The notes below the pieces were generated by a model. That model saw nothing but the letters and a program-made list of their open reading frames with translations, made no database searches and was not told the DNA's origin. The position numbers and the translations under genes are program-made. 64,000 nt of DNA from Acuticoccus sediminis (GTDB lineage: Bacteria; Pseudomonadota; Alphaproteobacteria; Rhizobiales; Amorphaceae), in contig NZ_QHHQ01000004.1 of NCBI RefSeq assembly GCF_003258595.1, positions 434,001 to 498,000 of the forward strand. Direction: 5' to 3'. Below, in pieces: positions 1 through 64,000 of the stretch. Positions within the stretch are counted from its first letter, which is position 1. Each line of letters opens with the position of its first letter.

Positions 1-1
1 C

Positions 2-1609
2 CTCGCGCAGGATCCGGACCTCTCCGCCTACCCGACGGTGCTCGACTACGTGCTGTCCGGCCTCGCCGAGGGGGACGACCAGCACGCCGCGCGCGCCACG
101 CTGGAGGCGCTGGGCGTCGACCCGGACGCCGCGCCCGGACCGATGTCCGGCGGGGAGACCCGCCGCGCGGCGCTCGCCCATGCCCTCGCCCCGGACCCGG
201 ACGTCCTGCTCCTCGACGAGCCGACCAACCACCTCGACATCGCCGCCATCGCCTGGCTGGAACAGCACCTCAAGGAGCGGCGCAAGTCGCTCGTCCTCAT
301 CAGCCACGACCGGCGCTTCCTCGAGGAGCTCTCCACCGCCGTCGTGTGGCTCGACCGCGGCAAGACCTACCGGATGGACAAGGGCTTTGCCGCCTTCGAG
401 GACTGGCGCGACGAGATCCTCGCCGCCGAGGAGGAGGAGCGCCGCCGCCTCGACAAGAAGATTGAGGCCGAGCAGGAGTGGGTGCGGTACGGCGTTACCG
501 CCCGGCGCAAGCGCAACATGGGGCGCCTGCGCAAGCTCCAGGCGCTGCGGACCGAGCGTCGCGAGCAGCGCAAGGCGACGGGCCTCGCCGACATGCAGCT
601 CGCCGGCGCGGAGCGTTCCGGCAAGCGGATGATCGTCGCGAAGGGCCTCACCAAGTCGTTCGGCGACAGGACCGTCGTGGCGGACTTCTCCACCACCATC
701 ATGCGCGGCGACCGGGTCGGCCTCGTCGGCCCCAACGGCGTCGGCAAGACGACCCTCATCAACCTGCTGCTCGGCCGCCTGAAACCCGACGCCGGGACCG
801 TCACCTACGGCGTCGACCTCAAGGTCAACCTCCTCGACCAGCGGCGCGAGGCGCTCGACCCGACGACCCCGCTGCGCCATGCGATCAGCCCGTCCGGCTC
901 CGACCAGATCACGGTCGGCGACACCACCAAGCACGTCGCCGGCTACCTCAAGGACTTCCTGTTCACGCCGGAGCAGTTCAACACCCCCGTCGGCGCGCTG
1001 TCGGGCGGGGAGCGGATGCGCGTGCTACTGGGCCGCGCCTTCGCGATGCCGTCCAACATCCTGGTGCTGGACGAGCCGACGAACGACCTCGACCTCGAGA
1101 CGCTGGACCTCCTCGCCGAGGTGATCTCCGACTACGACGGCACCCTCATCCTCGTCAGCCACGACCGTGACTTCATCGACCGCACGGTGACGACCACCCT
1201 CGTCGCCGAGGGGGACGGAACCTGGAGCGAGTATCCGGGCGGCTACTCCGACATGCTGGTCCAGCGCGGCGAGGCGCCGGTGCGCGCCATCGAGAACGCC
1301 GGCAAGCCGAAGAAGGCGAAGGACACGAAGGACGCCCGGCCCTCGACCGCCGCGGCGGCGCCGGCGAAGAAGGGCAAGCTCTCCTTCCGCGAGAAGCACG
1401 ACCTCGAGACGCTTCCCGCCAGGCTGGAGGAGCTGGAGGCGGCGATCGCCAGGCTCTCTGACGCCCTCGCCGATCCAAACCTCTACGCCAGGGACCCCGC
1501 CCGGTTCGAGAAGCTGACGAACGACCTCTCCACCCGCCAGGCCGAGAAGGACGCCGCGGAGGAGCGCTGGCTCGAGCTGGAGATGAAGCGCGAGGAGCTG
1601 GAGGCCTGA
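2..1609 (+). CDS. uup: ABC-F family ATPase, Uup-like (5' end outside window)
   Basis: The reading frame is open from base 2, so the N-terminus, including the first Walker A motif, lies upstream of the window. What remains shows two ABC ATPase halves. The first has signature 'MSGGETRR' and Walker B 'VLLLDEPTNHLD'. The second has Walker A 'GPNGVGKTTL', signature 'LSGGERMRVLL' and Walker B 'ILVLDEPTNDLD'. Between them is the charged helical ABC-F linker, and the C-terminal ~100 residues are Lys/Glu-rich coiled coil, as in Uup. ABC-F proteins are soluble and act on ribosomes or nucleic acid rather than in transport, and there are no membrane segments here. The GTG at 38 is an internal Val, not a start, because family-like sequence ('AQDPDLSAYPTVLDYV') precedes it. 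The next gene overlaps or abuts the stop. Confidence 0.93.
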   Translation, partial: LAQDPDLSAYPTVLDYVLSGLAEGDDQHAARATLEALGVDPDAAPGPMSGGETRRAALAHALAPDPDVLLLDEPTNHLDIAAIAWLEQHLKERRKSLVLISHDRRFLEELSTAVVWLDRGKTYRMDKGFAAFEDWRDEILAAEEEERRRLDKKIEAEQEWVRYGVTARRKRNMGRLRKLQALRTERREQRKATGLADMQLAGAERSGKRMIVAKGLTKSFGDRTVVADFSTTIMRGDRVGLVGPNGVGKTTLINLLLGRLKPDAGTVTYGVDLKVNLLDQRREALDPTTPLRHAISPSGSDQITVGDTTKHVAGYLKDFLFTPEQFNTPVGALSGGERMRVLLGRAFAMPSNILVLDEPTNDLDLETLDLLAEVISDYDGTLILVSHDRDFIDRTVTTTLVAEGDGTWSEYPGGYSDMLVQRGEAPVRAIENAGKPKKAKDTKDARPSTAAAAPAKKGKLSFREKHDLETLPARLEELEAAIARLSDALADPNLYARDPARFEKLTNDLSTRQAEKDAAEERWLELEMKREELEA

Positions 1610-1707
1610 GCCCCGCCGGCCCCGACGGTCCGCCGGCGGACGGCACCCCTGCGTCCCCGGTCCGCGTCACGGACCCCGACGACCCGGCCATCGCCCTCTT
1701 CCGCGAC

Positions 1708-2436
1708 GTGAAGGAGCGGGACCGGATCGGCCGGCAGGGCATCTTCATCGCCGAGGGACTGTCGGTGCTGACCGTGCTCCTGACGCGCTCGCCGCTGGAG
1801 ACGCTGGCGATCCTCGTCGAGGAGAGCCGCGTCGACCGACTGCCCGTCCTTGCCGAGCGCGGGACCGCACCGCTCTACGTGGCGCCGCAGGCGGTGCTGG
1901 ACGGCATCGCCGGATTTCACCTCCACCGGGGAATCCTGGCGGCGGGCCGCGTTCCGGCACCCCGGCCGCTCTCGGCCCTGCCGCACGGACCGCTGCGGCT
2001 GCCGGTCTGCGTCAACCTCGCCAACCACGACAACGTCGGCGGCATCTACCGCAACGCGGCGGCGTTCGGCGCGGCGGGGGTCGCCGTCGACGCCACCACG
2101 GCGAACCCGTTCTACCGCAAGGCCATCCGCGTCGGCGCCGGTGCACCGCTCACGGTGCCCACCTACGCCGTGGGCGACGATATCCTCGGCGAGCTGCGGG
2201 AGGCCGGGATCACGCCCTACGCCCTCACCCCGCAGGCCGGGGCGTCGCTCGGCGCCGCGCCGCTCGCCGCACGCGCCGCCTTCCTGCTGGGGACGGAGGG
2301 GCCGGGCCTTCCCGATCCGCTGATCGGCGGGTGCGAGCCGCTGGCAATCCGCATCGCGCCCGGCGTCGACAGCCTCAACGTCGCCACCACCGCCGGTATC
2401 GTCCTCCACGCGCACGCGCTGCAGCACGGCCTCTGA
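1708..2436 (+). CDS. TrmH/SpoU-family RNA 2'-O-methyltransferase
   Basis: A SPOUT-fold RNA ribose methyltransferase of unknown exact target. The C-terminal half carries the family motifs: 'NLANHDNVGGIYRNAAAF' (motif 1), 'FLLGTEGPGLP' (motif 2) and 'SLNVATTAGIVLHA' (motif 3), which form the SAM-binding knot. The first conventional start is GTG 1708, used here. However, the frame is open back to 1462 and codes, just before 1708, for 'VTDPDDPAIALFRDVKERD', which looks like the family's true N-terminus. No ATG, GTG or TTG exists in that stretch. A CTG at 1606 overlaps the upstream stop (CTGA) and has AGGAG eight bases before it. The real start may be that CTG, giving about 276 residues. Confidence 0.85.
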   Translation: MKERDRIGRQGIFIAEGLSVLTVLLTRSPLETLAILVEESRVDRLPVLAERGTAPLYVAPQAVLDGIAGFHLHRGILAAGRVPAPRPLSALPHGPLRLPVCVNLANHDNVGGIYRNAAAFGAAGVAVDATTANPFYRKAIRVGAGAPLTVPTYAVGDDILGELREAGITPYALTPQAGASLGAAPLAARAAFLLGTEGPGLPDPLIGGCEPLAIRIAPGVDSLNVATTAGIVLHAHALQHGL

Positions 2437-2544
2437 GCCGTCCGGCGCGGCGACGTCAGCCTCGCCACAGCACCTTCTGGAAGGATGGCCGCCGTTCGAC
2501 AGGCGCCAACCGCAACCGGAAATGGCCGCGCGCCAGCCGATACC

Positions 2545-2778
2545 TCAGGCGATCGGCGCGGGTTCGACCCGCTGCATCGGGAGGACGTTGGCCTCCCGCA
2601 TCGCCGCGTGGTCGGCCGCGAGCACCTTGTCCCGGAGACGTTCCAGGAGCGCCTTCTCGCGGTCCGTCACAGCCCAGATGATCCGCGGCGCGAGGTAACG
2701 CGCAGCAACCCGCGGGGACAGCCGGCAGGCCATCCGGCTCGCACACCAATAATTGCGCAATTCATAACTAACGGACAT
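2545..2778 (-). CDS. Small hypothetical protein
   Basis: A 77-residue reading frame, not recognised. It starts at an ATG at 2778 with only a weak AGGG-like ribosome site; a TTG 24 bases upstream is an alternative. The sequence has an Arg-rich N-terminal half and a helical, charged segment ('VTDREKALLERLRDKVLA') in the middle. There is no signal peptide or metal motif. It sits alone between the methyltransferase (plus) and another small minus-strand gene. Support is limited to codon-like composition and a plausible amphipathic segment, so it could be spurious. Confidence 0.3.
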   Translation of the reverse strand: MSVSYELRNYWCASRMACRLSPRVAARYLAPRIIWAVTDREKALLERLRDKVLAADHAAMREANVLPMQRVEPAPIA

Positions 2779-2897
2779 CGCCCTGCACCAAAGTTCATGC
2801 AATTGAGGACAACGCTAACCTTTGGTTCAGGGTGCTGAAAGCAGGATCGCCGGCATAGCTGTTTGGCCATAACCTTCCGGCAACCCTGTCCTGCCCG

Positions 2898-3164
2898 TCA
2901 GCCGAGCCCCTCCATCAGCGCAGCCGGGCCCTGCAGCATGTCGATGCTGAACACCAGGTCGTCGACGGGGATGCCGCCGTCTGTGGACGCCTCGCTCCCG
3001 ATCGACAATTGCAACGCGGCAGGCGCGGGGCTGCCCGGATCGGCCGGTCCGAGCGCCCGCTCGAACGCGACGATCACCTCGTCGTCCACCTCGGGCAGGC
3101 CGCCATCCGGCCCGATCACACGCGAAAAGCTCGGGAAAACCCCACCGTCGACGATAACCGACAT
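2898..3164 (-). CDS. Small acidic hypothetical protein
   Basis: An 88-residue acidic protein of unknown function, with no signal peptide, membrane segment or cysteine motif. I place the start at ATG 3164 ('MSVIVDGGVFPSFSRVIG') because a strong GGAGGAAA ribosome site lies just upstream. A start 27 bases earlier would put that site inside the gene. The sequence is rich in Asp, Gly, Pro and Val and looks like a small beta-rich domain. The gene is on the same strand as the apt operon but downstream of it, separated by about 100 bases. The ribosome site is the best evidence that it is real. Confidence 0.5.
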   Translation of the reverse strand: MSVIVDGGVFPSFSRVIGPDGGLPEVDDEVIVAFERALGPADPGSPAPAALQLSIGSEASTDGGIPVDDLVFSIDMLQGPAALMEGLG

Positions 3165-3268
3165 ATCAGTTTCCTCCCTCTTGCCCTGCAATTAGGCAGG
3201 AGGTCGGGCGGCAGGACAATCCTGCCGCGATCACAACCTGAGGAGGAGGTCGATTCGCGCCGGCCCGT

Positions 3269-3814
3269 TCAGTGGCCCTCGAAGGACATCACCGCGTAGC
3301 TGTCGATGCCGATGCCGGCGAGCTTCCGCGCCCCGCCGAGCTCCGGCAGGTCGATGGCGAAGGCCGCCATCGGCACGGTGCCGCCGGCCCGCTGGATCAG
3401 CCTGGCGGCGGCGATCGCCGTACCGCCGGTGGCGATCAGGTCGTCCACCAGCAGCACCGTCGCCCCGCCCGCCGGCACCGCGTCCTTGTGGATCTCCACC
3501 TCGTCGGTGCCGTACTCGAGCGAATATTCCTCGCGGTAGACGTCGGCCGGCAGCTTGCCGCGCTTGCGGATGGGCACGAACCCCTTGCGCATCCGCACCG
3601 CCAGCGCCCCGCCGAGGATGAAGCCGCGCGCGTCGATCCCGGCGATGAGGTCGATGCCGTGCCCGGCGACATGATCGGCGATCGCATCCACCGTGCGCGC
3701 CAGACCCTCCGCGTTGCCGAACAGGGTCGTGACGTCACGGAAGATGATCCCGGTCTTGGGATAGTCCGGGATGGCCCGGACCATCTCGCGCAGGTCGCGC
3801 GTCGCGTCGTTCAT
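3269..3814 (-). CDS. apt: Adenine phosphoribosyltransferase
   Basis: Converts adenine and PRPP to AMP in purine salvage (cytosol). The 181-residue length is normal. The type-I phosphoribosyltransferase PRPP loop 'VLLVDDLIATGGTA' is intact, and 'GIDARGFILGGALA' and 'PDYPKTGIIFRDVTTL' are typical of Apt. The start is ATG 3814, overlapping the mtnP stop by four bases (ATGA), so the two are translationally coupled. MtnP releases adenine from methylthioadenosine, which Apt then recaptures, so the pairing makes metabolic sense. A frame open far upstream in this register is only the shadow of mtnP. Confidence 0.96.
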   Translation of the reverse strand: MNDATRDLREMVRAIPDYPKTGIIFRDVTTLFGNAEGLARTVDAIADHVAGHGIDLIAGIDARGFILGGALAVRMRKGFVPIRKRGKLPADVYREEYSLEYGTDEVEIHKDAVPAGGATVLLVDDLIATGGTAIAAARLIQRAGGTVPMAAFAIDLPELGGARKLAGIGIDSYAVMSFEGH

Positions 3815-4689
3815 GGTGCGGTCCTGTGGAGGACGCGGCCGGCGACCGCGTCGAGCTTGGCAACGAGTGCGGGGTCGCGCGCGTCGGGCGAGGTGATGAT
3901 GGCGAACTCGAGCGCCGTGTCGGACCCGGCCGAGCAGACCTCGCGCGTCGGCGGCGTCGCCACCGCGAGCGCCTGGACCAGCGCGCGGGCCGCGTCGCCG
4001 TTGGCGTTCATCGTCGCGATGATCTGCTGGATGTCCACCTCGCCGTGGTCCGGGTGCCAGCTGTCGAAGTCGGTCACCATGGCGACGGTCGCGTAGGAGA
4101 TCTCCGCTTCGCGGGCGAGCTTGGCCTCCGGCATGTTGGTCATGCCGATCACGTCCGCCCCCCAGGCGCGGTAGAGGTGCGATTCGGCGAGCGACGAGAA
4201 CTGCGGCCCCTCCATCGCGAGGTACGTGCCGCCGCGGCGGGACTTCACGCCGCTGACCTCCGCCGCCGCCTCGATCCGGTCGCCGAGATCGCGGCTCACC
4301 GGGTGCGCCATCGACACGTGCGCCACGCACCCCGTGCCGAAGAACGACTTCTCCCGCGCGAAGGTGCGGTCGATGAACTGGTCGACGATGACGAAGGTCC
4401 CGGGCGGCAGGTCCTCCCGCAGCGATCCGCACGCCGACAGCGAGACGAGGTCCGTGACCCCCGCCCGCTTCAGGACGTCGATGTTCGCACGGTAGTTGAT
4501 CTGCGTCGGGCCGAGCCGGTGGCCGCGTCCATGGCGAGGCATGAAGACGATGGGCGTTCCCGCGAGCGTGCCACGCAGCACACTGTCGGATGGCTCGCCC
4601 CATGGGCTCTCGATCGTCTCCCAAGTCCCTTCGAGGCCCGGGAGATCGTAAAGTCCCGAACCACCGATGATGCCGAGCACAACGTCCAT
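3811..4689 (-). CDS. mtnP: S-methyl-5'-thioadenosine phosphorylase
   Basis: Phosphorolysis of methylthioadenosine to adenine and methylthioribose-1-phosphate. The protein has 292 residues with the N-terminal 'GIIGGSGLYDLPGLEG', the phosphate-site 'PRHGRGHRLGPTQINYRAN' and the nucleoside-site 'AMEGPQFSSLAES' and 'GMTNMPEAKLAREAE' characteristic of the MTAP subgroup of purine nucleoside phosphorylases. The start at 4689 has a GAGGAG ribosome site and shares one base with the truA stop (TGATG). The gene runs into apt with an ATGA overlap. The truA-mtnP-apt coupling suggests one transcript. Confidence 0.95.
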   Translation of the reverse strand: MDVVLGIIGGSGLYDLPGLEGTWETIESPWGEPSDSVLRGTLAGTPIVFMPRHGRGHRLGPTQINYRANIDVLKRAGVTDLVSLSACGSLREDLPPGTFVIVDQFIDRTFAREKSFFGTGCVAHVSMAHPVSRDLGDRIEAAAEVSGVKSRRGGTYLAMEGPQFSSLAESHLYRAWGADVIGMTNMPEAKLAREAEISYATVAMVTDFDSWHPDHGEVDIQQIIATMNANGDAARALVQALAVATPPTREVCSAGSDTALEFAIITSPDARDPALVAKLDAVAGRVLHRTAP

Positions 4690-5432
4690 CAGCTCTCCTC
4701 GTAGTCCACGCGCGTCAAGATCAGGCCGGCCGACGGTGCGACCGGACCACAGGCCGGCCGCGACCGTGCCGCCAGCGCCGCCGCGACATCGTCCGGCTGC
4801 CAGCGGCCGATCCCGACCTCGACCAGAGTGCCGACCATGGACCGAACCTGATTGTGAAGGAAAGACCGCGCGCTCGCCGTCACCGCAATCACCTCCCCGT
4901 CGCGGGTCACATCGAGGCGGTCCAGCGTCCGCAACGGGCTTTTCGCCTGACACTGCGCGGCCCGGAAGGTCGTGAAGTCGTGCTTGCCGAGGAGGTGGCG
5001 CGCGCCGGCGTTCATCGCGTCGACGTCGAGCGCCTGCGGCACGCGCCAGGCGACCTGGTCGAGGGCCAGCGGCGCCCGGCGATTGATGATACGGTAAAGG
5101 TAATGCCGGGCCCGCGCGGAGTGGCGGGCGTCGAACTCGTCCGGCACGCGCTCGGCGGCGAGGATCGCCACAGGTTCGGGCCGCATGTGGGCGTTCATCG
5201 CGTCGCGGACGGTGTCGGCCCGCCAGTCCCTGACGAAGTCGACGTGCGCCACCTGGCCGGTCGCGTGGACCCCGGTGTCGGTGCGGCCGGCGCCGTGGAC
5301 ACGGGTCGGCGTGCCGCAGAGCCTCTCCGCCGCGTCCTCCAGTGCCTCCTGCACGCTCCGCCCGGTCTCCTGGCGCTGCCAGCCGACGAACGGCGACCCG
5401 TCGTACTCGATGGTGAGCTTGTAGCGCGGCAC
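4689..5432 (-). CDS. truA: tRNA pseudouridine(38-40) synthase TruA
   Basis: Modifies U38-U40 in the tRNA anticodon arm. The 247-residue protein begins at GTG 5432 ('[20 protein letters not shown]'). It contains the catalytic-Asp motif '[11 protein letters not shown]' and the C-terminal '[18 protein letters not shown]'. The GTG is chosen because it follows the previous gene's TGA by one base (TGACGTG) and begins exactly where family homology begins. Longer upstream starts would read into the glycosyltransferase gene. Downstream it shares a base with mtnP. Confidence 0.95.
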
Positions 5433-5433
5433 G

Positions 5434-6699
5434 TCAGGCGCCGATCCGGTCCGCGGCGGAGCGCACGGCACCGAGCACGCCATCGATGTCCACTGTCCAG
5501 GCGTCCCTGCGACGGTCGCCCGCGACCGGGGTGCCGAAGTGCGGCGTGTAGCCGAGGCCGAGGGCGTGGGCGATCGCCATGTAGACCGTCGTTCCGCGGT
5601 TGGGATTGAAGAGTTCGACCACGCACGTGCCGGGGCGGGCGGCGACGAGGTTCGTCAGCGCCGCGCCATGGGGTGCCACCACCACCTCCGCATCGCGCGC
5701 CAGGGCCAGCTGCTCGGCGGGGGCGAGCGCGCCCATCTCCACCGCCTCGAAGCCTTCGCGGCCGAGCGCCTCGATCAGCGGACGCTCGTTGAGGAGGACG
5801 CGGGCGCCGGCATCGGTGCGGGCGAGGTAGAGCCGCCGCCCCGCGCGCGACCGCTCCCCGGCCGCGGGAAGGTCCGCCAGCAGGCGCGTCAGGATGAAGT
5901 CCATCGCCTCGGGATCGAGATAATAGAACGGGTGCCCGCCCATCTCCGCCGTCGACGACAGGACCAGGAGGCGGGCGACCCGGTAGACCCGGTCCGAACG
6001 TGCGACGTTCGCGCCCGGGCACACCCGGTCCAGCGCGTACGCCGGGTAGAGCGCGGTGGCGCCGCCGAAGAGGCAGCCCTCCGGCGCGACGCCGAGGCGC
6101 TGGGTGAAGACGTAAGCCCGCGTCAGCCGGTCGCCGACGAAGTGGGCAGGGTTGGCGGCACCGGGAAAGAAGTCGTCGCAGAACGCGGCGAAGGCCAGCG
6201 GCTCCGCGTTCGCCGCCAGCCGCTCCTGCCGCTCCAGCACCGCCGACGAGGCGGGGTCGACGGTGTCGCCACGGAAGATGGTGAACCGGTTGCCGGTGGT
6301 CGCGAGGCAGACGTCGCGGTACTCCAGCACCGTCAGCGCCTTCTGCATCGGCATCCGCAGGCCGCCGCGGTTCAGCTTCGTGCCGCGGAACAGCGCCCAT
6401 GGGAGCGTGCTCTCGAGCGGGTTCGGGCGCTCCGGCAGGACCGTCGTCTCGGACACCGCGAGCGGGGCCACCCTGATGCCGCGAATCGCCGGGACGGCGC
6501 CGCTCGCCTCGTTCGCGGCGAGCGCCTCCGCCAGCAGGGTGCGGTCTTCGGGCGGGAGACCGTGCGCGGCGAGAAGCTGCTCGCGGCTGCGGTAGACGAG
6601 GTCCCCGAACGCCTTGTCCCGCGGATAGGACGGCCGGCCGAGACGCATCACGCGACGCCAGAAGGCGGGGGCAGTGCTCGGCTTTGCGGGATCACGCAT
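5434..6699 (-). CDS. Glycosyltransferase family 61 (DUF563) protein
   Basis: A 421-residue cytosolic-type glycosyltransferase; the donor and acceptor cannot be read from sequence. The C-terminal third has the family-61 core: '[15 protein letters not shown]', then '[19 protein letters not shown]' and 'CVVELFNPN', as in the DUF563 domain. There is no signal peptide. The start at ATG 6699 has only a weak ribosome site, and an ATG at 6648 is an alternative. The gene sits between fmt and truA, which are usually adjacent or separated by housekeeping genes in alphaproteobacteria, and its stop is one base from the truA start. This suggests that an envelope-polysaccharide gene was inserted into a housekeeping operon. 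Confidence 0.85.
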
Positions 6700-6808
6700 G
6701 GCTGGATCGCGCCTGTTGGGTTGCGCGCAACGGATGCGCTTCTCGGATACGCGGGCTTGCGCGATGGCCTACATTCGGCCCCGGCGCGTGTCCATCGTGG
6801 CGGTCCGG

Positions 6809-7735
6809 TCAGACCTCGAAGCGGTCGCCGGGCCCGATTCGCGCGCCGCGCAGGAAGGCGTCGGCGTCGACCGGGGACTTGCCCGCCCGCTGCACCCGCA
6901 GCAGCCGCACGGCCCCCTCGCCGCAGGCGACGGTGAGGCGGTCATCGAGAACTTCGCCCGGCGCGCCCGAGCCGGTGGCGACCGTCGCCCGGAGGACCTT
7001 CAGCCGCTCCGGCTTGCCGGCGATCTCGATCGTGGCATAGGCGCCCGGCATCGGGTTGAGGCCGTGGATGTGGTTGCGAACCGCCTCCGCCGGCTGGGCG
7101 AAATCGATCGGCGCCTCGGCCTTGTCGATCTTGGAGGCGTAGGTCACGCCCTCCTCCGGCTGCGGTGTCAGGGTGAGCGCGTCGCGATCCAGCGCGGCCA
7201 GCGCGCGGACCATCAGGTCGGCGCCGAGGCGGGACAGGCGGTCGGTGAGGTCCGCCGCGGTATCGTCCGGGCCGATCGGCGTGTGCTCGACCATGCCGAC
7301 GGGGCCGGTGTCGAGCCCCTTCTCCATCCGCATCACGGTGACGCCGGTCTGCGCGTCGCCCGCCATGATGGCCCGTGCGACGGGTGCCGCGCCGCGCCAT
7401 CGCGGCAACAGGGACGCGTGGACGTTGTAGGCGCCGAGCGGTGCCGCCTCCAGCACCGGGACCGGCAGGATGAGGCCGTAGGCGACGACGACCAGCGCGT
7501 CCGGCTCCAGCGCCGCGATCGCCTCCGCCTCCTCCTTCAGCGAGGTCGGGTGGCGCACTTCGATCCCGAGCGCCTCGGCCGCCTCGTGGACGGCGGACCT
7601 GCGCTCGGCCATCCCCCGCCCAGCGGGCCGCGGCGGCTGGGTGTAGACGGCCGGGACCGTGTGCCCCTGCCCGACGATCTCCATCAGGGTCGGAACGGCG
7701 AAGGACGGCGTTCCCATGAAGACGATGCGCATCAT
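6809..7735 (-). CDS. fmt: Methionyl-tRNA formyltransferase
   Basis: Formylates the initiator Met-tRNA with 10-formyl-tetrahydrofolate. The 308-residue length is normal. The N-terminal '[15 protein letters not shown]' and the catalytic loop '[20 protein letters not shown]' (Asn-His-Ser type active site) are complete, and the linker to the C-terminal OB-fold carries '[12 protein letters not shown]'. It lies 76 bases downstream of def on the same strand, the common def-fmt arrangement. The start is a double ATG at 7735/7732. Confidence 0.97.
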
Positions 7736-7811
7736 CGGCGCTCACCCCTGGCCACGAGCGATACGCGGCCCGCCGGAGACGGCGACCGGGCGAAAGGCAA
7801 TGTATGGATCA

Positions 7812-8330
7812 TCACGCGGCGCCGAGCTTGGCCTGCTTGGTGAACTTCTTCACGACCCGGTCCCGCTTCAGCCGCGACAGATAGTCGATGAAGAGGATGC
7901 CGTTGAGGTGATCGATCTCGTGCTGCAGGCACGTGGCGAGGAGGCCGTCCGCCTCGACCGTCTGCTCGGCCCCGTCCCGGTCGAGGAAGCGCACGGTCAC
8001 GCGCGCGGGCCGCTCGACCTCCTCGGTGTAGTCGGGGATCGACAGGCACCCCTCCTCGTAGACCGAGGTCTCCTCAGAGCTGGCGACGATCTCCGGATTG
8101 ACGAGGACCATCGGCGCGGGCTCCGCGTCCTCCCCGGTCGCGACGTCGAGCACGATGAGCCGCTCCAGCACGCCGATCTGCGGGGCCGCGAGGCCGATCC
8201 CGGGGGCGGCATACATGGTCTCGAGCATATCGTCGGCCAGAGCCTTGATCCGCGCGTCGACGGAGGTCACAGGCTCGGCCACGCGCCGCAGCACGGGATC
8301 GGGAATGATGAGGATCGGACGTTTCGCCAT
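7812..8330 (-). CDS. def: Peptide deformylase
   Basis: Removes the N-formyl group from nascent proteins. The 172-residue protein contains all three motifs: '[10 protein letters not shown]' (residues ~44-53), 'EGCLSIP' (metal ligand Cys95) and 'QHEIDH' (His137, Glu138, His141). I start at ATG 8330 ('[16 protein letters not shown]') because homology begins there; an in-frame ATG 42 bases upstream adds a non-family extension. It is first in the def-fmt-GT61-truA-mtnP-apt series and divergent from the ghrA-like gene. Confidence 0.97.
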
Positions 8331-8416
8331 GAGCGGCAGATATGCTGCGCCGAACGTCCGGTCAATTGTCAAACGGCCCGTCCCTTGCCTACCCTTCGAA
8401 GCATGAGACCGACAAA

Positions 8417-9355
8417 ATGACCACGCTGCTTCTTTCCACCGGCTGGCACCAGGACGAATGGCTCGCCAACTGGCGCGCGACCGCGCCGGACCGCCCCATC
8501 CTCCGGCACGGCCAGGACGACTACGACCCCGCCGCCATCGACTACGTGCTGACCTGGAAGCCGCCGGCCGGCGTCCTCAGGACGCTCCCGAACCTGAAGG
8601 CCGTCTTCAACCTCGGCGCGGGGGTCGACGGGCTGATGGCGGACCCGGACCTGCCGCCCGTCCCACTGGTGCGCCTCGTCGACGACGACATGACCTACAG
8701 GATGGGCGAATGGGTCATCCTCCAGGTACTGACCCACTTCCGCCAGGCGCTCGCCTACCTCGACGTGCAGCGTAAGCACGAGTGGCGCGAGTTCGAGCAG
8801 CCGGCGGCGAACGCGGCCCGCGTCGGCCTCATGGGCTACGGCACCCTTGCCCGGCACTGCGCGCCGATCCTGCTGTCGCTCGGCTTCACCGTGCACGGCT
8901 GGTCCCGCTCCCAGCGGCCGAGTGACATCACGCTCTACTATGGCGCCGAGGGCCTCGACGCCTTCCTGAAGCGCACGGACATCCTCGTCTGCCTGCTGCC
9001 GCTGACGGAGGACACCCGCGGCATCCTCGATGCCGGCCTCATCGCAAGGCTCGGCGGGGAGAGCCCCCTCGGCCCGGTCCTCATCAATGCCGGGCGCGGC
9101 GGTCTCCAGACGGAGGCGGACATCCTGGCGGCGCTCCGGTCCGGTGCGCTGAAGGGCGCCTCGCTCGACGTCTTCAACGAAGAGCCCCTCCCCGCGGACG
9201 ATCCGATGTGGGATGCGCCCAACCTCGTCATCACGCCCCACGTGGCCGCGGTCTCCGACCCGACGTCCACGCTTCGCAATATCGTCCGCCAGATCGAGGC
9301 GTTCGAGCGCGGTGAGCCGCTCCGGAACGTCGTCGACACAATACGCGGCTACTGA
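8417..9355 (+). CDS. ghrA: D-2-hydroxyacid dehydrogenase, glyoxylate/hydroxypyruvate reductase A type
   Basis: A 312-residue NAD(P)-dependent reductase, the same length as GhrA; likely reduces glyoxylate or hydroxypyruvate. The Rossmann motif is '[17 protein letters not shown]'. The catalytic region has '[19 protein letters not shown]', '[17 protein letters not shown]' and the catalytic His in '[12 protein letters not shown]'. ATG 8417 is chosen because the family N-terminus begins there; an upstream ATG at 8342 would add an unrelated extension overlapping def. The dihydropyrimidinase gene follows nine bases later, so the two are probably co-transcribed. The exact substrate is inferred. Confidence 0.87.
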
Positions 9356-9364
9356 GGAGACACC

Positions 9365-10774
9365 ATGACCTTCGACCTCGTCATCGCCGGCGGCACCATC
9401 GCCACGGCCGCCGACGTGTTCAAAGCCGACATCGGCGTGAAAGACGGCGTCATCACCGCGCTCGGCATCGGCCTCGAGGGCGCCGAGACCATCGACGCGA
9501 CGGGCAAGTACGTCCTGCCGGGCGGCATCGACAGCCATGTCCACATCGACCAGCCCTCCGGCGAGGGTATCGTCATGGCCGACACGTTCGAGACCGGCAC
9601 TCTGTCCGGCCTCTTCGGCGGCAACACGACGCTGCTGCCGTTCTGCGTCCAGGAGAAGGGCAAGTCCCTGCGCGACGCGCTGACGGCCTACCACGCGAAG
9701 GCCGAGGGCAACTGCTACACCGACGTCTCCTTCCACCTCGTCATCTCCGACCCGACCGAATCGGTGCTCGGCCAGGAGCTGCCGGCGGCGGTGGCGGACG
9801 GCTACACCTCGTTCAAGGTCTTCATGACCTACGAGAACCTGCGCCTCAACGACGCCGAGATCCTGCAGGTGATGGACACCGCGCGACGCACCGGCGCGCT
9901 CGCCATGGTGCACTGCGAGAACGAGGACGCGATCCGCTTCCTGATCGACCGCCACGTCGCCGAGGGCCGTCTCGAGCCGCTGTCGCACGCAACGACGCGC
10001 CCCCTCGCGGTGGAGCGCGAGGCGACGCACCGCGCCATCACGCTCGCGGAGGTGGTCGACGTGCCCGTCGTCATCGTCCACGTCTCCAACGGGGCGGCGA
10101 TGGAGGAGATCGAGCGGGCGCGGGCGCGGGGCATGAACGTCACCGGGGAGACCTGCCCGCAGTACATCCGCCTCACCGAGAAGGACCTCGAGGGGATGAA
10201 CTGGGAGGGCGCCAAGGCGGTCTGCTCGCCCCCTCCGCGGACCGAGGCCGAGTGGGACAATATCTGGCGCGGCATCCAGACCGGCGTCTTCGACGTCTTC
10301 TCCTCGGACCACTGCCCGTTCCGCTACGACGACGAGCGCGGCAAGCTGAACCCCAAGGGCCGCAAGGACTTCCGTCACGTCCCGAACGGCATCCCGGGGG
10401 TGGAGACGCGCCTGCCGATCCTCTTCTCCGAGGGTGTCTCGAAGGGGCGGATCGACATAACCCGCTTCGTGGCGCTGACCTCGACGAACCACGCCAAGAC
10501 CTACGGCCTCTACCCGAAGAAGGGCACCATCGCGGTCGGCGCGGACGCCGACATCGTGCTGTGGGACCCGGAGGCGGAGACGACGATCCGCCACGCCAAC
10601 CTGCACGACGGGTCGGACTACTCGCCCTACGAGGGCCTCGAGGTCAAAGGGCTGCCGAGGACGGTCATCCTCCGCGGCAAGGTGATGGTGAAGGACGGCG
10701 AGCTCGTCGGCGCCAGGGGCGACGGACGCTATCTGCCGCGCGAACTCTCGATGAAGGTCCGCCGGCCGGGCTGA
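9365..10774 (+). CDS. hydA: Dihydropyrimidinase (D-hydantoinase)
   Basis: A 469-residue cyclic amidohydrolase that opens dihydrouracil/dihydrothymine (or hydantoins) in reductive pyrimidine breakdown. The dinuclear metal site is complete: HxH at His58/His60 ('DSHVHIDQPSG'), the carboxylated Lys151 in 'TSFKVFMTYE', His183 ('MVHCENED'), His239 ('VIVHVSNG') and Asp315 in 'SSDHCPFRYDD'. 'KDFRHVPNGIPGVETRLP' is typical of dihydropyrimidinases rather than dihydroorotases. A GAGGAG ribosome site precedes ATG 9365. No dihydropyrimidine dehydrogenase or beta-ureidopropionase gene is next to it in this window. Confidence 0.93.
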   Translation: MTFDLVIAGGTIATAADVFKADIGVKDGVITALGIGLEGAETIDATGKYVLPGGIDSHVHIDQPSGEGIVMADTFETGTLSGLFGGNTTLLPFCVQEKGKSLRDALTAYHAKAEGNCYTDVSFHLVISDPTESVLGQELPAAVADGYTSFKVFMTYENLRLNDAEILQVMDTARRTGALAMVHCENEDAIRFLIDRHVAEGRLEPLSHATTRPLAVEREATHRAITLAEVVDVPVVIVHVSNGAAMEEIERARARGMNVTGETCPQYIRLTEKDLEGMNWEGAKAVCSPPPRTEAEWDNIWRGIQTGVFDVFSSDHCPFRYDDERGKLNPKGRKDFRHVPNGIPGVETRLPILFSEGVSKGRIDITRFVALTSTNHAKTYGLYPKKGTIAVGADADIVLWDPEAETTIRHANLHDGSDYSPYEGLEVKGLPRTVILRGKVMVKDGELVGARGDGRYLPRELSMKVRRPG

Positions 10775-11043
10775 GGCCGGCCGCCGGCATTCCCGGTCCG
10801 GCTCCGCTTGCGGACGCCGGGGCCGGGTGCCGGCCACCGGGGCACGACCGCGCGGGGCGGTCGCAATCCGGCCCCGCGCACCCTATGATGTTCACGCGTG
10901 GCTCAGGATCGGTCTGGATGATCCTCGGGGCACGGGGACGGCGGCCTGACGCGGCACGATACGCGCGGCCGCGGCCCGACATCTGGTGAATGAGTTGTCC
11001 CGTCCCGCGTTCGTCCCGGGGCGCGGATCCGGGAGCATGGCCC

Positions 11044-12291
11044 ATGAGGCGTCCTCACCTTCTCGCGCTGTCCGTCGTGGCAGCGGGCGCGTGCGTCGCG
11101 GTGACGACGGCGAGCGCGCAGACCTATTCCTCGGCGCTGCCGCTGACGGTCGCGGAGCGCCGCGCGCTGGAGAGTCGCCTGTCGACGGTGCTCGACTACG
11201 CCCGCGACAACCAGGTGGCGTACATCGAGCTGCCGGGCGGCGGCCAGGCCGCGGTGCGCGCCTACCGCACCGTGCGCGGCGGCAACGGCCAGCCCTGCCG
11301 CGGCTACCGCATCGACGTGGACGGACAGGCCGGCCGCTCGGCCGTCGACGGCTACCGCTGCCGCACGCCGGACGGCGCGGTCTGGGTGCTGGCGCAGCCG
11401 GAGCTGCGCATCGCGCAGCAGGGCGCGCCGCTCGATCTGCGGCGCCCGGCCCCGCAGCCGGGCCCGCCGCCCGCGGGCGCGTCCGACCCCGGCTCGTTCG
11501 CCGAGCGCATGCGCCAGCGCCTCGGCAACGGTAGCGGCAACGCCCCCTTCAACCCCAACGCCCCGAGCCCGCCGCCGGAGGAGGACAACGCGTCGCTGTT
11601 CGCGCCGGGCGAGGTCCCGCCGATCCCGCGCGAGGCGCCGCCGCGTGACACCGCCTCGACCGGCGACGGCAGCGTCGGCGGCACGGGCGACCTCGCCGCG
11701 GCGGCGCCGGGCGACGCCGCGCCGGACGCCTCGCCGGCAACGCCGAGCGATGCCGGCGGGCCCACCGACACCACCTCCCTGCCGCAGTCCGCGCCATCGC
11801 AGGACACCGCCGCGGGCGAGCCGACCAGCGACACCTTCGCTCCCTCGGTGCAGGCGCGCCTCGCCACCGACCGCGCGGCCCGGCAGGGCACCCCGCCGGG
11901 CGACGGCGAACCGGCCGCCCCCGCCGAGGCGTCGCCGCGCGTCGTCACCGCAAAGGATCCGCAGCCCGCCGCACCGTCGGCCATCACGCCGGCCCCGGCG
12001 ACGGACGGAACGCGCGTCGTCGCGGGCCGGACCGATCCGGCGGCCACCACGTCGGCGAGCGACGAGCGCGTCGTCGCCGCGCTGAAGGAGCTCGACTATC
12101 TCGGCCCGTCCGATGGCGACACGCCCGGCGCGGTCGAGGCGGCCATCGGCGACTTCGCCAGCGACGAACGCTTCGCGCTGCCGGTGCCGTCCGACGCGCT
12201 GCTGGCGCGCCTCAACGATGCCCTCGACCGCACCGGCTCGCTGCCGATCTGCCAGACCGGCGCCCAGTCGATGTGCATCTCCCCCGACTGA
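11044..12291 (+). CDS. Secreted Pro/Ala-rich protein with surface-antigen-like N-terminal domain
   Basis: A 415-residue exported protein of unknown function. The start is ATG 11044, just after a GGGAG site. A Sec signal peptide ('LLALSVVAAGACVAVTTASA') ends near residue 26. Residues ~30-125 contain a domain with 'PCRGYRIDVDGQAGRSAVDG' and 'CRTPDGAVW', which resembles the C-terminal part of 17-kDa/RT0821-type surface antigens. The next ~200 residues are low-complexity Pro/Ala/Thr/Asp linker, followed by a short C-terminal region with two cysteines ('PICQTGAQSMC'). The gene stands alone and ends at a strong bidirectional terminator. Confidence 0.72.
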   Translation: MRRPHLLALSVVAAGACVAVTTASAQTYSSALPLTVAERRALESRLSTVLDYARDNQVAYIELPGGGQAAVRAYRTVRGGNGQPCRGYRIDVDGQAGRSAVDGYRCRTPDGAVWVLAQPELRIAQQGAPLDLRRPAPQPGPPPAGASDPGSFAERMRQRLGNGSGNAPFNPNAPSPPPEEDNASLFAPGEVPPIPREAPPRDTASTGDGSVGGTGDLAAAAPGDAAPDASPATPSDAGGPTDTTSLPQSAPSQDTAAGEPTSDTFAPSVQARLATDRAARQGTPPGDGEPAAPAEASPRVVTAKDPQPAAPSAITPAPATDGTRVVAGRTDPAATTSASDERVVAALKELDYLGPSDGDTPGAVEAAIGDFASDERFALPVPSDALLARLNDALDRTGSLPICQTGAQSMCISPD

Positions 12292-12340
12292 AACCGGTAG
12301 CGGCGCCCGCTATAGCGCGGGCGCCCGCCTGAAACGTGAA

Positions 12341-12376
12341 GAGGCCGTCCGGGTCGCCCGGACGGCCTCTTTCGTT
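12341..12376. terminator. Bidirectional hairpin terminator
   Basis: A perfect 13-base-pair inverted repeat (gaggccgtccggg / cccggacggcctc) with a three-base loop, at 12341-12369, is followed by TTTCGTT. On the other strand the same stem is followed by TTCACGTTT. It lies between two convergent genes (stops at 12291 and 12488), so it probably ends both transcripts. A second, shorter stem without a T tract is at 12303-12324. Confidence 0.8.
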
Positions 12377-12487
12377 CTGAAGGCCAGCGGGCCCGGTATG
12401 CCGGCCGGCTTCGGCCGGCGAAACGCGCGTCGCGCCTGCGGGGTGAGAGGCCGGGCCGCGCCAGTCCGCCCGGCGCCGCGCCTCAGA

Positions 12488-13465
12488 TCACTCGGTGCGG
12501 GTGACCGTCACGGCGGTGGGCGCGCGCACCGAGCGGACGGAGAGGTCCGTCCCCTCGGCGATCGGCACCCGGAGCCGCTGGTCGGCCGAGCCGGTGAAGA
12601 CCTCGCCGTCGAGGCGAATGCGGTAGGTGCCGTCGGCGCTGATCAGCACCGCGCCCGGTTCGGCCGGGACCGACACCCACCCGTCATCGGCGCGCACCGT
12701 CAGCGGTCCGGAACCGAGGGCGCCGGAGCCGCCGCGGTCGAACAGGCCGAAGTCCGCGATCCCGTTGTCCTCGAGGTAGAACGCGACGCCGCCGGCGCCG
12801 ACGAGCAGCACCAGCGCCAGCACGAGCGTCCCGACGACGTCCTTGATCCGGCTGCGCCGGCGCGGCACCACGAGGATCTCGCGCGTGCGCGGCTCCGCCA
12901 CCACGACCCGCCGCGGCCGCTTGGCCGACGTTTTCGGCGAGACGGCGAGCCCGGCGCCGTTCTCCCGGCCCCCCGCGCGCGACTGGCCCGGCACGATCGC
13001 CGCGACGTCGAGGTCGCCCGGCTCGCGCTCCTCGCCGTCGTCCCGCTCGTCGTGGTCCTCGTCGTGGCCGTCGTCGTGGCCGTCGTCCGGCTCATCGTGG
13101 TCCGGCTCCTCGTCGTGTTCGACCTCCACGTCGACGATGTGCTCGTCGTCGCGGTTGTCCCGGCGGCTGCGCCGCTTGACGTCGGCCCACACCTCGGGCT
13201 CGACCGCCTCGGGTTCCTCCGGAGCGGGCTCCGGCTCGCGCAGCTCCTCTCCCAGCGCGCCCTCGAAGCGGGTGGCGATATCGGTCGGCATCACCGACTT
13301 GGACCGCGACCGGCCCGACGGGTCGACGGCCGCAGGAGAATCCGGCGTCGTCGGCGTATTCGGCGTGCCGGTGGGGAAGTCGATCCCGCACACCGGGCAC
13401 CGATAGGCGCCGGACACGACCGGTTCACCGCACGCGCGGCATCGGAAGAAGGCTCGCGAGGCCAA
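12488..13465 (-). CDS. Zinc-ribbon membrane protein with Asp/His-rich tract
   Basis: About 325 residues, function unknown. From TTG 13465 the order is: a CxxC...CxxC zinc ribbon (Cys9, 12, 23, 26; 'FRCRACGEPVVSG'), a Pro-rich linker, a strikingly acidic Asp/Glu/His tract of ~50 residues ('DGHDDGHDEDHDERDDGEE'), a Lys/Arg-rich segment, one membrane helix ('VVGTLVLALVLLVGAGGVAF'), and a beta-rich C-terminal domain that may be PEGA-like ('VPAEPGAVLISADGTYRI'). I choose the TTG because GAGGGGG lies five bases upstream and homology-like sequence starts there; the frame stays open to an ATG at 13606. The zinc ribbon would face the cytosol and the C-terminal domain the periplasm. Confidence 0.65.
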   Translation of the reverse strand: MASRAFFRCRACGEPVVSGAYRCPVCGIDFPTGTPNTPTTPDSPAAVDPSGRSRSKSVMPTDIATRFEGALGEELREPEPAPEEPEAVEPEVWADVKRRSRRDNRDDEHIVDVEVEHDEEPDHDEPDDGHDDGHDEDHDERDDGEEREPGDLDVAAIVPGQSRAGGRENGAGLAVSPKTSAKRPRRVVVAEPRTREILVVPRRRSRIKDVVGTLVLALVLLVGAGGVAFYLEDNGIADFGLFDRGGSGALGSGPLTVRADDGWVSVPAEPGAVLISADGTYRIRLDGEVFTGSADQRLRVPIAEGTDLSVRSVRAPTAVTVTRTE

Positions 13466-13629
13466 ATACGCCCCCTCGTTAAAGACCGTCCGGCGAATGC
13501 CACCAACCGTCACGCCGGTCAAACCGCGTGCCGGGTGCCGGCCCCTGTCGCATCGTCTCACCCCCGCGGCGACGCCACGGGGACGATGCGGCAGCGACGG
13601 ACGCACCCGGCCGGTCCGGCCGGGTGATG

Positions 13630-14142
13630 TTAACGTGTTTTGCGGTAGAGCCAGTAGCGCCCGCGTTCGGCGTCCGCGGAGCGAGGCAGCGCCTCGAAGT
13701 CCGGCATTTCCAGCTCGATGCCGCTCGCCACGTACCCGCCGGGCGCGGTCCGCTCGGCGATCAGCGGCGACAGCCAGGCGCGCTTGACGAGGTCGGCCGT
13801 CGGGTCGCCCGAGCCGAGGTCGCAGTGCACCAGCGCCGCAAGCGCGCCCACGCGCGGCCCGCAGAAGGCCAGCGTGTCGCGGATCTCGCCGACGATCATG
13901 TGATCGGCATCGGGGATGGAGGCCGGGTGCGCGGTGATCGACCGGTCGAACACGAAGATCTCCCGATCCGGCAGGATCGTGCGCAGGTGATCGAACGTGC
14001 GCCCGTTGCCGAGGCCCAGTTCCAGGACCGGCCCCGGCACGTCGAGCGCCGCGGCCACCTCTTCCAGAAATGTCTTCTGCGCGGTCATGCGCGCGATGAA
14101 GACCTCCAGCCGGCTGACGCGCCGGGTCGCCTCGGTTGTCAT
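13630..14142 (-). CDS. Class I SAM-dependent methyltransferase
   Basis: A 170-residue Rossmann-fold methyltransferase with the SAM-binding motif 'VLELGLGNGRTFDHLR' at residues ~37-52 and an acidic strand-2 end ('IFVFDRSI'). The substrate is unknown. The small size and absence of an extra substrate domain suggest a stand-alone small-molecule or protein methyltransferase of a family found mostly in alphaproteobacteria. It starts at ATG 14142, overlapping the stop of the upstream PH-domain gene by four bases (ATGA), so it is translated with it. A 9-bp GC hairpin at 13604-13626 lies downstream and may end the transcript. Confidence 0.78.
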   Translation of the reverse strand: MTTEATRRVSRLEVFIARMTAQKTFLEEVAAALDVPGPVLELGLGNGRTFDHLRTILPDREIFVFDRSITAHPASIPDADHMIVGEIRDTLAFCGPRVGALAALVHCDLGSGDPTADLVKRAWLSPLIAERTAPGGYVASGIELEMPDFEALPRSADAERGRYWLYRKTR

Positions 14143-14525
14143 ACCCGCAGAGCGCTGCGCAGCCGTTCCGGGTCGGGCATGCCGCCCTGCACCAGCTCGG
14201 GGTTGTCGCCGGCGGTATAGATCTTGAGGATGCCGCAGTTGAAGATCCGGTCGACGAAGGTCTGGTCGATGCGCACGGTCCGGATCGATTCGAGTTCGAT
14301 CTCCAGTCGCTCCTTGTTGAACACGCCGCGCGTCAGGAGGACGCGCTCGTCGCCCACGGTCAGGAGCGTGCACTTGGTCTTGACGTACCAGACCAGCAGC
14401 CAGACGATGCCGATGACGAACGGCACGAGCAGACACGCCAGGATGAACCGCCCCGGCTCGTCCGCGAACATGCGCGGATGCTCCTGGTAGCGTGGCTTGG
14501 GGACATTGTCGGACGTCATGGTCAT
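14139..14525 (-). CDS. PH-domain (DUF304/bPH2-type) membrane protein, copy 1
   Basis: A 128-residue membrane-anchored protein. One or two closely spaced membrane helices ('FILACLLVPFVIGIVWLLVW', residues ~26-48) precede a bacterial PH-like domain that begins 'TLLTVGDERVLLTRGVFNKE' and ends 'FNCGILKIYTAGDNPEL'. Function is unknown; such proteins are usually oligomeric membrane-associated scaffolds. It overlaps the methyltransferase gene downstream and is a paralogue of the next gene upstream (14634-15017), with long identical stretches such as 'VDRIFNCGILK'. Confidence 0.75.
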   Translation of the reverse strand: MTMTSDNVPKPRYQEHPRMFADEPGRFILACLLVPFVIGIVWLLVWYVKTKCTLLTVGDERVLLTRGVFNKERLEIELESIRTVRIDQTFVDRIFNCGILKIYTAGDNPELVQGGMPDPERLRSALRV

Positions 14526-14633
14526 CGGTTTCAGCGCTCTCCGTCGGTCAAGCTAAGGGGCCGTGCTTCGTGATGGCCTTGGCGGTCGAACCCGCGAGGC
14601 CCCACAATGGTTGCCTTCGTCGTCGATGCAAGT

Positions 14634-15017
14634 TTACGCGTTGGAGCCGCGGGCGTTGCGCAACGCGGTGCGCAGCGTGTCCGGATCGGGCAGTCCGCCC
14701 TGGTCGATGTCCGGCGCGTCGCCGGAGGTGTAGACCTTCAGGATCCCGCAATTGAAAATCCGGTCGACGAACGTCTGATCGACCCGCACGGTCCGGATCG
14801 AGCTCATCTCGACCTCGATGCTTTCCTTGTTGAAGACGCCGCGGCGCAGGGTCACGCGCTCGTCGTCGACCGTCACGAGCGTGCTGCGATTGACGATGTA
14901 CCAGACGAGGAGCCACACGATCCCGACCACGAACGGAATGAGCAGGCACGCCAGGATGAACTTCCCCGGTTCGTCGGCGAACATCGTCGGGTGTTCGTTG
15001 TAGAGAGGGGTACTCAT
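14634..15017 (-). CDS. PH-domain (DUF304/bPH2-type) membrane protein, copy 2
   Basis: A 127-residue paralogue of the downstream gene, with the same layout: short N-terminus ('MSTPLYNEHPTMFADEPG'), hydrophobic hairpin ('FILACLLIPFVVGIVWLLVW') and PH-like domain ('DERVTLRRGVFNKE', 'VDQTFVDRIFNCGILKVYTS'). I start at ATG 15017 because the matching paralogue also begins about there. The pair is separated by about 108 bases and arose by tandem duplication. The two may form a hetero-oligomer; nothing in the sequence identifies a ligand. Confidence 0.75.
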   Translation of the reverse strand: MSTPLYNEHPTMFADEPGKFILACLLIPFVVGIVWLLVWYIVNRSTLVTVDDERVTLRRGVFNKESIEVEMSSIRTVRVDQTFVDRIFNCGILKVYTSGDAPDIDQGGLPDPDTLRTALRNARGSNA

Positions 15018-15205
15018 GCGCCATCCGATGCTACGTGTCTCCACGCCGCAATATAATGACGCTCCGTCCGACGCATACCCCCAGCAGCGTCAGTCTCTTG
15101 TGAACGACGCGGATCTCCGCGCGCGGCGGCGCCGGGAACTGGCGCTTGCCTTGTGCCGCCGCCGTTGCGGCGGATCGCCCCGCGGGGCCGCGCGCGGCGG
15201 CTCGC

Positions 15206-15469
15206 TCAGTGGTACTGCTGCAGCGTCACCAGACGCCACGACCCTGCCGAGATGAGCTGGCGGTAGCTGACGTTGACCGAGTGCAGCTTGCCTTCGATCT
15301 CCCGCCGCCAGAACTCCAGGAAGGTTTCCAGCACCGGGAACTCGGGCGCACAATCGTATTCCTGCCAGATATAGCTTTGCAGGATCGCAGGATGATCCGG
15401 CATGCGGTAGAGAATTTCTGCTGTCGTCAAGCTGTATCCGGCGAGTTGCCGTTCCAACCCTGTCACCAT
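15206..15469 (-). CDS. usg: Usg family protein
   Basis: An 87-residue protein of the alphaproteobacterial Usg family, first named for its position near trp genes and still of unknown function. Family hallmarks seen here are 'YSLTTAEILYRMPDHPAILQ', 'YIWQEYDCAPEFPVL' and 'FLEFWRREIEGKLHSV'. The start is ATG 15469, with GGGAGAG six bases upstream; an in-frame TTG seven codons earlier is less likely. It is monocistronic here, without trp neighbours. Its presence supports an alphaproteobacterial host. Confidence 0.88.
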   Translation of the reverse strand: MVTGLERQLAGYSLTTAEILYRMPDHPAILQSYIWQEYDCAPEFPVLETFLEFWRREIEGKLHSVNVSYRQLISAGSWRLVTLQQYH

Positions 15470-15585
15470 TGGTCTCTCCCAATCAGACAATCAAAAGTCT
15501 GCCACGAGAAATGGTAAAGGCAAGCCGGCGAATGAATTTTGAGCAAGCTGTGCAACAGGTTAGCTGGCAGCAGTGCAGGAGACTG

Positions 15586-16662
15586 CTAGCGCTGTTGGTG
15601 CGTCAGCTTTCTCCGGAGGTTGCCGAACCGCTCCGAAATCGAAGCGCCCTTGCCCGAACGCCCCTTCGCGACCAGATCCGCCACCACCGCGTCCCGCGCG
15701 CCCAGCGGCCGCTGCGGCCCCACCGTGGTGTCGGTGACGAGCTGGTGCTCCACCTCGGCGTTGAGCTGCGCGCCGAGCAGGATGATGATCATCGACACGT
15801 AGAGCCACATCATGAAGCCGATGACGGCGCCGAGCGAACCGTAGGTCGCGTTGTAGTTGGCGAAATTCGCCAGGTAGAACGAGAACGCCGCCGACGCGAC
15901 GACCCACAGAAAGGCCGTGAGGACGCTGCCCCACAGCACCCAGCGCAGCCGCGGCGGGCGGCGGGACGCACCGTAGCGGAAGAGCAGGCTGAGCCCCGCC
16001 ATCAGCACCACGAAGAGCGAGGGCCAGCGCACCATCGCGACCGCCGCCTCCCCCCGGCCGCCGAGCCCGATGTGGCCGAGCACCACCGGCACGACGACAA
16101 TGGCCGAGATCAGCACCGCCGCGGCGAGGATCGCCGCGAGGGTGAAGGCGAGCGAGACCAGCGTCAGCGTGAAGAAGCCGCGCTTCTCCTCCTCGCCGTA
16201 GACGACGTTCATGGCCGAGAAGAGCGCCTTGACGCCCGCGTTCGCCGACCAGAGGGCGACGAGGATACCGACGAGGAAGCCGACGCTCAGCGTGCTCTGG
16301 TCCTGCGAGGCGAGCCGGCTGAGCTGCTCCGTCACGAGATCGACCGCCGTGTCGGGCAGGACGCCGGAAAGTGCGGCAACGTGGCTCTGCACGGCAGTGA
16401 CGTCGAACACCAGACCGTAGAGCGCCACGAAGGCGGCGATGCCGGGGAAGATCGCCAGGAGCAGGAAGAACGCCGCCCCGCCGGCGATCAGGGAAATGTT
16501 GTTTCGCCCGAAGTCGGCCGCAGTACGCGTCAGGATCGCCCGCCACGCCGGGAGCGGGATCTGGAAGACCCCCTGGGCGTGTCGCCCGTCCGGCCCGGCC
16601 GGCGGCGCGCCGCGCTCCGCAACCTCGTCCGCCGCCGCATCGTCCGCTGCGCGCTGCTCCAT
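15586..16662 (-). CDS. YihY/UPF0761-family (BrkB-like) membrane protein
   Basis: A 358-residue inner-membrane protein with about six hydrophobic helices after an ~50-residue hydrophilic N-terminus. Family features are 'ISLIAGGAAFFLLLAIFPGI' in the first helix, 'LWSANAGVKALFSAMNVVYG' and 'GAVIGFMMWLYVSMIIILLG' near the C-terminus. The family was once called ribonuclease BN in error and its transport or envelope role is unsettled. The start is ATG 16662, with GAGGGAGG seven bases upstream; the frame continues upstream but without homology. It is divergent from the HD-like gene. Confidence 0.87.
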   Translation of the reverse strand: MEQRAADDAAADEVAERGAPPAGPDGRHAQGVFQIPLPAWRAILTRTAADFGRNNISLIAGGAAFFLLLAIFPGIAAFVALYGLVFDVTAVQSHVAALSGVLPDTAVDLVTEQLSRLASQDQSTLSVGFLVGILVALWSANAGVKALFSAMNVVYGEEEKRGFFTLTLVSLAFTLAAILAAAVLISAIVVVPVVLGHIGLGGRGEAAVAMVRWPSLFVVLMAGLSLLFRYGASRRPPRLRWVLWGSVLTAFLWVVASAAFSFYLANFANYNATYGSLGAVIGFMMWLYVSMIIILLGAQLNAEVEHQLVTDTTVGPQRPLGARDAVVADLVAKGRSGKGASISERFGNLRRKLTHQQR

Positions 16663-16874
16663 GTCGTCGCCTCCCTCGATAATGGCGCAACCATGCACGG
16701 GGCCCGCGGGTTCCACGCCGCCTTCGATCGGACGCGCGGCCGTGACAGCGCCAGAGGGTAGCAGACGCGTCGCGTCCCGGCCCGAGGTCCGTTGACGGCC
16801 CCCGGCGGTGCAGTCCAGAAGGGCGCGGATGCGGCCCGGTGGGCTGCAACGGGTCCCAGCGGTACACCTATTCG

Positions 16875-17798
16875 ATGCACGACGCCCTCGCCCCACGGAG
16901 CACGAGCCCGGCGCCGCTCGATCCGGCGCTCGGACCGGTGCTTGCCGAGTTCGCCGCGCTGAAGCGCGTGCCGGCGCGCGCGAGCGCCCACCGCTCGATC
17001 GCCGACGAGGGCTTCCGCCGCGCCTGGACCGCGATTCTCGCCGGCGAGCCGCTGGAGGACGTCGCGCGGACGGAGGTCGCCTACGCCGCCGCGCAGATCG
17101 CGCTGGTGCCGGTGGACGCCGCGCAGCTCGCCCATGCGGGCGTCGACCCCGACGATCGCCGCACGGTCTACCGGAACGCCGCCGGCCGCACGGTCGGCAC
17201 GCTGTCCGAACCCGTCGCCGACCGCCTCGCCGCCGTCGTCGAGGGAATGACGCCGCCGGGGACGGGACCGCAGTTCGTCGACCTGCTGGCGAGCCAGGCC
17301 CGAGCCGGGGCGCTGCGCGAGGGCGCCGCCCGGCTGGTGATGCCGCCGGAGGAGATGCAGTCCGAGCACGCGTGGTCCGTCGCGGTGATGGGCGGGCTCC
17401 TGCAGCTGCGGCGCGACGAGCCGGCGGGACCCGCCATGCTCCTCGGCCTCGCCCATCATCTCGGCGACGCCTACGCCGCCGTACCCGACCCCGAGGCGCC
17501 GAGCCCCGAGGACGAGACCGCCCGCCGCCGCTCCGTCGCCCGCGCGCTGGAACAGTGCCCCGGCGAGCTGGCCGAGCTCCTCGCCGCCGCGCTCGATCAC
17601 CGGAACGACCTCCGGCTGCCCGCCGCGGGCGCCTTCGTCGCCGCCGACCTCATCGACCGCGTGCTGCAGCAGCGGCACTACGCGAACCTCGCCGGCTTCT
17701 CCCTCTCGGACGCGATGGACGCGCGGGAGTTCGTCGACCCGGGTCCGATCCGCGAATTCCAGCTCGAGGTGCTCGCCCGCTTTCGCCTCACATTCTGA
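16875..17798 (+). CDS. Hypothetical alpha-helical protein with degenerate HD-like motif
   Basis: A 307-residue cytosolic, Ala-rich helical protein that I cannot assign firmly. The middle contains 'AMLLGLAHHLGDAYAAVPD', which looks like an HD-domain His-His/Asp core but without the classical HD doublet, so catalysis is doubtful. 'MPPEEMQSEHAWSVAVMGGL' just before it could supply another His ligand. The start is ATG 16875 ('MHDALAPRS'); no strong ribosome site is visible. It is divergent from the YihY gene with overlapping upstream regions. An HD-GYP/HDOD relative or an unrelated helical fold are both possible. Confidence 0.55.
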   Translation: MHDALAPRSTSPAPLDPALGPVLAEFAALKRVPARASAHRSIADEGFRRAWTAILAGEPLEDVARTEVAYAAAQIALVPVDAAQLAHAGVDPDDRRTVYRNAAGRTVGTLSEPVADRLAAVVEGMTPPGTGPQFVDLLASQARAGALREGAARLVMPPEEMQSEHAWSVAVMGGLLQLRRDEPAGPAMLLGLAHHLGDAYAAVPDPEAPSPEDETARRRSVARALEQCPGELAELLAAALDHRNDLRLPAAGAFVAADLIDRVLQQRHYANLAGFSLSDAMDAREFVDPGPIREFQLEVLARFRLTF

Positions 17799-18087
17799 TG
17801 AGAATTTCATCACCTCCCATGCATATTACGCAACCTTAGCGATGGTGCGGAGGAAATACGCGGCAAAGCGCGGCAAACCCATGACAAAAAGGATTGATTT
17901 TTCTCGGCTAGAGGCCTTGCGAGACTTGGCAAGAGCGCCGCGAATGCCGATAAGCTCGCGACGAAGCATTTCGTTGCGCCGGTGGTCCGGAATCTGCCAG
18001 CGTCGCGATGTGCGCTGGTCACATGCCGCCGCAGTCGTCCGTGGCCAGCCCCACCGCAGGACCCCGTGACCCGATAGCCGACGACCC

Positions 18088-18936
18088 ATGCTGCGCTTTG
18101 CCTACAACACGAACGGTTGCGCCTACCATCGCCTCGATGACGCGCTCGAGCTGATTGCCGAATCCGGCTACCAGGGCGTCGCCCTCACGCTCGACGCCAA
18201 TCATTTCGACCCGCTGGCCGACGACTACGAGGCCGCCGCCGAGCGATTGGCCACCCGCCTCAGAGAGCTCGACCTCGGCCTCGTCGTCGAGACCGGCGCC
18301 CTCTATCTGCTCGACCCGCGCGAGGCGCAGGAGCCGAGCCTGCTGCATCCGACCGAGGAGGGGCGCAAGCGGCGCATCGACCTCATCCGGCGTGCCGTCA
18401 GGATCGGCGAGATCTGCGAGGCCGAGGCGGTCACCTTCTTCGCCGGGCGCCGCCTGCGCAGCGTCACGCAGGAGAATGCCGGCGCGTGGCTCCTCGACGG
18501 GCTCTGCCAGATCGCCGAGATCGGCTCCGCCGCCGGCGTCACCGTCGCGCTGGAGCCGGTGCCGGGGCAGATGATCGGCACGCTCGACGACTTCATGCTG
18601 GTCCGCGAGGCGCTGAAGCAGATGGTCGGCGTCCCGCCCGCCCTCTCGCTCGACGTCGGCCACTGCCTCGTCACCAACGAGCGCGACCCTGCCTCCGCGG
18701 TGAAGGAGTTCGCCCCCGTCCTCGGCAGCGTCGCCATCGAGGACATGGTGAAGGGGGTCCACGAGCACCTGCCCCTCGGCCAGGGCGACATGGACATCCG
18801 CGCCGTCCTCACCGCGCTCGACGACGTCGGATTCGAGAAGCTCATCTCCGTCGAGCTTCCCCTTCAATCCATGCGCGCGCACGAGGTGATCCCGGCTATG
18901 ATGGACGTCCTGCAGGACTGCCTGCCGAGCGACTGA
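18088..18936 (+). CDS. Sugar phosphate isomerase/epimerase-like TIM-barrel protein
   Basis: A 282-residue xylose-isomerase-like TIM barrel (AP endonuclease 2 superfamily). It begins 'LRFAYNTNGCAYHRLDDALE'. Likely metal ligands are carried by 'VALEPVPGQMIGT' (Glu), 'LSLDVGHCLVTNE' (Asp, His), 'DMVKGVHEHLPLGQGDMDI' (His, Asp) and 'LISVELPLQS' (Glu), the usual ligand series for these enzymes. Similar proteins include EboC, but no other ebo genes are adjacent. The substrate is unknown. A secreted sugar dehydrogenase gene follows about 110 bases downstream on the same strand, weakly suggesting carbohydrate metabolism. Confidence 0.8.
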   Translation: MLRFAYNTNGCAYHRLDDALELIAESGYQGVALTLDANHFDPLADDYEAAAERLATRLRELDLGLVVETGALYLLDPREAQEPSLLHPTEEGRKRRIDLIRRAVRIGEICEAEAVTFFAGRRLRSVTQENAGAWLLDGLCQIAEIGSAAGVTVALEPVPGQMIGTLDDFMLVREALKQMVGVPPALSLDVGHCLVTNERDPASAVKEFAPVLGSVAIEDMVKGVHEHLPLGQGDMDIRAVLTALDDVGFEKLISVELPLQSMRAHEVIPAMMDVLQDCLPSD

Positions 18937-19048
18937 ACGGTTCGCTGCGCCCATTAGGCACAGCATTTTACCGTTGCGTCATCTACGGACAGTGCCACCT
19001 GCAAGGGGAGCCGCGCCTCTTCGCGGCGACCTAACGATGAGGACGCCT

Positions 19049-20278
19049 ATGCGCCTTGCCCTCGCCCTCGCGCTGTCCGCAGGTCTCGCACCGGCCCTGC
19101 TGACCCCCGCCGCGGTCGCGCAGACGCGCCCCCCGATCGACGCCGGGCCGGCCAACGCCGCCGACCAGACGCCCGCCTTCCCCGGCCAGACCCGCGCGCC
19201 GCAACCGGACGAGCCCACCGCCTTCGCGACCGAGACCGTCGCCACCGGCCTGCCGCGCCTGTGGGCCCTCGAGTTCCTGCCGGACGGGCGCATGCTCGTC
19301 ACCGCGAAGTCCGGCACGATGCACATCGTCGGCCAGGACGGGCGCGTCGGCGCGATGATCCAGGGCGTGCCGAGCGTCGACTCGCGCGGCCAGGGCGGCC
19401 TCCTCGACCTCGCCCTCGACCCCGGCTTCGCAGACAATCACCGGATCTACATCTCCTACAGCGAGCCGCGCGGCGACGGCGTCAACGGCACCACCGTCGC
19501 CCGCGCCGTGCTCGACATGCGCGAGGGCAATACCGCGGCGCTGAACAGCTTCGAGGTCATCTTCCGCCAGACGCCGGGCTACGCCGGAACGAGCCACTTC
19601 GGCTCGCGCCTCGCCTTCCGGCGGGACGGGACGCTGTTCGTCACCGTCGGCGAACGGTCCGACACGCCGATCCGCGATCGCGCACAGGCCCTCGACGCCG
19701 GCATGGGCAAGGTTTTCCGCATCAACACGGACGGCTCGGTCCCGGCGGACAACCCGTTCGTCGGCCGGGACGGGGCGCAGCCGCAGATCTGGTCCTACGG
19801 GCACCGCAACCTCCAGTCGGCGATCGTCGACCATGCGGGCGACCTCTGGACCGTCGAGCACGGGCCGCGCGGCGGCGACGAGCTCAACCGCCCCGAGGCC
19901 GCCCGCAACTACGGCTGGCCGGTGATCACCTACGGCCTCAACTACAACGGCACGCCCGTCGGCGACGGGATCACCCGGCACGAGGGCATGGAGCAGCCGG
20001 TCTACTACTGGGACCCCGTGATCGCCCCGTCGGGCATGGCCGAGTACAACGGCGACCTCTTCCCCGCCTGGCGCGGCCACTTCCTGATCGGCGGCCTCGC
20101 CGCCAAGGCGATCGTCGTGCTGGCGGTCGAGGACGGGCGCGTCGTCACCGAGGAGTGGGTACCGCTGAAGGCACGCGTGCGCGACGTGAAGGTGGCGCCG
20201 GACGGCACGGTCTACGCGGTCACCGAGACGGGCAATTCCAGCAACATCGTCAGGGTCATCCCGAAGAAGGGGTCCTGA
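19049..20278 (+). CDS. PQQ-dependent soluble aldose sugar dehydrogenase (YliI-like)
   Basis: A 409-residue periplasmic six-bladed beta-propeller oxidoreductase of the glucose/sorbosone dehydrogenase family. A Sec signal ('LALALALSAGLAPALLTPAA') is followed by family motifs 'SHFGSRLAFRRDGTLFVTVG', 'WSYGHRNLQSAI', 'TVEHGPRGGDELNRPEA' and 'NYGWPVITYGLNYNG'. It probably oxidises aldose sugars with PQQ. I choose ATG 19049 over ATG 19037 because GAGGA lies five bases before the former. No pqq biosynthesis genes are in the window, and the PqqD-like domain at 44 kb is part of a different system. Confidence 0.88.
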   Translation: MRLALALALSAGLAPALLTPAAVAQTRPPIDAGPANAADQTPAFPGQTRAPQPDEPTAFATETVATGLPRLWALEFLPDGRMLVTAKSGTMHIVGQDGRVGAMIQGVPSVDSRGQGGLLDLALDPGFADNHRIYISYSEPRGDGVNGTTVARAVLDMREGNTAALNSFEVIFRQTPGYAGTSHFGSRLAFRRDGTLFVTVGERSDTPIRDRAQALDAGMGKVFRINTDGSVPADNPFVGRDGAQPQIWSYGHRNLQSAIVDHAGDLWTVEHGPRGGDELNRPEAARNYGWPVITYGLNYNGTPVGDGITRHEGMEQPVYYWDPVIAPSGMAEYNGDLFPAWRGHFLIGGLAAKAIVVLAVEDGRVVTEEWVPLKARVRDVKVAPDGTVYAVTETGNSSNIVRVIPKKGS

Positions 20279-20451
20279 GCGCGGGTGCCCGTGCTCCGGC
20301 CCCCGCCCCGATCGTCGATCCGACCGGTCACCCGGTCCTCCCCGCCGCGCCGCCCCCCGCTGCGGCGCGGCCCCGTCGCCCCGCCGCCCGGGGCCGACGC
20401 CCGGCGCCGCGCGGTCGCACCGCCGCCTCCGCCGTCGGGACCGGCGCCGGC

Positions 20452-21321
20452 ATGACGCCGTTTCTCACCGGGCCGCTCGCCGACCTCAGGGCCGAGGCGC
20501 TGTCCCTCGTCAACACTGCGCGGGATGCGGCGGGCCTCCTCTGGCTCGTCCCCTCCCCGGCGCTCGACCTCGCCGCCCAGCGCCACGCCGAGGCGATGCT
20601 CACCGGGGGAAACTACAGCCACACCGGCGCGGACGGTTCGACGCCGCGCGACCGGATCCTCGCCGCCGGCGCGCCGCCCTTCACCCTCACCTCCGAAAAC
20701 ATCGCCCGGATCGACGGGTGCGACCCGCTGCCGACGACCGGCCAGGTCCGCAACCTCCACGACGGTTGGATGACGAGCCCGCCCCATCGCGACGCGATCC
20801 TCTCGCCGGGCGTCTCCCTCTTCGGGTTCGGCATCGCCGGCGCCGCGTCGTCGCTCTTCGCCGTGCAGACCTTCGCCGGCCCCGGCCTGCCGCGCGGGCT
20901 TCGCCCGGGCCTCTCCCCTCCGGCGCTCGGGCCGCGCGAGGCGGCGGACCGCGCCATTGCCGCCCTCAACGCGGCTCGGCTCTCTCCGATCGCCCGCGCC
21001 TCGGCCCTTGAGGCGGTCGCCCTGGCGCTCCTCCCGGACGTTCCCGGCGCGATCATGCGCACGGCGGGCGACCTCTTCGCCCTCCTCCCCCCGGCCGAGC
21101 GCCGCGAGTGGCGCCGCCTCGAGGTCCACGCCGCCGGCGAGACCGCCTCGGGCGGCGCGCTGAGCGACATCGACGTCACCAACCTTCTCGCCGACCTCCT
21201 CGCCGGTGCCGGGGCCCGCGCGGCCCTTCTCGGCCCCGCCGACGCGGCGGGATTTGCCTTGTGGGCCGACGGGTTGGGTGCCAAGGGCGCGATCGTCGTC
21301 GTAGGTGAACGGTTCCCTTAA
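20452..21321 (+). CDS. CAP (SCP/PR1-like) domain protein
   Basis: A 289-residue protein. Residues ~14-150 form a CAP domain with the cavity residues His57 ('NYSHTGADGSTPRDRI'), Glu82 ('SENIARIDGCD') and His112 ('WMTSPPHRDAILSP') in the standard order. The C-terminal ~130 residues are Ala/Leu-rich, unrecognised and possibly specific to relatives. No signal peptide is evident from ATG 20452. The frame is open far upstream but only as the shadow of the sugar dehydrogenase gene. Bacterial CAP proteins are usually extracytoplasmic, so the real start may include an unusual export signal, or export may not occur. Confidence 0.78.
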   Translation: MTPFLTGPLADLRAEALSLVNTARDAAGLLWLVPSPALDLAAQRHAEAMLTGGNYSHTGADGSTPRDRILAAGAPPFTLTSENIARIDGCDPLPTTGQVRNLHDGWMTSPPHRDAILSPGVSLFGFGIAGAASSLFAVQTFAGPGLPRGLRPGLSPPALGPREAADRAIAALNAARLSPIARASALEAVALALLPDVPGAIMRTAGDLFALLPPAERREWRRLEVHAAGETASGGALSDIDVTNLLADLLAGAGARAALLGPADAAGFALWADGLGAKGAIVVVGERFP

Positions 21322-21454
21322 GCTCTTGCGGCGGCGGCCGGACTGCGCAAGTTGAACGTCAAGCTCAGCAAGCTCGATTTTCTGGTGCGACGGCGCCGGC
21401 AAAGTCGTGCTAGTTGCGCCGGATTGACCGGGTTGCCACGACGGGAGGGCATGC

Positions 21455-22159
21455 ATGAAGAAAGTCTACGGGTCAGCAGCGGAGGCGCTCGACGGCCTCT
21501 TGTTCGACGGCATGTTGATTTCCGCGGGTGGCTTCGGCCTCTGCGGCATTCCCGAGCTCCTGATCGCGGCGATCCGCGATGCCGGCACGAAGGACCTCAC
21601 CGTCGCCTCCAACAACGCCGGCGTCGACGACTTCGGCCTCGGCGTCCTGCTGCAGACCAAGCAGGTCAAGAAGATGATCTCGTCCTACGTGGGCGAGAAC
21701 GCCGAGTTCATGCGCCAGTACCTCTCCGGCGAGCTGGAGCTCGAGTTCAACCCGCAGGGCACCCTCGCCGAGCGCATGCGCGCCGGCGGCTCCGGCATCC
21801 CGGGCTTCTACACCAAGACCGGCGTCGGCACGCTCGTCGCCGAAGGCAAGGAGCACAAGGAGTTCGACGGCGAGACCTACATCCTGGAGCGCGGCATCGT
21901 CGCCGACCTTTCCATCGTGAAGGCCTGGAAGGCGGACGACACGGGCAACCTCGTGTTCCGCAAGACCGCGCGCAACTTCAACCCGCCGGCGGCCATGTCC
22001 GGCAAGGTCTGCGTCGTGGAGGTCGAGGAGATCGTCCCGCGCGGCTCGCTCGACGGCGACCAGATCCACCTGCCCGGCATCTACGTCCACCGCATCATCC
22101 AGGGTGAGCACGAGAAGCGCATCGAGCAGCGCACGACCCGCAAGCGCGAGGCCGCCTAA
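21455..22159 (+). CDS. scoA: 3-oxoacid CoA-transferase subunit A
   Basis: A 234-residue alpha subunit of a succinyl-CoA:3-ketoacid CoA transferase (or a related acetoacetate CoA transferase). Family motifs are '[20 protein letters not shown]', '[19 protein letters not shown]' and '[21 protein letters not shown]'. It starts at ATG 21455 behind a GGGAGGG ribosome site. The beta subunit follows about 100 bases downstream, and a multifunctional beta-oxidation enzyme follows that, so the set fits ketone body or short-chain acid catabolism. Confidence 0.95.
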
Positions 22160-22262
22160 GCGCGGCCGCGGGCGCGGCACCGGCCGCGCCCGGTTGGATG
22201 TGGAGCCCCGCAAGGGGCGTCGGAACAACGGCTGAAACGCCGACTTTTTCAGGAGATGGATT

Positions 22263-22889
22263 GTGCCCTGGGATCGCAATCAGATGGCCGCCCGCGCTGC
22301 GCAAGAGCTCGAAGACGGCATGTACGTCAACCTCGGGATCGGCATCCCGACCCTCGTCGCCAACTACGTCGGTGACAAGGACATCACGCTCCAGTCGGAG
22401 AACGGCATGCTCGGCATGGGCCCGTTCCCCTACGAGGGCGACGAGGACCCGGACCTCATCAACGCCGGCAAGCAGACGATCACCGAGCTCGCCCGCACCT
22501 CCTACTTCGACAGCGCCATGTCGTTCGGCATGATCCGCGGCGGCAAGATCGCCGCGGCGATCCTCGGCGCGATGGAAGTGGCGGAGAACGGCGACCTCGC
22601 CAACTGGATGATCCCCGGCAAGCTCGTCAAGGGCATGGGCGGGGCGATGGACCTCGTCGCCGGCGTCGGCAAGGTGATCGTGGTCATGGACCACACCAAC
22701 AAGGCCGGTGAGTCCAAGGTGCTGAAGGAGTGCACCCTGCCGCTGACCGGTCAGGGCGTGGTCGACCGCATCATCACCAACCTCGGCGTCCTCGACGTCG
22801 TCGACGGCGGCCTCAAGATCGTCGAATGCGCCGAAGGCGTGACCGAGGACGAGCTGCGCGCCGCCACCAGGGCGACGATCGTCAACTAG
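22263..22889 (+). CDS. scoB: 3-oxoacid CoA-transferase subunit B
   Basis: A 208-residue beta subunit. It carries 'YVNLGIGIPTLVANYV' and the active-site Glu46 in 'LQSENGMLGMGPFP', the residue that forms the glutamyl-CoA thioester in this family. 'GMGGAMDLVAGVGKVIVVMD' is also typical. The GTG start at 22263 is supported by CAGGAG eight bases upstream. The scoA-scoB gap contains a weak stem followed by TTTTT (~22215-22243), an unusual spot for a hairpin inside an operon. A strong GC hairpin follows the stop. Confidence 0.95.
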   Translation: MPWDRNQMAARAAQELEDGMYVNLGIGIPTLVANYVGDKDITLQSENGMLGMGPFPYEGDEDPDLINAGKQTITELARTSYFDSAMSFGMIRGGKIAAAILGAMEVAENGDLANWMIPGKLVKGMGGAMDLVAGVGKVIVVMDHTNKAGESKVLKECTLPLTGQGVVDRIITNLGVLDVVDGGLKIVECAEGVTEDELRAATRATIVN

Positions 22890-22895
22890 TGCCGT

Positions 22896-22925
22896 GTCCG
22901 CCCGGGCGACGTCGCCCGGGCGGAC
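22896..22925 (+). terminator. Perfect GC-rich palindrome after scoB
   Basis: A 30-base perfect palindrome (two 15-base arms meeting at 22910/22911) begins six bases after the scoB stop. It would fold to a 13-bp stem with a four-base loop. The T tract is poor (CATTTCC about 12 bases on), so it may act as an mRNA 3'-end stabiliser or a weak intrinsic terminator. Confidence 0.5.
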
Positions 22926-23095
22926 CACGCGCTCATTTCCATGACGCCGGCGCCTCCTGCCCGCCCCTTCCGCGCGCAGGATGCCCCGGAAACGACCGAC
23001 GGCCTCACGGCCCAACGAAGCCCCTGCCGGCGGTGCGCGCCGGTGGAATGACGCGCGGCGCCTGAAGCCAGCGGCCCCGACGGAGGAAGCCCCCA

Positions 23096-25207
23096 ATGAC
23101 CGGACCCGTGACCCTCAGCTACGAGGGCCCCATCGCCATCATGACCATCGACAACCCGCCGGTGAACGCGCTGTCGTACGCCGTCATCGACGGGATCAAG
23201 GCGGCATTCGACACGTTCGAGGCCAGCGAGTGCGAGGCGCTCGTCATCGCCTGCGCCGGTCGCACCTTCGTCGCGGGCGCCGACATCAACACCTTCGACG
23301 ACGCGGACTTCTCCGCCGCCCCCTTCAACGCGCTGATCGGCCGGATCGAGGCGAGCCCGCGTCCGGTGGCCGCCGCCCTCTTCGGGACGGTGCTCGGCGG
23401 CGGGCTGGAGCTGGCGATGGCCTGCCACATCCGCGTCGCCCACCCCGCGACCAGGCTGGGCCTGCCGGAGGTCCATCTCGGCCTCATCCCCGGCTCGCTC
23501 GGCACGCAGCGCCTGCCGCGCCTCGCGGGCCTCGCCAAGGCGTTCGAGATGATCTCCACCGGCACGCCGATCTCGGCCGAGCATGCGGTCGGCGCCGGCA
23601 TCGTCGACCACATCGCCGACGACCCGAAGGGCGCCGCGATCCACGCCGTCGCCGACTACGCCCATTCCCACCAGCCGCCCCGCCGCGCGAGCGAGCTGAC
23701 GATCCCGGACATCGACCAGGCACCGGAGATCATCGCCCAGGCGAAGGCCGCCGCCGAGGCGAAGCCCTTCCTGCCGACGCTGGGCGCCATCGCCGCCGCG
23801 CTCGAGGCGGCCACGAGGAGCTTCGCCGAGGGCGAGCGCGTCGAGGCGGCGGAGTTCGAGAAGCTGCGCGCCACGACCACCTCCCGAGCGCTGCGGCACA
23901 TCTTCTTCGCCGAGCGCGAGGCGCAGCGCGTCCCGGGCCTGCCGAAGGATATCCAGGCGCGGCCGATCAAGTCCGTCGGCATCGTCGGCGTCGGCACCAT
24001 GGGCGGCGGCATCGCGATGACCTTCGCCAACGCCGGCATCCCGGTGACGCTGGTCGAGACCTCGCAGGAGGCGCTCGACCGCGGCATCGGCATCATCGAG
24101 AAGAACTACGCCGGCACCGTCAGCCGCGGCCGCCTCACCGAGGAGGCCGCCAAGGAGCGCCGGGCGCTGATGACCGGCGCAACCGGCATGGAGGCCCTCG
24201 CCGAGGCCGACCTCATCATCGAGGCGGTGTTCGAGGACATGTCGCTGAAGCTCGACGTCGCGCGGAAGCTGGGCGAGGTCGCCAAGCCCGGCGCGATCAT
24301 CGCCACCAACACGTCCACCCTCGACGTCGACAAGATCGCCGAGGCGACCGGCCGGCCGGCCGACGCGCTCGGAACGCACTTCTTCTCGCCGGCTCACATC
24401 ATGAAGCTGCTCGAGGTGGTGCGCGGCGCGCAGACGGCGCCGGACGTCCTCTACACGGTGATGAAGCTCTCCAAGACCATCGGCAAGACGGCCGTCGTCT
24501 CCGGCGTGTGCTACGGCTTCATCGGCAACCGCATGACGGAGATGTACCTGCGCGAGTCCGAGGCGATGATCCTCGAGGGCGCGACGCCGCAGCAGATCGA
24601 CAAGGTGGTCGAGAGCCCCAGGTGGCTGGGCCTCGCCATGGGTCCCAACCGCATGGGCGACATGGCCGGCGTCGACGTCATGGCGCGGATCGTCAACGAG
24701 TGGGTGGAGTCGGGCGAAGGACCGCAGGCACCGTCCTACCGGGCGCTGGTGCGCGCGCTCTTCCACCTCGGCAAGTTCGGCCAGAAGACCGGCGAGGGCC
24801 TGTACCTCTACGAAGGCCGCAAGCCGATCCCGAACCCGGCGACCGAGGCGCTGGCGAAGGAACTCGCGGCGATGCACAACATCGCCCCGCGCGAGCACTC
24901 CGAACAGGAGATCTTCGAGCGCCTGATCTACCCGATGGTGAACGAGGCCGCGCTGATCCTCATGGAGGGGATCGCCTATCGCCCGGGCGACATCGACGTG
25001 GTGTGGACGTCGGGCTACGGCTGGCCGACCTGGCGTGGCGGTCCGCTCTTCATGGCGGACGAGATCGGCGTCGGCGAGATCGTCGCGCGGATGGACCACT
25101 ACGCCGCGACGCTGGGCAACGAGCACGGCTACTGGACGGTGGCGCCGCTCCTGCGCGAACTGGCGGCGTCCGGCCAGCGCATCTCCGACTGGCGTCCGGC
25201 GAGCTGA
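23096..25207 (+). CDS. Multifunctional enoyl-CoA hydratase / 3-hydroxyacyl-CoA dehydrogenase (FadJ/FadB-like alpha subunit)
   Basis: A 703-residue fatty acid beta-oxidation enzyme. Residues ~1-190 are a crotonase domain with oxyanion/catalytic segments 'GRTFVAGADINTF', 'GGGLELAMACHIR' (Glu105) and 'LGLPEVHLGLIPGSLGTQRL' (Glu125). Residues ~291-480 are the NAD-binding domain ('VGIVGVGTMGGGIAMTF'), with the catalytic His in 'LGTHFFSPAHIMKLLEVV'. Two C-terminal 3HCDH domains follow, ending with 'SGYGWPTWRGGPLFMADEIG'. It acts on 2-enoyl-CoA and 3-hydroxyacyl-CoA. No thiolase partner is adjacent; instead scoAB lies upstream. The peroxisomal-type layout is common in alphaproteobacteria. Confidence 0.93.
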   Translation: MTGPVTLSYEGPIAIMTIDNPPVNALSYAVIDGIKAAFDTFEASECEALVIACAGRTFVAGADINTFDDADFSAAPFNALIGRIEASPRPVAAALFGTVLGGGLELAMACHIRVAHPATRLGLPEVHLGLIPGSLGTQRLPRLAGLAKAFEMISTGTPISAEHAVGAGIVDHIADDPKGAAIHAVADYAHSHQPPRRASELTIPDIDQAPEIIAQAKAAAEAKPFLPTLGAIAAALEAATRSFAEGERVEAAEFEKLRATTTSRALRHIFFAEREAQRVPGLPKDIQARPIKSVGIVGVGTMGGGIAMTFANAGIPVTLVETSQEALDRGIGIIEKNYAGTVSRGRLTEEAAKERRALMTGATGMEALAEADLIIEAVFEDMSLKLDVARKLGEVAKPGAIIATNTSTLDVDKIAEATGRPADALGTHFFSPAHIMKLLEVVRGAQTAPDVLYTVMKLSKTIGKTAVVSGVCYGFIGNRMTEMYLRESEAMILEGATPQQIDKVVESPRWLGLAMGPNRMGDMAGVDVMARIVNEWVESGEGPQAPSYRALVRALFHLGKFGQKTGEGLYLYEGRKPIPNPATEALAKELAAMHNIAPREHSEQEIFERLIYPMVNEAALILMEGIAYRPGDIDVVWTSGYGWPTWRGGPLFMADEIGVGEIVARMDHYAATLGNEHGYWTVAPLLRELAASGQRISDWRPAS

Positions 25208-25295
25208 CCGGCGGGCCGGCGGTCGCGGGTTGATCCGGCGGCCGCGCGGCCCGATCCTCGGTGCGGGCACAGGCGCCCCCCGCGAGACCACACGC

Positions 25296-26285
25296 ATGGA
25301 CCACAGCTATCCCGCGACCACCGCCCGCCCGGCCGTCCACCCGGGCCCCCGCGGCGTCAGCGTCGTGATCCCGTTCCGCCGCTTCGACGGCGGGCTGGAG
25401 GAGGCGGTCGCCTCCGTCTGGGCGCAGCGGGGCGTGACGGCTGAGGTGGTGCTCGTCGCGGCCGGCGCGCCCGACCGCGACACGCTGCGGGCCGAGCGGC
25501 TCGCCGCGAAGGGGCCGTGCCGGATGGCCTACCAGGCGGCACCGGCGCGCGGCGCCGCGCTCGCGCGCGGGATCGCCACCGCCGGCGCCGCGATCGTGAC
25601 GACACTCGATTCCGAAACCGTCCTCACCCCCCACAAGCTGGCGGCGGACGCGGGCATCGTCGCCGCCGACCCGCGCGCCGTTGCCGTGTGCGACCTCGAG
25701 CGGACCTGCCCCGGACGCGGCGATGGCGGCGCGGTGCGCTGGTCGTTCGATGCGCTGGACGCGGTTCGCGGCGGCGCGCTCACCGCCCACGTCGCCTCGC
25801 ACGCGCGGTCCCTGCCCCGGCACATGACGCTCTCGCGCGCGCTCTACGGCCGGACCACAGGGTTCGACACCGCGCTCGGCGCCTTTGCCGACTGGGCGCT
25901 CGCGATCGAGCTGACCGGCCTCGCCTCGGGCTGGGTGCGCACGCCCCGCGTCGGCCTCACCTGGACGCCACGGCCAGACCGTCGGCCGGTCGAGACCGCG
26001 CTCTGGGACGCGTCTCTCGATCTCCACCTCGCCTTCCTGCGCAACGGGGACATGCTGGCGACCCGGTTCGGAGCGGACGCGCTCACCTTCCTGAAGTGCG
26101 CCGCGGAAACGCTCGTTGTCTCCACGCAAATGCGGATGGCCTGGGCGCATATGGATGATCGCGCCACCTTCCCCGGCCACGTGCTGACGGACCTGAGGGC
26201 GCTTCGCGCCGCGCTCGCCGCCGCGCCGGGAACGCCGCGCGCGCGGCTGGAGGCGGCCTACGCGGCGCTGACGGTGCCGGCATGA
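25296..26285 (+). CDS. Glycosyltransferase family 2-like protein
   Basis: A 329-residue protein with a GT-A nucleotide-sugar fold. The N-terminal 'VSVVIPFRRFDGGLEEAVAS' and 'AALARGIATAGAAIVTTLDS' match the start and the DxD-like region of family 2, here with 'LDSETVL' in place of DxD. The later segment 'FDTALGAFADWALAIELTG' corresponds to the acceptor/catalytic ED region. Donor and acceptor are unknown. ATG 25296 is chosen as the first start consistent with the fold. The stop overlaps the next gene by four bases (ATGA), so they are a translationally coupled pair. Confidence 0.7.
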   Translation: MDHSYPATTARPAVHPGPRGVSVVIPFRRFDGGLEEAVASVWAQRGVTAEVVLVAAGAPDRDTLRAERLAAKGPCRMAYQAAPARGAALARGIATAGAAIVTTLDSETVLTPHKLAADAGIVAADPRAVAVCDLERTCPGRGDGGAVRWSFDALDAVRGGALTAHVASHARSLPRHMTLSRALYGRTTGFDTALGAFADWALAIELTGLASGWVRTPRVGLTWTPRPDRRPVETALWDASLDLHLAFLRNGDMLATRFGADALTFLKCAAETLVVSTQMRMAWAHMDDRATFPGHVLTDLRALRAALAAAPGTPRARLEAAYAALTVPA

Positions 26286-27502
26286 GCGCAGCCGACGCCC
26301 TCTCGTTCGACCACTTCACCAGCATCGCCCCGGTCGGCATCGAGGCGCAGGTGGACAAGCTTGCCACCTGGCACCACGCGCACGGCAGGCCGGTCTTCAC
26401 CGTCAACCACGCGCGCGAGTTCGACAGCTTCGCCGGCGTCCTCCCGCCATGGATCGTGCCGGTCGAGGTGGATTTCGAGCGGGCCTACGGGCGGGACTAC
26501 CTCCCCCTCCGCGCGCTGCACTGCGGGATCAGCCGCGCCGCCCACCCGCGGCATGAGCACATTGTCTTCACCAACTCCGACATCAAGGTGCGGGGCCGGG
26601 ACGACGTCGCAGCCCTCCTCGCGTCCGGGGCCGACCTCACCTTCGCCTCCCGCAACGACGTCGCGCCCGACGGTACCGAACGCGGCGTCTACACCGACGG
26701 CTTCGACGTCTTCGCCTTCAGGCGAAGCGCGCTCGGCGTTCTCGACCGGGACGATCTGCGGCTCGGCATGCCCTGGTGGGACTACATGGTTCCGCTGTTC
26801 GCGATCCTCGCCGGGCACGCCGTGCGGCGGCTCGACGACGGTGTCTTCCCGCACGTCACCCACACGCAGCGCTGGTCGGAGGTCGCCTACCAGGACATCG
26901 GCACGCGCTGCCTCCTCGACATGGCGCCGGACCTGATCGACGAGACGGACATCACCGGCGCCAGGATCACCACCTTCGCCCGCTTCACCAACGACATCCT
27001 GAACAGCGAGGCGCTGGGCGAGCCGGGCGGATCGCTGACGGGAGACCTGCGGGCCGACATCCGCCGAGGCATCCGCAACATCTTCCGCGACCCGGAGGAC
27101 GACGGCGAGCGTGCCGAATACCGCCCCTCGCGCGAGCTGATCGGCCCCAATGCGGATGGAACGGGCGTGGAGTTCGCCGCCAAGGCACCCGCGACGCTGG
27201 AACCTGTCGGCACCGCCTGGCAGCTCAGCCGCAACGGCGCGCCCTACGGCGGGGTCGGGCGCATCATGGCCGACGTGAAGCGCGGCGGGCGCTACGAGGT
27301 GGAGCTGACGGTGAGCGCCGTCGGCAAGAAGCTCAACGTCACGATCTTCGGCGTCCGCACCACGCTCGACCGGCCGCAGGTCTTCCGCAAGTCCGTGTTC
27401 GCGCCGCGCGAGACGCTGACGATCGCGCTCGACCCCGCCGAGGATTCGCGCGGCACCGCGACGATCACCGGCCTCCGCCTCCGCCGGATCGCCACCGCCT
27501 GA
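26282..27502 (+). CDS. Probable glycosyltransferase-fold protein of unknown substrate
   Basis: A 406-residue protein, not assigned to a named family. The N-terminal ~230 residues look like a GT-A type nucleotide-sugar domain: 'EHIVFTNSDIKVRGRDDV' contains a DxK variant of DxD, and 'LTFASRNDVAPDGTERGVYT' and 'GMPWWDYMVPLFAILAGH' resemble acceptor regions of sugar transferases. The C-terminal ~90 residues are beta-rich and may bind carbohydrate. There is no signal peptide. It is coupled to the upstream family-2-like gene through an ATGA overlap, so both probably act on the same glycan. Confidence 0.6.
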   Translation: MSAADALSFDHFTSIAPVGIEAQVDKLATWHHAHGRPVFTVNHAREFDSFAGVLPPWIVPVEVDFERAYGRDYLPLRALHCGISRAAHPRHEHIVFTNSDIKVRGRDDVAALLASGADLTFASRNDVAPDGTERGVYTDGFDVFAFRRSALGVLDRDDLRLGMPWWDYMVPLFAILAGHAVRRLDDGVFPHVTHTQRWSEVAYQDIGTRCLLDMAPDLIDETDITGARITTFARFTNDILNSEALGEPGGSLTGDLRADIRRGIRNIFRDPEDDGERAEYRPSRELIGPNADGTGVEFAAKAPATLEPVGTAWQLSRNGAPYGGVGRIMADVKRGGRYEVELTVSAVGKKLNVTIFGVRTTLDRPQVFRKSVFAPRETLTIALDPAEDSRGTATITGLRLRRIATA

Positions 27503-27506
27503 GGCC

Positions 27507-28394
27507 TCAGCCGGCGGTCACGAGGCCGACGAGCGCCCGGGCGGCGCGGGTCTTGTGGCGCTGCGGATGGGTCAGGACCGAGAAGGTCCGCAGCGGCCGT
27601 GGCGTCCACGTCACGCGGCGCAGCGCGATGTGGCGCGTGCGGAACGAGCCGACCGCCCGCCGCGACAGCATCGTGACGCATCCTCCGGCCGCGACGGCGG
27701 CCAGGACCGCCTCGTTGGAGGGAAGCTCGAGCGTCACCTCGAGGTCGCCGGTCGCGAGGTTGAGCGCCCTGAGGTGCGTCTCGAACGCGGAGCGCGTGCC
27801 CGATCCCGGTTCGCGCAGGACCCACCGCAGCGCCCTGTAGTCGCCCGCCGAGAACGACGGGCGGCGCCGTTCGGCATGGTCGCGCGCGAGCACCAGGACC
27901 AGTTCGTCCCGCGCCACGACCTGGATGTGCAGGTCGCTCGACGGAAGCTCGCCCTCGACGAAGCCGAGATCGGCCGTCCCGTCCATCACCGCGGCCGCCG
28001 CCGTCGCGGTGTTGCCCACCGTCAGGTCGATCTCGACGCCCGGGTGGCGGTCGTGGAGCGCCATCAGATGGCGCGGCAGCCAGTAGCTCGCCACGGTCTG
28101 GCTCGCGGTGATGCGCAGGCGCCCGCGCATTTCGCTGGCGAGGTCGTCGAGTACCAGCTTCGTCGTCTCCGCCTGGGCGAGGAGGCTGCGGGCCGCCTCC
28201 ATGAAGGTGAGGCCGGCCTCCGTCGGCTCGATCCCCCGCCCCACCCGGTCGAACAGTCTGACGCCGTGCTGCGCCTCCAGCGCCGAGATCGCCGACGAGA
28301 CCGCCGATTGCGTGAGGTTCAGCGCCTCCGCGGCGCGCGTGACGTGCCGCCGCTCGGCAACGGCGAGGAAGATGCGTACCTGATCGAGGGTCAT
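27507..28394 (-). CDS. LysR-type transcriptional regulator
   Basis: A 295-residue LysR regulator. The N-terminal winged helix ('LDQVRIFLAVAERRHVTRAA', 'EALNLTQSAVSSAISALEAQ') is followed by a substrate-binding domain beginning near residue 90 ('RLRITASQTVASYWLPRHLM'). It is divergent from a YeiH-type exporter gene with a 104-base gap, the classical arrangement for an LTTR and its target. The start is ATG 28394 ('MTLDQVRIF'). Its effector is unknown; by position it may sense a sulfur compound handled by the YeiH protein, as CysB-like and YeiE-like regulators do. Confidence 0.92.
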   Translation of the reverse strand: MTLDQVRIFLAVAERRHVTRAAEALNLTQSAVSSAISALEAQHGVRLFDRVGRGIEPTEAGLTFMEAARSLLAQAETTKLVLDDLASEMRGRLRITASQTVASYWLPRHLMALHDRHPGVEIDLTVGNTATAAAAVMDGTADLGFVEGELPSSDLHIQVVARDELVLVLARDHAERRRPSFSAGDYRALRWVLREPGSGTRSAFETHLRALNLATGDLEVTLELPSNEAVLAAVAAGGCVTMLSRRAVGSFRTRHIALRRVTWTPRPLRTFSVLTHPQRHKTRAARALVGLVTAG

Positions 28395-28421
28395 GCACGA
28401 ATCATCGACGAAATCGAACGG

Positions 28422-28440
28422 ATTGCCAAGAATATTCAAT
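28422..28440. promoter_or_regulatory. Candidate LysR box (ATTG-N11-CAAT) in the LysR-yeiH gap
   Basis: ATTG at 28422-28425 and CAAT at 28437-28440 are separated by 11 bases, which matches the T-N11-A inverted repeat bound by LysR-type regulators. A second ATTG-N8-CAAT pair lies at 28467-28482, nearer the exporter start. The two-site layout fits a recognition site near the regulator and an activation site near the target promoter. Confidence 0.55.
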
Positions 28441-28498
28441 TGGATCGAACGGTATGCCGGCGCCAGATTGTTGGCATTCAATCAATCTGGAGCCCGCG

Positions 28499-29527
28499 AT
28501 GACCAGCCTTGCCGTGGAAACAGTCGACGCCGAACCCGCAGGCTGGCGCGATCGAATTCGGGACGTCGCCCCTGGCCTCGGACTGGCCGCGGCGCTCGCC
28601 GCCGTGGCGCTGCCCGTGGCACGATGGTCCGGATCCCCGCTCGTCAGCCCGATGGTGCTGGCGATGCTCGCCGGCATAGTCATCCGCAACACCGTCGGTA
28701 TCGGTGACGCGCTGGGGCCGGGTATCCGGACCGCGCTGCGCCCGGTCCTGCGGTTCGGCATCGTGCTCCTCGGCGCGCGGCTGACCTTCGGCGAACTCGG
28801 CGCCATCGGCCTTCCCGGCATCGTCGTCGTCTCGGTGGCGCTGGTGTCGACCTTCGTCTTCACCAAGCTGGCGGCGCGGGCGCTGGGTGTCGACGCGAAA
28901 CTGGGCGAGCTGATCGCCGCCGGCACGTCCATCTGCGGCGCGTCCGCGGTGCTGGCGGTCAACACGGTTACGCGGGCGCACGACGAGGACGTCGCCTACG
29001 CCATCGCCTGCGTGACCGTGTTCGGCTCGCTGTCGATGGTCCTGTTCCCGCTTTTGATGGTCCCGCTCGGCTTCACGCCGGAGACGTACGGTCTCTGGGT
29101 CGGCGCGAGCGTCCACGAGGTGGCGCAGGCGGTCGGCGCCGGGTTCGCGCACGGCACCGTCGCGGGTGAGTTCGGTACCGTCGCCAAGCTGGGCCGTGTC
29201 ATCCTGCTGGCGCCCTTGATCCTCACGCTCGGCGCGCTCGCCGCGCGGCGCGGGGGCGCGATGGCGGGGCGCGCGCCGATCCCCTGGTTCGTGTTCGGCT
29301 TCGTCGCCGTGGTGGCGCTCAACTCGCTGGTGGCGCTGCCGCCGGTGGGCGTGGAGGGCGCGCAGCTCGCGTCGACGGTCTGCCTCACGATGGCGCTCGG
29401 CGCGATGGGGCTGGAGACGGATATCGCGAAGCTCCGCCTGAAGGGGGTCCGGCCGCTGATCCTCGGCGCGGCCGCGTGGATCTTCATCGCCGCCGTCGCC
29501 GGCCTGCTCGTCATGCTGGTCGCCTGA
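28499..29527 (+). CDS. YeiH/UPF0324-family putative sulfate or sulfur-compound exporter
   Basis: A 342-residue inner-membrane protein with about ten hydrophobic helices. Family motifs are 'SPMVLAMLAGIVIRNTVG', 'FGIVLLGARLTFGELG', 'AAGTSICGASAVLAVNTVT' and 'GLWVGASVHEVAQAVGAG'. Members include YeiH and TauZ-like proteins, proposed as sulfate exporters during sulfonate degradation, but transport is not proven for most. The start is ATG 28499; an upstream ATG at 28454 falls inside the probable LysR control region. It is expected to be under control of the divergent LysR protein. Confidence 0.87.
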   Translation: MTSLAVETVDAEPAGWRDRIRDVAPGLGLAAALAAVALPVARWSGSPLVSPMVLAMLAGIVIRNTVGIGDALGPGIRTALRPVLRFGIVLLGARLTFGELGAIGLPGIVVVSVALVSTFVFTKLAARALGVDAKLGELIAAGTSICGASAVLAVNTVTRAHDEDVAYAIACVTVFGSLSMVLFPLLMVPLGFTPETYGLWVGASVHEVAQAVGAGFAHGTVAGEFGTVAKLGRVILLAPLILTLGALAARRGGAMAGRAPIPWFVFGFVAVVALNSLVALPPVGVEGAQLASTVCLTMALGAMGLETDIAKLRLKGVRPLILGAAAWIFIAAVAGLLVMLVA

Positions 29528-29540
29528 CCCGGACCCCGCT

Positions 29541-31046
29541 CTACCGGTAGGCTGCCTCCAGAGCGGCGGCGATCCGGTAGAGCGTCATCTCGCCGAGGTG
29601 CGCCCCGGTCAGCATCGCGCCGACGGGGCGCCCGTCCGGGAGCGGCCCCACCGGCACCGAGATCGACGGATGGCCCGTCGCGCAGAACGGCGCGGTGTTG
29701 GCCGTCATCGCGAACGCCGAGGTGACGATCTCCTCGCGGCTCGCGTCCGCCGCCGGCAGCGGCATGGCGGCGATGGGTGTCGCTGGCATGAGGAGCGCAT
29801 CGCAGCGCGCGAGCGCCTCGTTGTAAGCCCCCGTCAGCGCCCGGTTGAGGTTCTGCGCCTTGCCGTAGAAGCGTCCGCTGTGCCGGCTCCCCATGTAGTG
29901 ACCCATCAGGATGCCGAGCTTCAGCGTGTCGGAGAGCTCGTCCGCGCGGCCGTGCCAGCGGGCGTGCGCGTCGAGGAGGCTTTCAAGGTACACGCCCTTG
30001 GCGTTGGTGCCGTAGGCGTTCTCCTCCATCATCAGCCGCGTGGCGCCTTCGAGGAAGATCGGCGTCCAGATCGCCGCGCCCCTGGCGTGGAGCGGGATCG
30101 GCATCTCGACGACGCGCGCGCCGGCCCGGGCGAGACGGTCGGCTGCGGCGCGCACCGCCTCGCTGACGGCGGGGTCGTGGCCGGGACGGTCGAACCCCTC
30201 CGGCACGACGCCGATGGTGAGGCCGGCGACGCCCCGTGACAGCGCCTGGGAATAGGGCTGTGACGGGGCGCCGGATTGACGGGGATCGAGGCCGTCGGGG
30301 CCGGCCAACACCTCCAGCATCAGGGCATTGTCGGCGACGGTGCGGGTCATCGGGCCGGTGTGGTCGACGGTCAGCTCGACGGGGAAGATGCCGGTGTACG
30401 GGACGAGCCCGTGCGTCGGCTTCATGCCGACGATGCCGCAGAAGGAGGCCGGGATGCGGATCGAGCCGCCCTGGTCGCCGCCCGTCGCGAGGTCGACGAT
30501 GCCCGCCGCGACGAGCGCCGCCGATCCCGAGGAGGAGCCACCGGCGTTGTGGCCCGGCACAACGGGGTTCTCCACCCAATTCGGCCAGGAGGTGTGACTG
30601 CCGCCCGACGCGCAGTAGTACTCGCACTGCGCCTTGCCGAGGATCGTCGCCCCCTCGTCCAGGAGACGCGTCACGATGGTGGCGTCGATCTCCGGCACAT
30701 AGCCGGAAAGGATCGAGGCGCCGTTCTGCATCGCCATGCCGGCGACGCAGGTGTTGTCCTTGATGGCGACCGTCTTGCCGGCGAGCTTGCCGCGCCTGGC
30801 GCCCCTGATCTCGCTGAGGACCGCCCAGGCGCCGTAGGGGTTCTCCTCCGGCGCGGGGCGGCGCCCCGGCGTCCTCGGGTAGCGCACCGGCGGCAGCGGC
30901 TCGGCCATGTGGTCGACGACGTCGTAGGCGTCGAAGAGGCCCTGCATCAGGCCGAGGAAGGACGCGGCGTCGGCCGGCGACAGGCTGAGGCCGAGTTCGG
31001 CGCCGACCGCTGCGATCGCGCCGGCGTCGGGGCGCTGGATCGCCAC
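29541..31046 (-). CDS. Amidase (amidase signature family), stand-alone paralogue
   Basis: A 501-residue amide hydrolase. The Ser-cisSer-Lys machinery is intact: Lys96 in 'KTVAIKDNTC', the Ser run 'GHNAGGSSSGSAALV' and the nucleophile in 'TGGDQGGSIRIPASFCG'. It starts with GTG 31046, which directly abuts the TAA of the upstream fusion gene (no spacer), so it is translated by coupling. It is a full-length paralogue of the amidase half of that fusion, sharing blocks such as 'GLVPYTG' and 'DHTGPMT'. Substrate inference: a small amide delivered by the adjoining transporter. Nothing indicates urease or allophanate hydrolase. Confidence 0.93.
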   Translation of the reverse strand: MAIQRPDAGAIAAVGAELGLSLSPADAASFLGLMQGLFDAYDVVDHMAEPLPPVRYPRTPGRRPAPEENPYGAWAVLSEIRGARRGKLAGKTVAIKDNTCVAGMAMQNGASILSGYVPEIDATIVTRLLDEGATILGKAQCEYYCASGGSHTSWPNWVENPVVPGHNAGGSSSGSAALVAAGIVDLATGGDQGGSIRIPASFCGIVGMKPTHGLVPYTGIFPVELTVDHTGPMTRTVADNALMLEVLAGPDGLDPRQSGAPSQPYSQALSRGVAGLTIGVVPEGFDRPGHDPAVSEAVRAAADRLARAGARVVEMPIPLHARGAAIWTPIFLEGATRLMMEENAYGTNAKGVYLESLLDAHARWHGRADELSDTLKLGILMGHYMGSRHSGRFYGKAQNLNRALTGAYNEALARCDALLMPATPIAAMPLPAADASREEIVTSAFAMTANTAPFCATGHPSISVPVGPLPDGRPVGAMLTGAHLGEMTLYRIAAALEAAYR

Positions 31047-33434
31047 TTACATCCGCGTCCAGTCGCCGGCCGCCTCGAAGGCGGACGCGGCCTGGTAGAT
31101 GGTCGATTCCGCCCAGTGCTTCGCCGTCAGCATCATCCCGACGGGGAGCCCGTCGACCATGCCGCACGGGACGGACATCGACGGGTGGCCGGTGACGTCG
31201 AAGGGGGCGGTGTTCTCGATCATCTCGAACGCGCGCTGCACGACGAGGCCGAGCGGGGCGTCGGACGGCGGGATCGGCGGGGCGCGCATCGCCGTCGTCG
31301 GCATCATGAGGATGTCGTAGGACGCCAGCATGTCGTCGTAGGCCTTGCGCAGGTTGCGCGCCTGGTTCTGCGCCTTGGCGTAGTAGTGGCCGCGGTGGAA
31401 GCGCTGGAAGTACTCGCCGAGGAACATGGTGATCTTCAGCGGGTCGGCGAGCTCGTCGGCACGGGAGCGCCAGTTGGCGTGGTAGTCGAGGAGGCTCGTG
31501 GTGTGGAGGCCCTTCCAGCCGGTCCCCATGCCGTTGCCGCGCATCATCTGGTTGGTGCCGCCCTCCGCCGCGATGGGGAGCCAGACGGCCATGGCGGTGG
31601 CGTGGAACGGGATCGACACCTCGTCCACTGTCGCGCCGAGCTTGCGGTAGAGGTCGCCCGCCCTGCGCACCGTCTCGTCGACCACCACCTCGGACTCGGG
31701 CCGGCCGAACCCCTCGCGCACCAGCGCGATGCGCATGCCGCGGACGCCCTTGCCGAGGGCGGCGGTGTAGGCGTCGGTCCGGGGCGCGTACTGGCGCGGG
31801 TCGAGGCCGTCCTTCCCGGCGATGACTTCGAGGCAGAGGGCGTTGTCGTAGACATTGCCGGTCATCGGGCCGGTATGGTCGATCGTCGTCTCGATCGGCA
31901 TCACGCCCGAGTACGGGACCAGGCCGTGCGTCGGCTTCATGCCGTAGATGCCGCAGAACGAGGCGGGCATGCGGATCGAGCCGCCCTGATCGCCGCCGAT
32001 GGCGATGTCCACCTCGCCCGCCGCCACCAGCGCGCCCGACCCGGACGAGGACCCACCCGTGGTGTGGCCGAGCTTGCGGGGGTTCTGGACCGGGCCGGTC
32101 GCGTTGGTGTGCGAGCCGCCGGAGAAGCAGAAGTACTCGCAGTGCGCCTTGCCCTTGATGGTGGCGCCCGCGTCCAGCATCCGCGTGACGACGGTCGCGT
32201 CGACGTCCGGCACGTAGCCCTTCAGGGTCGAGGCACCGTTCATCATCGGCACGCCCGCGAGGCAGACGTTGTCCTTGAGCGCCACGGTCTTGCCCGCCAG
32301 GGCACCGCGCGGGGCGCCCTTGATGTCGGTCTTCACGTACCAGGCGTTGTACGGGTTCTCGTCGGCGGTCGGGCGGTAGCCCGAGGTGCGGGGGTAGACC
32401 ACCGGCGGCAGGTTGTCCGGCATCTGGTCGAGGGTGTCGTAGTGCTTGATGGAAGCTTCCATCAGGCCCATGAACTCGCGGATCCTCTCGTCGGAAAGGT
32501 GCATGCCGAAGTCCTCGGTGATGGACTTCATCTGCGCGAACGTGGGGCGTTGGACGGTCATGCGGGCGAGCCTCTGGATGGGGTCGTGCAGCGCGAACGG
32601 ATCCGCCCCCCTGGTCGGGGCGGCGGCGCCGTTCGTGGCCGGTGTCGCGCCGTTGGTCGCCACAGGCGCGGCCTTGGCGCTGCCGCCGCGGCTGTTGAGG
32701 CCGGTGAACTCGGCGATGAGGGGCGCGTCGGCGTAGTCGGCGCGGTCGATCACGCCGGCGACCTGGCCCTTGTTGAGGAGGACCAGCTTGTCGGACAGGT
32801 CGGTGATGAACTCGAGGTTCTGCTCCACCAGCAGGATCGAGAGGCCGCGCTCGGTGGCGAGCTCGCGCAGCTTGTCCTCGATCATGTCCACGATCGACGG
32901 CTGGATGCCCTCGGTGGGCTCGTCGAGGAGCAGGAGCTGCGGGTCGGAGACGAGGCAGCGGGCGAGCGCCAGGAGCTGCTGCTCCCCGCCCGAAAGCGCG
33001 CCGCCCGGCCGGTCGAGCAGGCGCTCGAGCTGCGGGAACTCGGCGAGCATCCGGTCGATCGCCGCCACTTCGTCGTCCGCGCCGTGGGCGGCGATGCCCA
33101 TGCGCAGGTTGTCGCGCACCGACAGCATCGGGAAGATGCCGCGGCCCTGCGGCACGTAGCCGATGCCGAGGCGGGCCCGCTGGTGGCTCCTGTCGCGCGT
33201 GATGTCCATCCCGTCGAAGTGGATGGAGCCGCCGGTCGCCGGGACGAGGCCCATGAGGGTCTTGAGAAGGGTCGTCTTGCCCATCCCGTTGTGGCCGAGC
33301 ACGCCGACGATCTCCCCCTCCCCGACCCAGACGTCGACGCCGTGCAGGACCGGCACGCGGCCGTAGCCGGCGCGGAGCCCCTTCACGTGGAGCAGCGACG
33401 AGGCCCCGGCGCGCGCGCGCCCGGATGTGTCCAC
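31047..33434 (-). CDS. In-frame fusion: UrtE/LivF-type ABC ATPase + amidase
   Basis: A single uninterrupted 795-codon frame. Residues ~15-246 are a complete branched-chain/urea-type ABC ATPase: Walker A 'GHNGMGKTTL', signature 'ALSGGEQQLLALAR', Walker B 'LLLLDEPTEGI' and 'LLVEQNLEFI'. Residues ~247-297 form an Ala/Thr/Asn/Gly linker ('VATNGATPATNGAAAPT'). Residues ~298-795 are a complete amidase with Lys387, the 'GGSSSGS' run and Ser486 in 'GGDQGGSIRMPAS'. The start is GTG 33434 or TTG 33443, the latter overlapping the UrtD stop. An internal ATG at 32561 could also start a free amidase. It follows four transporter genes and precedes an amidase paralogue. The ATPase normally docks on the permease at the cytoplasmic face, so the amidase would sit at the channel exit. 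Confidence 0.9.
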   Translation of the reverse strand: MDTSGRARAGASSLLHVKGLRAGYGRVPVLHGVDVWVGEGEIVGVLGHNGMGKTTLLKTLMGLVPATGGSIHFDGMDITRDRSHQRARLGIGYVPQGRGIFPMLSVRDNLRMGIAAHGADDEVAAIDRMLAEFPQLERLLDRPGGALSGGEQQLLALARCLVSDPQLLLLDEPTEGIQPSIVDMIEDKLRELATERGLSILLVEQNLEFITDLSDKLVLLNKGQVAGVIDRADYADAPLIAEFTGLNSRGGSAKAAPVATNGATPATNGAAAPTRGADPFALHDPIQRLARMTVQRPTFAQMKSITEDFGMHLSDERIREFMGLMEASIKHYDTLDQMPDNLPPVVYPRTSGYRPTADENPYNAWYVKTDIKGAPRGALAGKTVALKDNVCLAGVPMMNGASTLKGYVPDVDATVVTRMLDAGATIKGKAHCEYFCFSGGSHTNATGPVQNPRKLGHTTGGSSSGSGALVAAGEVDIAIGGDQGGSIRMPASFCGIYGMKPTHGLVPYSGVMPIETTIDHTGPMTGNVYDNALCLEVIAGKDGLDPRQYAPRTDAYTAALGKGVRGMRIALVREGFGRPESEVVVDETVRRAGDLYRKLGATVDEVSIPFHATAMAVWLPIAAEGGTNQMMRGNGMGTGWKGLHTTSLLDYHANWRSRADELADPLKITMFLGEYFQRFHRGHYYAKAQNQARNLRKAYDDMLASYDILMMPTTAMRAPPIPPSDAPLGLVVQRAFEMIENTAPFDVTGHPSMSVPCGMVDGLPVGMMLTAKHWAESTIYQAASAFEAAGDWTRM

Positions 33435-33439
33435 CGCGG

Positions 33440-34168
33440 TCAATGCTTGTGCCCCAGGTAGACATCGCGGACGGTCGGGTCGGCGGAGACCTCGTCCATG
33501 GTGCCCTCCATGAGGATGGCGCCGCGGTGGAACACCGTCACCTTCTGGGCGATGGCGCGGATGAAGTTCATGTCGTGCTCCACGACGATGAGGGTCGCCG
33601 TCTTGTTGATCTCGCGGATGAGGCCGGCGGTGAACTCGGTCTCCTCGTCCGTCATGCCGGCGGCGGGCTCGTCCAGCAGCACGAGCCAGGGTTCGGCGGC
33701 GATCACCATCGCCAGCTCCACCCACTGGCGCTGGCCGTGGGCGAGCGCCCCCACCTGGCGGCGGCGGATGTCGCCGAGGCGGACGCGCTCGATGGTGTCG
33801 GCGGTCAGTGCCTGGGCGCGCTTGTCGGGGTGGAAGCGCCGGCTCGCGAGCCAGATGTTCTCCTCAACCGACAGGGCGTCGAAGACGTTCGGCACCTGCG
33901 TCTTGATGCCGACGCCGAGCTCGGCGACCTCGTGCGGGTCGGCGCCGGTGGTGTCGACGTCGCGGATGGTGACGGTGCCCTCGGTAGGCTTGAGCTGCCC
34001 GGTGAGGCACTTGAAGAAGGTGGACTTGCCCGCGCCGTTCGGGCCGATCAGGCAGCGCAGCTCGCCGGCGTAGAGGCGGAAGTCGACCCTCTCGTTCGCC
34101 ACCACGCCGCCGAAGCGCATGGTGAGGTCGCGGGTCTCGAGGACGGTTTCGCGGCGGGTCCTGGCCAT
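33440..34168 (-). CDS. urtD: UrtD-type ABC transporter ATP-binding protein
   Basis: A 242-residue ATPase of the LivG/UrtD group. Walker A is 'GPNGAGKSTFFKCLTG', Walker B 'LVLLDEPAAGM', and the signature is the UrtD-like variant 'LAHGQRQWVELAM' rather than LSGGQ. 'VGIKTQVPNVFDALSVEEN' is also UrtD-like. It energises uptake with the UrtE half of the next gene, with which it is almost contiguous. It starts at ATG 34168, four bases after the upstream permease stop. The gene symbol reflects subfamily resemblance; the cargo may be an amide rather than urea. Confidence 0.88.
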   Translation of the reverse strand: MARTRRETVLETRDLTMRFGGVVANERVDFRLYAGELRCLIGPNGAGKSTFFKCLTGQLKPTEGTVTIRDVDTTGADPHEVAELGVGIKTQVPNVFDALSVEENIWLASRRFHPDKRAQALTADTIERVRLGDIRRRQVGALAHGQRQWVELAMVIAAEPWLVLLDEPAAGMTDEETEFTAGLIREINKTATLIVVEHDMNFIRAIAQKVTVFHRGAILMEGTMDEVSADPTVRDVYLGHKH

Positions 34169-34172
34169 CGCC

Positions 34173-35222
34173 CTACTCCGCCGGCTGCACGCTGCGGCGC
34201 GAGCCGGAGCGCGCGCGGCGCCGCGCCGAGCGCCCGGCCCTTCGGGTGCGGCGCCGGCCGACGAGGTCCACCACCGTCGGCACCACCCCCTTCGGGAGGA
34301 GGAGCACGAAGCCGATGAGGACGAGGCCGAGGATCATGTTGGCGTTCACCACCTGCTGCGTGCCGAGGTACGACGTCAGCCAGAAGATCCCGAAGGCACC
34401 GAGAATCGGGCCAATGAGCGTGCCGCGCCCGCCGACGATCACCCAGATGATCACCTGCGCCGCATAGGAGAGGTTGAAGAGGTCGGGCGTCACGCGGCCG
34501 ATGCCGTTCGCGATCAGCACGCCGGCGAGCCCGGCGATGCCGCCACCGATGGCGAAGAGGCCCAGCTTGTAGACGCGCGTGTCGTAGCCGAGCAGCTCCG
34601 CCCTCGTCTCGTTCTCGCGGATCGAGACGCAGACGCGGCCGAAATGGGTGCGCGTCAGCCAGATGCAGCCGAAATAGGCGAGGATGAGCGCGCCCATTGC
34701 GACGTAGAAGAGCTGCGTCGGGAACAGCATCGCCCCGCTCCACGGCACGGTGAGCGGCGGGGCGGAGGTGCCGTTGAACCCGCCGAGGAGCGCCGTGCCG
34801 ATCTTGTACTCGGGACCGGAGGTGCGGCGCATCAGGTTGAAGAGGATGAGCGTCACCGTCAGCGTGATGACGCCGAGGTAGACGTCGCTGATGCGTCCCC
34901 AGAACATGAAGTAGCCGAGGATCGCCGCGACGGCCGCCGCCACCAGCACCGCGACGATGACCGCCGACGTGGTGTCGCCCCAGTTCTGCGCCGCGACGGC
35001 GTACGCGTACGCGCCCAGGCCGAAGAACGTCGTCTGGCCGAAGCACAGGATGCCGCCGAAGCCCCAGATCAGCCCCAGCGAGAGGGCGAGCACCGCCAGC
35101 GCGATGGCGGTGGTCAGGTTGATGATGGTGAAGAGCTGGAGCACCTGCGGCGCCCCGAACATCACCACCAGCCCGATCACCGCCACGGCGATGAGCTGGT
35201 TGCGGTCCCGCCAGCGGCTCAC
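34173..35222 (-). CDS. urtC: UrtC/LivM-type ABC transporter permease
   Basis: A 349-residue inner-membrane permease with about nine to ten helices and a basic, Arg-rich C-terminal tail (~25 residues) in the cytosol. Family motifs are 'LSLGLIWGFGGILCFGQTTF', 'TRTHFGRVCVSIRENETRAE' and 'VGGRGTLIGPILGAFGIFW'. The segment 'RENE...RAELLGYDTRVYK' is the ATPase-coupling loop. The start is GTG 35222, whose GTGA overlaps the stop of the preceding permease gene. The Arg-rich tail is longer than usual and could contact the ATPase-amidase. Confidence 0.9.
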   Translation of the reverse strand: MSRWRDRNQLIAVAVIGLVVMFGAPQVLQLFTIINLTTAIALAVLALSLGLIWGFGGILCFGQTTFFGLGAYAYAVAAQNWGDTTSAVIVAVLVAAAVAAILGYFMFWGRISDVYLGVITLTVTLILFNLMRRTSGPEYKIGTALLGGFNGTSAPPLTVPWSGAMLFPTQLFYVAMGALILAYFGCIWLTRTHFGRVCVSIRENETRAELLGYDTRVYKLGLFAIGGGIAGLAGVLIANGIGRVTPDLFNLSYAAQVIIWVIVGGRGTLIGPILGAFGIFWLTSYLGTQQVVNANMILGLVLIGFVLLLPKGVVPTVVDLVGRRRTRRAGRSARRRARSGSRRSVQPAE

Positions 35223-36088
35223 AGGCTGCGCCTGAAGAAGCGGCCGGTGATGCCCGTGGGCAGCAGGCGCAGGAGAATGATGGCGGCCACCAGCAGCGCC
35301 ACCTCGCCCACCGTCGGACCGGTGATGAAGGTGACGACCTGGTTGATGAAGCCGAGGAGCGCCGCCGCCGACGCGGTGCCGGCGAGGATCGCCGCGCCCC
35401 CGGAGATGACGGTGATGAACGCCTTGGCGATGTAGGCCGCCCCGATGGTCGGCACGACGCCGGTGATGGGGGCCAGTAGCGCGCCCGCGAGGCCCGCCAC
35501 GGCGGAGCCGAGGCCGAACGTGATCATGTAGATCGTGCTGGTGGAGACGCCGAGTGCCGCCGCCATGTCGGCCCGCTGCATCGTGCCGCGCGCTAGGAGG
35601 CCGAGCTTGGTGAACTTCATGACGGCGTAGACGAGGGCGAAGAGAACCAGCGTGATGACGATCAGGAAGAGCTCGTAGCCCGAGGAGAAGAACGCGCCGA
35701 TGTGGAGCGCGCCCACCGGGGGCGAGACGGTCGTCGTCGTGGTCGGACCGAAGATCGTCGTGACGAGGCCGATGAGGAAGAGCGAGAGGCCCCAGGTGGC
35801 GAGCAGCGTGTCGATCATCCGCCCGTAGAGGAAGCGGATGAGGACGCGCTCGACGATGACGCCGATGAGCCCAACCACCACCGGCGCCAGCACCAGCATG
35901 GCGAGCCACAGGTTGACGCCGTTGTTGGTGGCGACGACGACGGTATACCCGCCGAGCATCAGGAACTCGCCGTGCGCGAGGTTGATGACGCGCATCATCC
36001 CGAAGATGATCGCGAGGCCGAGGCCGATGAGCGCGAGGTTCGCCACACCATAGGCGACCTGCAGGACGATGACGGCGGCGTAGTCCAC
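35219..36088 (-). CDS. urtB: UrtB/LivH-type ABC transporter permease
   Basis: A 289-residue inner-membrane permease with about eight helices. It starts with a GTG at 36088 and contains 'IFGMMRVINLAHGEFLMLGG', the signature of LivH/UrtB permeases, plus 'RGTMQRADMAAALGVSTSTI' (coupling loop). It overlaps the urtC-type gene by four bases and lies 79 bases downstream of the binding-protein gene. The N-terminal periplasmic extension typical of long UrtB proteins is absent, so this is closer in size to LivH or FmdE. Confidence 0.9.
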   Translation of the reverse strand: MDYAAVIVLQVAYGVANLALIGLGLAIIFGMMRVINLAHGEFLMLGGYTVVVATNNGVNLWLAMLVLAPVVVGLIGVIVERVLIRFLYGRMIDTLLATWGLSLFLIGLVTTIFGPTTTTTVSPPVGALHIGAFFSSGYELFLIVITLVLFALVYAVMKFTKLGLLARGTMQRADMAAALGVSTSTIYMITFGLGSAVAGLAGALLAPITGVVPTIGAAYIAKAFITVISGGAAILAGTASAAALLGFINQVVTFITGPTVGEVALLVAAIILLRLLPTGITGRFFRRSL

Positions 36089-36167
36089 CCGAAGCTCCGT
36101 GACACGGGACGGCGGCTGGGGCCGCCCAGGTGCGCGGCGGACGGCGCCGCCGCGCTCGGTTGCGTGG

Positions 36168-37424
36168 TTACTCGATGCCGGCCGCAGCGAGACCGTTCTC
36201 GAAGTAGAAGGTCGACTGGTTGGGATTCGCGTCGAGGTCGCACACGAGCAGCGTGTCGGACGGCGGCTGCGCGTCGAACTCCTCGATGATCTCGATCTTC
36301 TGGTTCTTGATCTCGCCGATGTAGACGTTCTGGACGAGGTGGTTCGTCTTCGGCTCGATGGTGAGGTGGCCGCTCGGCCCGTCGAAGCTGACGGGGCTCC
36401 TGAGCGCCTCGATGACCGCAGCGCGGTCCGCGGTGCCGGCCTTCTTCACGCCCTCGGCCCACAGGTAGACGCCCTCGTAGGAGCGGGCCGTGGTCTCGCC
36501 GACATAGGGGATCTCGTCGGAACTCGAGGCGCGCAGCTTCTCGATGAAGTCCTTGTTGGCGGGCGTGTCGATCTCCTCGAAGTAGGCGTAGCAGAGGAGC
36601 ATGCCCTCCGCCGCCTCGGGCGAGACGAGGAGGTGCTCGCCGCCGAGGCCGAAGGTGGTCGAGGCGAGCGGGATCTGCGTGGTGAGCCCGGCGCCGGCGT
36701 ACTGGCGGTAGAAGGAAATGTGCGCCGCGCCGACCAGCGCCGACATCACGAAGTCCGGCTTGGCGGCCTGGATCTTCTGGATCGAGGGGCCGAAGTTGGA
36801 GACGTCGAGCGGGAAGAACTCGATGTCCACCGTCTCGCCGCCGTTGTCGGCGACGTACTTCTTCACCCACTGCGCGGTGATCTGGCCGTAGTTGTAGTCC
36901 GCGGCGACGACGTAGACCTTCGGGCCCCACTTCTTCATCGCGTAGGGGACGAGCTTCTCGACCGTCTGCGCCGGGGTGGAGCCGGTGCAGAAGTTGTTCA
37001 TGTCGCACACCCCGCCCTCGTAGAGCGTGTTGTAGAAGTAGAGCGACTGGTAGCGGTTGAGGAGCGGACGGATCGCCTCGCGCGAGGCGGAGGTGATGCC
37101 GGCGTGGACGACGTCGGCCCGGTCGCCGGCCGCGGCCTGGGTGGCGAACTGGGTGTAGAACTGGATCGTCGTCTGCGGGTCGTAGGAGATCATCTCGATC
37201 TGCCGGTCGACGAGGCCGCCCGCCGCGTTGATCTCGTCGACGGCCAACTTGGTCGCCGCCAGCATCGGCCGGCCGAGGAGGTCGAGGCCGCCGGACTGGT
37301 CGAGGATCGCCACGAGCTTGATCGGGTCGGCGGCTGCCGCGCGGCCGATCAGGGCGGGTGCGGCCAGCGCCATGGAGGCGGCGGAGGCGCCCTTCAGTAG
37401 CGTGCGGCGGTTCAAGCTCATCAT
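36168..37424 (-). CDS. urtA: Periplasmic amide/urea-type substrate-binding protein (UrtA/FmdD/AmiC-like)
   Basis: A 418-residue type-I periplasmic binding protein. The N-terminus is a Tat-type signal ('LNRRTLLKGASAASMALAAP'), with a predicted cleavage near 'GRAAAADPIK'. Mature-protein motifs 'GPSGHLTIEPKTNHLVQNVY' and 'VVAADYNYGQITAQWVKKY' place it with AmiC, FmdD and UrtA rather than leucine-binding LivJ. Ligands are therefore likely short amides or urea. Two start ATGs (37424, 37421) follow a GAGGGGG site. The amidase genes at the end of the operon favour an amide ligand. Confidence 0.88.
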   Translation of the reverse strand: MMSLNRRTLLKGASAASMALAAPALIGRAAAADPIKLVAILDQSGGLDLLGRPMLAATKLAVDEINAAGGLVDRQIEMISYDPQTTIQFYTQFATQAAAGDRADVVHAGITSASREAIRPLLNRYQSLYFYNTLYEGGVCDMNNFCTGSTPAQTVEKLVPYAMKKWGPKVYVVAADYNYGQITAQWVKKYVADNGGETVDIEFFPLDVSNFGPSIQKIQAAKPDFVMSALVGAAHISFYRQYAGAGLTTQIPLASTTFGLGGEHLLVSPEAAEGMLLCYAYFEEIDTPANKDFIEKLRASSSDEIPYVGETTARSYEGVYLWAEGVKKAGTADRAAVIEALRSPVSFDGPSGHLTIEPKTNHLVQNVYIGEIKNQKIEIIEEFDAQPPSDTLLVCDLDANPNQSTFYFENGLAAAGIE

Positions 37425-37450
37425 CTGTCCCCCTCTGGGCGCGGCGCCGC

Positions 37451-39073
37451 TCATTCGGCGGCCTCGCTGGTCGTTCCGTCCTTGCCGGAAGCCTTGCCGG
37501 GCCTGCCGCCCGTCAGACCGCTGGTGACACGGTCCATGCTGCCGGAGATGTTCATGCCGATGTCCTCGCCGAGCTTCTGGACGGCGGGGAGCTGCAGCGC
37601 CATCGACAGGATCCCGTCGACGACCTGGTTGACCATCGGCCCGTCGCCGCCGCCCCCTCCGCCGCCACCGCCCGCGACGGGGCCGAAGCCGGAGACGTGG
37701 TTGATGCGGATGGAGTCGATCTTCTCGGCCGGGCGGACCATCTCGCGCACCACCTCGGGCAGCGCCTCGACCTTGGCGAGGTCCAGCTTCATCTTGATGA
37801 TCGCGTCGGACTGGGCGTTCTCGGCGGCGTAGAGCGCGCTCTCGCCCTCGGCCTTGGCGAGGAGCTCGGCCTTGATCGCGTCGGCCTTGGTGCGGGTCGC
37901 CTCGGCTTCGGCGGCGGCCATCGCGCGCACCGTCGACGCCTCGGAGGCGACGCGCGTGTCGTCCACGGCGGCCTCCTCCTCGGCCTTGATGATGGCGAGC
38001 GCCTTGACGCGCTCGGCGGTTGCCTTCTCGCGCGCGGTCTCGACCCCCTCGCGCGCCGCGGCCTCGTCGGCGATGGCCGTCTGGGCGGCGGCAGCGGCGA
38101 CGGCCTCCTCCGACGTCTTCGCGGCGAGCTTGATCTCGGTGTCGGCGCGTGCGGTCTGCACGGCGAGCCTGGACTGGAGCGAAAGCTCGTCGATCTCGCG
38201 GTCGGACTGGATCTGCTTGGCGCGGACCTCCATGTCGCGGCGGATGCGGGCGTACTCGCGCCGCTCCTCCGCCTCGGACTGGCGCTCGGCGGTCTCGGCC
38301 ATGGTCCGGGCACGCTGGCTCTCGATGGAGAGGCTCTGGGCGAGCTGCGCCTCTTCCTCCTCCTGCTCGATGACGAGCTTGCGCTTGGTGGCGTCGAGGT
38401 GGGACTGGCGCACCGCGACATCGGCGGCGTCCTCGATCTCGGCCCGCTCGCGGCGGTTGGTGGCGATCACCTCGGCGAGGCGGCGCATGCCGACGGCGTT
38501 GAACGCGTTGTTCTGGTCGAGCGAGGCGAAGGGCGTCTGGTCGAGCCGGGTCAGCGACACCGCCTCGAGGACGAGGCCGTTGGCGGCGACGCGGTCGGCG
38601 AGCGCCCCGGTGACCTCGGCGACGTAGCGGCCACGATTGTCCTGCAGCTCGTCCATCGTGTACGTGGCGGCCACCGAGAGCAGCGCGTCGACGAGCTTGC
38701 CTTCGAGGAGGTCCTCCACGTCCGACGCGCGCACCTTGCCGCCGAGCGCCTGCGCGGCGGTGGCGACGCCGTCGTCGCTCGGCTGGACGCGCACGTAGAA
38801 CTCGGCCGTCGCGTCGATGCGCAGGCGGTCCTTGGTGATGATCGACTTCTCACCCGTGCGCTCCACCTCGAGGCGCATCGTCTTCATGTTCACTTCGGCG
38901 ACGCGGTGGACGATCGGCAGGCTGAGCGCACCGCCGTCGAGGACCACCCGCTGACCGCCGAGACCGGTGCGCACCAGCGCCGTCTCGCGTGTCGCCTTCA
39001 CGTAGAAGCGGTTGAGGAAGAGGATCGCCACGACGACGATCACGAGGATCAAGAGAAGGATGATCCAGCCCAC
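37451..39073 (-). CDS. Flotillin-like SPFH/Band 7 protein (YqiK family)
   Basis: A 540-residue membrane scaffold. An N-terminal membrane helix ('WIILLLILVIVVVAILFL') is followed by the SPFH domain (~30-200; 'VKATRETALVRTGLGGQRVV', 'TKDRLRIDATAEFYVRV'), a long Ala/Glu/Arg coiled coil (~210-430), and a Gly-rich tail ('GPVAGGGGGGGGGDGP'). I prefer GTG 39073 over GTG 39079 because the AAGGGGG site then has proper spacing. The stop lies 26 bases before the amide-transporter binding-protein gene, so it is the first gene of that operon. That linkage is unusual. It may organise the transporter in the membrane, but this is inference. Confidence 0.88.
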   Translation of the reverse strand: MGWIILLLILVIVVVAILFLNRFYVKATRETALVRTGLGGQRVVLDGGALSLPIVHRVAEVNMKTMRLEVERTGEKSIITKDRLRIDATAEFYVRVQPSDDGVATAAQALGGKVRASDVEDLLEGKLVDALLSVAATYTMDELQDNRGRYVAEVTGALADRVAANGLVLEAVSLTRLDQTPFASLDQNNAFNAVGMRRLAEVIATNRRERAEIEDAADVAVRQSHLDATKRKLVIEQEEEEAQLAQSLSIESQRARTMAETAERQSEAEERREYARIRRDMEVRAKQIQSDREIDELSLQSRLAVQTARADTEIKLAAKTSEEAVAAAAAQTAIADEAAAREGVETAREKATAERVKALAIIKAEEEAAVDDTRVASEASTVRAMAAAEAEATRTKADAIKAELLAKAEGESALYAAENAQSDAIIKMKLDLAKVEALPEVVREMVRPAEKIDSIRINHVSGFGPVAGGGGGGGGGDGPMVNQVVDGILSMALQLPAVQKLGEDIGMNISGSMDRVTSGLTGGRPGKASGKDGTTSEAAE

Positions 39074-39202
39074 AGGCACCCCCTTGTTACGGAAGCGGGT
39101 TTTGCAACGACTGTGCCAAGCGCGTGAGATGGGACACGCCGTTCAGGGCCCGGGGGGCCGCCGGCCGCGAGCGTCGCTGCGGCATCATTGCGCATCACGC
39201 AC

Positions 39203-39218
39203 GTGAAATAAGTTTCAC
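39203..39218. promoter_or_regulatory. Palindrome GTGAAA-N4-TTTCAC in the divergent flotillin/TRAP gap
   Basis: A 6-bp inverted repeat with a four-base spacer lies in the 269-base gap between the flotillin/amide operon (minus) and the TRAP operon (plus). The size suits a dimeric helix-turn-helix repressor such as a GntR or LacI member, but no regulator gene is adjacent. Confidence 0.35.
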
Positions 39219-39342
39219 CACAGGGGGTTGGCCGAGGCCGCGTCCGGCGCTTCGCCTACGACCAAAGTCTCACATGGCATGCAATCTGCTCTTCGATGAG
39301 GCGCATCCCTAGCGACCCACGTCCCCCACATGAGGAGCAGTC

Positions 39343-40434
39343 ATGAAGAGACGGGAATTCTTGGCCGGCGCCGCCGGCATCACCGCCGCCGCCGGAACCC
39401 TCGCCGCGCCGCACATCGCGAAGGCACAGTCGAGCTTCTCCTGGAAGATGACCAACGCCTACGGGCCGGGCTCGCCGTATTATGTGGAAGGTCCCGGCAG
39501 CCCGACGGACTTCTGCAAGAAGGTCGCCGCCCTCTCCGAGGGGCGCCTGCAGATTCAGCACTTCGCCGCCGGGGAACTGATCCCGGCGCTGGAAGGCTTC
39601 GACGCGGTGCAGAACGGCGTCGTCGAGATGAACGCGGCGAATGCCTACTTCTGGGCCGGCAAGATCCCCGCGGCCCAATATTTCACCACCGTGCCGTTCG
39701 GGATGGACGTGAAGGGCACCAACGCGTGGATGTACAACGGCGACGGCATCAAGCTGTGGCACGAGATGTACGAGCCGCTCGGCCTCATCGCCTTCCCGAT
39801 GGGCAACACCGGCGTGCAGATGACGGGCTGGTTCCGCAAGGAGATCAACTCGGTCGCCGACTTCGACGGCCTGAAGATGCGCATCCCCGGCCTCGCCGGT
39901 AAGGTCTACGCCAAGCTCGGCGTCAACGTGCAGCTGCTGCCGGGCGGCGAGATCTTCCCCGCGCTCGAGCGCGGCGTGATCGACGCGGCGGAGTTCGTCG
40001 GCCCCTACCAGGACCGCCGTCTCGGCCTGCAGAAGGCGGCGAAGTACTACTACACCACCGGCTGGCACGAGCCGAACAACGTCACCGAGCTGCTCATCAA
40101 CAAGGCGGCCTGGGACTCGCTGCCGGAGGACCTGCAGAACATCGTCACCAGCGTCGCCGCCGATTGCAACCTCATCAGCAACGCCTGGTGCGACGCCACC
40201 AATGCCGAGGCGATGGTCGACCTCGTCACCAACTTCGGCACCATCGCGCAGCCGTTGCCGGCCGAGGTCGTCGCCGAGCTGAAGACGATCACCGAGCAGA
40301 CGCTGGAGGAAGGCGCCGCCGCCGATCCGCAGACGCGCAAGGTCCACGACAACTACTTCGCCTTCAAGGAGCAGTACGGCGCGTGGGCGAAGCAGTCGCT
40401 GGAGCCGCTCCTGCCGCTCCTCTACAACTCCTGA
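39343..40434 (+). CDS. dctP: TRAP transporter substrate-binding protein (DctP/TakP-like)
   Basis: A 363-residue periplasmic binding protein with a Tat-type signal ('MKRREFLAGAAGITAAAGTL', cleavage near 'AKAQSS'). The carboxylate-clamp Arg lies in 'DFDGLKMRIPGLAGKVY', and 'LLPGGEIFPALERGVIDAAE' and 'EFVGPYQDRRLGLQKAAKY' resemble the subgroup that binds 2-oxo acids or lactate (TakP type), often with Ca2+. The ligand is inferred at class level only. An AGGAG ribosome site precedes ATG 39343. It is first in a complete DctP-Q-M operon. Confidence 0.93.
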   Translation: MKRREFLAGAAGITAAAGTLAAPHIAKAQSSFSWKMTNAYGPGSPYYVEGPGSPTDFCKKVAALSEGRLQIQHFAAGELIPALEGFDAVQNGVVEMNAANAYFWAGKIPAAQYFTTVPFGMDVKGTNAWMYNGDGIKLWHEMYEPLGLIAFPMGNTGVQMTGWFRKEINSVADFDGLKMRIPGLAGKVYAKLGVNVQLLPGGEIFPALERGVIDAAEFVGPYQDRRLGLQKAAKYYYTTGWHEPNNVTELLINKAAWDSLPEDLQNIVTSVAADCNLISNAWCDATNAEAMVDLVTNFGTIAQPLPAEVVAELKTITEQTLEEGAAADPQTRKVHDNYFAFKEQYGAWAKQSLEPLLPLLYNS

Positions 40435-40447
40435 GCGCCCGCCTCTC

Positions 40448-40972
40448 TTGAGTGCTCTCATCAAAATCGCGGACGGGGCCGATCGCCTCGTCCGCATCGT
40501 CGGCGAGATCGTGGCGTGGAGCGGCCTCGTCATGGTCCTGCTCATCGCCTTCAACGTGATCGCCCGCTACTTCTTCTCCTACGGGCTGGTGGCGCTGCAG
40601 GAGCTCGAATGGCACCTGATGGCGGTGGGGGCGCTGTTCGGCATCTGCTACGCGCTCAACCGGCGGGAGGAGGTGCGGGTCGACGTCCTCTACGCGCGCT
40701 TTCCGCCGCGCGTGCAGCGTGCGATCGACATCCTCGGCAGCCTCCTCCTCGGCCTCATCGCGCTCAAGATCGCGTGGCTGTCGATCGGCTTCGTGACGCG
40801 GAGCTACGCGCTCGGCGAGGGGTCGGCCGACCCGGGCGGCCTCCCCGCCCGCTATGTGCTGAAGGCCGCGATCCCGGCCGCCTTCGTGCTCCTCGCCGTC
40901 CAGGCCTTCGCCCGCGTAGTGCACGACACCGCGACCCTCGCCGCCCGCCGCACCGACCCGACCGGACACTGA
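40448..40972 (+). CDS. dctQ: TRAP transporter small permease (DctQ-like)
   Basis: A 174-residue membrane protein with four helices. 'WSGLVMVLLIAFNVIARYF' and 'LVALQELEWHLMAVGALFGI' are the standard DctQ pattern with the conserved Glu-Trp. It starts with a TTG at 40448, 13 bases after the binding-protein stop, with no better in-frame ATG before the first helix. The large permease gene starts three bases after its stop. Confidence 0.92.
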   Translation: MSALIKIADGADRLVRIVGEIVAWSGLVMVLLIAFNVIARYFFSYGLVALQELEWHLMAVGALFGICYALNRREEVRVDVLYARFPPRVQRAIDILGSLLLGLIALKIAWLSIGFVTRSYALGEGSADPGGLPARYVLKAAIPAAFVLLAVQAFARVVHDTATLAARRTDPTGH

Positions 40973-40975
40973 CCC

Positions 40976-42301
<1,326 letters not shown>

Positions 42302-42346
42302 CCACCGGCCGGGACGCGTGACGTCCGCCGGTCCCCTCCGGGGGGC

Positions 42347-43513
42347 CTACCGGTCGGGGGCGGACCGCGCCCGTCCCGGCCGCCACCCGAACCAGCCACG
42401 CAGGCGGTAGAGAACAATGATGTTCCAGACGTGGCGGAGCTGGGCGGACAGGCTGTCGTGCTTGCGCGCCAGCAGGAGCCCCTCGGCCGCCCGCGCCGGG
42501 AAACGCAGACGCCTGCCCTGCCGCGCCAGTCGCCCGACGGCGACGCGGGCAATCCTGGTCGCCGTCGCGTCGCCCTCCGCCAGCACGGTGGCCGCGGCGC
42601 ATCGGGGGAGCAGGGAAAGCTCCTCGGCGACGAGGAGGCCGATGCGCAGCGTGCGCTCCGTCCCCCGCGCCCGGGACAGCACGAACGCCTCGCGCAGTGC
42701 CTCATCGCCGGCGGTGCGGACGGCGACGCTGAAGTCGAGGATCTTCTTCAGCGACACCCAGGAGTCCTTGGATAGCTCCGCCGCCCAGAACACGATCGCA
42801 TGCGGCGGGCTGAAGACGCGCACGGTTCCGCCGTCGAGGGCGACCGGGACGGCGTGCTCGCGCGCGGCCTCGAGGTCGAAGGTGATCCCGTGCCACGGCG
42901 CGGCGATGTCCCAGTGGATCTCGACCGCGAGCCCCTCCCCGCCGGCCCAGACGGTGAAGTGGTGGAGCCGCGCCAGCGTTTGCCACGGTTCGCGGGTGGC
43001 GCTCTCGGGGACCTCGTAGTCCGCAGGCAGCGCGGCGATGGCGGCGGAGAAGTCCGCGGCGCGGATGTAGACGTCGAGGTCCTTCACGGTGCGCGGCGCC
43101 CCGGGGCTGCGGTAGAGCGCGTCCGAGACGGCGCCCTTCGCGAAGGCCGCGTCGATCCCGGCGGCGGCGAAGGCGGCCGCGAGGCGGACGGTCTCGCGCC
43201 TCACCCTGTCGCGTTGCTCGACGATCCGGCCGACGAAGTGCTGCATCGCGGCGGCGAGATCCTCGGGCAGGTCCAGCCCGTCGCGAAGGCAGCGCGCGGC
43301 GACCTCGCCGACCACCTCGTGGTGGAGGGCAAAGCGGGCCATCGCCTCGAGGTCGACGCCGCCCGCGAGGACGCTGCCGGCCGCTCCCGCGTCGCCCGCG
43401 AGGCAATGGAGGACGAAGCGCTCCGCCGGCTCGAACTGCATCAGGCCGCTCGCCGTGACGGAGTCCCGGTGACGAGCGTCCCGGTCGATGGGGACGGTCA
43501 GGACGCTGCTCAT
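42347..43513 (-). CDS. Nucleotidyltransferase-like protein (NTP_transf_5 type) of the kinase/PqqD cassette
   Basis: A 388-residue protein whose central region has the layout of the uncharacterised nucleotidyltransferase family: Lys126 in 'GIDAAFAKGAVSDALY', then 'RTVKDLDVYIRAADF' with Asp145/Asp147 as the metal-binding DxD, and 'VEIHWDIAAPWHG' as the third strand motif (the HWD Asp). The C-terminus is helical and basic. Members of this family occur beside HprK-like kinases and PqqD-like or lasso-peptide proteins, with unproven chemistry. Its ATG overlaps the kinase stop (ATGA), so the two products are probably made in fixed ratio and may act on the same substrate. Confidence 0.78.
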   Translation of the reverse strand: MSSVLTVPIDRDARHRDSVTASGLMQFEPAERFVLHCLAGDAGAAGSVLAGGVDLEAMARFALHHEVVGEVAARCLRDGLDLPEDLAAAMQHFVGRIVEQRDRVRRETVRLAAAFAAAGIDAAFAKGAVSDALYRSPGAPRTVKDLDVYIRAADFSAAIAALPADYEVPESATREPWQTLARLHHFTVWAGGEGLAVEIHWDIAAPWHGITFDLEAAREHAVPVALDGGTVRVFSPPHAIVFWAAELSKDSWVSLKKILDFSVAVRTAGDEALREAFVLSRARGTERTLRIGLLVAEELSLLPRCAAATVLAEGDATATRIARVAVGRLARQGRRLRFPARAAEGLLLARKHDSLSAQLRHVWNIIVLYRLRGWFGWRPGRARSAPDR

Positions 43514-44709
43514 CGGCCGGCCTCGTCCGTCGCCGTGGGAAACAGGCCCCGGAAGACGGCGACGGCGTCCTCGCTCGCGCCGTAGCGCAGGCGGTAGCAG
43601 GGCGTCGCCTCGATGAAGCCGATCAACCCGTCGACCACGCTCGCGGTGAGCCGGGCCCGCCAGGCGAGGATGCTGGCGAGGAACTCGCCGAGTGCCTCCT
43701 CCGGCAGGAGACGGGTGAGCTCCGCTCCCGCCCCCGCCTCGAACGTCGGGAAGATGATGGCGCGCACCGGCTCGGGCGCCGAGTCCACGCGGGCGACGGA
43801 CAGGTACTTGATGACCTTGCCGTCGATCCGCCGGTGGACCGGCAGGGTCTCCAGCGCCGGGTGGATGGCCGTCATCGCCTCCCATGCCGCCGCCTTCACG
43901 CAAGTCGCCGCCGGCACCCCCTGCACCGTGGGCCCGTCGAGGCGGAAGAGCGCGAGATCGTCGGACAGGCAGTCCCAGCCTGCGCCGGCGAGCGTCAGGG
44001 CGAGGCACGACTTGCCGCTGCCGCTGCCGGCCGGGAGCAGCACCCCCCTGCCGCCGACGCTGACCACGGCGGCGTGCACGCAGGCGTCGAAATCGGTCCG
44101 GTTGATGGCCGCGTGGGTGAGCGCGGCCTTCACCTGCGACGCGACTTCCGCGATCTCCCCGCATTGCTCGGCGACCTCGCCGTCGACGAGGACACGGTAG
44201 CCGTCCGCGTCCTCGACGACCCGCGCCTCGACGCCGGCGCCGTCGGCCTGGCATTCCAGGTGGCCCATGGCGGAGAGGAAGCTCTCACGAAGTTTTGATG
44301 ACGGAAATGTAACGTCGAAGACGGTGCCCAGCAGGCCGACGCGAACGGGCGCGACCGGCGACGGCTCCCGGTCCGGCGCGGCGACGGCCCGCGCGGGATC
44401 CGGGCGCGGGGAATGGGCCGCAGGTTCGGGCGCGCCGGCCTCGACGAGACGGTCGAGCGAGGCGAGGATGCCGTCGACCGTCTGCCGGGCCTCGTCGCGC
44501 GAGACACCGAAATCGTCGGCGAACACGCGGACGATATCGTCCTCACCCAGCCCATCGTCGAGACAGCACCACAAGAATGCCGACTGGGCGTCGAGGGCGA
44601 AGACGGCTTCCCGGGCCGGGTCGAGCAGAAGAGCCGAACCTCCGATTGGGTGGAGCGTCAAGCATCGCTTCTGGTTTACTTCCCTAAAGTATGGCATTCC
44701 CTGATACAT
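43510..44709 (-). CDS. PqqD-like domain fused to HprK-like kinase
   Basis: A 399-residue two-domain protein. Residues ~15-95 match the PqqD/peptide-chaperone pattern ('GGSALLLDPAREAVFALDAQ', 'FGVSRDEARQTVDGILASL'), the type of domain that binds leader peptides of ribosomal peptides. After a Pro-rich linker, residues ~120-399 look like an HPr-kinase-like domain with P-loop 'LLPAGSGSGKSCLALTLAG' (~224-242) and Asp pair 'CLSDDLALFRL'. In other genomes the PqqD and kinase parts are often separate genes. The start is uncertain: ATG 44709, ATG 44697 or TTG 44721. The upstream region is shared with a divergent Tat-signal repeat protein, which is the obvious candidate substrate. Confidence 0.82.
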   Translation of the reverse strand: MYQGMPYFREVNQKRCLTLHPIGGSALLLDPAREAVFALDAQSAFLWCCLDDGLGEDDIVRVFADDFGVSRDEARQTVDGILASLDRLVEAGAPEPAAHSPRPDPARAVAAPDREPSPVAPVRVGLLGTVFDVTFPSSKLRESFLSAMGHLECQADGAGVEARVVEDADGYRVLVDGEVAEQCGEIAEVASQVKAALTHAAINRTDFDACVHAAVVSVGGRGVLLPAGSGSGKSCLALTLAGAGWDCLSDDLALFRLDGPTVQGVPAATCVKAAAWEAMTAIHPALETLPVHRRIDGKVIKYLSVARVDSAPEPVRAIIFPTFEAGAGAELTRLLPEEALGEFLASILAWRARLTASVVDGLIGFIEATPCYRLRYGASEDAVAVFRGLFPTATDEAGR

Positions 44710-44712
44710 TGC

Positions 44713-44741
44713 TTGACACAAAGCGCTCTTATTAATAACTA
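44713..44741 (+). promoter_or_regulatory. Candidate promoter for the repeat-peptide gene
   Basis: A perfect TTGACA (44713-44718) is followed after 17 bases by TAACTA, a poor -10. The segment 44713-44760 is clearly AT-richer than the surroundings (ATTAATAACTAACC), and it is the only control region between the divergent kinase and peptide genes. The -35 is convincing; the -10 is not. Confidence 0.35.
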
Positions 44742-44787
44742 ACCAGTAGCAAGCGCATTTGAGCCTTGCAAGCAGGGTGGCACCTTA

Positions 44788-45033
44788 ATGTCAAATGACA
44801 GCTGTGATCTTTCAAGGCGTAAATTTTTCCGCGACGCCTCGCATGTCGGCGCAGGCGCAGCAACAGTTTTATTGTTTTCGGCGACGACGGTTCCCAAGGC
44901 TCTCGCCGGCCACTACGGCCACTCGGGCGGTCCCCGTCCGGGTCACGGGACTCCTCCCGGCCATGGTGGCACCCCTCCTGGCCATGGCGGTACTCCGCCC
45001 GGCCACGGCGGCACCCCTCCGGGGCGGCATTAA
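44788..45033 (+). CDS. Small Tat-signal protein with C-terminal GTPPGHG repeats; candidate modified peptide
   Basis: An 81-residue protein. The N-terminal ~40 residues are a Tat signal ('DLSRRKFFRDASHVGAG', then 'AATVLLFSATTVPKALA'), so the mature part would be about 41 residues: 'GHYGHSGGPRPGH' and four tandem heptads of the GTPPGHG type, the last ending GRH. The mature part contains only Gly, His, Pro, Thr, Arg, Ser and Tyr. The AGGGTGG ribosome site lies seven bases before ATG 44788, and a strong terminator follows. It is divergent from the PqqD-kinase/nucleotidyltransferase pair. His-rich repeats could bind metal; Thr residues could be phosphorylation targets. No homologue is recognised. 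The overlapping +2 frame lacks any export or repeat logic. Confidence 0.78.
   Translation: MSNDSCDLSRRKFFRDASHVGAGAATVLLFSATTVPKALAGHYGHSGGPRPGHGTPPGHGGTPPGHGGTPPGHGGTPPGRH
44947..45030 (+). repeat. Four tandem 21-base coding repeats (GTPPGHG)
   Basis: Units at 44947-44967, 44968-44988, 44989-45009 and 45010-45030. The units differ mostly at synonymous positions (for example ACT/ACC for Thr and CCT/CCC/CCG for Pro). This shows selection on the peptide sequence rather than very recent DNA slippage. The last unit changes to GTPPGRH before the stop. Confidence 0.9.
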
Positions 45034-45146
45034 CCGCACCGGCTGAGGCGCTTCCCCCTCCGTTGGAGCGGGAGACGTGCTCAGGCCTGACCGCCGAACG
45101 ATACAAACAAAGCTGTGTTTGACGACTGACGATTGAACAGGTTTTT

Positions 45147-45194
45147 GGCGGGGCGATCCGGCACTCAGCTGCCGTGATCGACCCGCCTTCTTTA
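45147..45194 (+). terminator. Rho-independent terminator after the repeat-peptide gene
   Basis: Arms GGCGGG-G-CGATC-C-GGCA and TGCC-GT-GATCG-A-CCCGCC (45147-45187) form about 15 base pairs with one mismatch, a small bulge and a six-base loop. TTCTTTA follows on the plus strand. On the minus strand the stem is followed by A residues, so it serves the plus-strand peptide gene only. Confidence 0.7.
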
Positions 45195-45292
45195 TGTCGT
45201 CCGGCGAAATTCAAATCCGCTCCAAGATCCTCGGAGCGTTCCTCGCGCCACATCCATCGCCCGGTCGAACCGGGCGAGCTGACCTGGACCGG

Positions 45293-45724
45293 CTACAGCC
45301 CGGCGGCGGCCCGGGCGATCTCGTCGAGGAGGGCTTCAACCTCCTTCATCGGACCGTCGGGCATCAGCCTGTAGCCGATGGCAACGGTGGAATCGGTGTC
45401 GGTCACGAAGACACCGTAGGGGCAGAAGGCGATGTTGGCGGGATCGACCTCCATCATCTTGCGCGACAGAACGGCCGAGCAGAACAGGAAGACGTCAGCG
45501 TTGTCGAAGAGATCCTTTGCGCCGCCGACATCGTCCTTCGTCCGACTTAGCATCGCGCCGACGTGGCTGACGTAGTCGACCACGAGGCCGTGCCCGATGA
45601 TCTCGTTCTCGATTGCAAAGGTCGCATCCTCGAACGAGCCGTCGAAGGTGTACATCTTGACGCCCTCGGCCGACGCCACAGCCGGTATGGCGGCGATGAA
45701 CATCGACGCAAGCCACCGTTTCAT
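45293..45724 (-). CDS. DUF302-domain periplasmic protein at the end of the sox operon
   Basis: A 143-residue protein with a Sec signal ('MKRWLASMFIAAIPAVASA'), followed by a DUF302 domain ('VKMYTFDGSFEDATFAIENE', 'GHGLVVDYVSHVGAMLSRTK', 'VDPANIAFCPYGVFVTDT'). DUF302 function is unknown; members are often linked to sulfur-oxidising or redox loci. The start is ATG 45724, with GGAGGG seven bases upstream. The soxD stop lies 30 bases upstream and there is no terminator between, so it is probably the last gene of the soxV-D transcript. Two Cys residues (in 'FLFCSAV' and 'IAFCPYG') are possible functional sites. Confidence 0.82.
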   Translation of the reverse strand: MKRWLASMFIAAIPAVASAEGVKMYTFDGSFEDATFAIENEIIGHGLVVDYVSHVGAMLSRTKDDVGGAKDLFDNADVFLFCSAVLSRKMMEVDPANIAFCPYGVFVTDTDSTVAIGYRLMPDGPMKEVEALLDEIARAAAGL

Positions 45725-45754
45725 CCCGTTGCCCTCCAATTTTCCACTGCCGGC

Positions 45755-46846
45755 CTACTCGACTGCGCCCGCGCCGAGGCCGTCATCCTCGACGCTGCCG
45801 GGCGTCACGTCGAGGATGCGAGCGCGCATTACGACCCGGGCCGTGCCGGGGATGCAGTCCTGCATGCACGGCTCGCCGGTGGAGTGATACTGCGGCTCCT
45901 CCGGCCGCGTGTCGTCGATGAAGTTGTCCTCGTTCGGAAGCCGGATTTCGGTAAAGTTTTCTTTCGAGAGGACGAAGTCTTCTTCGGTGACGACATCATT
46001 CATATAAAGAAGATACGCTGTGAGCGCATAGACGTCATCGTCGGATAGAGAATGGGCATTGCCGTACGGCATCGCCCTGCGGATGTAATCGTAAACCGTC
46101 GACAGGTACGGCCAGTAGGAGCCGATGGTCTTTTCCGGGCGGTCGTCGGTCAGCGTGTCCTGTCCGCCGGCGAGGACCGGCCAGCGATCGACGCCCTCGG
46201 CGAAGACGCCGTGGCAGACGGCGCACTGCTCCTGAAACAGCGCATCGCCGTCGCTGACGCTACCGGACCCCTCCGGAAGTCCCGCCCCGTCGGGACGGAC
46301 GTCGACGTCCCAGGCAGCGATCTCGTTGGCGGTTGCCGCGCGGCCGAGCCTATAGACGCCGCCCACGCGAGTTTGTGTGACTACCCCGGACCGAGGCGCC
46401 GCGGCCGGGGTCACCGCGGGGGTGGCACCGTCGGACGTTGCACTCGCGTCCTGGTCGCCCGCCCCGTTGCCGCCCGTCTCCGAGTACGACGCGAGGTAGC
46501 CGATCACAGCGCTAACGTCCGCGTCCTGCTTCAGGCCGGCGAAGGCCATCTTCGTGCCGGGGACGATCTGGCGCGGGTTGCGCAAGAAGGTTTCGAGCGC
46601 TTCTGGGGTCCAGACGACTCCTTCCCCGCCCTTCTCCGCCATTGCCGGGGAGTACTTGAAGCCCTCGACCCCGCCGGCCGGGCGTCCAACCACGCCGTTG
46701 AGGTGCGGGCCGATCTTATTCGCCGCTCCGTCCCCGACCGCGTGGCAGGCGGTGCACATCCGGAAGGCGCGCGGCATGTCCTGCGCCAGCGACGGCGTCA
46801 CCGCAAGGACCAGAGCGGCGGAGAGAACGCTAGGAAATTTCGACAT
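45755..46846 (-). CDS. soxD: Sulfur dehydrogenase dihaem cytochrome c SoxD
   Basis: A 363-residue periplasmic dihaem cytochrome, the electron-accepting subunit of Sox(CD)2, which oxidises the SoxY-bound sulfane sulfur. The Sec signal ('VLSAALVLAVTPSLA') is followed by haem sites Cys31-His35 ('CTACH') and Cys207-His211 ('CAVCH'). The N-terminal domain is mitochondrial-cytochrome-like ('GPHLNGVVGRPAG', 'PGTKMAFAGLK'), and an Ala/Thr/Pro linker (~125-155) separates the halves. A C-terminal 'EPCMQDC' pair is also present. ATG 46846 overlaps the soxC end by 17 bases. Confidence 0.94.
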   Translation of the reverse strand: MSKFPSVLSAALVLAVTPSLAQDMPRAFRMCTACHAVGDGAANKIGPHLNGVVGRPAGGVEGFKYSPAMAEKGGEGVVWTPEALETFLRNPRQIVPGTKMAFAGLKQDADVSAVIGYLASYSETGGNGAGDQDASATSDGATPAVTPAAAPRSGVVTQTRVGGVYRLGRAATANEIAAWDVDVRPDGAGLPEGSGSVSDGDALFQEQCAVCHGVFAEGVDRWPVLAGGQDTLTDDRPEKTIGSYWPYLSTVYDYIRRAMPYGNAHSLSDDDVYALTAYLLYMNDVVTEEDFVLSKENFTEIRLPNEDNFIDDTRPEEPQYHSTGEPCMQDCIPGTARVVMRARILDVTPGSVEDDGLGAGAVE

Positions 46847-48086
46847 TTTCTGCGCTTCCGTCGGACTTGATGTGCCAGGTCTGGATGCCGTTGTTGTGGT
46901 AGATCGAGTTGTCGCCCCGTGCGGCGCGCAGCACGTCCTTGGTCGGCTGCACCACGCCCGCCTCGTCCATCGCCCGCGATTGGAGGAAGAGCTCCGAGCC
47001 ATCCCAGTCGATGTCGAGGTAGAATCGGTGGAGCGCCTTGGACAGGCTCGGCCCGTCGATCCGCGCCGAACGCCAATTGCGGCCGCCGTCGATGGAGACG
47101 TCGACGCGCGTCACACGGCCGTTGCCGGACCATGCAATGCCGGAGATCACCATCGGGCCCGGACCGTGTCCGACGGGCTTTTGCGGCGACGGGCTGGTAA
47201 TGACGGACTTGACGTCCATCACCCAGGTAAACCGGCGCGCTTTGCCGTTGGTGAGAAGGTCGGTGTACTTGCTCGTCTCCTCGCGTTGCTGCCAGGGTTT
47301 GTCCCCGACCTCCAGCCGGCGCAACCACTTGACCCACATGTTGCCTTCCCAGCCCGGGACTACGAGGCGGAGCGGGTAGCCCTGTTCCGGACGGAGCGCC
47401 TCGCCATTCATTCTGAAGGCGACGAGACAGTCGTCCATCGCCTTCTCGAGCGGGACGGAGCGGGTCATGAGGGAGGCGTCGGCGCCTTCGGGCAGCACCC
47501 AGGCAGCGGACGACCTGAGGCCCGCCTCCTCCAGCAGCGTCGAGAGCTTTACGCCAGTGTACATCACGCAGTGGAGCATACCGTGCGTATACTGGCAGCC
47601 GTTGAGCTGGGCACCGCGCCACTCCATGCCGGAGTTCGCCGCGCATTCCAGAAAGTAGATCCGGTTCTCGCGCGGGAAGCGCATCAGGTCGGCCATCGTG
47701 AAGACGAGCGGCGTCTCGACGAGGCCGTTGATCATCAGCCGGTGCTCGGCCGGGTCGATCTCGGCAACGCCCGCGTGATGGCGTTCAAAGCACAGACCGT
47801 TCGGCGTGATGATGCCGTCCAGCTCGTGGATCGGGGTGAAGTTGACCGAGCTTTCGGTCGATGCGGTGAGCCACGCGACGTCGCGGCGGACGACGTGGCT
47901 CTCGTATGGTGAGGGCACTCCGTAGGGCGCCGCCTCGACGCCGGGGCCGAGATACTGGTTCCAGGGCTTGACCTCGAGGATCGCCGGATCGCCCTCCGCA
48001 GCGGAAGCCCGCCCGGCCAGCGCCGCACCGCCGAGAGCCACGCCGGCGGTCAGGAGCTTGCGGCGATCGATGCCGTTCTCACTCAT
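46830..48086 (-). CDS. soxC: Sulfane dehydrogenase molybdopterin subunit SoxC
   Basis: A 418-residue sulfite-oxidase-family molybdoenzyme, the catalytic subunit of Sox(CD)2. A Tat signal ('DRRKLLTAGVALGGAALAG') fits export after cofactor insertion. The molybdenum-ligand Cys148 lies in 'IYFLECAANSGMEWRG'. 'GYPLRLVVPGWEGNMWVKWL' and 'ISGIAWSGNGRVTRVDVSID' are the usual SoxC motifs of the cofactor and dimerisation domains. ATG 48086 has a GGGAG site. Presence of soxCD means thiosulfate can be oxidised fully to sulfate without sulfur globules. Confidence 0.96.
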   Translation of the reverse strand: MSENGIDRRKLLTAGVALGGAALAGRASAAEGDPAILEVKPWNQYLGPGVEAAPYGVPSPYESHVVRRDVAWLTASTESSVNFTPIHELDGIITPNGLCFERHHAGVAEIDPAEHRLMINGLVETPLVFTMADLMRFPRENRIYFLECAANSGMEWRGAQLNGCQYTHGMLHCVMYTGVKLSTLLEEAGLRSSAAWVLPEGADASLMTRSVPLEKAMDDCLVAFRMNGEALRPEQGYPLRLVVPGWEGNMWVKWLRRLEVGDKPWQQREETSKYTDLLTNGKARRFTWVMDVKSVITSPSPQKPVGHGPGPMVISGIAWSGNGRVTRVDVSIDGGRNWRSARIDGPSLSKALHRFYLDIDWDGSELFLQSRAMDEAGVVQPTKDVLRAARGDNSIYHNNGIQTWHIKSDGSAENVEIS

Positions 48087-48105
48087 CTCAACACTCCCTG
48101 GCCAT

Positions 48106-49791
48106 TCACATCTTCACCGCGACGGTCTCCGCCGCTGCGGTCACGACGGGGTGGTCGGCGAAGTACGCTTCCATGACGTCCCAGATCGGCGGCCCTTCGG
48201 TGCCCTCGTTCACCGAGGCCCATCCGGCGACGATGTACTCGCGTTCCGGGTCCACCGGCTCGCCTGAGACCATGGTCATGGCACCGATGCGCGCGCCCAT
48301 CCCGGCGTTCGGGTCGACCGCGTAGGACATCCCGCCGACGCGCACCATGTCGCCACCCTGCTGGTAGTACGGGTCCGGGTTCAGGATGTTGTCGGCGACA
48401 TCTTCCATGATCGCCTTCAACTGCGCCCCGGTCATCGGAACGCGGTAGGCGGCCGGATAGGTCATCGCGACGCCGTTGTGCAGGTCCTCGACGGTGATCG
48501 TCTGACCCGGCAGGAGCGTCGTGCCCCAGCGGAAGCCTGGGGACAGCGAGATTTCCGCGTCGCGCTGCTCAAGCAGGGCACGGCAGATCACGTCGTCGAG
48601 CGTGCCGTTGAAATTACCGCGGCGGTAGAGGAGATCATCCGCCGTCGCGAGCTCGCGAGCGAGCTCGTCCCTGTAGGGAGCGCGCAGCTCGTCGATGAGC
48701 GCGGCCATGTCGGCATCCGGGGTGATGACGTCGGCGAAGACCGGAATGAGACGGTAGGCGTAGTTCTTCACCTCGCCACCGGACACGTCGAGATCGAGGC
48801 GGGAGACGAACTTGCCGTTCGATCCGGACGCGACGAGAAGCGTGCGACCGACCTTGACGGGTTCCGGCAGCGCATCGTGCGTGTGACCGGTGAGGATGAC
48901 GTCGATCCCCTCGACCCGGGAGGCGAGCTTGCGGTCGACGTCGAAGCCGTTGTGCGAGAGGAGGACGACGAGTTCGGCCCCGTCCGCCCTCGCCTCCTCA
49001 ACGTGCCTCGCGATCTCCTCCTCGCGGATCCCGAAGGACCAGTTCGGGATCATCCATCGGGGGTTGGCGATCGGTGTGTAGGGGAAGGCCTGACCGATGA
49101 CGGCGACCTTCACGCCGCCCTTCTCGAAGGTGCGGACCGCCTCGAAGGCCGGCTCGTCCCACTCCGCGTCGAAGATGTTGGCGCCGAGGAAGGGGAACGG
49201 TAGCCCGTCGATCACCTCCTGCACGCGGTCCATCCCGTAGGTGAACTCCCAGTGGCCGGTCATCGCATCCGGTTGGAGCGCGTTCATGACGTCGACCATG
49301 TCCTGGCCGAGCGTCTGGTTGGCCGTATAGGAGCCCTGCCAGGTGTCGCCACCGTCGAGCAGGAGCATGTTGTCGCCGCGCTCGGCGCGAATGCGCTTCA
49401 CAACGGTCGCCACTCGGTCCATGCCACCCATGCTTCCATAGGTCCTGGCGAGGGCCGCGAAGTCCTCCGAGGTCAGCGCATAGGCGTCCGGGCTACCGGG
49501 AGCGATACCGTAAAGCTCGAGGAAATCGGCGCCGGTGACGTGTGGTGGCTGACCGGCGGCTGCACCAACGCCGATGTTGACGGACGGCTCGCGGAAATAG
49601 ATCGGCTTCAACTGGGCGTGAATGTCGGTGACATGGACGAGTGTGACGTTCCCGGTCGACGCCATATCGAGGAGATGGTCCTCGGTGAGCTGCTGCTGGG
49701 CGAACGCCGGCGTCCAGCGACCCGCCATGCCGAGGCCCAGGATGGCGCTGGTCGCGGTCGCAGCGGACAGGAAGTCGCGCCGTGTTATCAT
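48106..49791 (-). CDS. soxB: Thiosulfohydrolase SoxB
   Basis: A 561-residue 5'-nucleotidase-family dimanganese enzyme that hydrolyses the terminal sulfonate from SoxY-bound intermediates, releasing sulfate. A Tat signal ('MITRRDFLSAATATSAILGL') precedes the metal motifs 'HVTDIHAQLKP' (Asp56, His58) and 'LLLDGGDTWQGS' (Asp146), plus 'MTGHWEFTYGMDRV' and 'VVLLSHNGFDVDR' and 'DVILTGHTHDA'. GHW in place of the usual 5'-nucleotidase GNHE is the SoxB hallmark. The start is ATG 49791. A 144-base gap upstream separates it from soxA. Confidence 0.97.
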   Translation of the reverse strand: MITRRDFLSAATATSAILGLGMAGRWTPAFAQQQLTEDHLLDMASTGNVTLVHVTDIHAQLKPIYFREPSVNIGVGAAAGQPPHVTGADFLELYGIAPGSPDAYALTSEDFAALARTYGSMGGMDRVATVVKRIRAERGDNMLLLDGGDTWQGSYTANQTLGQDMVDVMNALQPDAMTGHWEFTYGMDRVQEVIDGLPFPFLGANIFDAEWDEPAFEAVRTFEKGGVKVAVIGQAFPYTPIANPRWMIPNWSFGIREEEIARHVEEARADGAELVVLLSHNGFDVDRKLASRVEGIDVILTGHTHDALPEPVKVGRTLLVASGSNGKFVSRLDLDVSGGEVKNYAYRLIPVFADVITPDADMAALIDELRAPYRDELARELATADDLLYRRGNFNGTLDDVICRALLEQRDAEISLSPGFRWGTTLLPGQTITVEDLHNGVAMTYPAAYRVPMTGAQLKAIMEDVADNILNPDPYYQQGGDMVRVGGMSYAVDPNAGMGARIGAMTMVSGEPVDPEREYIVAGWASVNEGTEGPPIWDVMEAYFADHPVVTAAAETVAVKM

Positions 49792-49935
49792 CGTCGTCCT
49801 CGCTCGGGAGCCGGGCACACCGCTCCCGTGGGCACGCGCCGCCGGGCGCGCTCCGGTTGAGATTTCGGCGCCGTCATGGCCGGCACCCTCGGCGTCGGGG
49901 ACAGCGGGCGGCGATGCGCCGTCCGCCTCGTCGCG

Positions 49936-50796
49936 TTACTGGCGGACCGCAGGCGTCTCGACCGACAGTCCCTCGCCGCGCCATGTCGTGTAGACCTCGA
50001 GCGCCATCAGGTCGTCGGAGAACGCCGCGGGGAATTCGGCCCGCGTATCGCGGATGCAGCCGCGGAAGCGGTTGTGCAGGGAGACCATGTCGGCCTGCTT
50101 CAGGCGGTAGGTCGGAAAGCCGTTGACGTTGCCCTGGCTAAGGTGGTCGGCGCGGATATACTGGCCGTTGTGGTCCTCGTGGCAGGTCGCACAGGCGAGA
50201 TTGAGCTGGCCGGTGCGCGTGTAATACCGCTCCTTGCCGCGCTCCCACCAAGCCTGCATGTCCCCCGCCCCGAGGTCGATCTCGATCGGGGTTCCGAGTG
50301 ACTGGTGCTTGATGAACGTCGTCAGCGCCTTCTGGTCGGGCGCGTCAAACTTGTACGGTTCGGCGCCCATGTTGTTCTCGCGGCAGGCGTTGATCTGCAG
50401 CTCGATGTTGAAGGGCTTGCCGGCCGCCTCGTTCCACTTCGGATAGTGCGCGCCGACGTCTTTCATCGACTCGCTCGCGTCGCCGTGACAGGCGGCGCAG
50501 GACTTTCCGGCCGTCCCCTCCACCCGATTCCAGACGTCCTCGCCGGCCTCAACGTAGAGCATGCCCGGATTGTCGAACGTGTCGGCTTCCAGAGCCCGCG
50601 TCTCGTCGGTCCGGTAGAGCCAGCCAGACAGAACCTCTTCGAAGGGATGGCCCTCCGGCGCCTTCGCGCGGGTCGTGATCTCGATCTCGCCGTCGATGAC
50701 GAGCGCGTCGTCGACCGGTTCCGACTGCGCCACGCTGACCGCCAGGGCGACCGTCAGCGCGGAGGCCGAGAGGAGTGCGATGCTGATGCCTTTCAA
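49936..50796 (-). CDS. soxA: SoxAX cytochrome complex subunit A
   Basis: A 286-residue periplasmic c-type cytochrome that, with SoxX, links thiosulfate to SoxY. A Sec signal (~25 residues) is followed by two haem sites, Cys100-His104 ('SCAACHG') and Cys202-His206 ('CATCHED'), so this is the dihaem form. Cys247 in 'NRFRGCIRDTR' is the cysteine-persulfide ligand of the active-site haem. 'RADHLSQGNVNGFPTYRLKQ' is a typical SoxA segment. Confidence 0.96.
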   Translation of the reverse strand: MKGISIALLSASALTVALAVSVAQSEPVDDALVIDGEIEITTRAKAPEGHPFEEVLSGWLYRTDETRALEADTFDNPGMLYVEAGEDVWNRVEGTAGKSCAACHGDASESMKDVGAHYPKWNEAAGKPFNIELQINACRENNMGAEPYKFDAPDQKALTTFIKHQSLGTPIEIDLGAGDMQAWWERGKERYYTRTGQLNLACATCHEDHNGQYIRADHLSQGNVNGFPTYRLKQADMVSLHNRFRGCIRDTRAEFPAAFSDDLMALEVYTTWRGEGLSVETPAVRQ

Positions 50797-50843
50797 GGTC
50801 GTTCCTCCGGTTGGCCCACGGGTTCTGTCGCCCTCTGGTGCCG

Positions 50844-51170
50844 TCAGCTCACCGTGATCGTCTCTTCGGTGTCGTAGACACTGCCGTCGTCATCGATCCA
50901 TTCGAAACGGAAGGTGCCGTTCTCGGTCACCTTGGCGTTGAACTCGAAGTACGGGTTCGCGGCGATCGCGGGCTCGATGTCGCAGGAGAACACCTCCGCT
51001 CCGTTGAAGGTGCAGGTGAACTTGTTGATGATCTTGCGAGGGATCGCTTTGCCCTCTTTATCCTTTCGCTGGCCGGACTCCATCTCGTGGCTGATCAGCG
51101 TCTTGATCTCGATGATGTCGCCGGCCGAAGCTTTCTTTGGTACTTTGACGCGGGGCTTTGGGGTCGCCAT
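50844..51170 (-). CDS. soxZ: Thiosulfate oxidation carrier complex protein SoxZ
   Basis: A 108-residue SoxZ without signal peptide; it is exported as a complex with Tat-routed SoxY. Typical SoxZ content: 'PRVKVPKKASAGDIIEIKTL', 'ISHEMESGQRKDKEGKAIPR' and 'TFRFEWIDDDGSVYDTEE'. The immunoglobulin-like fold presents the SoxY C-terminal arm to SoxAX, SoxB and SoxCD. It starts 21 bases after the soxY stop. Confidence 0.97.
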   Translation of the reverse strand: MATPKPRVKVPKKASAGDIIEIKTLISHEMESGQRKDKEGKAIPRKIINKFTCTFNGAEVFSCDIEPAIAANPYFEFNAKVTENGTFRFEWIDDDGSVYDTEETITVS

Positions 51171-51191
51171 GTGAGCCTCTCAATCTCTCGA

Positions 51192-51647
51192 TCAGCCGCC
51201 GCAGCCGCCGATGGTGACCTTCACTTCTTTCTTGTCCATGTAGACGGAACCGTCGCTCATCCGGGCGACCGCGATTACGTTCTGCGTCTCGGCAAGGCGG
51301 ATGCGGGTCGTCGCCACCGCCACGCCGGACATCGGCGTGAAGTGCAGCGTCGCCACCTCGGGGTTGGGGTTGCCCTCCGCGAGGATCGTGACCGACTGGA
51401 CGTAGTCCGCGTCCGTCATCGGGCTGTCGACGTTGACGCTAATCGGCACGGTATTGCCGTTTTCGGCGATCTCCGGCGCGGTCAGCGTGATGCGGCCGGT
51501 CTGCGGCTCGGTTCCGCCGGTGAAGGCCATGACGGCCTCCCCGGCCGCCGCGGGTGTCGCGCCAGCGGGGGCGAGTCGCCCGCCCACCAGGGACAAAACC
51601 GCAGCGCCGGCAGACAGCGAGAGTAAATTTCGCCGCGAAACCTGCAT
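51192..51647 (-). CDS. soxY: Thiosulfate oxidation carrier protein SoxY
   Basis: A 151-residue periplasmic sulfur carrier. It has a Tat signal ('MQVSRRNLLSLSAGAAVLSL') and the diagnostic flexible C-terminus GGCGG, with Cys149 as the residue that carries thiosulfate-derived sulfur. It is followed by soxZ and starts two bases after the soxX stop, so soxXYZ are tightly coupled. Confidence 0.97.
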   Translation of the reverse strand: MQVSRRNLLSLSAGAAVLSLVGGRLAPAGATPAAAGEAVMAFTGGTEPQTGRITLTAPEIAENGNTVPISVNVDSPMTDADYVQSVTILAEGNPNPEVATLHFTPMSGVAVATTRIRLAETQNVIAVARMSDGSVYMDKKEVKVTIGGCGG

Positions 51648-51649
51648 GA

Positions 51650-52108
51650 CTACTCCTGTGTCAGCGTCTGGAGATAGGCGACGACGTCTTCGACCTCTTG
51701 CGCGGTCAGGATCGTCTGTCCTCGAAACTCTTCAGCGACGTCGATACCGACGTCGAGAGTGTAGAAGCCCGGCATGATCGTCTGGTCGCCGAAGACATGC
51801 TTGGCGTTGACGACGATAGCCCGCAGCATCGGCGCTTCGTAGCGCGTCGCGACACCGTCGAGAGCTGGTCCGACGTCGCCCTGGAACAGGTGGTCCGACG
51901 CGTCCGAGACCTGGTGACAGGCCAGGCAGTTGCCGAGCTTGCGATCGACCATCACCAGCTTGCCGCTCGCCGCGTCGCCCGGCGCGTCCGTGAGCGAGGC
52001 GACCGTCATATCCACGAACGACACGTCGTCCGGCTTCACGGTTTCAGCGCCTGCCGCCGTGGCGACGGCGAACAGAAGCATTGCCGCCGCGGACGTCCCT
52101 TTGCGCAT
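51650..52108 (-). CDS. soxX: SoxAX cytochrome complex subunit X
   Basis: A 152-residue periplasmic monohaem cytochrome c with a Sec signal ('GTSAAAMLLFAVATAAGA') and haem motif Cys61-His65 ('NCLACHQ'). The distal Met probably lies in 'QTIMPGFYT', and 'AQEVEDVVAYLQTL' closes the fold. ATG 52108 is chosen because GGGAGG lies eight bases upstream; a GTG nine bases earlier overlaps that site. A separate promoter with a possible SoxR operator lies between soxW and soxX. Confidence 0.95.
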   Translation of the reverse strand: MRKGTSAAAMLLFAVATAAGAETVKPDDVSFVDMTVASLTDAPGDAASGKLVMVDRKLGNCLACHQVSDASDHLFQGDVGPALDGVATRYEAPMLRAIVVNAKHVFGDQTIMPGFYTLDVGIDVAEEFRGQTILTAQEVEDVVAYLQTLTQE

Positions 52109-52148
52109 GGTGCGCACCTCCCGTTGGCTGGCCCTCTGCGTGGCCTCT

Positions 52149-52186
52149 ATTCATTGATGATACCCGCACCCTATCCATGCATCAAT
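52149..52186 (-). promoter_or_regulatory. soxX promoter with candidate SoxR operator
   Basis: On the minus strand TTGATG (52185-52180), a 17-base spacer and TATCAT (52162-52157) form a good sigma-70 promoter. An inverted repeat, ATTGATG at 52153-52159 and CATCAAT at 52180-52186 (plus-strand view), covers both boxes. In related bacteria SoxR represses from the soxW-soxX region; the sequence here is consistent with that, but binding is inferred. Confidence 0.6.
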
Positions 52187-52218
52187 CTTCATATTGCGAT
52201 TTTTGCATGTTTTTTGCG

Positions 52219-52812
52219 TTACTCGTTGGAAACACTGCCCTCTTCCGCGAGTTTTCGGGCGTGATAGGTCTGGAACAGCTCGTCCCCCTCGTAGCCCTTG
52301 TCGTGAACCCAGCGGAACATGTTGAGGAAAGTGTGCTTGCCGAACGCTCCCGGCATGGTCGCCACGGCGGCGTCGCGGGCACTTACCTCCCCTTCCGGCA
52401 CCTCTTCCGGCATGAACAGGAACGTCGGTGTAAAGACGAGACCCCATTTTCGTGCCGCGGACTTCTCGGTCAGCGTCTCCCCATCGAGGTCCGTCACCTC
52501 CTCGGCTCCGAACATGTTGTACTGAACGACCATGAAGTTCTCCTCGATGAACGAGCGGATCTCCGCGTCGGTCAGCAGGTCCTCATGAACCTTCTTGCAG
52601 TAGATGCAGCCGCGCTGCTCGAACACGAGAACGAGGCGCTTGCCGCTGTCCCTGGCGGTCTCGATGTCCTCGGCGAGGTCCTTGAAGGTCAGCGCGAACC
52701 ACTCCTCCTTGTGAAGCCCGTCGTCGCCCAGCGGGGCGACCGGCAGCGTGTCGGCCCGTGCCGCGCCGCCGAGGGCGAACGCGAGGGCGATGGCCAGGAT
52801 CGGTCGAAGCAT
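52219..52812 (-). CDS. soxW: Periplasmic thioredoxin SoxW
   Basis: A 197-residue thioredoxin-fold protein with a signal peptide ('MLRPILAIALAFALGGAARA') and redox motif Cys69-x-x-Cys72 in 'FEQRGCIYCKKVHEDLL'. In sox loci SoxW receives electrons from the membrane protein SoxV and is thought to keep SoxY reduced. It starts 24 bases after the soxV stop. Confidence 0.93.
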   Translation of the reverse strand: MLRPILAIALAFALGGAARADTLPVAPLGDDGLHKEEWFALTFKDLAEDIETARDSGKRLVLVFEQRGCIYCKKVHEDLLTDAEIRSFIEENFMVVQYNMFGAEEVTDLDGETLTEKSAARKWGLVFTPTFLFMPEEVPEGEVSARDAAVATMPGAFGKHTFLNMFRWVHDKGYEGDELFQTYHARKLAEEGSVSNE

Positions 52813-52836
52813 CGGTCCGTCTCCCGTCTTGAGGCG

Positions 52837-53571
52837 TCACCCGATACGGGTGAACACCGGAAAGGTTTCGAGGAGCCAGTTCGCGATGTGCGACATCTGC
52901 CCCGTCATGAAGAGGACTCCGGTGAAAACGAGCGCGCCGCCCATCACCCGCTCGATCGCCCCGAGGTGCCGGCGGAACCGATTGGCGAAGCGCAGGAACG
53001 GAGCCACGAATGCGGCCGCGAGGATGAACGGCACGCCGATTCCCAGCGCGTAGACCGCGAGCAGGAGGGCGCCCTTCCCGGCGGTCTCAGACGAACCGGC
53101 GACGAAGAGGATCGCCGTCAGGATCGGGCCGACGCACGGGGTCCAGCCAAAGGCGAAAGCGAGCCCCATGAGGTAGGCACCGATGAGCCCAGCAGTCTTC
53201 CGGTCGACGTGCATGCGCGCCTCGCGGTACAAGAAGCCGATCCGGAATACTCCGAGAAAGTGCAACCCCATGATGGCGATGAGGACGCCGGCGATGATGG
53301 CAAGCGTATCGAAGTGGCGCGCGACCGTCTGGCCGACGACGCTCGCCGTGGCGCCGAGCGCGACGAATACGGTTGCAAATCCCAGCACGAATGCCACCGC
53401 CGACAGGACGACACGGCGCGAGACGCCCGGCGCGACCGCGTTTCCCTTCAGTTCGTCCGCGCTGACGCCGGCGAGGAAGCAAAGGTACGGTGGCACGATC
53501 GGCAGGACGCACGGCGAGACGAAGGACAACATCCCCGCCAGAAGCGCCGCGCTGATGGAAACATCGAACAT
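52837..53571 (-). CDS. soxV: CcdA-type thiol-disulfide transporter SoxV
   Basis: A 244-residue inner-membrane protein with six helices of the CcdA/DsbD-transmembrane family. The two redox Cys lie in 'FVSPCVLPIVPPYLCFLAG' (Cys21) and 'FAFGWTPCVGPILTAILF'. It moves electrons from cytosolic thioredoxin to periplasmic SoxW or SoxS. I use ATG 53571 ('MFDVSISAALLAGML'), where homology begins. It is first in soxVWXYZABCD and divergent from soxSRT. Confidence 0.94.
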   Translation of the reverse strand: MFDVSISAALLAGMLSFVSPCVLPIVPPYLCFLAGVSADELKGNAVAPGVSRRVVLSAVAFVLGFATVFVALGATASVVGQTVARHFDTLAIIAGVLIAIMGLHFLGVFRIGFLYREARMHVDRKTAGLIGAYLMGLAFAFGWTPCVGPILTAILFVAGSSETAGKGALLLAVYALGIGVPFILAAAFVAPFLRFANRFRRHLGAIERVMGGALVFTGVLFMTGQMSHIANWLLETFPVFTRIG

Positions 53572-53631
53572 GACCGGCCGTGCCCGCCGCGTTGTGACGC
53601 GCCCCAGTGTTCGCCACCGGGCCTTCTCCAC

Positions 53632-53660
53632 TTACATTCATGCATTGCAATGTTTATAGA
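53632..53660 (+). promoter_or_regulatory. soxS promoter and palindromic operator in the soxS-soxV gap
   Basis: TTACAT (53632-53637), 17 bases, TATAGA (53655-53660) form a plausible promoter for soxS. The spacer contains CATTGCAATG, a perfect 10-base palindrome (53643-53652), within a wider ACATT-N10-AATGT repeat. A repressor here would block soxS and probably the divergent soxV. Transcription would begin only a few bases before the soxS ATG at 53670, so the soxS message may be nearly leaderless. Confidence 0.55.
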
Positions 53661-53669
53661 TCAAGTGCC

Positions 53670-54029
53670 ATGCGCATCATAATCGCTCTCGCGGCCGCCG
53701 GCCTCGGCACTCTCGCCCCGACCGCCGACGCCGCCACTCTTCTCATGCTGGAGCGCCCGGGCTGCATGTACTGTGCGCGTTGGGACCTCGAAATCGCACC
53801 GGTCTACGCTAAGACGGATGAGGGTCTGCGTGCGCCGCTGCGACGGGTCGACCTCAGCGAGGGCTGGCCCGAGGACCTCGGCGGCATTGCGCGGGACGCG
53901 ATGACACCAACCTTCGTGCTCGTCGAGGGTGGACGCGAGGTTGCACGGCTTAGGGGCTACCCGGGGGACAATTTCTTCTGGCAGCTTCTGGGCAAGATGT
54001 TGGACAAACTTCCCGTGACGGCAGAGTAG
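53670..54029 (+). CDS. soxS: Periplasmic thioredoxin-like SoxS
   Basis: A 119-residue thioredoxin-fold protein with a signal peptide ('MRIIIALAAAGLGTLAPTAD') and the motif Cys32-x-x-Cys35 ('LERPGCMYCARWD'). SoxS reactivates SoxY by reducing wrongly oxidised or adducted cysteine. The cis-Pro loop is in 'DAMTPTFVLVEGGREVARL'. The start is ATG 53670. It is the first gene of soxSRT. Confidence 0.9.
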   Translation: MRIIIALAAAGLGTLAPTADAATLLMLERPGCMYCARWDLEIAPVYAKTDEGLRAPLRRVDLSEGWPEDLGGIARDAMTPTFVLVEGGREVARLRGYPGDNFFWQLLGKMLDKLPVTAE

Positions 54030-54047
54030 GTTGGAGGGGTGAGCGAC

Positions 54048-54434
54048 ATGGCAGGCGAGCGGCCTATGGCTGTGAAGCTGGCGCAGCTGAAGCCGCCGAA
54101 AGATCCCGAGAACTTCGAGGATCTGATCGAGCACGCCCGCCGTGCGAGCGAGTTCATGAAGGCGCTATCGCACGAGACTCGCCTGCTTATCCTGTGCCTG
54201 CTGGCGGACGGGGAGAAATCCGTTACCGAGCTCGAGCAGACGCTCAGCATGCCGCAGGCCGCGGTCTCCCAGCAGCTGGCCCGCCTACGGTTCGACCGCC
54301 TCGTCACGACCCGGCGCGAAGGGCGCGTCATCTACTACTCGATCGCGGGCGAGGAAGTCAGCCGCATCGTCGGCGCCCTCTACGACCTCTTTTGCCGCGA
54401 CGTGGTCGAGGGCTCGGCGGACGACGGCGATTAG
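54048..54434 (+). CDS. soxR: ArsR-family sulfur-oxidation repressor SoxR
   Basis: A 128-residue winged-helix regulator of the ArsR/SmtB fold. Its recognition region is 'VTELEQTLSMPQAAVSQQLA', with the wing at 'RREGRVIYYSI'. Two Cys residues, Cys50 ('LLILCLLADGEK') and Cys116 ('LYDLFCRDVVEG'), match the pair that senses persulfide in SoxR/BigR-type repressors. ATG 54048 is chosen since GGAGGGG lies eight bases upstream. It probably represses both soxS-soxV and soxW-soxX control regions until thiosulfate or persulfide appears. Confidence 0.92.
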   Translation: MAGERPMAVKLAQLKPPKDPENFEDLIEHARRASEFMKALSHETRLLILCLLADGEKSVTELEQTLSMPQAAVSQQLARLRFDRLVTTRREGRVIYYSIAGEEVSRIVGALYDLFCRDVVEGSADDGD

Positions 54435-54524
54435 ACGGCATTCCATCAGCATTGCGCTGAACGCTTAGCAGAGTTACGCTTCACGCATATCACAGCTGGA
54501 GCAACTCGCGGGCGGAGGAATACC

Positions 54525-55619
54525 ATGGCCGGGCTCGAAGCCTCGTGGCTGCTGCCCGCCGTCGGCGTCTTGGCCGGTATCGCGCTCGGCTACGTCGCCC
54601 GGCGGCAGCGCTTCTGCACCCTTTCGGCGCTGGAACGTTACTGGTACGCGCGCGACTCTCATCCGCTGCGCACCTGGGTGCTCGCCGCGACCGTCGCCCT
54701 CGCCGCGACGCAGACCCTCGTTCACACCGGACTCATCGACGTCAGCAAGTCGATGTATTTGGAGCCCAGCTTCAGCCTGCCGACGGCGGCGCTCGGCGGA
54801 CTGATGTTCGGGCTCGGCATGGCGCTGGTCGGGACGTGCGGCTTTGGTGCGGTGCTCCGGCTGGGCGGTGGCAGCCTGCGCTCGCTCGTCGTCCTAGTCG
54901 TCATCGGGATCACGGCGCTCGCCACCCAGCGCGGCCTCGTCGCGATCGCGCGAGTGCAGCTCGCGGAACGCACCGCGCTCGACCTCTCCTTCGCCGGCGA
55001 CCAGTCGCTGGGCGCCCTCGCCTCGGCGATCGTCGGGGCGCGTGTCGAGGCCGTCGTCGCGGTGGTCGTCGCGCTCGCCTTCTTCGCCTGGATATTCGCC
55101 GACCGCAGCTACCGCGTGCGCCGTGGGGACATCCTCACCGGCACGGCGATCGGCCTCGTCATCACGTTTGGCTGGGTCGCCACGACCTTCCTCGCCGCCC
55201 GCTCCTTCGACCCGGTCCAGATCGAGGCCGGCTCCTTCGTGATGCCCGTCGGCGAGACGATCCTGCAGTTCGTCGCCCAGACCGGCACATGGCCGGACTA
55301 CGGGATCGGCCTCGTCGTCGGCACGCTGATCGGCGCCACCCTGGCGGCCGTTCAGCGGCACGACGTGCGGTGGGAAGCCTGCGACGACGCGCGCGAGCTC
55401 GGCCGTCACCTCGCGGGCGGCGCGCTGATGGGCATTGGCGGCGTGCTGGCGCTCGGGTGCACGATCGGCCAGGGCATAAGCGCCTTCTCCGTGATGGCGA
55501 TCTCGGCGCCGGTCGTCATGCTGTCGATCGCGCTCGGCGCTCGAATCGGCCTCGCCTGGTTGCTGGAGGGGGCGCCATTCGACCCGATCCGCCGGTCGTG
55601 CGGCTTGACGCAGGAGTAG
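54525..55619 (+). CDS. soxT: SoxT, YeeE/YedE-family sulfur-compound transporter
   Basis: A 364-residue inner-membrane protein with about nine to ten helices of the YeeE/YedE (DUF395) family. The two conserved Cys-containing channel motifs are 'LVGTCGFGAVLRLGGGSLRS' and 'LALGCTIGQGISAFSVMAIS', and an N-terminal 'RRQRFCTLSALERY' also carries a Cys. YeeE moves thiosulfate, and SoxT is proposed to handle a sulfur compound used for signalling to SoxR or for supply. It is third in soxSRT, 90 bases after soxR. Confidence 0.92.
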   Translation: MAGLEASWLLPAVGVLAGIALGYVARRQRFCTLSALERYWYARDSHPLRTWVLAATVALAATQTLVHTGLIDVSKSMYLEPSFSLPTAALGGLMFGLGMALVGTCGFGAVLRLGGGSLRSLVVLVVIGITALATQRGLVAIARVQLAERTALDLSFAGDQSLGALASAIVGARVEAVVAVVVALAFFAWIFADRSYRVRRGDILTGTAIGLVITFGWVATTFLAARSFDPVQIEAGSFVMPVGETILQFVAQTGTWPDYGIGLVVGTLIGATLAAVQRHDVRWEACDDARELGRHLAGGALMGIGGVLALGCTIGQGISAFSVMAISAPVVMLSIALGARIGLAWLLEGAPFDPIRRSCGLTQE

Positions 55620-55937
55620 CCGGGCCGGCACCAGGTGCGGGCCCGGGGCACTTGGAAGAGCGGCTCTGCGGTGACGACGGCGGACCACCTGCGCCGAGCC
55701 GTCCCGCGACTTATTGACGTCACCCCGTCCGCCGCCGTTTTGGCGCCGGGTGGGACCCCTATGAGGAGGCGGCTTGCATGCGTTGCCATTCCGGGCGCTC
55801 GGCCTTCAAGGGAGCCCCTTCGGCCCCCGCCGATCGCTGCCCGGCATAATAGACCGACCGGGCATTAAACTTACTTGCAATAAATTCCCAAGCCGCCTAC
55901 GTAATTATAAAATCAATTGGTTGGGAGGACCAGAGCG
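55620..55937 (+). other. Intergenic region soxT-pckA with probable pckA promoter
   Basis: 318 bases with no convincing gene. The last 70 bases are AT-rich, with a TATAAA -10-like box at 55906-55911 about 27 bases before the pckA start. I cannot pick a single -35. A GGGAGGA ribosome site follows. A hairpin-forming GC stretch lies just after the soxT stop. Confidence 0.5.
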
Positions 55938-57524
55938 ATGCGCGAAGATGGTGTACGGAATCCAAGCTGCGGATTAACAAATCTTGGGTTCCACTGCGCA
56001 TCAGCACGCTATAATGCAAGCGAACCTGTGCTTCTCGAAGATTCGATTCGTCGTAATGAAGGCGTTCTCAGCCGCGACGGCGCCTTGATCGTCCGCACGG
56101 GGAAATTTACCGGACGCTCGCCGAAAGACAAGCACATCGTCCGCGAGCCCGGCAGCGAGGCCGACATCTGGTGGGACGGCAACCGGGAAATGTCCCCCGC
56201 CGCCTTCAATCGGCTCAAGGACGATATTTTTTCCTATCTTGCCGATAAGCATGTCGAGGTCCAGGACCTCGTCGGCGGCGCCGACCCCGCCTATTCGGTC
56301 AACGTCAGGCTCATCGCCGAGTACACGTGGCATGCGCTGTTCCTGCGCCACCTCCTGCGGCGCCCGGACCCCGCCACGCTCGCGACCTACGTTCCGGAAT
56401 ACACCATCGTCAACGCGCCCGGCTTCCGCGCCGACCCCGAGCGCCACGGCTGCCGCACCGACACGGTCGTCGCCATCGACTTCTCGCAGAAGCTGATCCT
56501 GATCGGCGGCACGCAGTACGCGGGCGAGAACAAGAAATCCGTCTTCACGATCCTCAACCACATCTACCCGGAGCGCGGCGTCATGCCGATGCACTGCTCC
56601 GCGAACCACGCGCACGGCGACCCGTCCGACGCCGCGATCTTCTTCGGCCTGTCCGGGACGGGCAAGACGACGCTGTCCTCCGATCCCGAGCGCATCCTGA
56701 TCGGCGACGACGAGCACGGCTGGTCCGATCAGGGCGTCTTCAACTTCGAGGGCGGCTGCTACGCGAAGACGATCAACCTCTCGCAGAAGGCCGAGCCGGA
56801 GATCTGGCACGCCACCCACCACGCCGGCACGGTCCTCGAGAACGTCGGCTACGATCCGGTCGCACGCACGCTCGACCTCGCCGACGGCTCGCTGACCGAG
56901 AACACGCGCGCCGCCTACCCGCTGGACATCCTCAACAACGTGTCCCCGGAATCGCGGGGCGGAACGCCGCGCCACGTCTTCCTGCTCACCTGCGACGCCT
57001 ACGGCGTGACGCCGCCCATCGGCCTCCTGACGCCGGAGCAGGCGCGCGCCCTCTTCCTCCTCGGCTTCACCTCCAAGGTGGCCGGCACCGAGCGCGGCGT
57101 GACCGAGCCCGAGCCCACCTTCTCCACCTGCTTCGGCGCTCCCTTCCTCACCCGCCGGCCGGAGGTCTACGCCGAACTGTTCGAGAAGCGGATCGCGAGC
57201 AGCGGGGCGCAGGTCTGGCTTCTCAACACGGGCTGGACCGGCGGTGGCACGGCGGACGGAAAGCGCATGCCGATCGCCGTCACCCGCGCGCTCCTCAATG
57301 CGGCGCTGGCCGGCAGGCTGGACACCCGGAAGGTCGGCGTCGACCCCGTCTGGGGCATGGCGGTGCCGTCGGGCGTGCCGGCAGAGGCGGAGGGCTACAT
57401 GAACCCCCGCTCCACCTGGTCCGACCCGGCAGCCTTCGACCGGGCCGCGGCGGCGCTGCGCAAGATGCTGGACGAGCGGCTGGAAAAGCTGAGCCTCGCC
57501 AATCCCCCCTACGTGCCGGCGTAA
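55938..57524 (+). CDS. pckA: Phosphoenolpyruvate carboxykinase (ATP)
   Basis: A 528-residue gluconeogenic enzyme that converts oxaloacetate and ATP to PEP. The ATP-type is shown by 'FGLSGTGKTTLSSDP' (P-loop, ~236-250), the substrate motif 'RTGKFTGRSPKDKHIV', 'MPMHCSANHAHGD' with the metal His, and 'GDDEHGWSDQGVFNFEGGCY'. ATG 55938 is supported by GGGAGGA eight bases upstream; a GTG-type start 21 bases earlier lies in the leader. In many alphaproteobacteria pckA lies next to chvG/chvI, which is not so here. Confidence 0.96.
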   Translation: MREDGVRNPSCGLTNLGFHCASARYNASEPVLLEDSIRRNEGVLSRDGALIVRTGKFTGRSPKDKHIVREPGSEADIWWDGNREMSPAAFNRLKDDIFSYLADKHVEVQDLVGGADPAYSVNVRLIAEYTWHALFLRHLLRRPDPATLATYVPEYTIVNAPGFRADPERHGCRTDTVVAIDFSQKLILIGGTQYAGENKKSVFTILNHIYPERGVMPMHCSANHAHGDPSDAAIFFGLSGTGKTTLSSDPERILIGDDEHGWSDQGVFNFEGGCYAKTINLSQKAEPEIWHATHHAGTVLENVGYDPVARTLDLADGSLTENTRAAYPLDILNNVSPESRGGTPRHVFLLTCDAYGVTPPIGLLTPEQARALFLLGFTSKVAGTERGVTEPEPTFSTCFGAPFLTRRPEVYAELFEKRIASSGAQVWLLNTGWTGGGTADGKRMPIAVTRALLNAALAGRLDTRKVGVDPVWGMAVPSGVPAEAEGYMNPRSTWSDPAAFDRAAAALRKMLDERLEKLSLANPPYVPA

Positions 57525-57642
57525 GGCCGCCACGCGGGCCTCGCACGGTGTGTGAGGCCTGCCTGCCCGACCCGATCTCCGATCGATGACGAGACTCGGG
57601 TCGCGGCACTGACGCCCCCGCCCCGCCTCGGTGCGGTCCCGG

Positions 57643-59331
57643 CTATGCGGCGCACACCTCGTCGAGGAAGCCGTCGATACGATGGCGCATCGTGCCCGCC
57701 TGGGCCGAGAGGCTCTGCACCGACACCAGGAGCCGCTGGGCCGCCCGCTCGGTCTCCTCCGCGTCGGTGCTGACGCCGGAGATCTCCCGCGTCATCGCCC
57801 GCGAGCCGTGCTCCGCTTCCTGGATGTTGCGCGAGATCTCCATCGTCGCCGCCGACTGCTGACGCACCGCAGCGGCAATGGACGTCGCCGTCTCGTCGAT
57901 CCGCGCGATGGTGCCGCGGATCACCTCGATGGCGCTCACCGCGTCGCCCGTCTCGGACTGGACCCGCTGGATCTGCTCGCTGATCTCGCCGGTGGCGCTG
58001 GAGGTCTGCGTCGCCAGCGACTTCACCTCGTGCGCGACCACCGCGAATCCCTTGCCGGCATCGCCCGCCCGCGCGGCCTCGATGGTAGCGTTGAGGGCGA
58101 GGAGATTGGTCTGCTCGGCGATGTTGCGGATCATGTCGACCACGCTGCCGATCTGCCGGGCGGCCTCGGCGAGCCCCTGAACCTGGCTGTTCGCCCGGCC
58201 CACCTCCTCCACCGCCGATCGGGCCATCCCGGTGGAGCTTGCCACCTGCGAGCCGATCTCCTCGGCGCTGCTGGAAAGCTCCTCCGTCGCCGCCGCCACG
58301 GTCTCGACGTTGGAGGCCGACTGCTCCGCGGTGGACGCGAACGTGCCGGTGCGTCCCCGGGTGCGCTCGGCGATCGCGACGAGATCCTTCGCGGTCGCCT
58401 CGAGGTCCGCGCTCGCGGAGATCACGGTGCGCACCACATCGCCGATATCCTCCCGGAAGCGGCCGGCGACGAGGGCGAGGCCCCGGCGCTTCTCCTCCTC
58501 GGCGCGCGCGGCGAGACCGTCGTTCTCCCGGCGCAGCCTGTCCGCCTCGATCCCGTTCCGGCGGAACACCTCCAGCGCGTGGGCCATGCGGCCGATCGCG
58601 TCGCCCCGCTCCATGAAGGGAACGGAGATCGAGAGGTCTCCCCCGGCGAGGCTCTCCATGGCGCCGGTCATGTTCAGCATCGCCGCCACGATGCTCCGGG
58701 TGATGGCGTAGAGCAGCGGCAGCAGGATCGCGACGGAGATCGCGAACGTGACGAGCACCGTGGTGACCGACGCGGCCGTCGTCTCCTCCATCTCCGCAAG
58801 GACGCCGGAAAGCGCCTGATTGCCGATGTCCCGCACCGCGCCGAGCGTCTCGGCGACGCGCTCGCCGCTGGAATCGATCACGTCGTCGAGGGCGGCGAAC
58901 GCCTCCGGCCCCGCGCGGGTGGCGATCGCCTCCGCGAGGTCGTGCTGGATCGCCCGGGCGACGGCGTTGAAATCGTCGAGGAAGCCGTTCGCGAGGCGCG
59001 GGTCGCCGCCGAGGGCCGCGACCCGCGCGAGCGCGGGCGCGCCGGACCGGACGGTCGCGATCGCACCGGCGATCACCTCCCGGCGGGCCGGCTGGATGGC
59101 GCCCTCGTCCTTGTCGATGATGGAGTCCATCGCCGCGAGAATGAGCTCCGTGTTGGCGAGCTGCATGTCGGCGACGGTGTCGATGTCCCGCTGGAGTTCG
59201 CGGCCGGTGACGGTGACACCGGCGACGGAATTGGCCTGGACGACCTGGATGACGCAGAATGCGCCGAGGGCGACGACCGCGCAGGCCGCCATGACCAGCA
59301 TGCGGGCGCGGATCGAAAGGCGATGGATCAT
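57643..59331 (-). CDS. Methyl-accepting chemotaxis protein
   Basis: A 562-residue transducer. The first membrane helix (~9-31) precedes a helical-bundle periplasmic sensor of ~155 residues ('[20 protein letters not shown]'), then the second helix (~187-212), a HAMP domain and the signalling hairpin, whose tip reads '[20 protein letters not shown]' and '[20 protein letters not shown]'. The four-helix-bundle sensor type gives no ligand. There is no C-terminal CheR-binding pentapeptide. ATG 59331 is chosen because the first helix follows immediately. No che genes are adjacent. Confidence 0.93.
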
Positions 59332-59665
59332 CGGTGAACTCGGGTTGAGGCTCCGGACCCCATTGTGCCCCGCCGTCGCTGTCCCGGGGCTGCCCACCCG
59401 CAACGCGGCCGTCACGGGCTCCCAAGCCTCCGGTCCACCCCGGCGGTTCACCGATCTACGAGGTGCTCGGGAACCAACGCGCAATGCTGGCGGCATCTGC
59501 CCGGGCGTCGGCGCCGCGAGTCCGGCAGGCCGATGCTTCCGGCAGCTTGTCCCACTGGCGGTTCAGCGGCGACCACTGGCGCGGTCACAGACACGCGAAG
59601 CGCCCTTCGAGGCATGTCGGTCACGCCCTCACGAGGTGAGGTGTGTGCATTTCAGGAGATCGGAG
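59332..59665 (-). other. Intergenic region between chemoreceptor and tRNA-Gln
   Basis: 334 bases. I see no gene, strong promoter or repeat; a chemoreceptor promoter must lie here but no clear boxes stand out in the GC-rich sequence. Confidence 0.4.
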
Positions 59666-59739
59666 TGGCTGGGGGACGTGGATTCGAACCACGACTAACG
59701 GAGTCAGAGTCCGCTGTTCTACCGTTAAACTATCCCCCA
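59666..59739 (-). tRNA. tRNA-Gln (anticodon CUG)
   Basis: Read on the minus strand, the acceptor arms TGGGGGA and TCCCCCA pair fully, followed by G and an encoded CCA. The D-arm is TAGTTTAACGGTAGAAC. The anticodon stem-loop is GCGGA-CTCTGAC-TCCGT with anticodon CTG, and the T-loop is GGTTCGAATCC. All elements of a functional 74-base tRNA are present. It lies between unrelated genes. Confidence 0.95.
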
Positions 59740-60135
59740 AAGAAACCCGCAGGAGACCTCGGGTCTTGGGGCCATGACCTGCACAGCCGCTGGGAGCGGC
59801 GCAGATCCGGCGTCGGTCCGCACGATCTAGCGAGGGGGAACTGCGGCGTCAAGTGCGCTCGCGAATTCGTTGCCTGATATGCCCTGGCCGCGGGACAGGC
59901 GCCCCCGCCTCGGGCGCCCCGGCATCCGTCGGGCGTCAACCCCCGAACGCCATGGACCGGACACCGCGCCCGGCGCCGCGCGCCGACGGCTCCATCGCCG
60001 GCGTTCCGCCGCGGCCGGTCGCAACGTCCGGTGACGCCGGCCTTGAAGTTGCCGCGGTCCGAAGCGCACAATCATCATAACAAATGGCACGGCGGCGCCC
60101 GGGTGGGCGACCGGCGGCCGATCATGGAGGAAACG
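59740..60135 (+). other. Intergenic region between tRNA-Gln and hydrolase gene
   Basis: 396 bases. The tRNA promoter must lie at its left end on the minus strand, and a GGAGG ribosome site for the hydrolase (60127-60131) is at its right end. I see no convincing gene or hairpin in the rest. Confidence 0.4.
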
Positions 60136-62067
60136 ATGGTGAAGATCGCAAAGCGGCCGCTGATGGCCGCCGCGGCGGTGGCGCTCGCGTCGGCGGCGCT
60201 CCCACAGGCCGCCAGCGCCCGCGTCGTCCGCTTCGACGTCAACTCGACGACCCCCCTTTACGACGGCAAGACCTTCGGCGACGCCGGCGCCTACGAGCGC
60301 ATCGACGCCACGGCCACCTTCGCGGTGGATCCGAAGTCCGACCGGCTCGCCGGGATCGACGGGCTCGCCGAAGCGCCGGTCAACGCCGACGGCGAGGTCG
60401 AGTTCTCGACCGACGTGGTGATCCTGCGCCCGACCGGCACCGCCTCCGGCACGCTGTTCTACGAGGTCCCCAACCGCGGGCGGAACCTGTCGTTCCTTCT
60501 CCTCAACCTCTCGGGCGGCAGCTCCAGCTTCTCGGTCGACGACCCGGGCGACGGGTTCCTCATGAACCAGGGCCATACGCTGGTCTGGAGCGGCTGGCAG
60601 AGTGACCTCGGGGACAACCTCCTCAAGGTGCACCTGCCGGAACTGGAGGGCGTGACGGGCCTCACCCGCGAGGAGATGGTGTTCGACAACGCCGACGAGG
60701 TCTCCACCGCGAAGGTCACGTACCCGCCCGTCAGCGTGGACGAGGACGTGACGATCACGATGCGCGCCCGTACCGGCGACGCGCGCGAGACGCCGGAGGG
60801 CCTGTCCGCCCGCTTCGTCGATCCGGCGACCGTCGAGGTGACGCGACCGAAGGACGCCGACGGAGGCGCCATCTACGAGGTCGTCTACGAGGCCAAGGGC
60901 GCGATGCCGTCGGGCCTCGGCTTCGTGGCGACCAGCGACGTCATCTCCTTCCTGCGCGGCAACGAAGGACACGACACGACGAGCCCGCTGGAGGGCATCG
61001 AGCACACCGTCGGCATGGGCATCTCGCAGTCCGGCCGCTTCATGCGCGACCTCATCTACAACGGCTTCAACGCGGACGAGAGCGGCGCCAAGGTGTTCGA
61101 CGGCGCGATGGCCCACATCGCCGGCTCGCGCAAGACGTTCACCAACGGCCGCTTCGCGCAGGCCGGCCGCTACTCCCGCCAGCACGAGGACCACGACTTC
61201 CCGGGCGACCAGTTCCCCTTCACCTATGTCGACATGACGGATCCGGTGAGCGGAGAGAGCGGCAGCATCCTCGCCGCCTGCGACGAGACCGGCACCTGCC
61301 CCCTCCTGATGCACAGCGACACGTCGACCGAGTTCTGGCAGGCCCGCGCCTCGCTGGTCTCGACCGCGCCGGACGGAACGGCGCTCGAGATGCCGGACAA
61401 CGTGCGGCTCTACTTCCTCGCCGGCGCGCCGCACTTCAACGCCTGGGGCGCGAGCTCGAAGGAGACGGCGTCCTGCGTGTTCCCGACCAATCCGCTGAGC
61501 AGCGCCCCGACGATGCGCGCCCTGACGACCGCGATGATGGACTGGGTCGCCGACGGCACCGCGCCGCCCGCCAGCGTCTACCCGGGCCTCGCCGGAGACG
61601 ACGTCCTCGTCGAGCCGGCGACGCTGACGCTGCCCGATCTCGAGGGGCTGACGCTCTCCCCGCCCGTCAACGGCCTCAACGTGCGCGACCATGCCAGCGT
61701 GCCGCCGAAGGAAGGTGACGCCTACACCGTGCTCGTCCCGAAGACGGACGCGGACGGCATTGCCATGGGCGGCATCCGCGAGCCCTACGTCGCCGCACCG
61801 CTCGGCAGCTACCTCGGCTGGAACCTGCGCGCCGAGGGCTTCGCCGCGGGCGAGCTGTGCAGCACCACCGGGAGTCTCGTGCCCTTCGCGGCGGGCGATG
61901 CGTCGGCTGATGGGCGCAAGGCCCTGAAGGACCGCTACAACGGCCCCGAGGGATACCAGGCGGCGGTCCAGCGCGCGGCCGAGGACCTCGCCGCCGGCGG
62001 ACTGATGCTGGAGGCCGACATCGAGCGCATCGTCGCCGACGCCCCGGCCTATCCCTCCGCGCAGTAG
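60136..62067 (+). CDS. Exported alpha/beta-hydrolase-domain protein
   Basis: A 643-residue secreted protein. The signal peptide ('RPLMAAAAVALASAALPQAA') is cleaved near 'SARVVRFDV'. The protein has the layout of the family annotated as 'alpha/beta hydrolase domain': an N-terminal beta-rich region ('DGKTFGDAGAYERIDATATF', 'TLFYEVPNRGRN') and a core with the elbow-like 'GMGISQSGRFMRDLIYNGF' (~293-311) and a late His in 'LYFLAGAPHFNAWG'. Substrate is unknown, possibly an ester or carbohydrate ester. ATG 60136 is chosen over 60124 because GGAGG sits four to five bases upstream. No neighbour explains its role. Confidence 0.78.
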   Translation: MVKIAKRPLMAAAAVALASAALPQAASARVVRFDVNSTTPLYDGKTFGDAGAYERIDATATFAVDPKSDRLAGIDGLAEAPVNADGEVEFSTDVVILRPTGTASGTLFYEVPNRGRNLSFLLLNLSGGSSSFSVDDPGDGFLMNQGHTLVWSGWQSDLGDNLLKVHLPELEGVTGLTREEMVFDNADEVSTAKVTYPPVSVDEDVTITMRARTGDARETPEGLSARFVDPATVEVTRPKDADGGAIYEVVYEAKGAMPSGLGFVATSDVISFLRGNEGHDTTSPLEGIEHTVGMGISQSGRFMRDLIYNGFNADESGAKVFDGAMAHIAGSRKTFTNGRFAQAGRYSRQHEDHDFPGDQFPFTYVDMTDPVSGESGSILAACDETGTCPLLMHSDTSTEFWQARASLVSTAPDGTALEMPDNVRLYFLAGAPHFNAWGASSKETASCVFPTNPLSSAPTMRALTTAMMDWVADGTAPPASVYPGLAGDDVLVEPATLTLPDLEGLTLSPPVNGLNVRDHASVPPKEGDAYTVLVPKTDADGIAMGGIREPYVAAPLGSYLGWNLRAEGFAAGELCSTTGSLVPFAAGDASADGRKALKDRYNGPEGYQAAVQRAAEDLAAGGLMLEADIERIVADAPAYPSAQ

Positions 62068-62224
62068 GACCCACCCGTCACGGCAGGGCCCTTCCCCTTG
62101 CCGTGACGCCCGCGCCGCCGCGGATCGCCCTGGCGCGACGGGTCGGCGCCCGATCCCGGTGTGACGTTCCGGCTGGCCCGGCCGCGCCCCGCGCGACCGT
62201 CGCCTCTCCGGGAGGCGGCGCGCC

Positions 62225-63367
62225 TCAGCCGTATACGGCGTTGCGGATCTCGAGCGGGAACGCGCCGGCCATTCCCTCGAACGTCGTGTTGGTCAGGGTG
62301 ACGACCGAGAGGCCGTTGGCCGGATCGACGAACCATTTGTGCCCGTACGCCCCGCCCCACTGGAGCGTTCCGGCGGCCTGCGGCGTCCCGGCCGGCGCCG
62401 GGTCCGCCAGTACGGCCCAGCCGTAGCCGAACCCCCAGCCCGGTCCCTGCGTCTCGGCCCCGGCGCCGACGTGGTCGAGCGCCATCGTCGCGACGGTGTC
62501 CGGCTTCAGGATCGGTGCGCCGCCGGTGCGGATCACCTCGAGGAAGCGCAGGACGTCGCCCGCCGTCCCCGCCATTCCGGCCCCGCCCGAGGGGTAGGAA
62601 CCCGGGTCGAGGATGCGCGACGGAGCGAACGTCGCGGCGGCGTCGTAGACCGGAACGGACATGCCGTCCGTCAGCGGGACCGGCTCCGGTTTCCCGTCGG
62701 CATAGGGCATGGCGAGGCGGGCCGGATCGCGCACCGCGAAGCCGGTGTCGTCCATCCCGAGCGGCCCGGTGACGCGGTCGCGCACGATGTCGGCGAGGCC
62801 ACGCCCCTCCACCTTTTCCAGGATGCCGCCGAGAACGTCGATCCCGAGGGAGTACAGCCAGCCCGTCCCGGGCGCGAAGGCGAGCGGCGCCGCCGCGAGC
62901 CGGTCGAGATTTTCGGCGAGAGAGAGCCCCGGCTGATCGAGCCCGTCCGACACGTTCAGCCGGTGATAGGGCCCGTCCGCCGCCTCAAGGAAGCCGTAAC
63001 CAAGGCCGGAGGTGTGGGTCATCAGCTGATGGACCGTGATCTCCGGGCGTGCCCCGTCCGGCGCCGCGGGACGGAAGGCGGGAAACCAGCGCGTCACCGG
63101 GGAATGGAGGTCGAGCCGCCCCTCCTCCACGAGCCGCATAGCGGCGGCCGTCACGTAGGGCTTGGTGATCGAGGCGAGGCGGAAGATCGCATCCTCGCGC
63201 ATCGCCGTCCCGGCCTCGCGGTCCAGATGGCCAGCGGCGGTCCGGGCGATGAGCTCGCCGTTCCGGGCCACGAGCACCACCGCGCCGACGATCCGCTTCT
63301 CGTCCAGCGCCCTCGCGATCACGGCGTCGATGCGGCCGGACGCCTCGGCGAATTCGGGGAGACCCAT
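62225..63367 (-). CDS. Serine hydrolase, beta-lactamase class C family (esterase-like)
   Basis: A 380-residue protein of the beta-lactamase/EstB family. The SxxK pair is Ser66-Lys69 ('FRLASITKPYVTAAA'), the YxN-like tyrosine lies in 'TGWLYSLGIDVLGGILE', and the third element is 'LQWGGAYGHKWFVDP'. The 'LMTHTSGLGYGF' block is typical of EstB esterases. There is no signal peptide, so it is a cytosolic esterase rather than an antibiotic-resistance lactamase. ATG 63367 is used; the longer frame upstream runs over the control region. It is divergent from a TetR gene, which probably controls it. Confidence 0.88.
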   Translation of the reverse strand: MGLPEFAEASGRIDAVIARALDEKRIVGAVVLVARNGELIARTAAGHLDREAGTAMREDAIFRLASITKPYVTAAAMRLVEEGRLDLHSPVTRWFPAFRPAAPDGARPEITVHQLMTHTSGLGYGFLEAADGPYHRLNVSDGLDQPGLSLAENLDRLAAAPLAFAPGTGWLYSLGIDVLGGILEKVEGRGLADIVRDRVTGPLGMDDTGFAVRDPARLAMPYADGKPEPVPLTDGMSVPVYDAAATFAPSRILDPGSYPSGGAGMAGTAGDVLRFLEVIRTGGAPILKPDTVATMALDHVGAGAETQGPGWGFGYGWAVLADPAPAGTPQAAGTLQWGGAYGHKWFVDPANGLSVVTLTNTTFEGMAGAFPLEIRNAVYG

Positions 63368-63369
63368 GT

Positions 63370-63442
63370 GCGATGACCCTATATAATCACAATGACCGTT
63401 CCTGAATAATCCGTATCGCGGGACATTTCCAGAGTGACCGTT
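63370..63442. promoter_or_regulatory. Divergent control region with repeated TGACCGTT boxes
   Basis: TGACCGTT occurs at 63393-63400 and 63435-63442, exactly 42 bases (about four helical turns) apart, with a partial TGACC at 63374-63378. A perfect TATAAT lies at 63382-63387 on the plus strand. This is the only sequence available to control the esterase and TetR genes. The boxes are direct rather than palindromic, so their role as TetR sites is uncertain. Confidence 0.4.
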
Positions 63443-64000
63443 GTGAAAAATGAGAAGCCCGCCGCGCGCCCTCGCGGTCGCCCCCGGGCGTTCGACCGCG
63501 ACGAGGCGCTGGCGAAGGCGGCGGAGACGTTCTGGGCGCTCGGCTACGAAGGGGCGTCGATCGCCGACCTCACGACGGCGATGGGCATCACGCCGCAGAG
63601 CCTCTACGCGGCCTTCTTCTCCAAGGCCGACCTCTATCGCGAGGCGCTTGGCTGGTATCAGGCCAACATCGGCGCCGCCGCCGGCTGCGCGCTGGACGAG
63701 GAGCCCGACGCCGTGGCCGCGCTGTCGCGCGTCCTTCGCGACAGCGCGGCCGAGTTCGCGCGGCCGGGCCGCCCCCGCGGCTGCATGGTGTCTACCGCCG
63801 TGCTCACCTGCGCCGTCGAGAACGCGAGCGTCGCACACCACGTCAGCGACCTGCGCGGCATGACCCTCGACGCCATCAGGACCCGGATCGAACGCGGTCT
63901 CGAGGAGGGGCAGCTCCGGGCCGACGTCGACCCGGCCCCCCTCGCCCGCTTCGTCGGCGCGATGATCCAGGGGATGTCCGTCCAGGCCCGGGACGGCGCG
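63443..64000 (+). CDS. TetR/AcrR-family transcriptional regulator (3' end outside window)
   Basis: The frame is open from GTG 63443 (or GTG 63434) to the last base, giving 186 residues without a stop. The N-terminal TetR helix-turn-helix is complete: 'RAFDRDEALAKAAETFWALG', then 'SIADLTTAMGITPQSLYAAF' and 'FSKADLYREAL'. The C-terminal ligand domain ('RGCMVSTAVLTCAVENA', 'FVGAMIQGMSVQARDGA') matches TetR regulators of the AefR/YxaF type with the GC-containing motif. Only the final few residues should be missing. It likely represses itself and the divergent esterase gene. Confidence 0.88.
   Translation, partial: MKNEKPAARPRGRPRAFDRDEALAKAAETFWALGYEGASIADLTTAMGITPQSLYAAFFSKADLYREALGWYQANIGAAAGCALDEEPDAVAALSRVLRDSAAEFARPGRPRGCMVSTAVLTCAVENASVAHHVSDLRGMTLDAIRTRIERGLEEGQLRADVDPAPLARFVGAMIQGMSVQARDGA

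What the first reader, a model, noticed from the sequence alone, without database searches (positions are those of the whole stretch)
42347..45194. Possible undescribed peptide-modification cassette: PqqD-HprK kinase fusion, nucleotidyltransferase and a divergent GTPPGHG-repeat Tat peptide
Seen directly: a PqqD-like domain fused to an HprK-like P-loop kinase, a coupled DxD nucleotidyltransferase-like protein (ATGA overlap), and on the opposite strand, from the shared AT-rich gap, an 81-residue Tat-signal protein ending in four heptad repeats with its own ribosome site and terminator. Established: PqqD-like domains bind peptide leaders; HprK-like kinases and this nucleotidyltransferase family recur together near ribosomal peptide loci (for example lasso-peptide tailoring and the so-called HPr-rel-A grouping), generally with unknown substrate. 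Inference: the repeat peptide is the substrate, perhaps phosphorylated or nucleotidylated on the repeat Thr (or His) before folded Tat export, with His for metal binding.
Basis: partly seen in the sequence, partly recalled or inferred. Interest (0 to 1): 0.88.

Follow-up and report, generated by a model that had tools for sequence, protein, structure and literature searches.

The report
Kinase-modified Tat-exported peptide cassette
Next to its sulfur-oxidation genes this alphaproteobacterium carries a small gene set (an enzyme pair that probably attaches phosphate and a further group to a short exported peptide, plus that peptide); related sets recur in many relatives, which gives a poorly understood enzyme pair a likely target that can be tested.

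Summary
In detail: K (PqqD-HprK fusion, 43510-44721, -), N (PF14907, 42347-43513, -, ATGA overlap) and, divergently, T (81-residue Tat-type peptide, 44788-45033, +; three TPPGHGG units plus a degenerate fourth). Short Tat-type ORFs flank K or N in 22 of 34 fetched fusion loci (window included), against 6 of 109 control genes. Searching with the shared peptide leader, 45 of 80 loci carry K and 44 of 80 N nearby; of 29 genomes holding the other peptides 27 have K elsewhere, against 23 of 317 genomes of the order. Best reading: the Tat signal doubles as RRE leader, K phosphorylates a Ser just after it, N adds to that phosphate, Tat exports the product. It works like lasso/LPP phospho-peptides. 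Caveat: T itself does not match the family leader (E 3.1; generic Tat level), so T is assigned by position and design. No modification, binding or export has been shown.

The parts
43510..44721 (-). K: PqqD-like RRE domain (Pfam match at residues 31-90) fused to an HprK-like P-loop kinase; start codon unsure
   Evidence: H216, G236, K237, D254, D255, K276 invariant in 9 fusions
42347..43513 (-). N: PF14907 (NTP_transf_5) nucleotidyltransferase-fold protein, start overlaps the K stop (ATGA)
   Evidence: 103 bits; conserved K, G, R, D-x-D kept, but Glu246 where 82 of 90 rows have His; fold
44788..45033 (+). T: 81-aa Tat-type short peptide, proposed substrate of K and N
   Evidence: no clear relative in 60 other genomes searched
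44788..44907 (+). predicted Tat signal and leader of T (residues 1-40, RR at 10-11, ALA at 38-40)
   Evidence: read from the sequence; Tat model match below cut-off; does not match the family leader profile
44923..44925 (+). Ser46, the only Ser in the predicted mature part of T (GHSGG); proposed phospho-acceptor
   Evidence: positions; family Ser at mature +2 in 76 of 79; inference for T
44950..45030 (+). repeat tail of T: three TPPGHGG units and a degenerate fourth (TPPGRH)
   Evidence: differences among full units by codon position 0, 0, 12
44722..44787 (.). shared divergent gap between K and T
   Evidence: the simple promoter scan found no sigma-70-type site in 44600-45300
45147..45187 (+). 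terminator-like hairpin between T and the sox side
   Evidence: (stretch 45135-45200), z -3.84

Best explanation
K, N and T form a peptide-modification cassette. Proposed steps: (1) the PqqD domain of K binds the N-terminal part of T, so that the Tat signal also serves as a RiPP-type leader (inferred); (2) the kinase domain phosphorylates a Ser close to the future mature N terminus, in T most likely Ser46 in GHSGG (inferred from the conserved Ser of the family and from tested HprK-like peptide kinases); (3) N adds a group to that phosphate, a sugar as reported for PsmN, or a nucleotidyl or phospho-sugar group (inferred); (4) Tat exports the product, signal peptidase cuts after AxA, and a small Gly/Pro/His-rich modified peptide is left in the periplasm or envelope (inferred). 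Shown here: the genes, their domains, largely intact active sites, and the strong genomic tie between such enzyme pairs and short Tat-type peptides. Not shown: any modification, binding, export or biological role.
For: Domains and active sites. Loci found by K alone: Tat-type short ORF within 700 nt of K or N in 22 of 34 fetched fusion loci, window included (21 of 33 without it), against 6 of 109 other long genes of the same loci (Fisher p 2.6e-12). Seven peptides found by a Tat rule near K share a leader with RR, G, FA, T, P and Ser invariant. Reverse direction: a leader alignment found 194 relatives, the best 80 kept; 45 of 80 have K and 44 of 80 have N in the fetched flanks, with the nearest of the two at most 300 nt away in 40 of 45. 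The 34 other readable peptide loci lie in 29 genomes, of which 27 have K elsewhere; with the same profile and limit 23 of 317 genomes of the window's order have a match. The divergent layout of the window is that of 11 of the 45. The window's genome has no canonical-leader peptide (best E 0.17, 150 of 183 candidates scored), so T is the only candidate seen. T is under protein-level selection. HPr-rel-A-type pairs without fused PqqD also have such neighbours: 8 of 23 against 2 of 38 controls.
Against: T does not match the canonical leader profile (E 3.1; 12 of the window's other ORFs rank above it) and scores no better than generic Tat signals with a mixed profile (24 of 62 scored controls as high or higher). 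12 of 34 fusion loci fail the mechanical test, and 2 of the 22 positives (L022, L079) look like chance by eye. The control looks at one gene and the test at two, which can inflate the ratio up to twofold, and some of the 34 loci are close relatives of each other. The pattern used and the filter demand GxFA..TPP, so that part of the leader is conserved by construction in the 80; the 80 are the best of 194 and rich in rhizobia. Profile A6 contains K proteins from such rhizobia. Two of 29 genomes lack a K match, though one of them, G181 in the other sample, has N with a partial K. The Ser of T is at mature +6, not +2. N has Glu246 where 82 of 90 have His. T has no clear relative and K is a long branch, so no close relative tests the trio.
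Confidence: 0.7

Rival explanations
1. T is an unrelated Tat protein that happens to lie beside K and N, for instance a partner of the sox genes downstream; the real substrate of K and N is encoded elsewhere or is too diverged to see.
For: T does not carry the family leader. The sox genes lie next to it. In relatives the peptide can lie far from K: G043 has K and three peptides elsewhere, and 34 of 79 peptide loci have neither gene nearby.
Against: No canonical peptide was found in the window's genome. Tat-type short ORFs are rare beside other genes (6 of 109). T lies divergent from K, the layout of 11 of 45 family loci. T converges on the sox genes, so it is not in their operon.
Confidence: 0.15
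2. N does not act on the peptide phosphate but nucleotidylates or inhibits K or another protein (toxin-like or regulatory), and only K acts on T.
For: The best PDB fold match of N is the MenT1 toxin, then antibiotic nucleotidyltransferases. Deleting lppN had no visible effect in the LPP system (PMC13381572, passages).
Against: N goes with K and the peptide (44 of 80 peptide loci), and two reviews report that PsmN adds hexoses to a phosphorylated lasso peptide (PMC9266682 passages; PMC8498205 passages); the first adds that nucleotidylation followed by a host glycosyltransferase is not excluded.
Confidence: 0.2
3. The acceptor is Thr or His in the GTPPGHG repeats.
For: Residues 55-81 of T hold four Thr and four His, and the mature part only one Ser.
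Against: 47 of 76 distinct family tails have no Thr and 23 no His, while none lacks Ser; LppK acts on Ser3 and its S3T variant was not phosphorylated (PMC13381572 passages).
Confidence: 0.1

Closest known systems
Linear polyphosphorylated peptides (LPP) of Bacillota (PMC13381572, passages read)
   Same: HprK-like kinase plus NTP transferase plus RRE; short precursors with a conserved N terminus and variable tails; the modified Ser (S3) lies just after the cleavage site
   Different: In LPP the RRE is separate and there is a dedicated SpI-like peptidase and an MsbA-like exporter; here RRE and kinase are fused, none of the neighbours scanned is a peptidase or exporter of that kind, and the leader looks like a Tat signal. 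LPP leaders carry YxxPxVLxHQxIxFETxxS; T does not.
Paeninodin / pseudomycoidin lasso peptides (PMC9266682 and PMC8498205, passages)
   Same: HprK-like kinase phosphorylates a Ser; the nucleotidyltransferase homologue PsmN is reported to add hexoses to that phosphate
   Different: No lasso cyclase or B2 peptidase among the 12 window proteins scanned with Pfam; the rest of the window was not scanned
HPr-rel-A kinases (TIGR04352 HprK_rel_A)
   Same: HprK-related kinase next to a PF14907 protein; such pairs also have Tat-type neighbours
   Different: K scores 76.8 against a cut-off of 200 and is fused to PqqD; the one HPr-rel-A example scored, L303, has 369
PqqD of PQQ biosynthesis
   Same: PqqD family domain; that PqqD binds a leader peptide is recalled
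   Different: Fused to a kinase; other pqq genes were not looked for

Membership tests
LPP (linear polyphosphorylated peptides) | HprK-like kinase with NTP transferase | tested here: met
LPP (linear polyphosphorylated peptides) | discrete RRE protein | tested here: not met
   the PqqD domain is in the same protein as the kinase
LPP (linear polyphosphorylated peptides) | SpI-like peptidase and MsbA-like exporter in the cluster | tested here: inconclusive
   none among the 12 window proteins scanned with Pfam; not every ORF of the window was scanned
LPP (linear polyphosphorylated peptides) | leader motif YxxPxVLxHQxIxFETxxS | tested here: not met
   absent from T by reading; motif from PMC13381572 passages
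HPr-rel-A (TIGR04352) | kinase score over the curated cut-off 200 | tested here: not met
   76.8 bits
PF14907 NTP_transf_5 | score over 31.2; conserved D-x-D | tested here: met
   103 bits; D145, D147
Leader-sharing Tat peptides of fusion loci (described here) | RRxFLxxCGKFAxxTPP leader | tested here: not met
   T: E 3.1, generic Tat level with a mixed profile
Leader-sharing Tat peptides of fusion loci (described here) | short Tat-type ORF adjacent to K or N | tested here: met
Tat substrates | twin-arginine signal over the TIGR01409 cut-off 16.7 | tested here: inconclusive
   13.8 bits, under the cut-off; SRRKFF and AxA present by reading
Lasso peptides | macrolactam cyclase and B2 leader peptidase | tested here: inconclusive
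   none among the 12 proteins scanned; no dedicated search made
RiPP in general | experimentally shown modification of a ribosomal precursor | not testable with these tools
   needs mass spectrometry

The most novel reading that the evidence does not exclude
A broad class of exported modified peptides in Proteobacteria in which the Tat signal itself is the recognition leader: an HprK-like kinase (fused to PqqD, or of the HPr-rel-A type) phosphorylates a Ser beside the signal-peptidase site in the cytoplasm, a PF14907 enzyme caps the phosphate, and Tat exports the product; one enzyme pair serves several precursors with unrelated tails, some encoded far away. T of this window is a diverged member.
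Probability: 0.55. Interest if true: 0.88.

Novelty: new variant of a known kind. Interest (0 to 1): 0.76.

Why it matters
Kinases matching the K profile are common (61 of 339 genomes sampled across the phylum at E 1e-25, most of them matching in the kinase part only), and fetched loci mostly pair them with PF14907-type proteins. The library searched held no paper with the terms HPr-rel-A, TIGR04352 or PF14907. The present data give such pairs a likely substrate class with a shared leader and a conserved Ser, in cultured species such as Sinorhizobium meliloti, Rhodopseudomonas palustris and Bradyrhizobium, so the question becomes a short list of mass-spectrometry and binding tests. If true, a signal peptide that doubles as an RRE leader, with export by Tat, would as far as I know be a new route for RiPP-like products.

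Tried and rejected
Repeat Thr/His as acceptor: not favoured by the family. T as a member of the leader family by sequence: failed. T relatives in 60 other genomes: only weak low-complexity matches, E 6e-4 or above; of nine of these loci inspected with a filtered ORF print, seven printed ORFs, none of them a Tat-type peptide like T, and two printed none. First scan of genome contigs with K alone: 65 stretches matched a pattern, no relative confirmed. Empty-site test in the genus: the DUF302 neighbour was found in 1 of 8 genomes, the window's own, so no synteny comparison was possible. NCBIfam and Pfam gave no family for the peptides: below-cut-off matches only for 10 scanned, the best PF02738 at E 8.5e-4 for L070, and none at E 0.01 for 8 and 7 HPr-rel-A-type neighbours. 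Solved structures by sequence: none for N at E 1, weak HprK and TbiB1 matches for K. Paper searches. Only the listed papers were seen (10 of 1,525, 20 of 62, 15 of 181, 10 of 59); no listing showed this combination. PMC13381572, PMC9266682 and PMC8498205 were seen as passages only.

The count 22 of 34 is the mechanical one. By eye I also count L021, L072, L268 and L271 as having a peptide and discount L022 and L079, giving 24 of 34. Several of the rest (L022, L074, L075, L079, L272, L275) lie on short contigs or near contig ends. The 34 are the full-length fusions among the loci I fetched, not all matches: for instance 5 of 29 plasmid records and 20 stretches out. Three further fusions seen later (L295, L297, L299) are not in the 34; by the looser print two of the three have a Tat-type ORF nearby. 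The HPr-rel-A test was run with two settings, 8 of 23 against 2 of 38 and 11 of 23 against 0 of 27; only one of these kinases (L303) was scored against TIGR04352.
Full report
What is there. The window holds, on the minus strand, K (43510-44721) and N (42347-43513) with an ATGA overlap, and on the plus strand, divergent from K across 66 bp, T (44788-45033). K is a PqqD domain fused to an HprK-like kinase; N is a PF14907 protein with a nucleotidyltransferase fold (model pLDDT 75). The invariant positions of K are kept. N keeps its conserved K, G, R and D-x-D but has Glu at 246 where 82 of 90 rows have His. T has a twin-arginine motif, a hydrophobic stretch, an AxA site and a repeat tail. Its three full repeat units differ only at third codon positions (0, 0, 12), so T is very likely a real protein under selection. 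A strong hairpin follows T; beyond it lies a sox cluster that runs towards T.

Does the association recur? I looked in both directions. From K: loci were gathered by K searches without regard to peptides; among those fetched, 34 have a full-length fusion, the window included. A fixed rule for Tat-type short ORFs within 700 nt of K or N is met in 22 of 34 (21 of 33 without the window), and beside 6 of 109 other long genes of the same loci. The test examines two genes per locus and the control one, and some loci are close relatives, so the fair contrast is somewhat smaller. A profile of the canonical leader finds a peptide in 15 of these 34. From the peptide: an alignment of 11 peptides found 194 relatives in the GTDB collection, of which the best 80 were kept. 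K is found in the flanks of 45 of 80 and N in 44 of 80. The other 34 with a readable peptide lie in 29 genomes, and 27 of these have K elsewhere at E 1e-25. With the same profile and limit, 23 of 317 genomes of the window's order have a match; the profile holds rhizobial K proteins, which favours rhizobial genomes in both samples. So these peptides occur mainly where K occurs, and one K-N pair can have several peptides, some far away. In the class sample, 8 of 385 genomes have a strong peptide match (E below 1e-8), and 6 of these 8 are among the 62 of 385 with a K-profile match at E 1e-12.

What the peptides look like. Seven peptides picked by a Tat rule beside K share a leader with RR, G, FA, T, P, L, two Ala and Ser invariant. 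In 64 distinct leader blocks of the larger set Ser stands after the AxA site in 61; GxFA and TPP are also invariant there, but the search pattern and my filter demand them. In 79 peptides Ser is at predicted mature position 2 in 76. The 76 distinct tails are short (median mature length 34), rich in Gly, Ser, Asn and Pro, and varied; none lacks Ser, 47 lack Thr, 23 lack His. Loci without the canonical leader often have a different short Tat-type peptide beside K; at three loci (L024, L036, L277) it has YxxP in the hydrophobic part. A [Y/W]xxPx[L/V/I/A/F/Y] motif is what most discrete lasso-type RREs bind (PMC13381572, passages). HPr-rel-A-type kinases with N, which match only in the kinase part, also have Tat-type neighbours: 8 of 23 against 2 of 38 controls.

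How T fits. T stands where the family peptide stands, in the divergent layout seen in 11 of 45 loci, and no canonical peptide was found in its genome (best E 0.17, 150 of 183 candidates scored). But T does not match the leader profile, and with a profile that includes the non-canonical leaders it scores at the level of generic Tat signals, with 24 of 62 controls as high or higher. K of this window is itself a long branch, at most 33% identical to any row of the tree. I therefore hold the family-level link as strong and the link to T itself as likely but not shown by sequence.

Mechanism. By analogy with tested systems, K should phosphorylate Ser: LppK acts on Ser3 of the LPP core, and S3A, S3T and S3Y variants were not phosphorylated (PMC13381572 passages); PsmK and PadeK act on the C-terminal Ser of lasso peptides, and PsmN is reported to add hexoses to the phosphate, with another route not excluded (PMC9266682 and PMC8498205 passages). 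The conserved Ser beside the predicted signal-peptidase site resembles the LPP geometry, and in T the only mature Ser is Ser46. The role of N stays open: its fold neighbours are MenT1, ANT(2'')-Ia, LnuA and, weakly, FKRP, and lppN had no visible effect in LPP. Export by Tat, processing and function are inferred.

Known or new. The enzymes belong to known kinds. The combination of a kinase-fused PqqD with PF14907 and Tat-type precursors did not appear in the listings of the paper searches, in a library that lacks most subscription journals. I file it as a new variant of phosphate-modified RiPP-like systems.

Noticed in passing
window 45293-52117 (-): Sox-type sulfur oxidation cluster by Pfam (cytochrome c, molybdopterin oxidoreductase, 5'-nucleotidase-type SoxB-like, SoxA, SoxZ, SoxY, cytochrome c), next to a small DUF302-like protein (just under its cut-off) that has no match in 7 other genomes of the genus.
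   Followed up: partly
window 39343-42301 (+): TRAP-type transporter genes ending just before N; DctM by Pfam, DctP and DctQ by reading only. DctM and N converge.
   Followed up: no
L229, L230, L237, L238, L246 (Bradyrhizobium): Family peptides with very His-rich tails (such as HEHHEHHHHHHHDRD), suggesting metal binding in some members.
   Followed up: no
L127 (G138 contig C61, 42000-60000): Tandem Cys-rich Tat-type peptides with a related leader, in a genome that has K on another contig.
   Followed up: no
L277:7733-8367 (+): Three tandem Tat-type mini-peptides upstream of K that end at or just after the AxA site, leaving almost no mature part.
   Followed up: no
L298, L302, L303, L305: HPr-rel-A-type pairs next to 170-188 residue Tat-type proteins with related leaders and a Cys-Trp motif near the C terminus; L302 and L303 had no Pfam or NCBIfam match at E 0.01.
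   Followed up: partly
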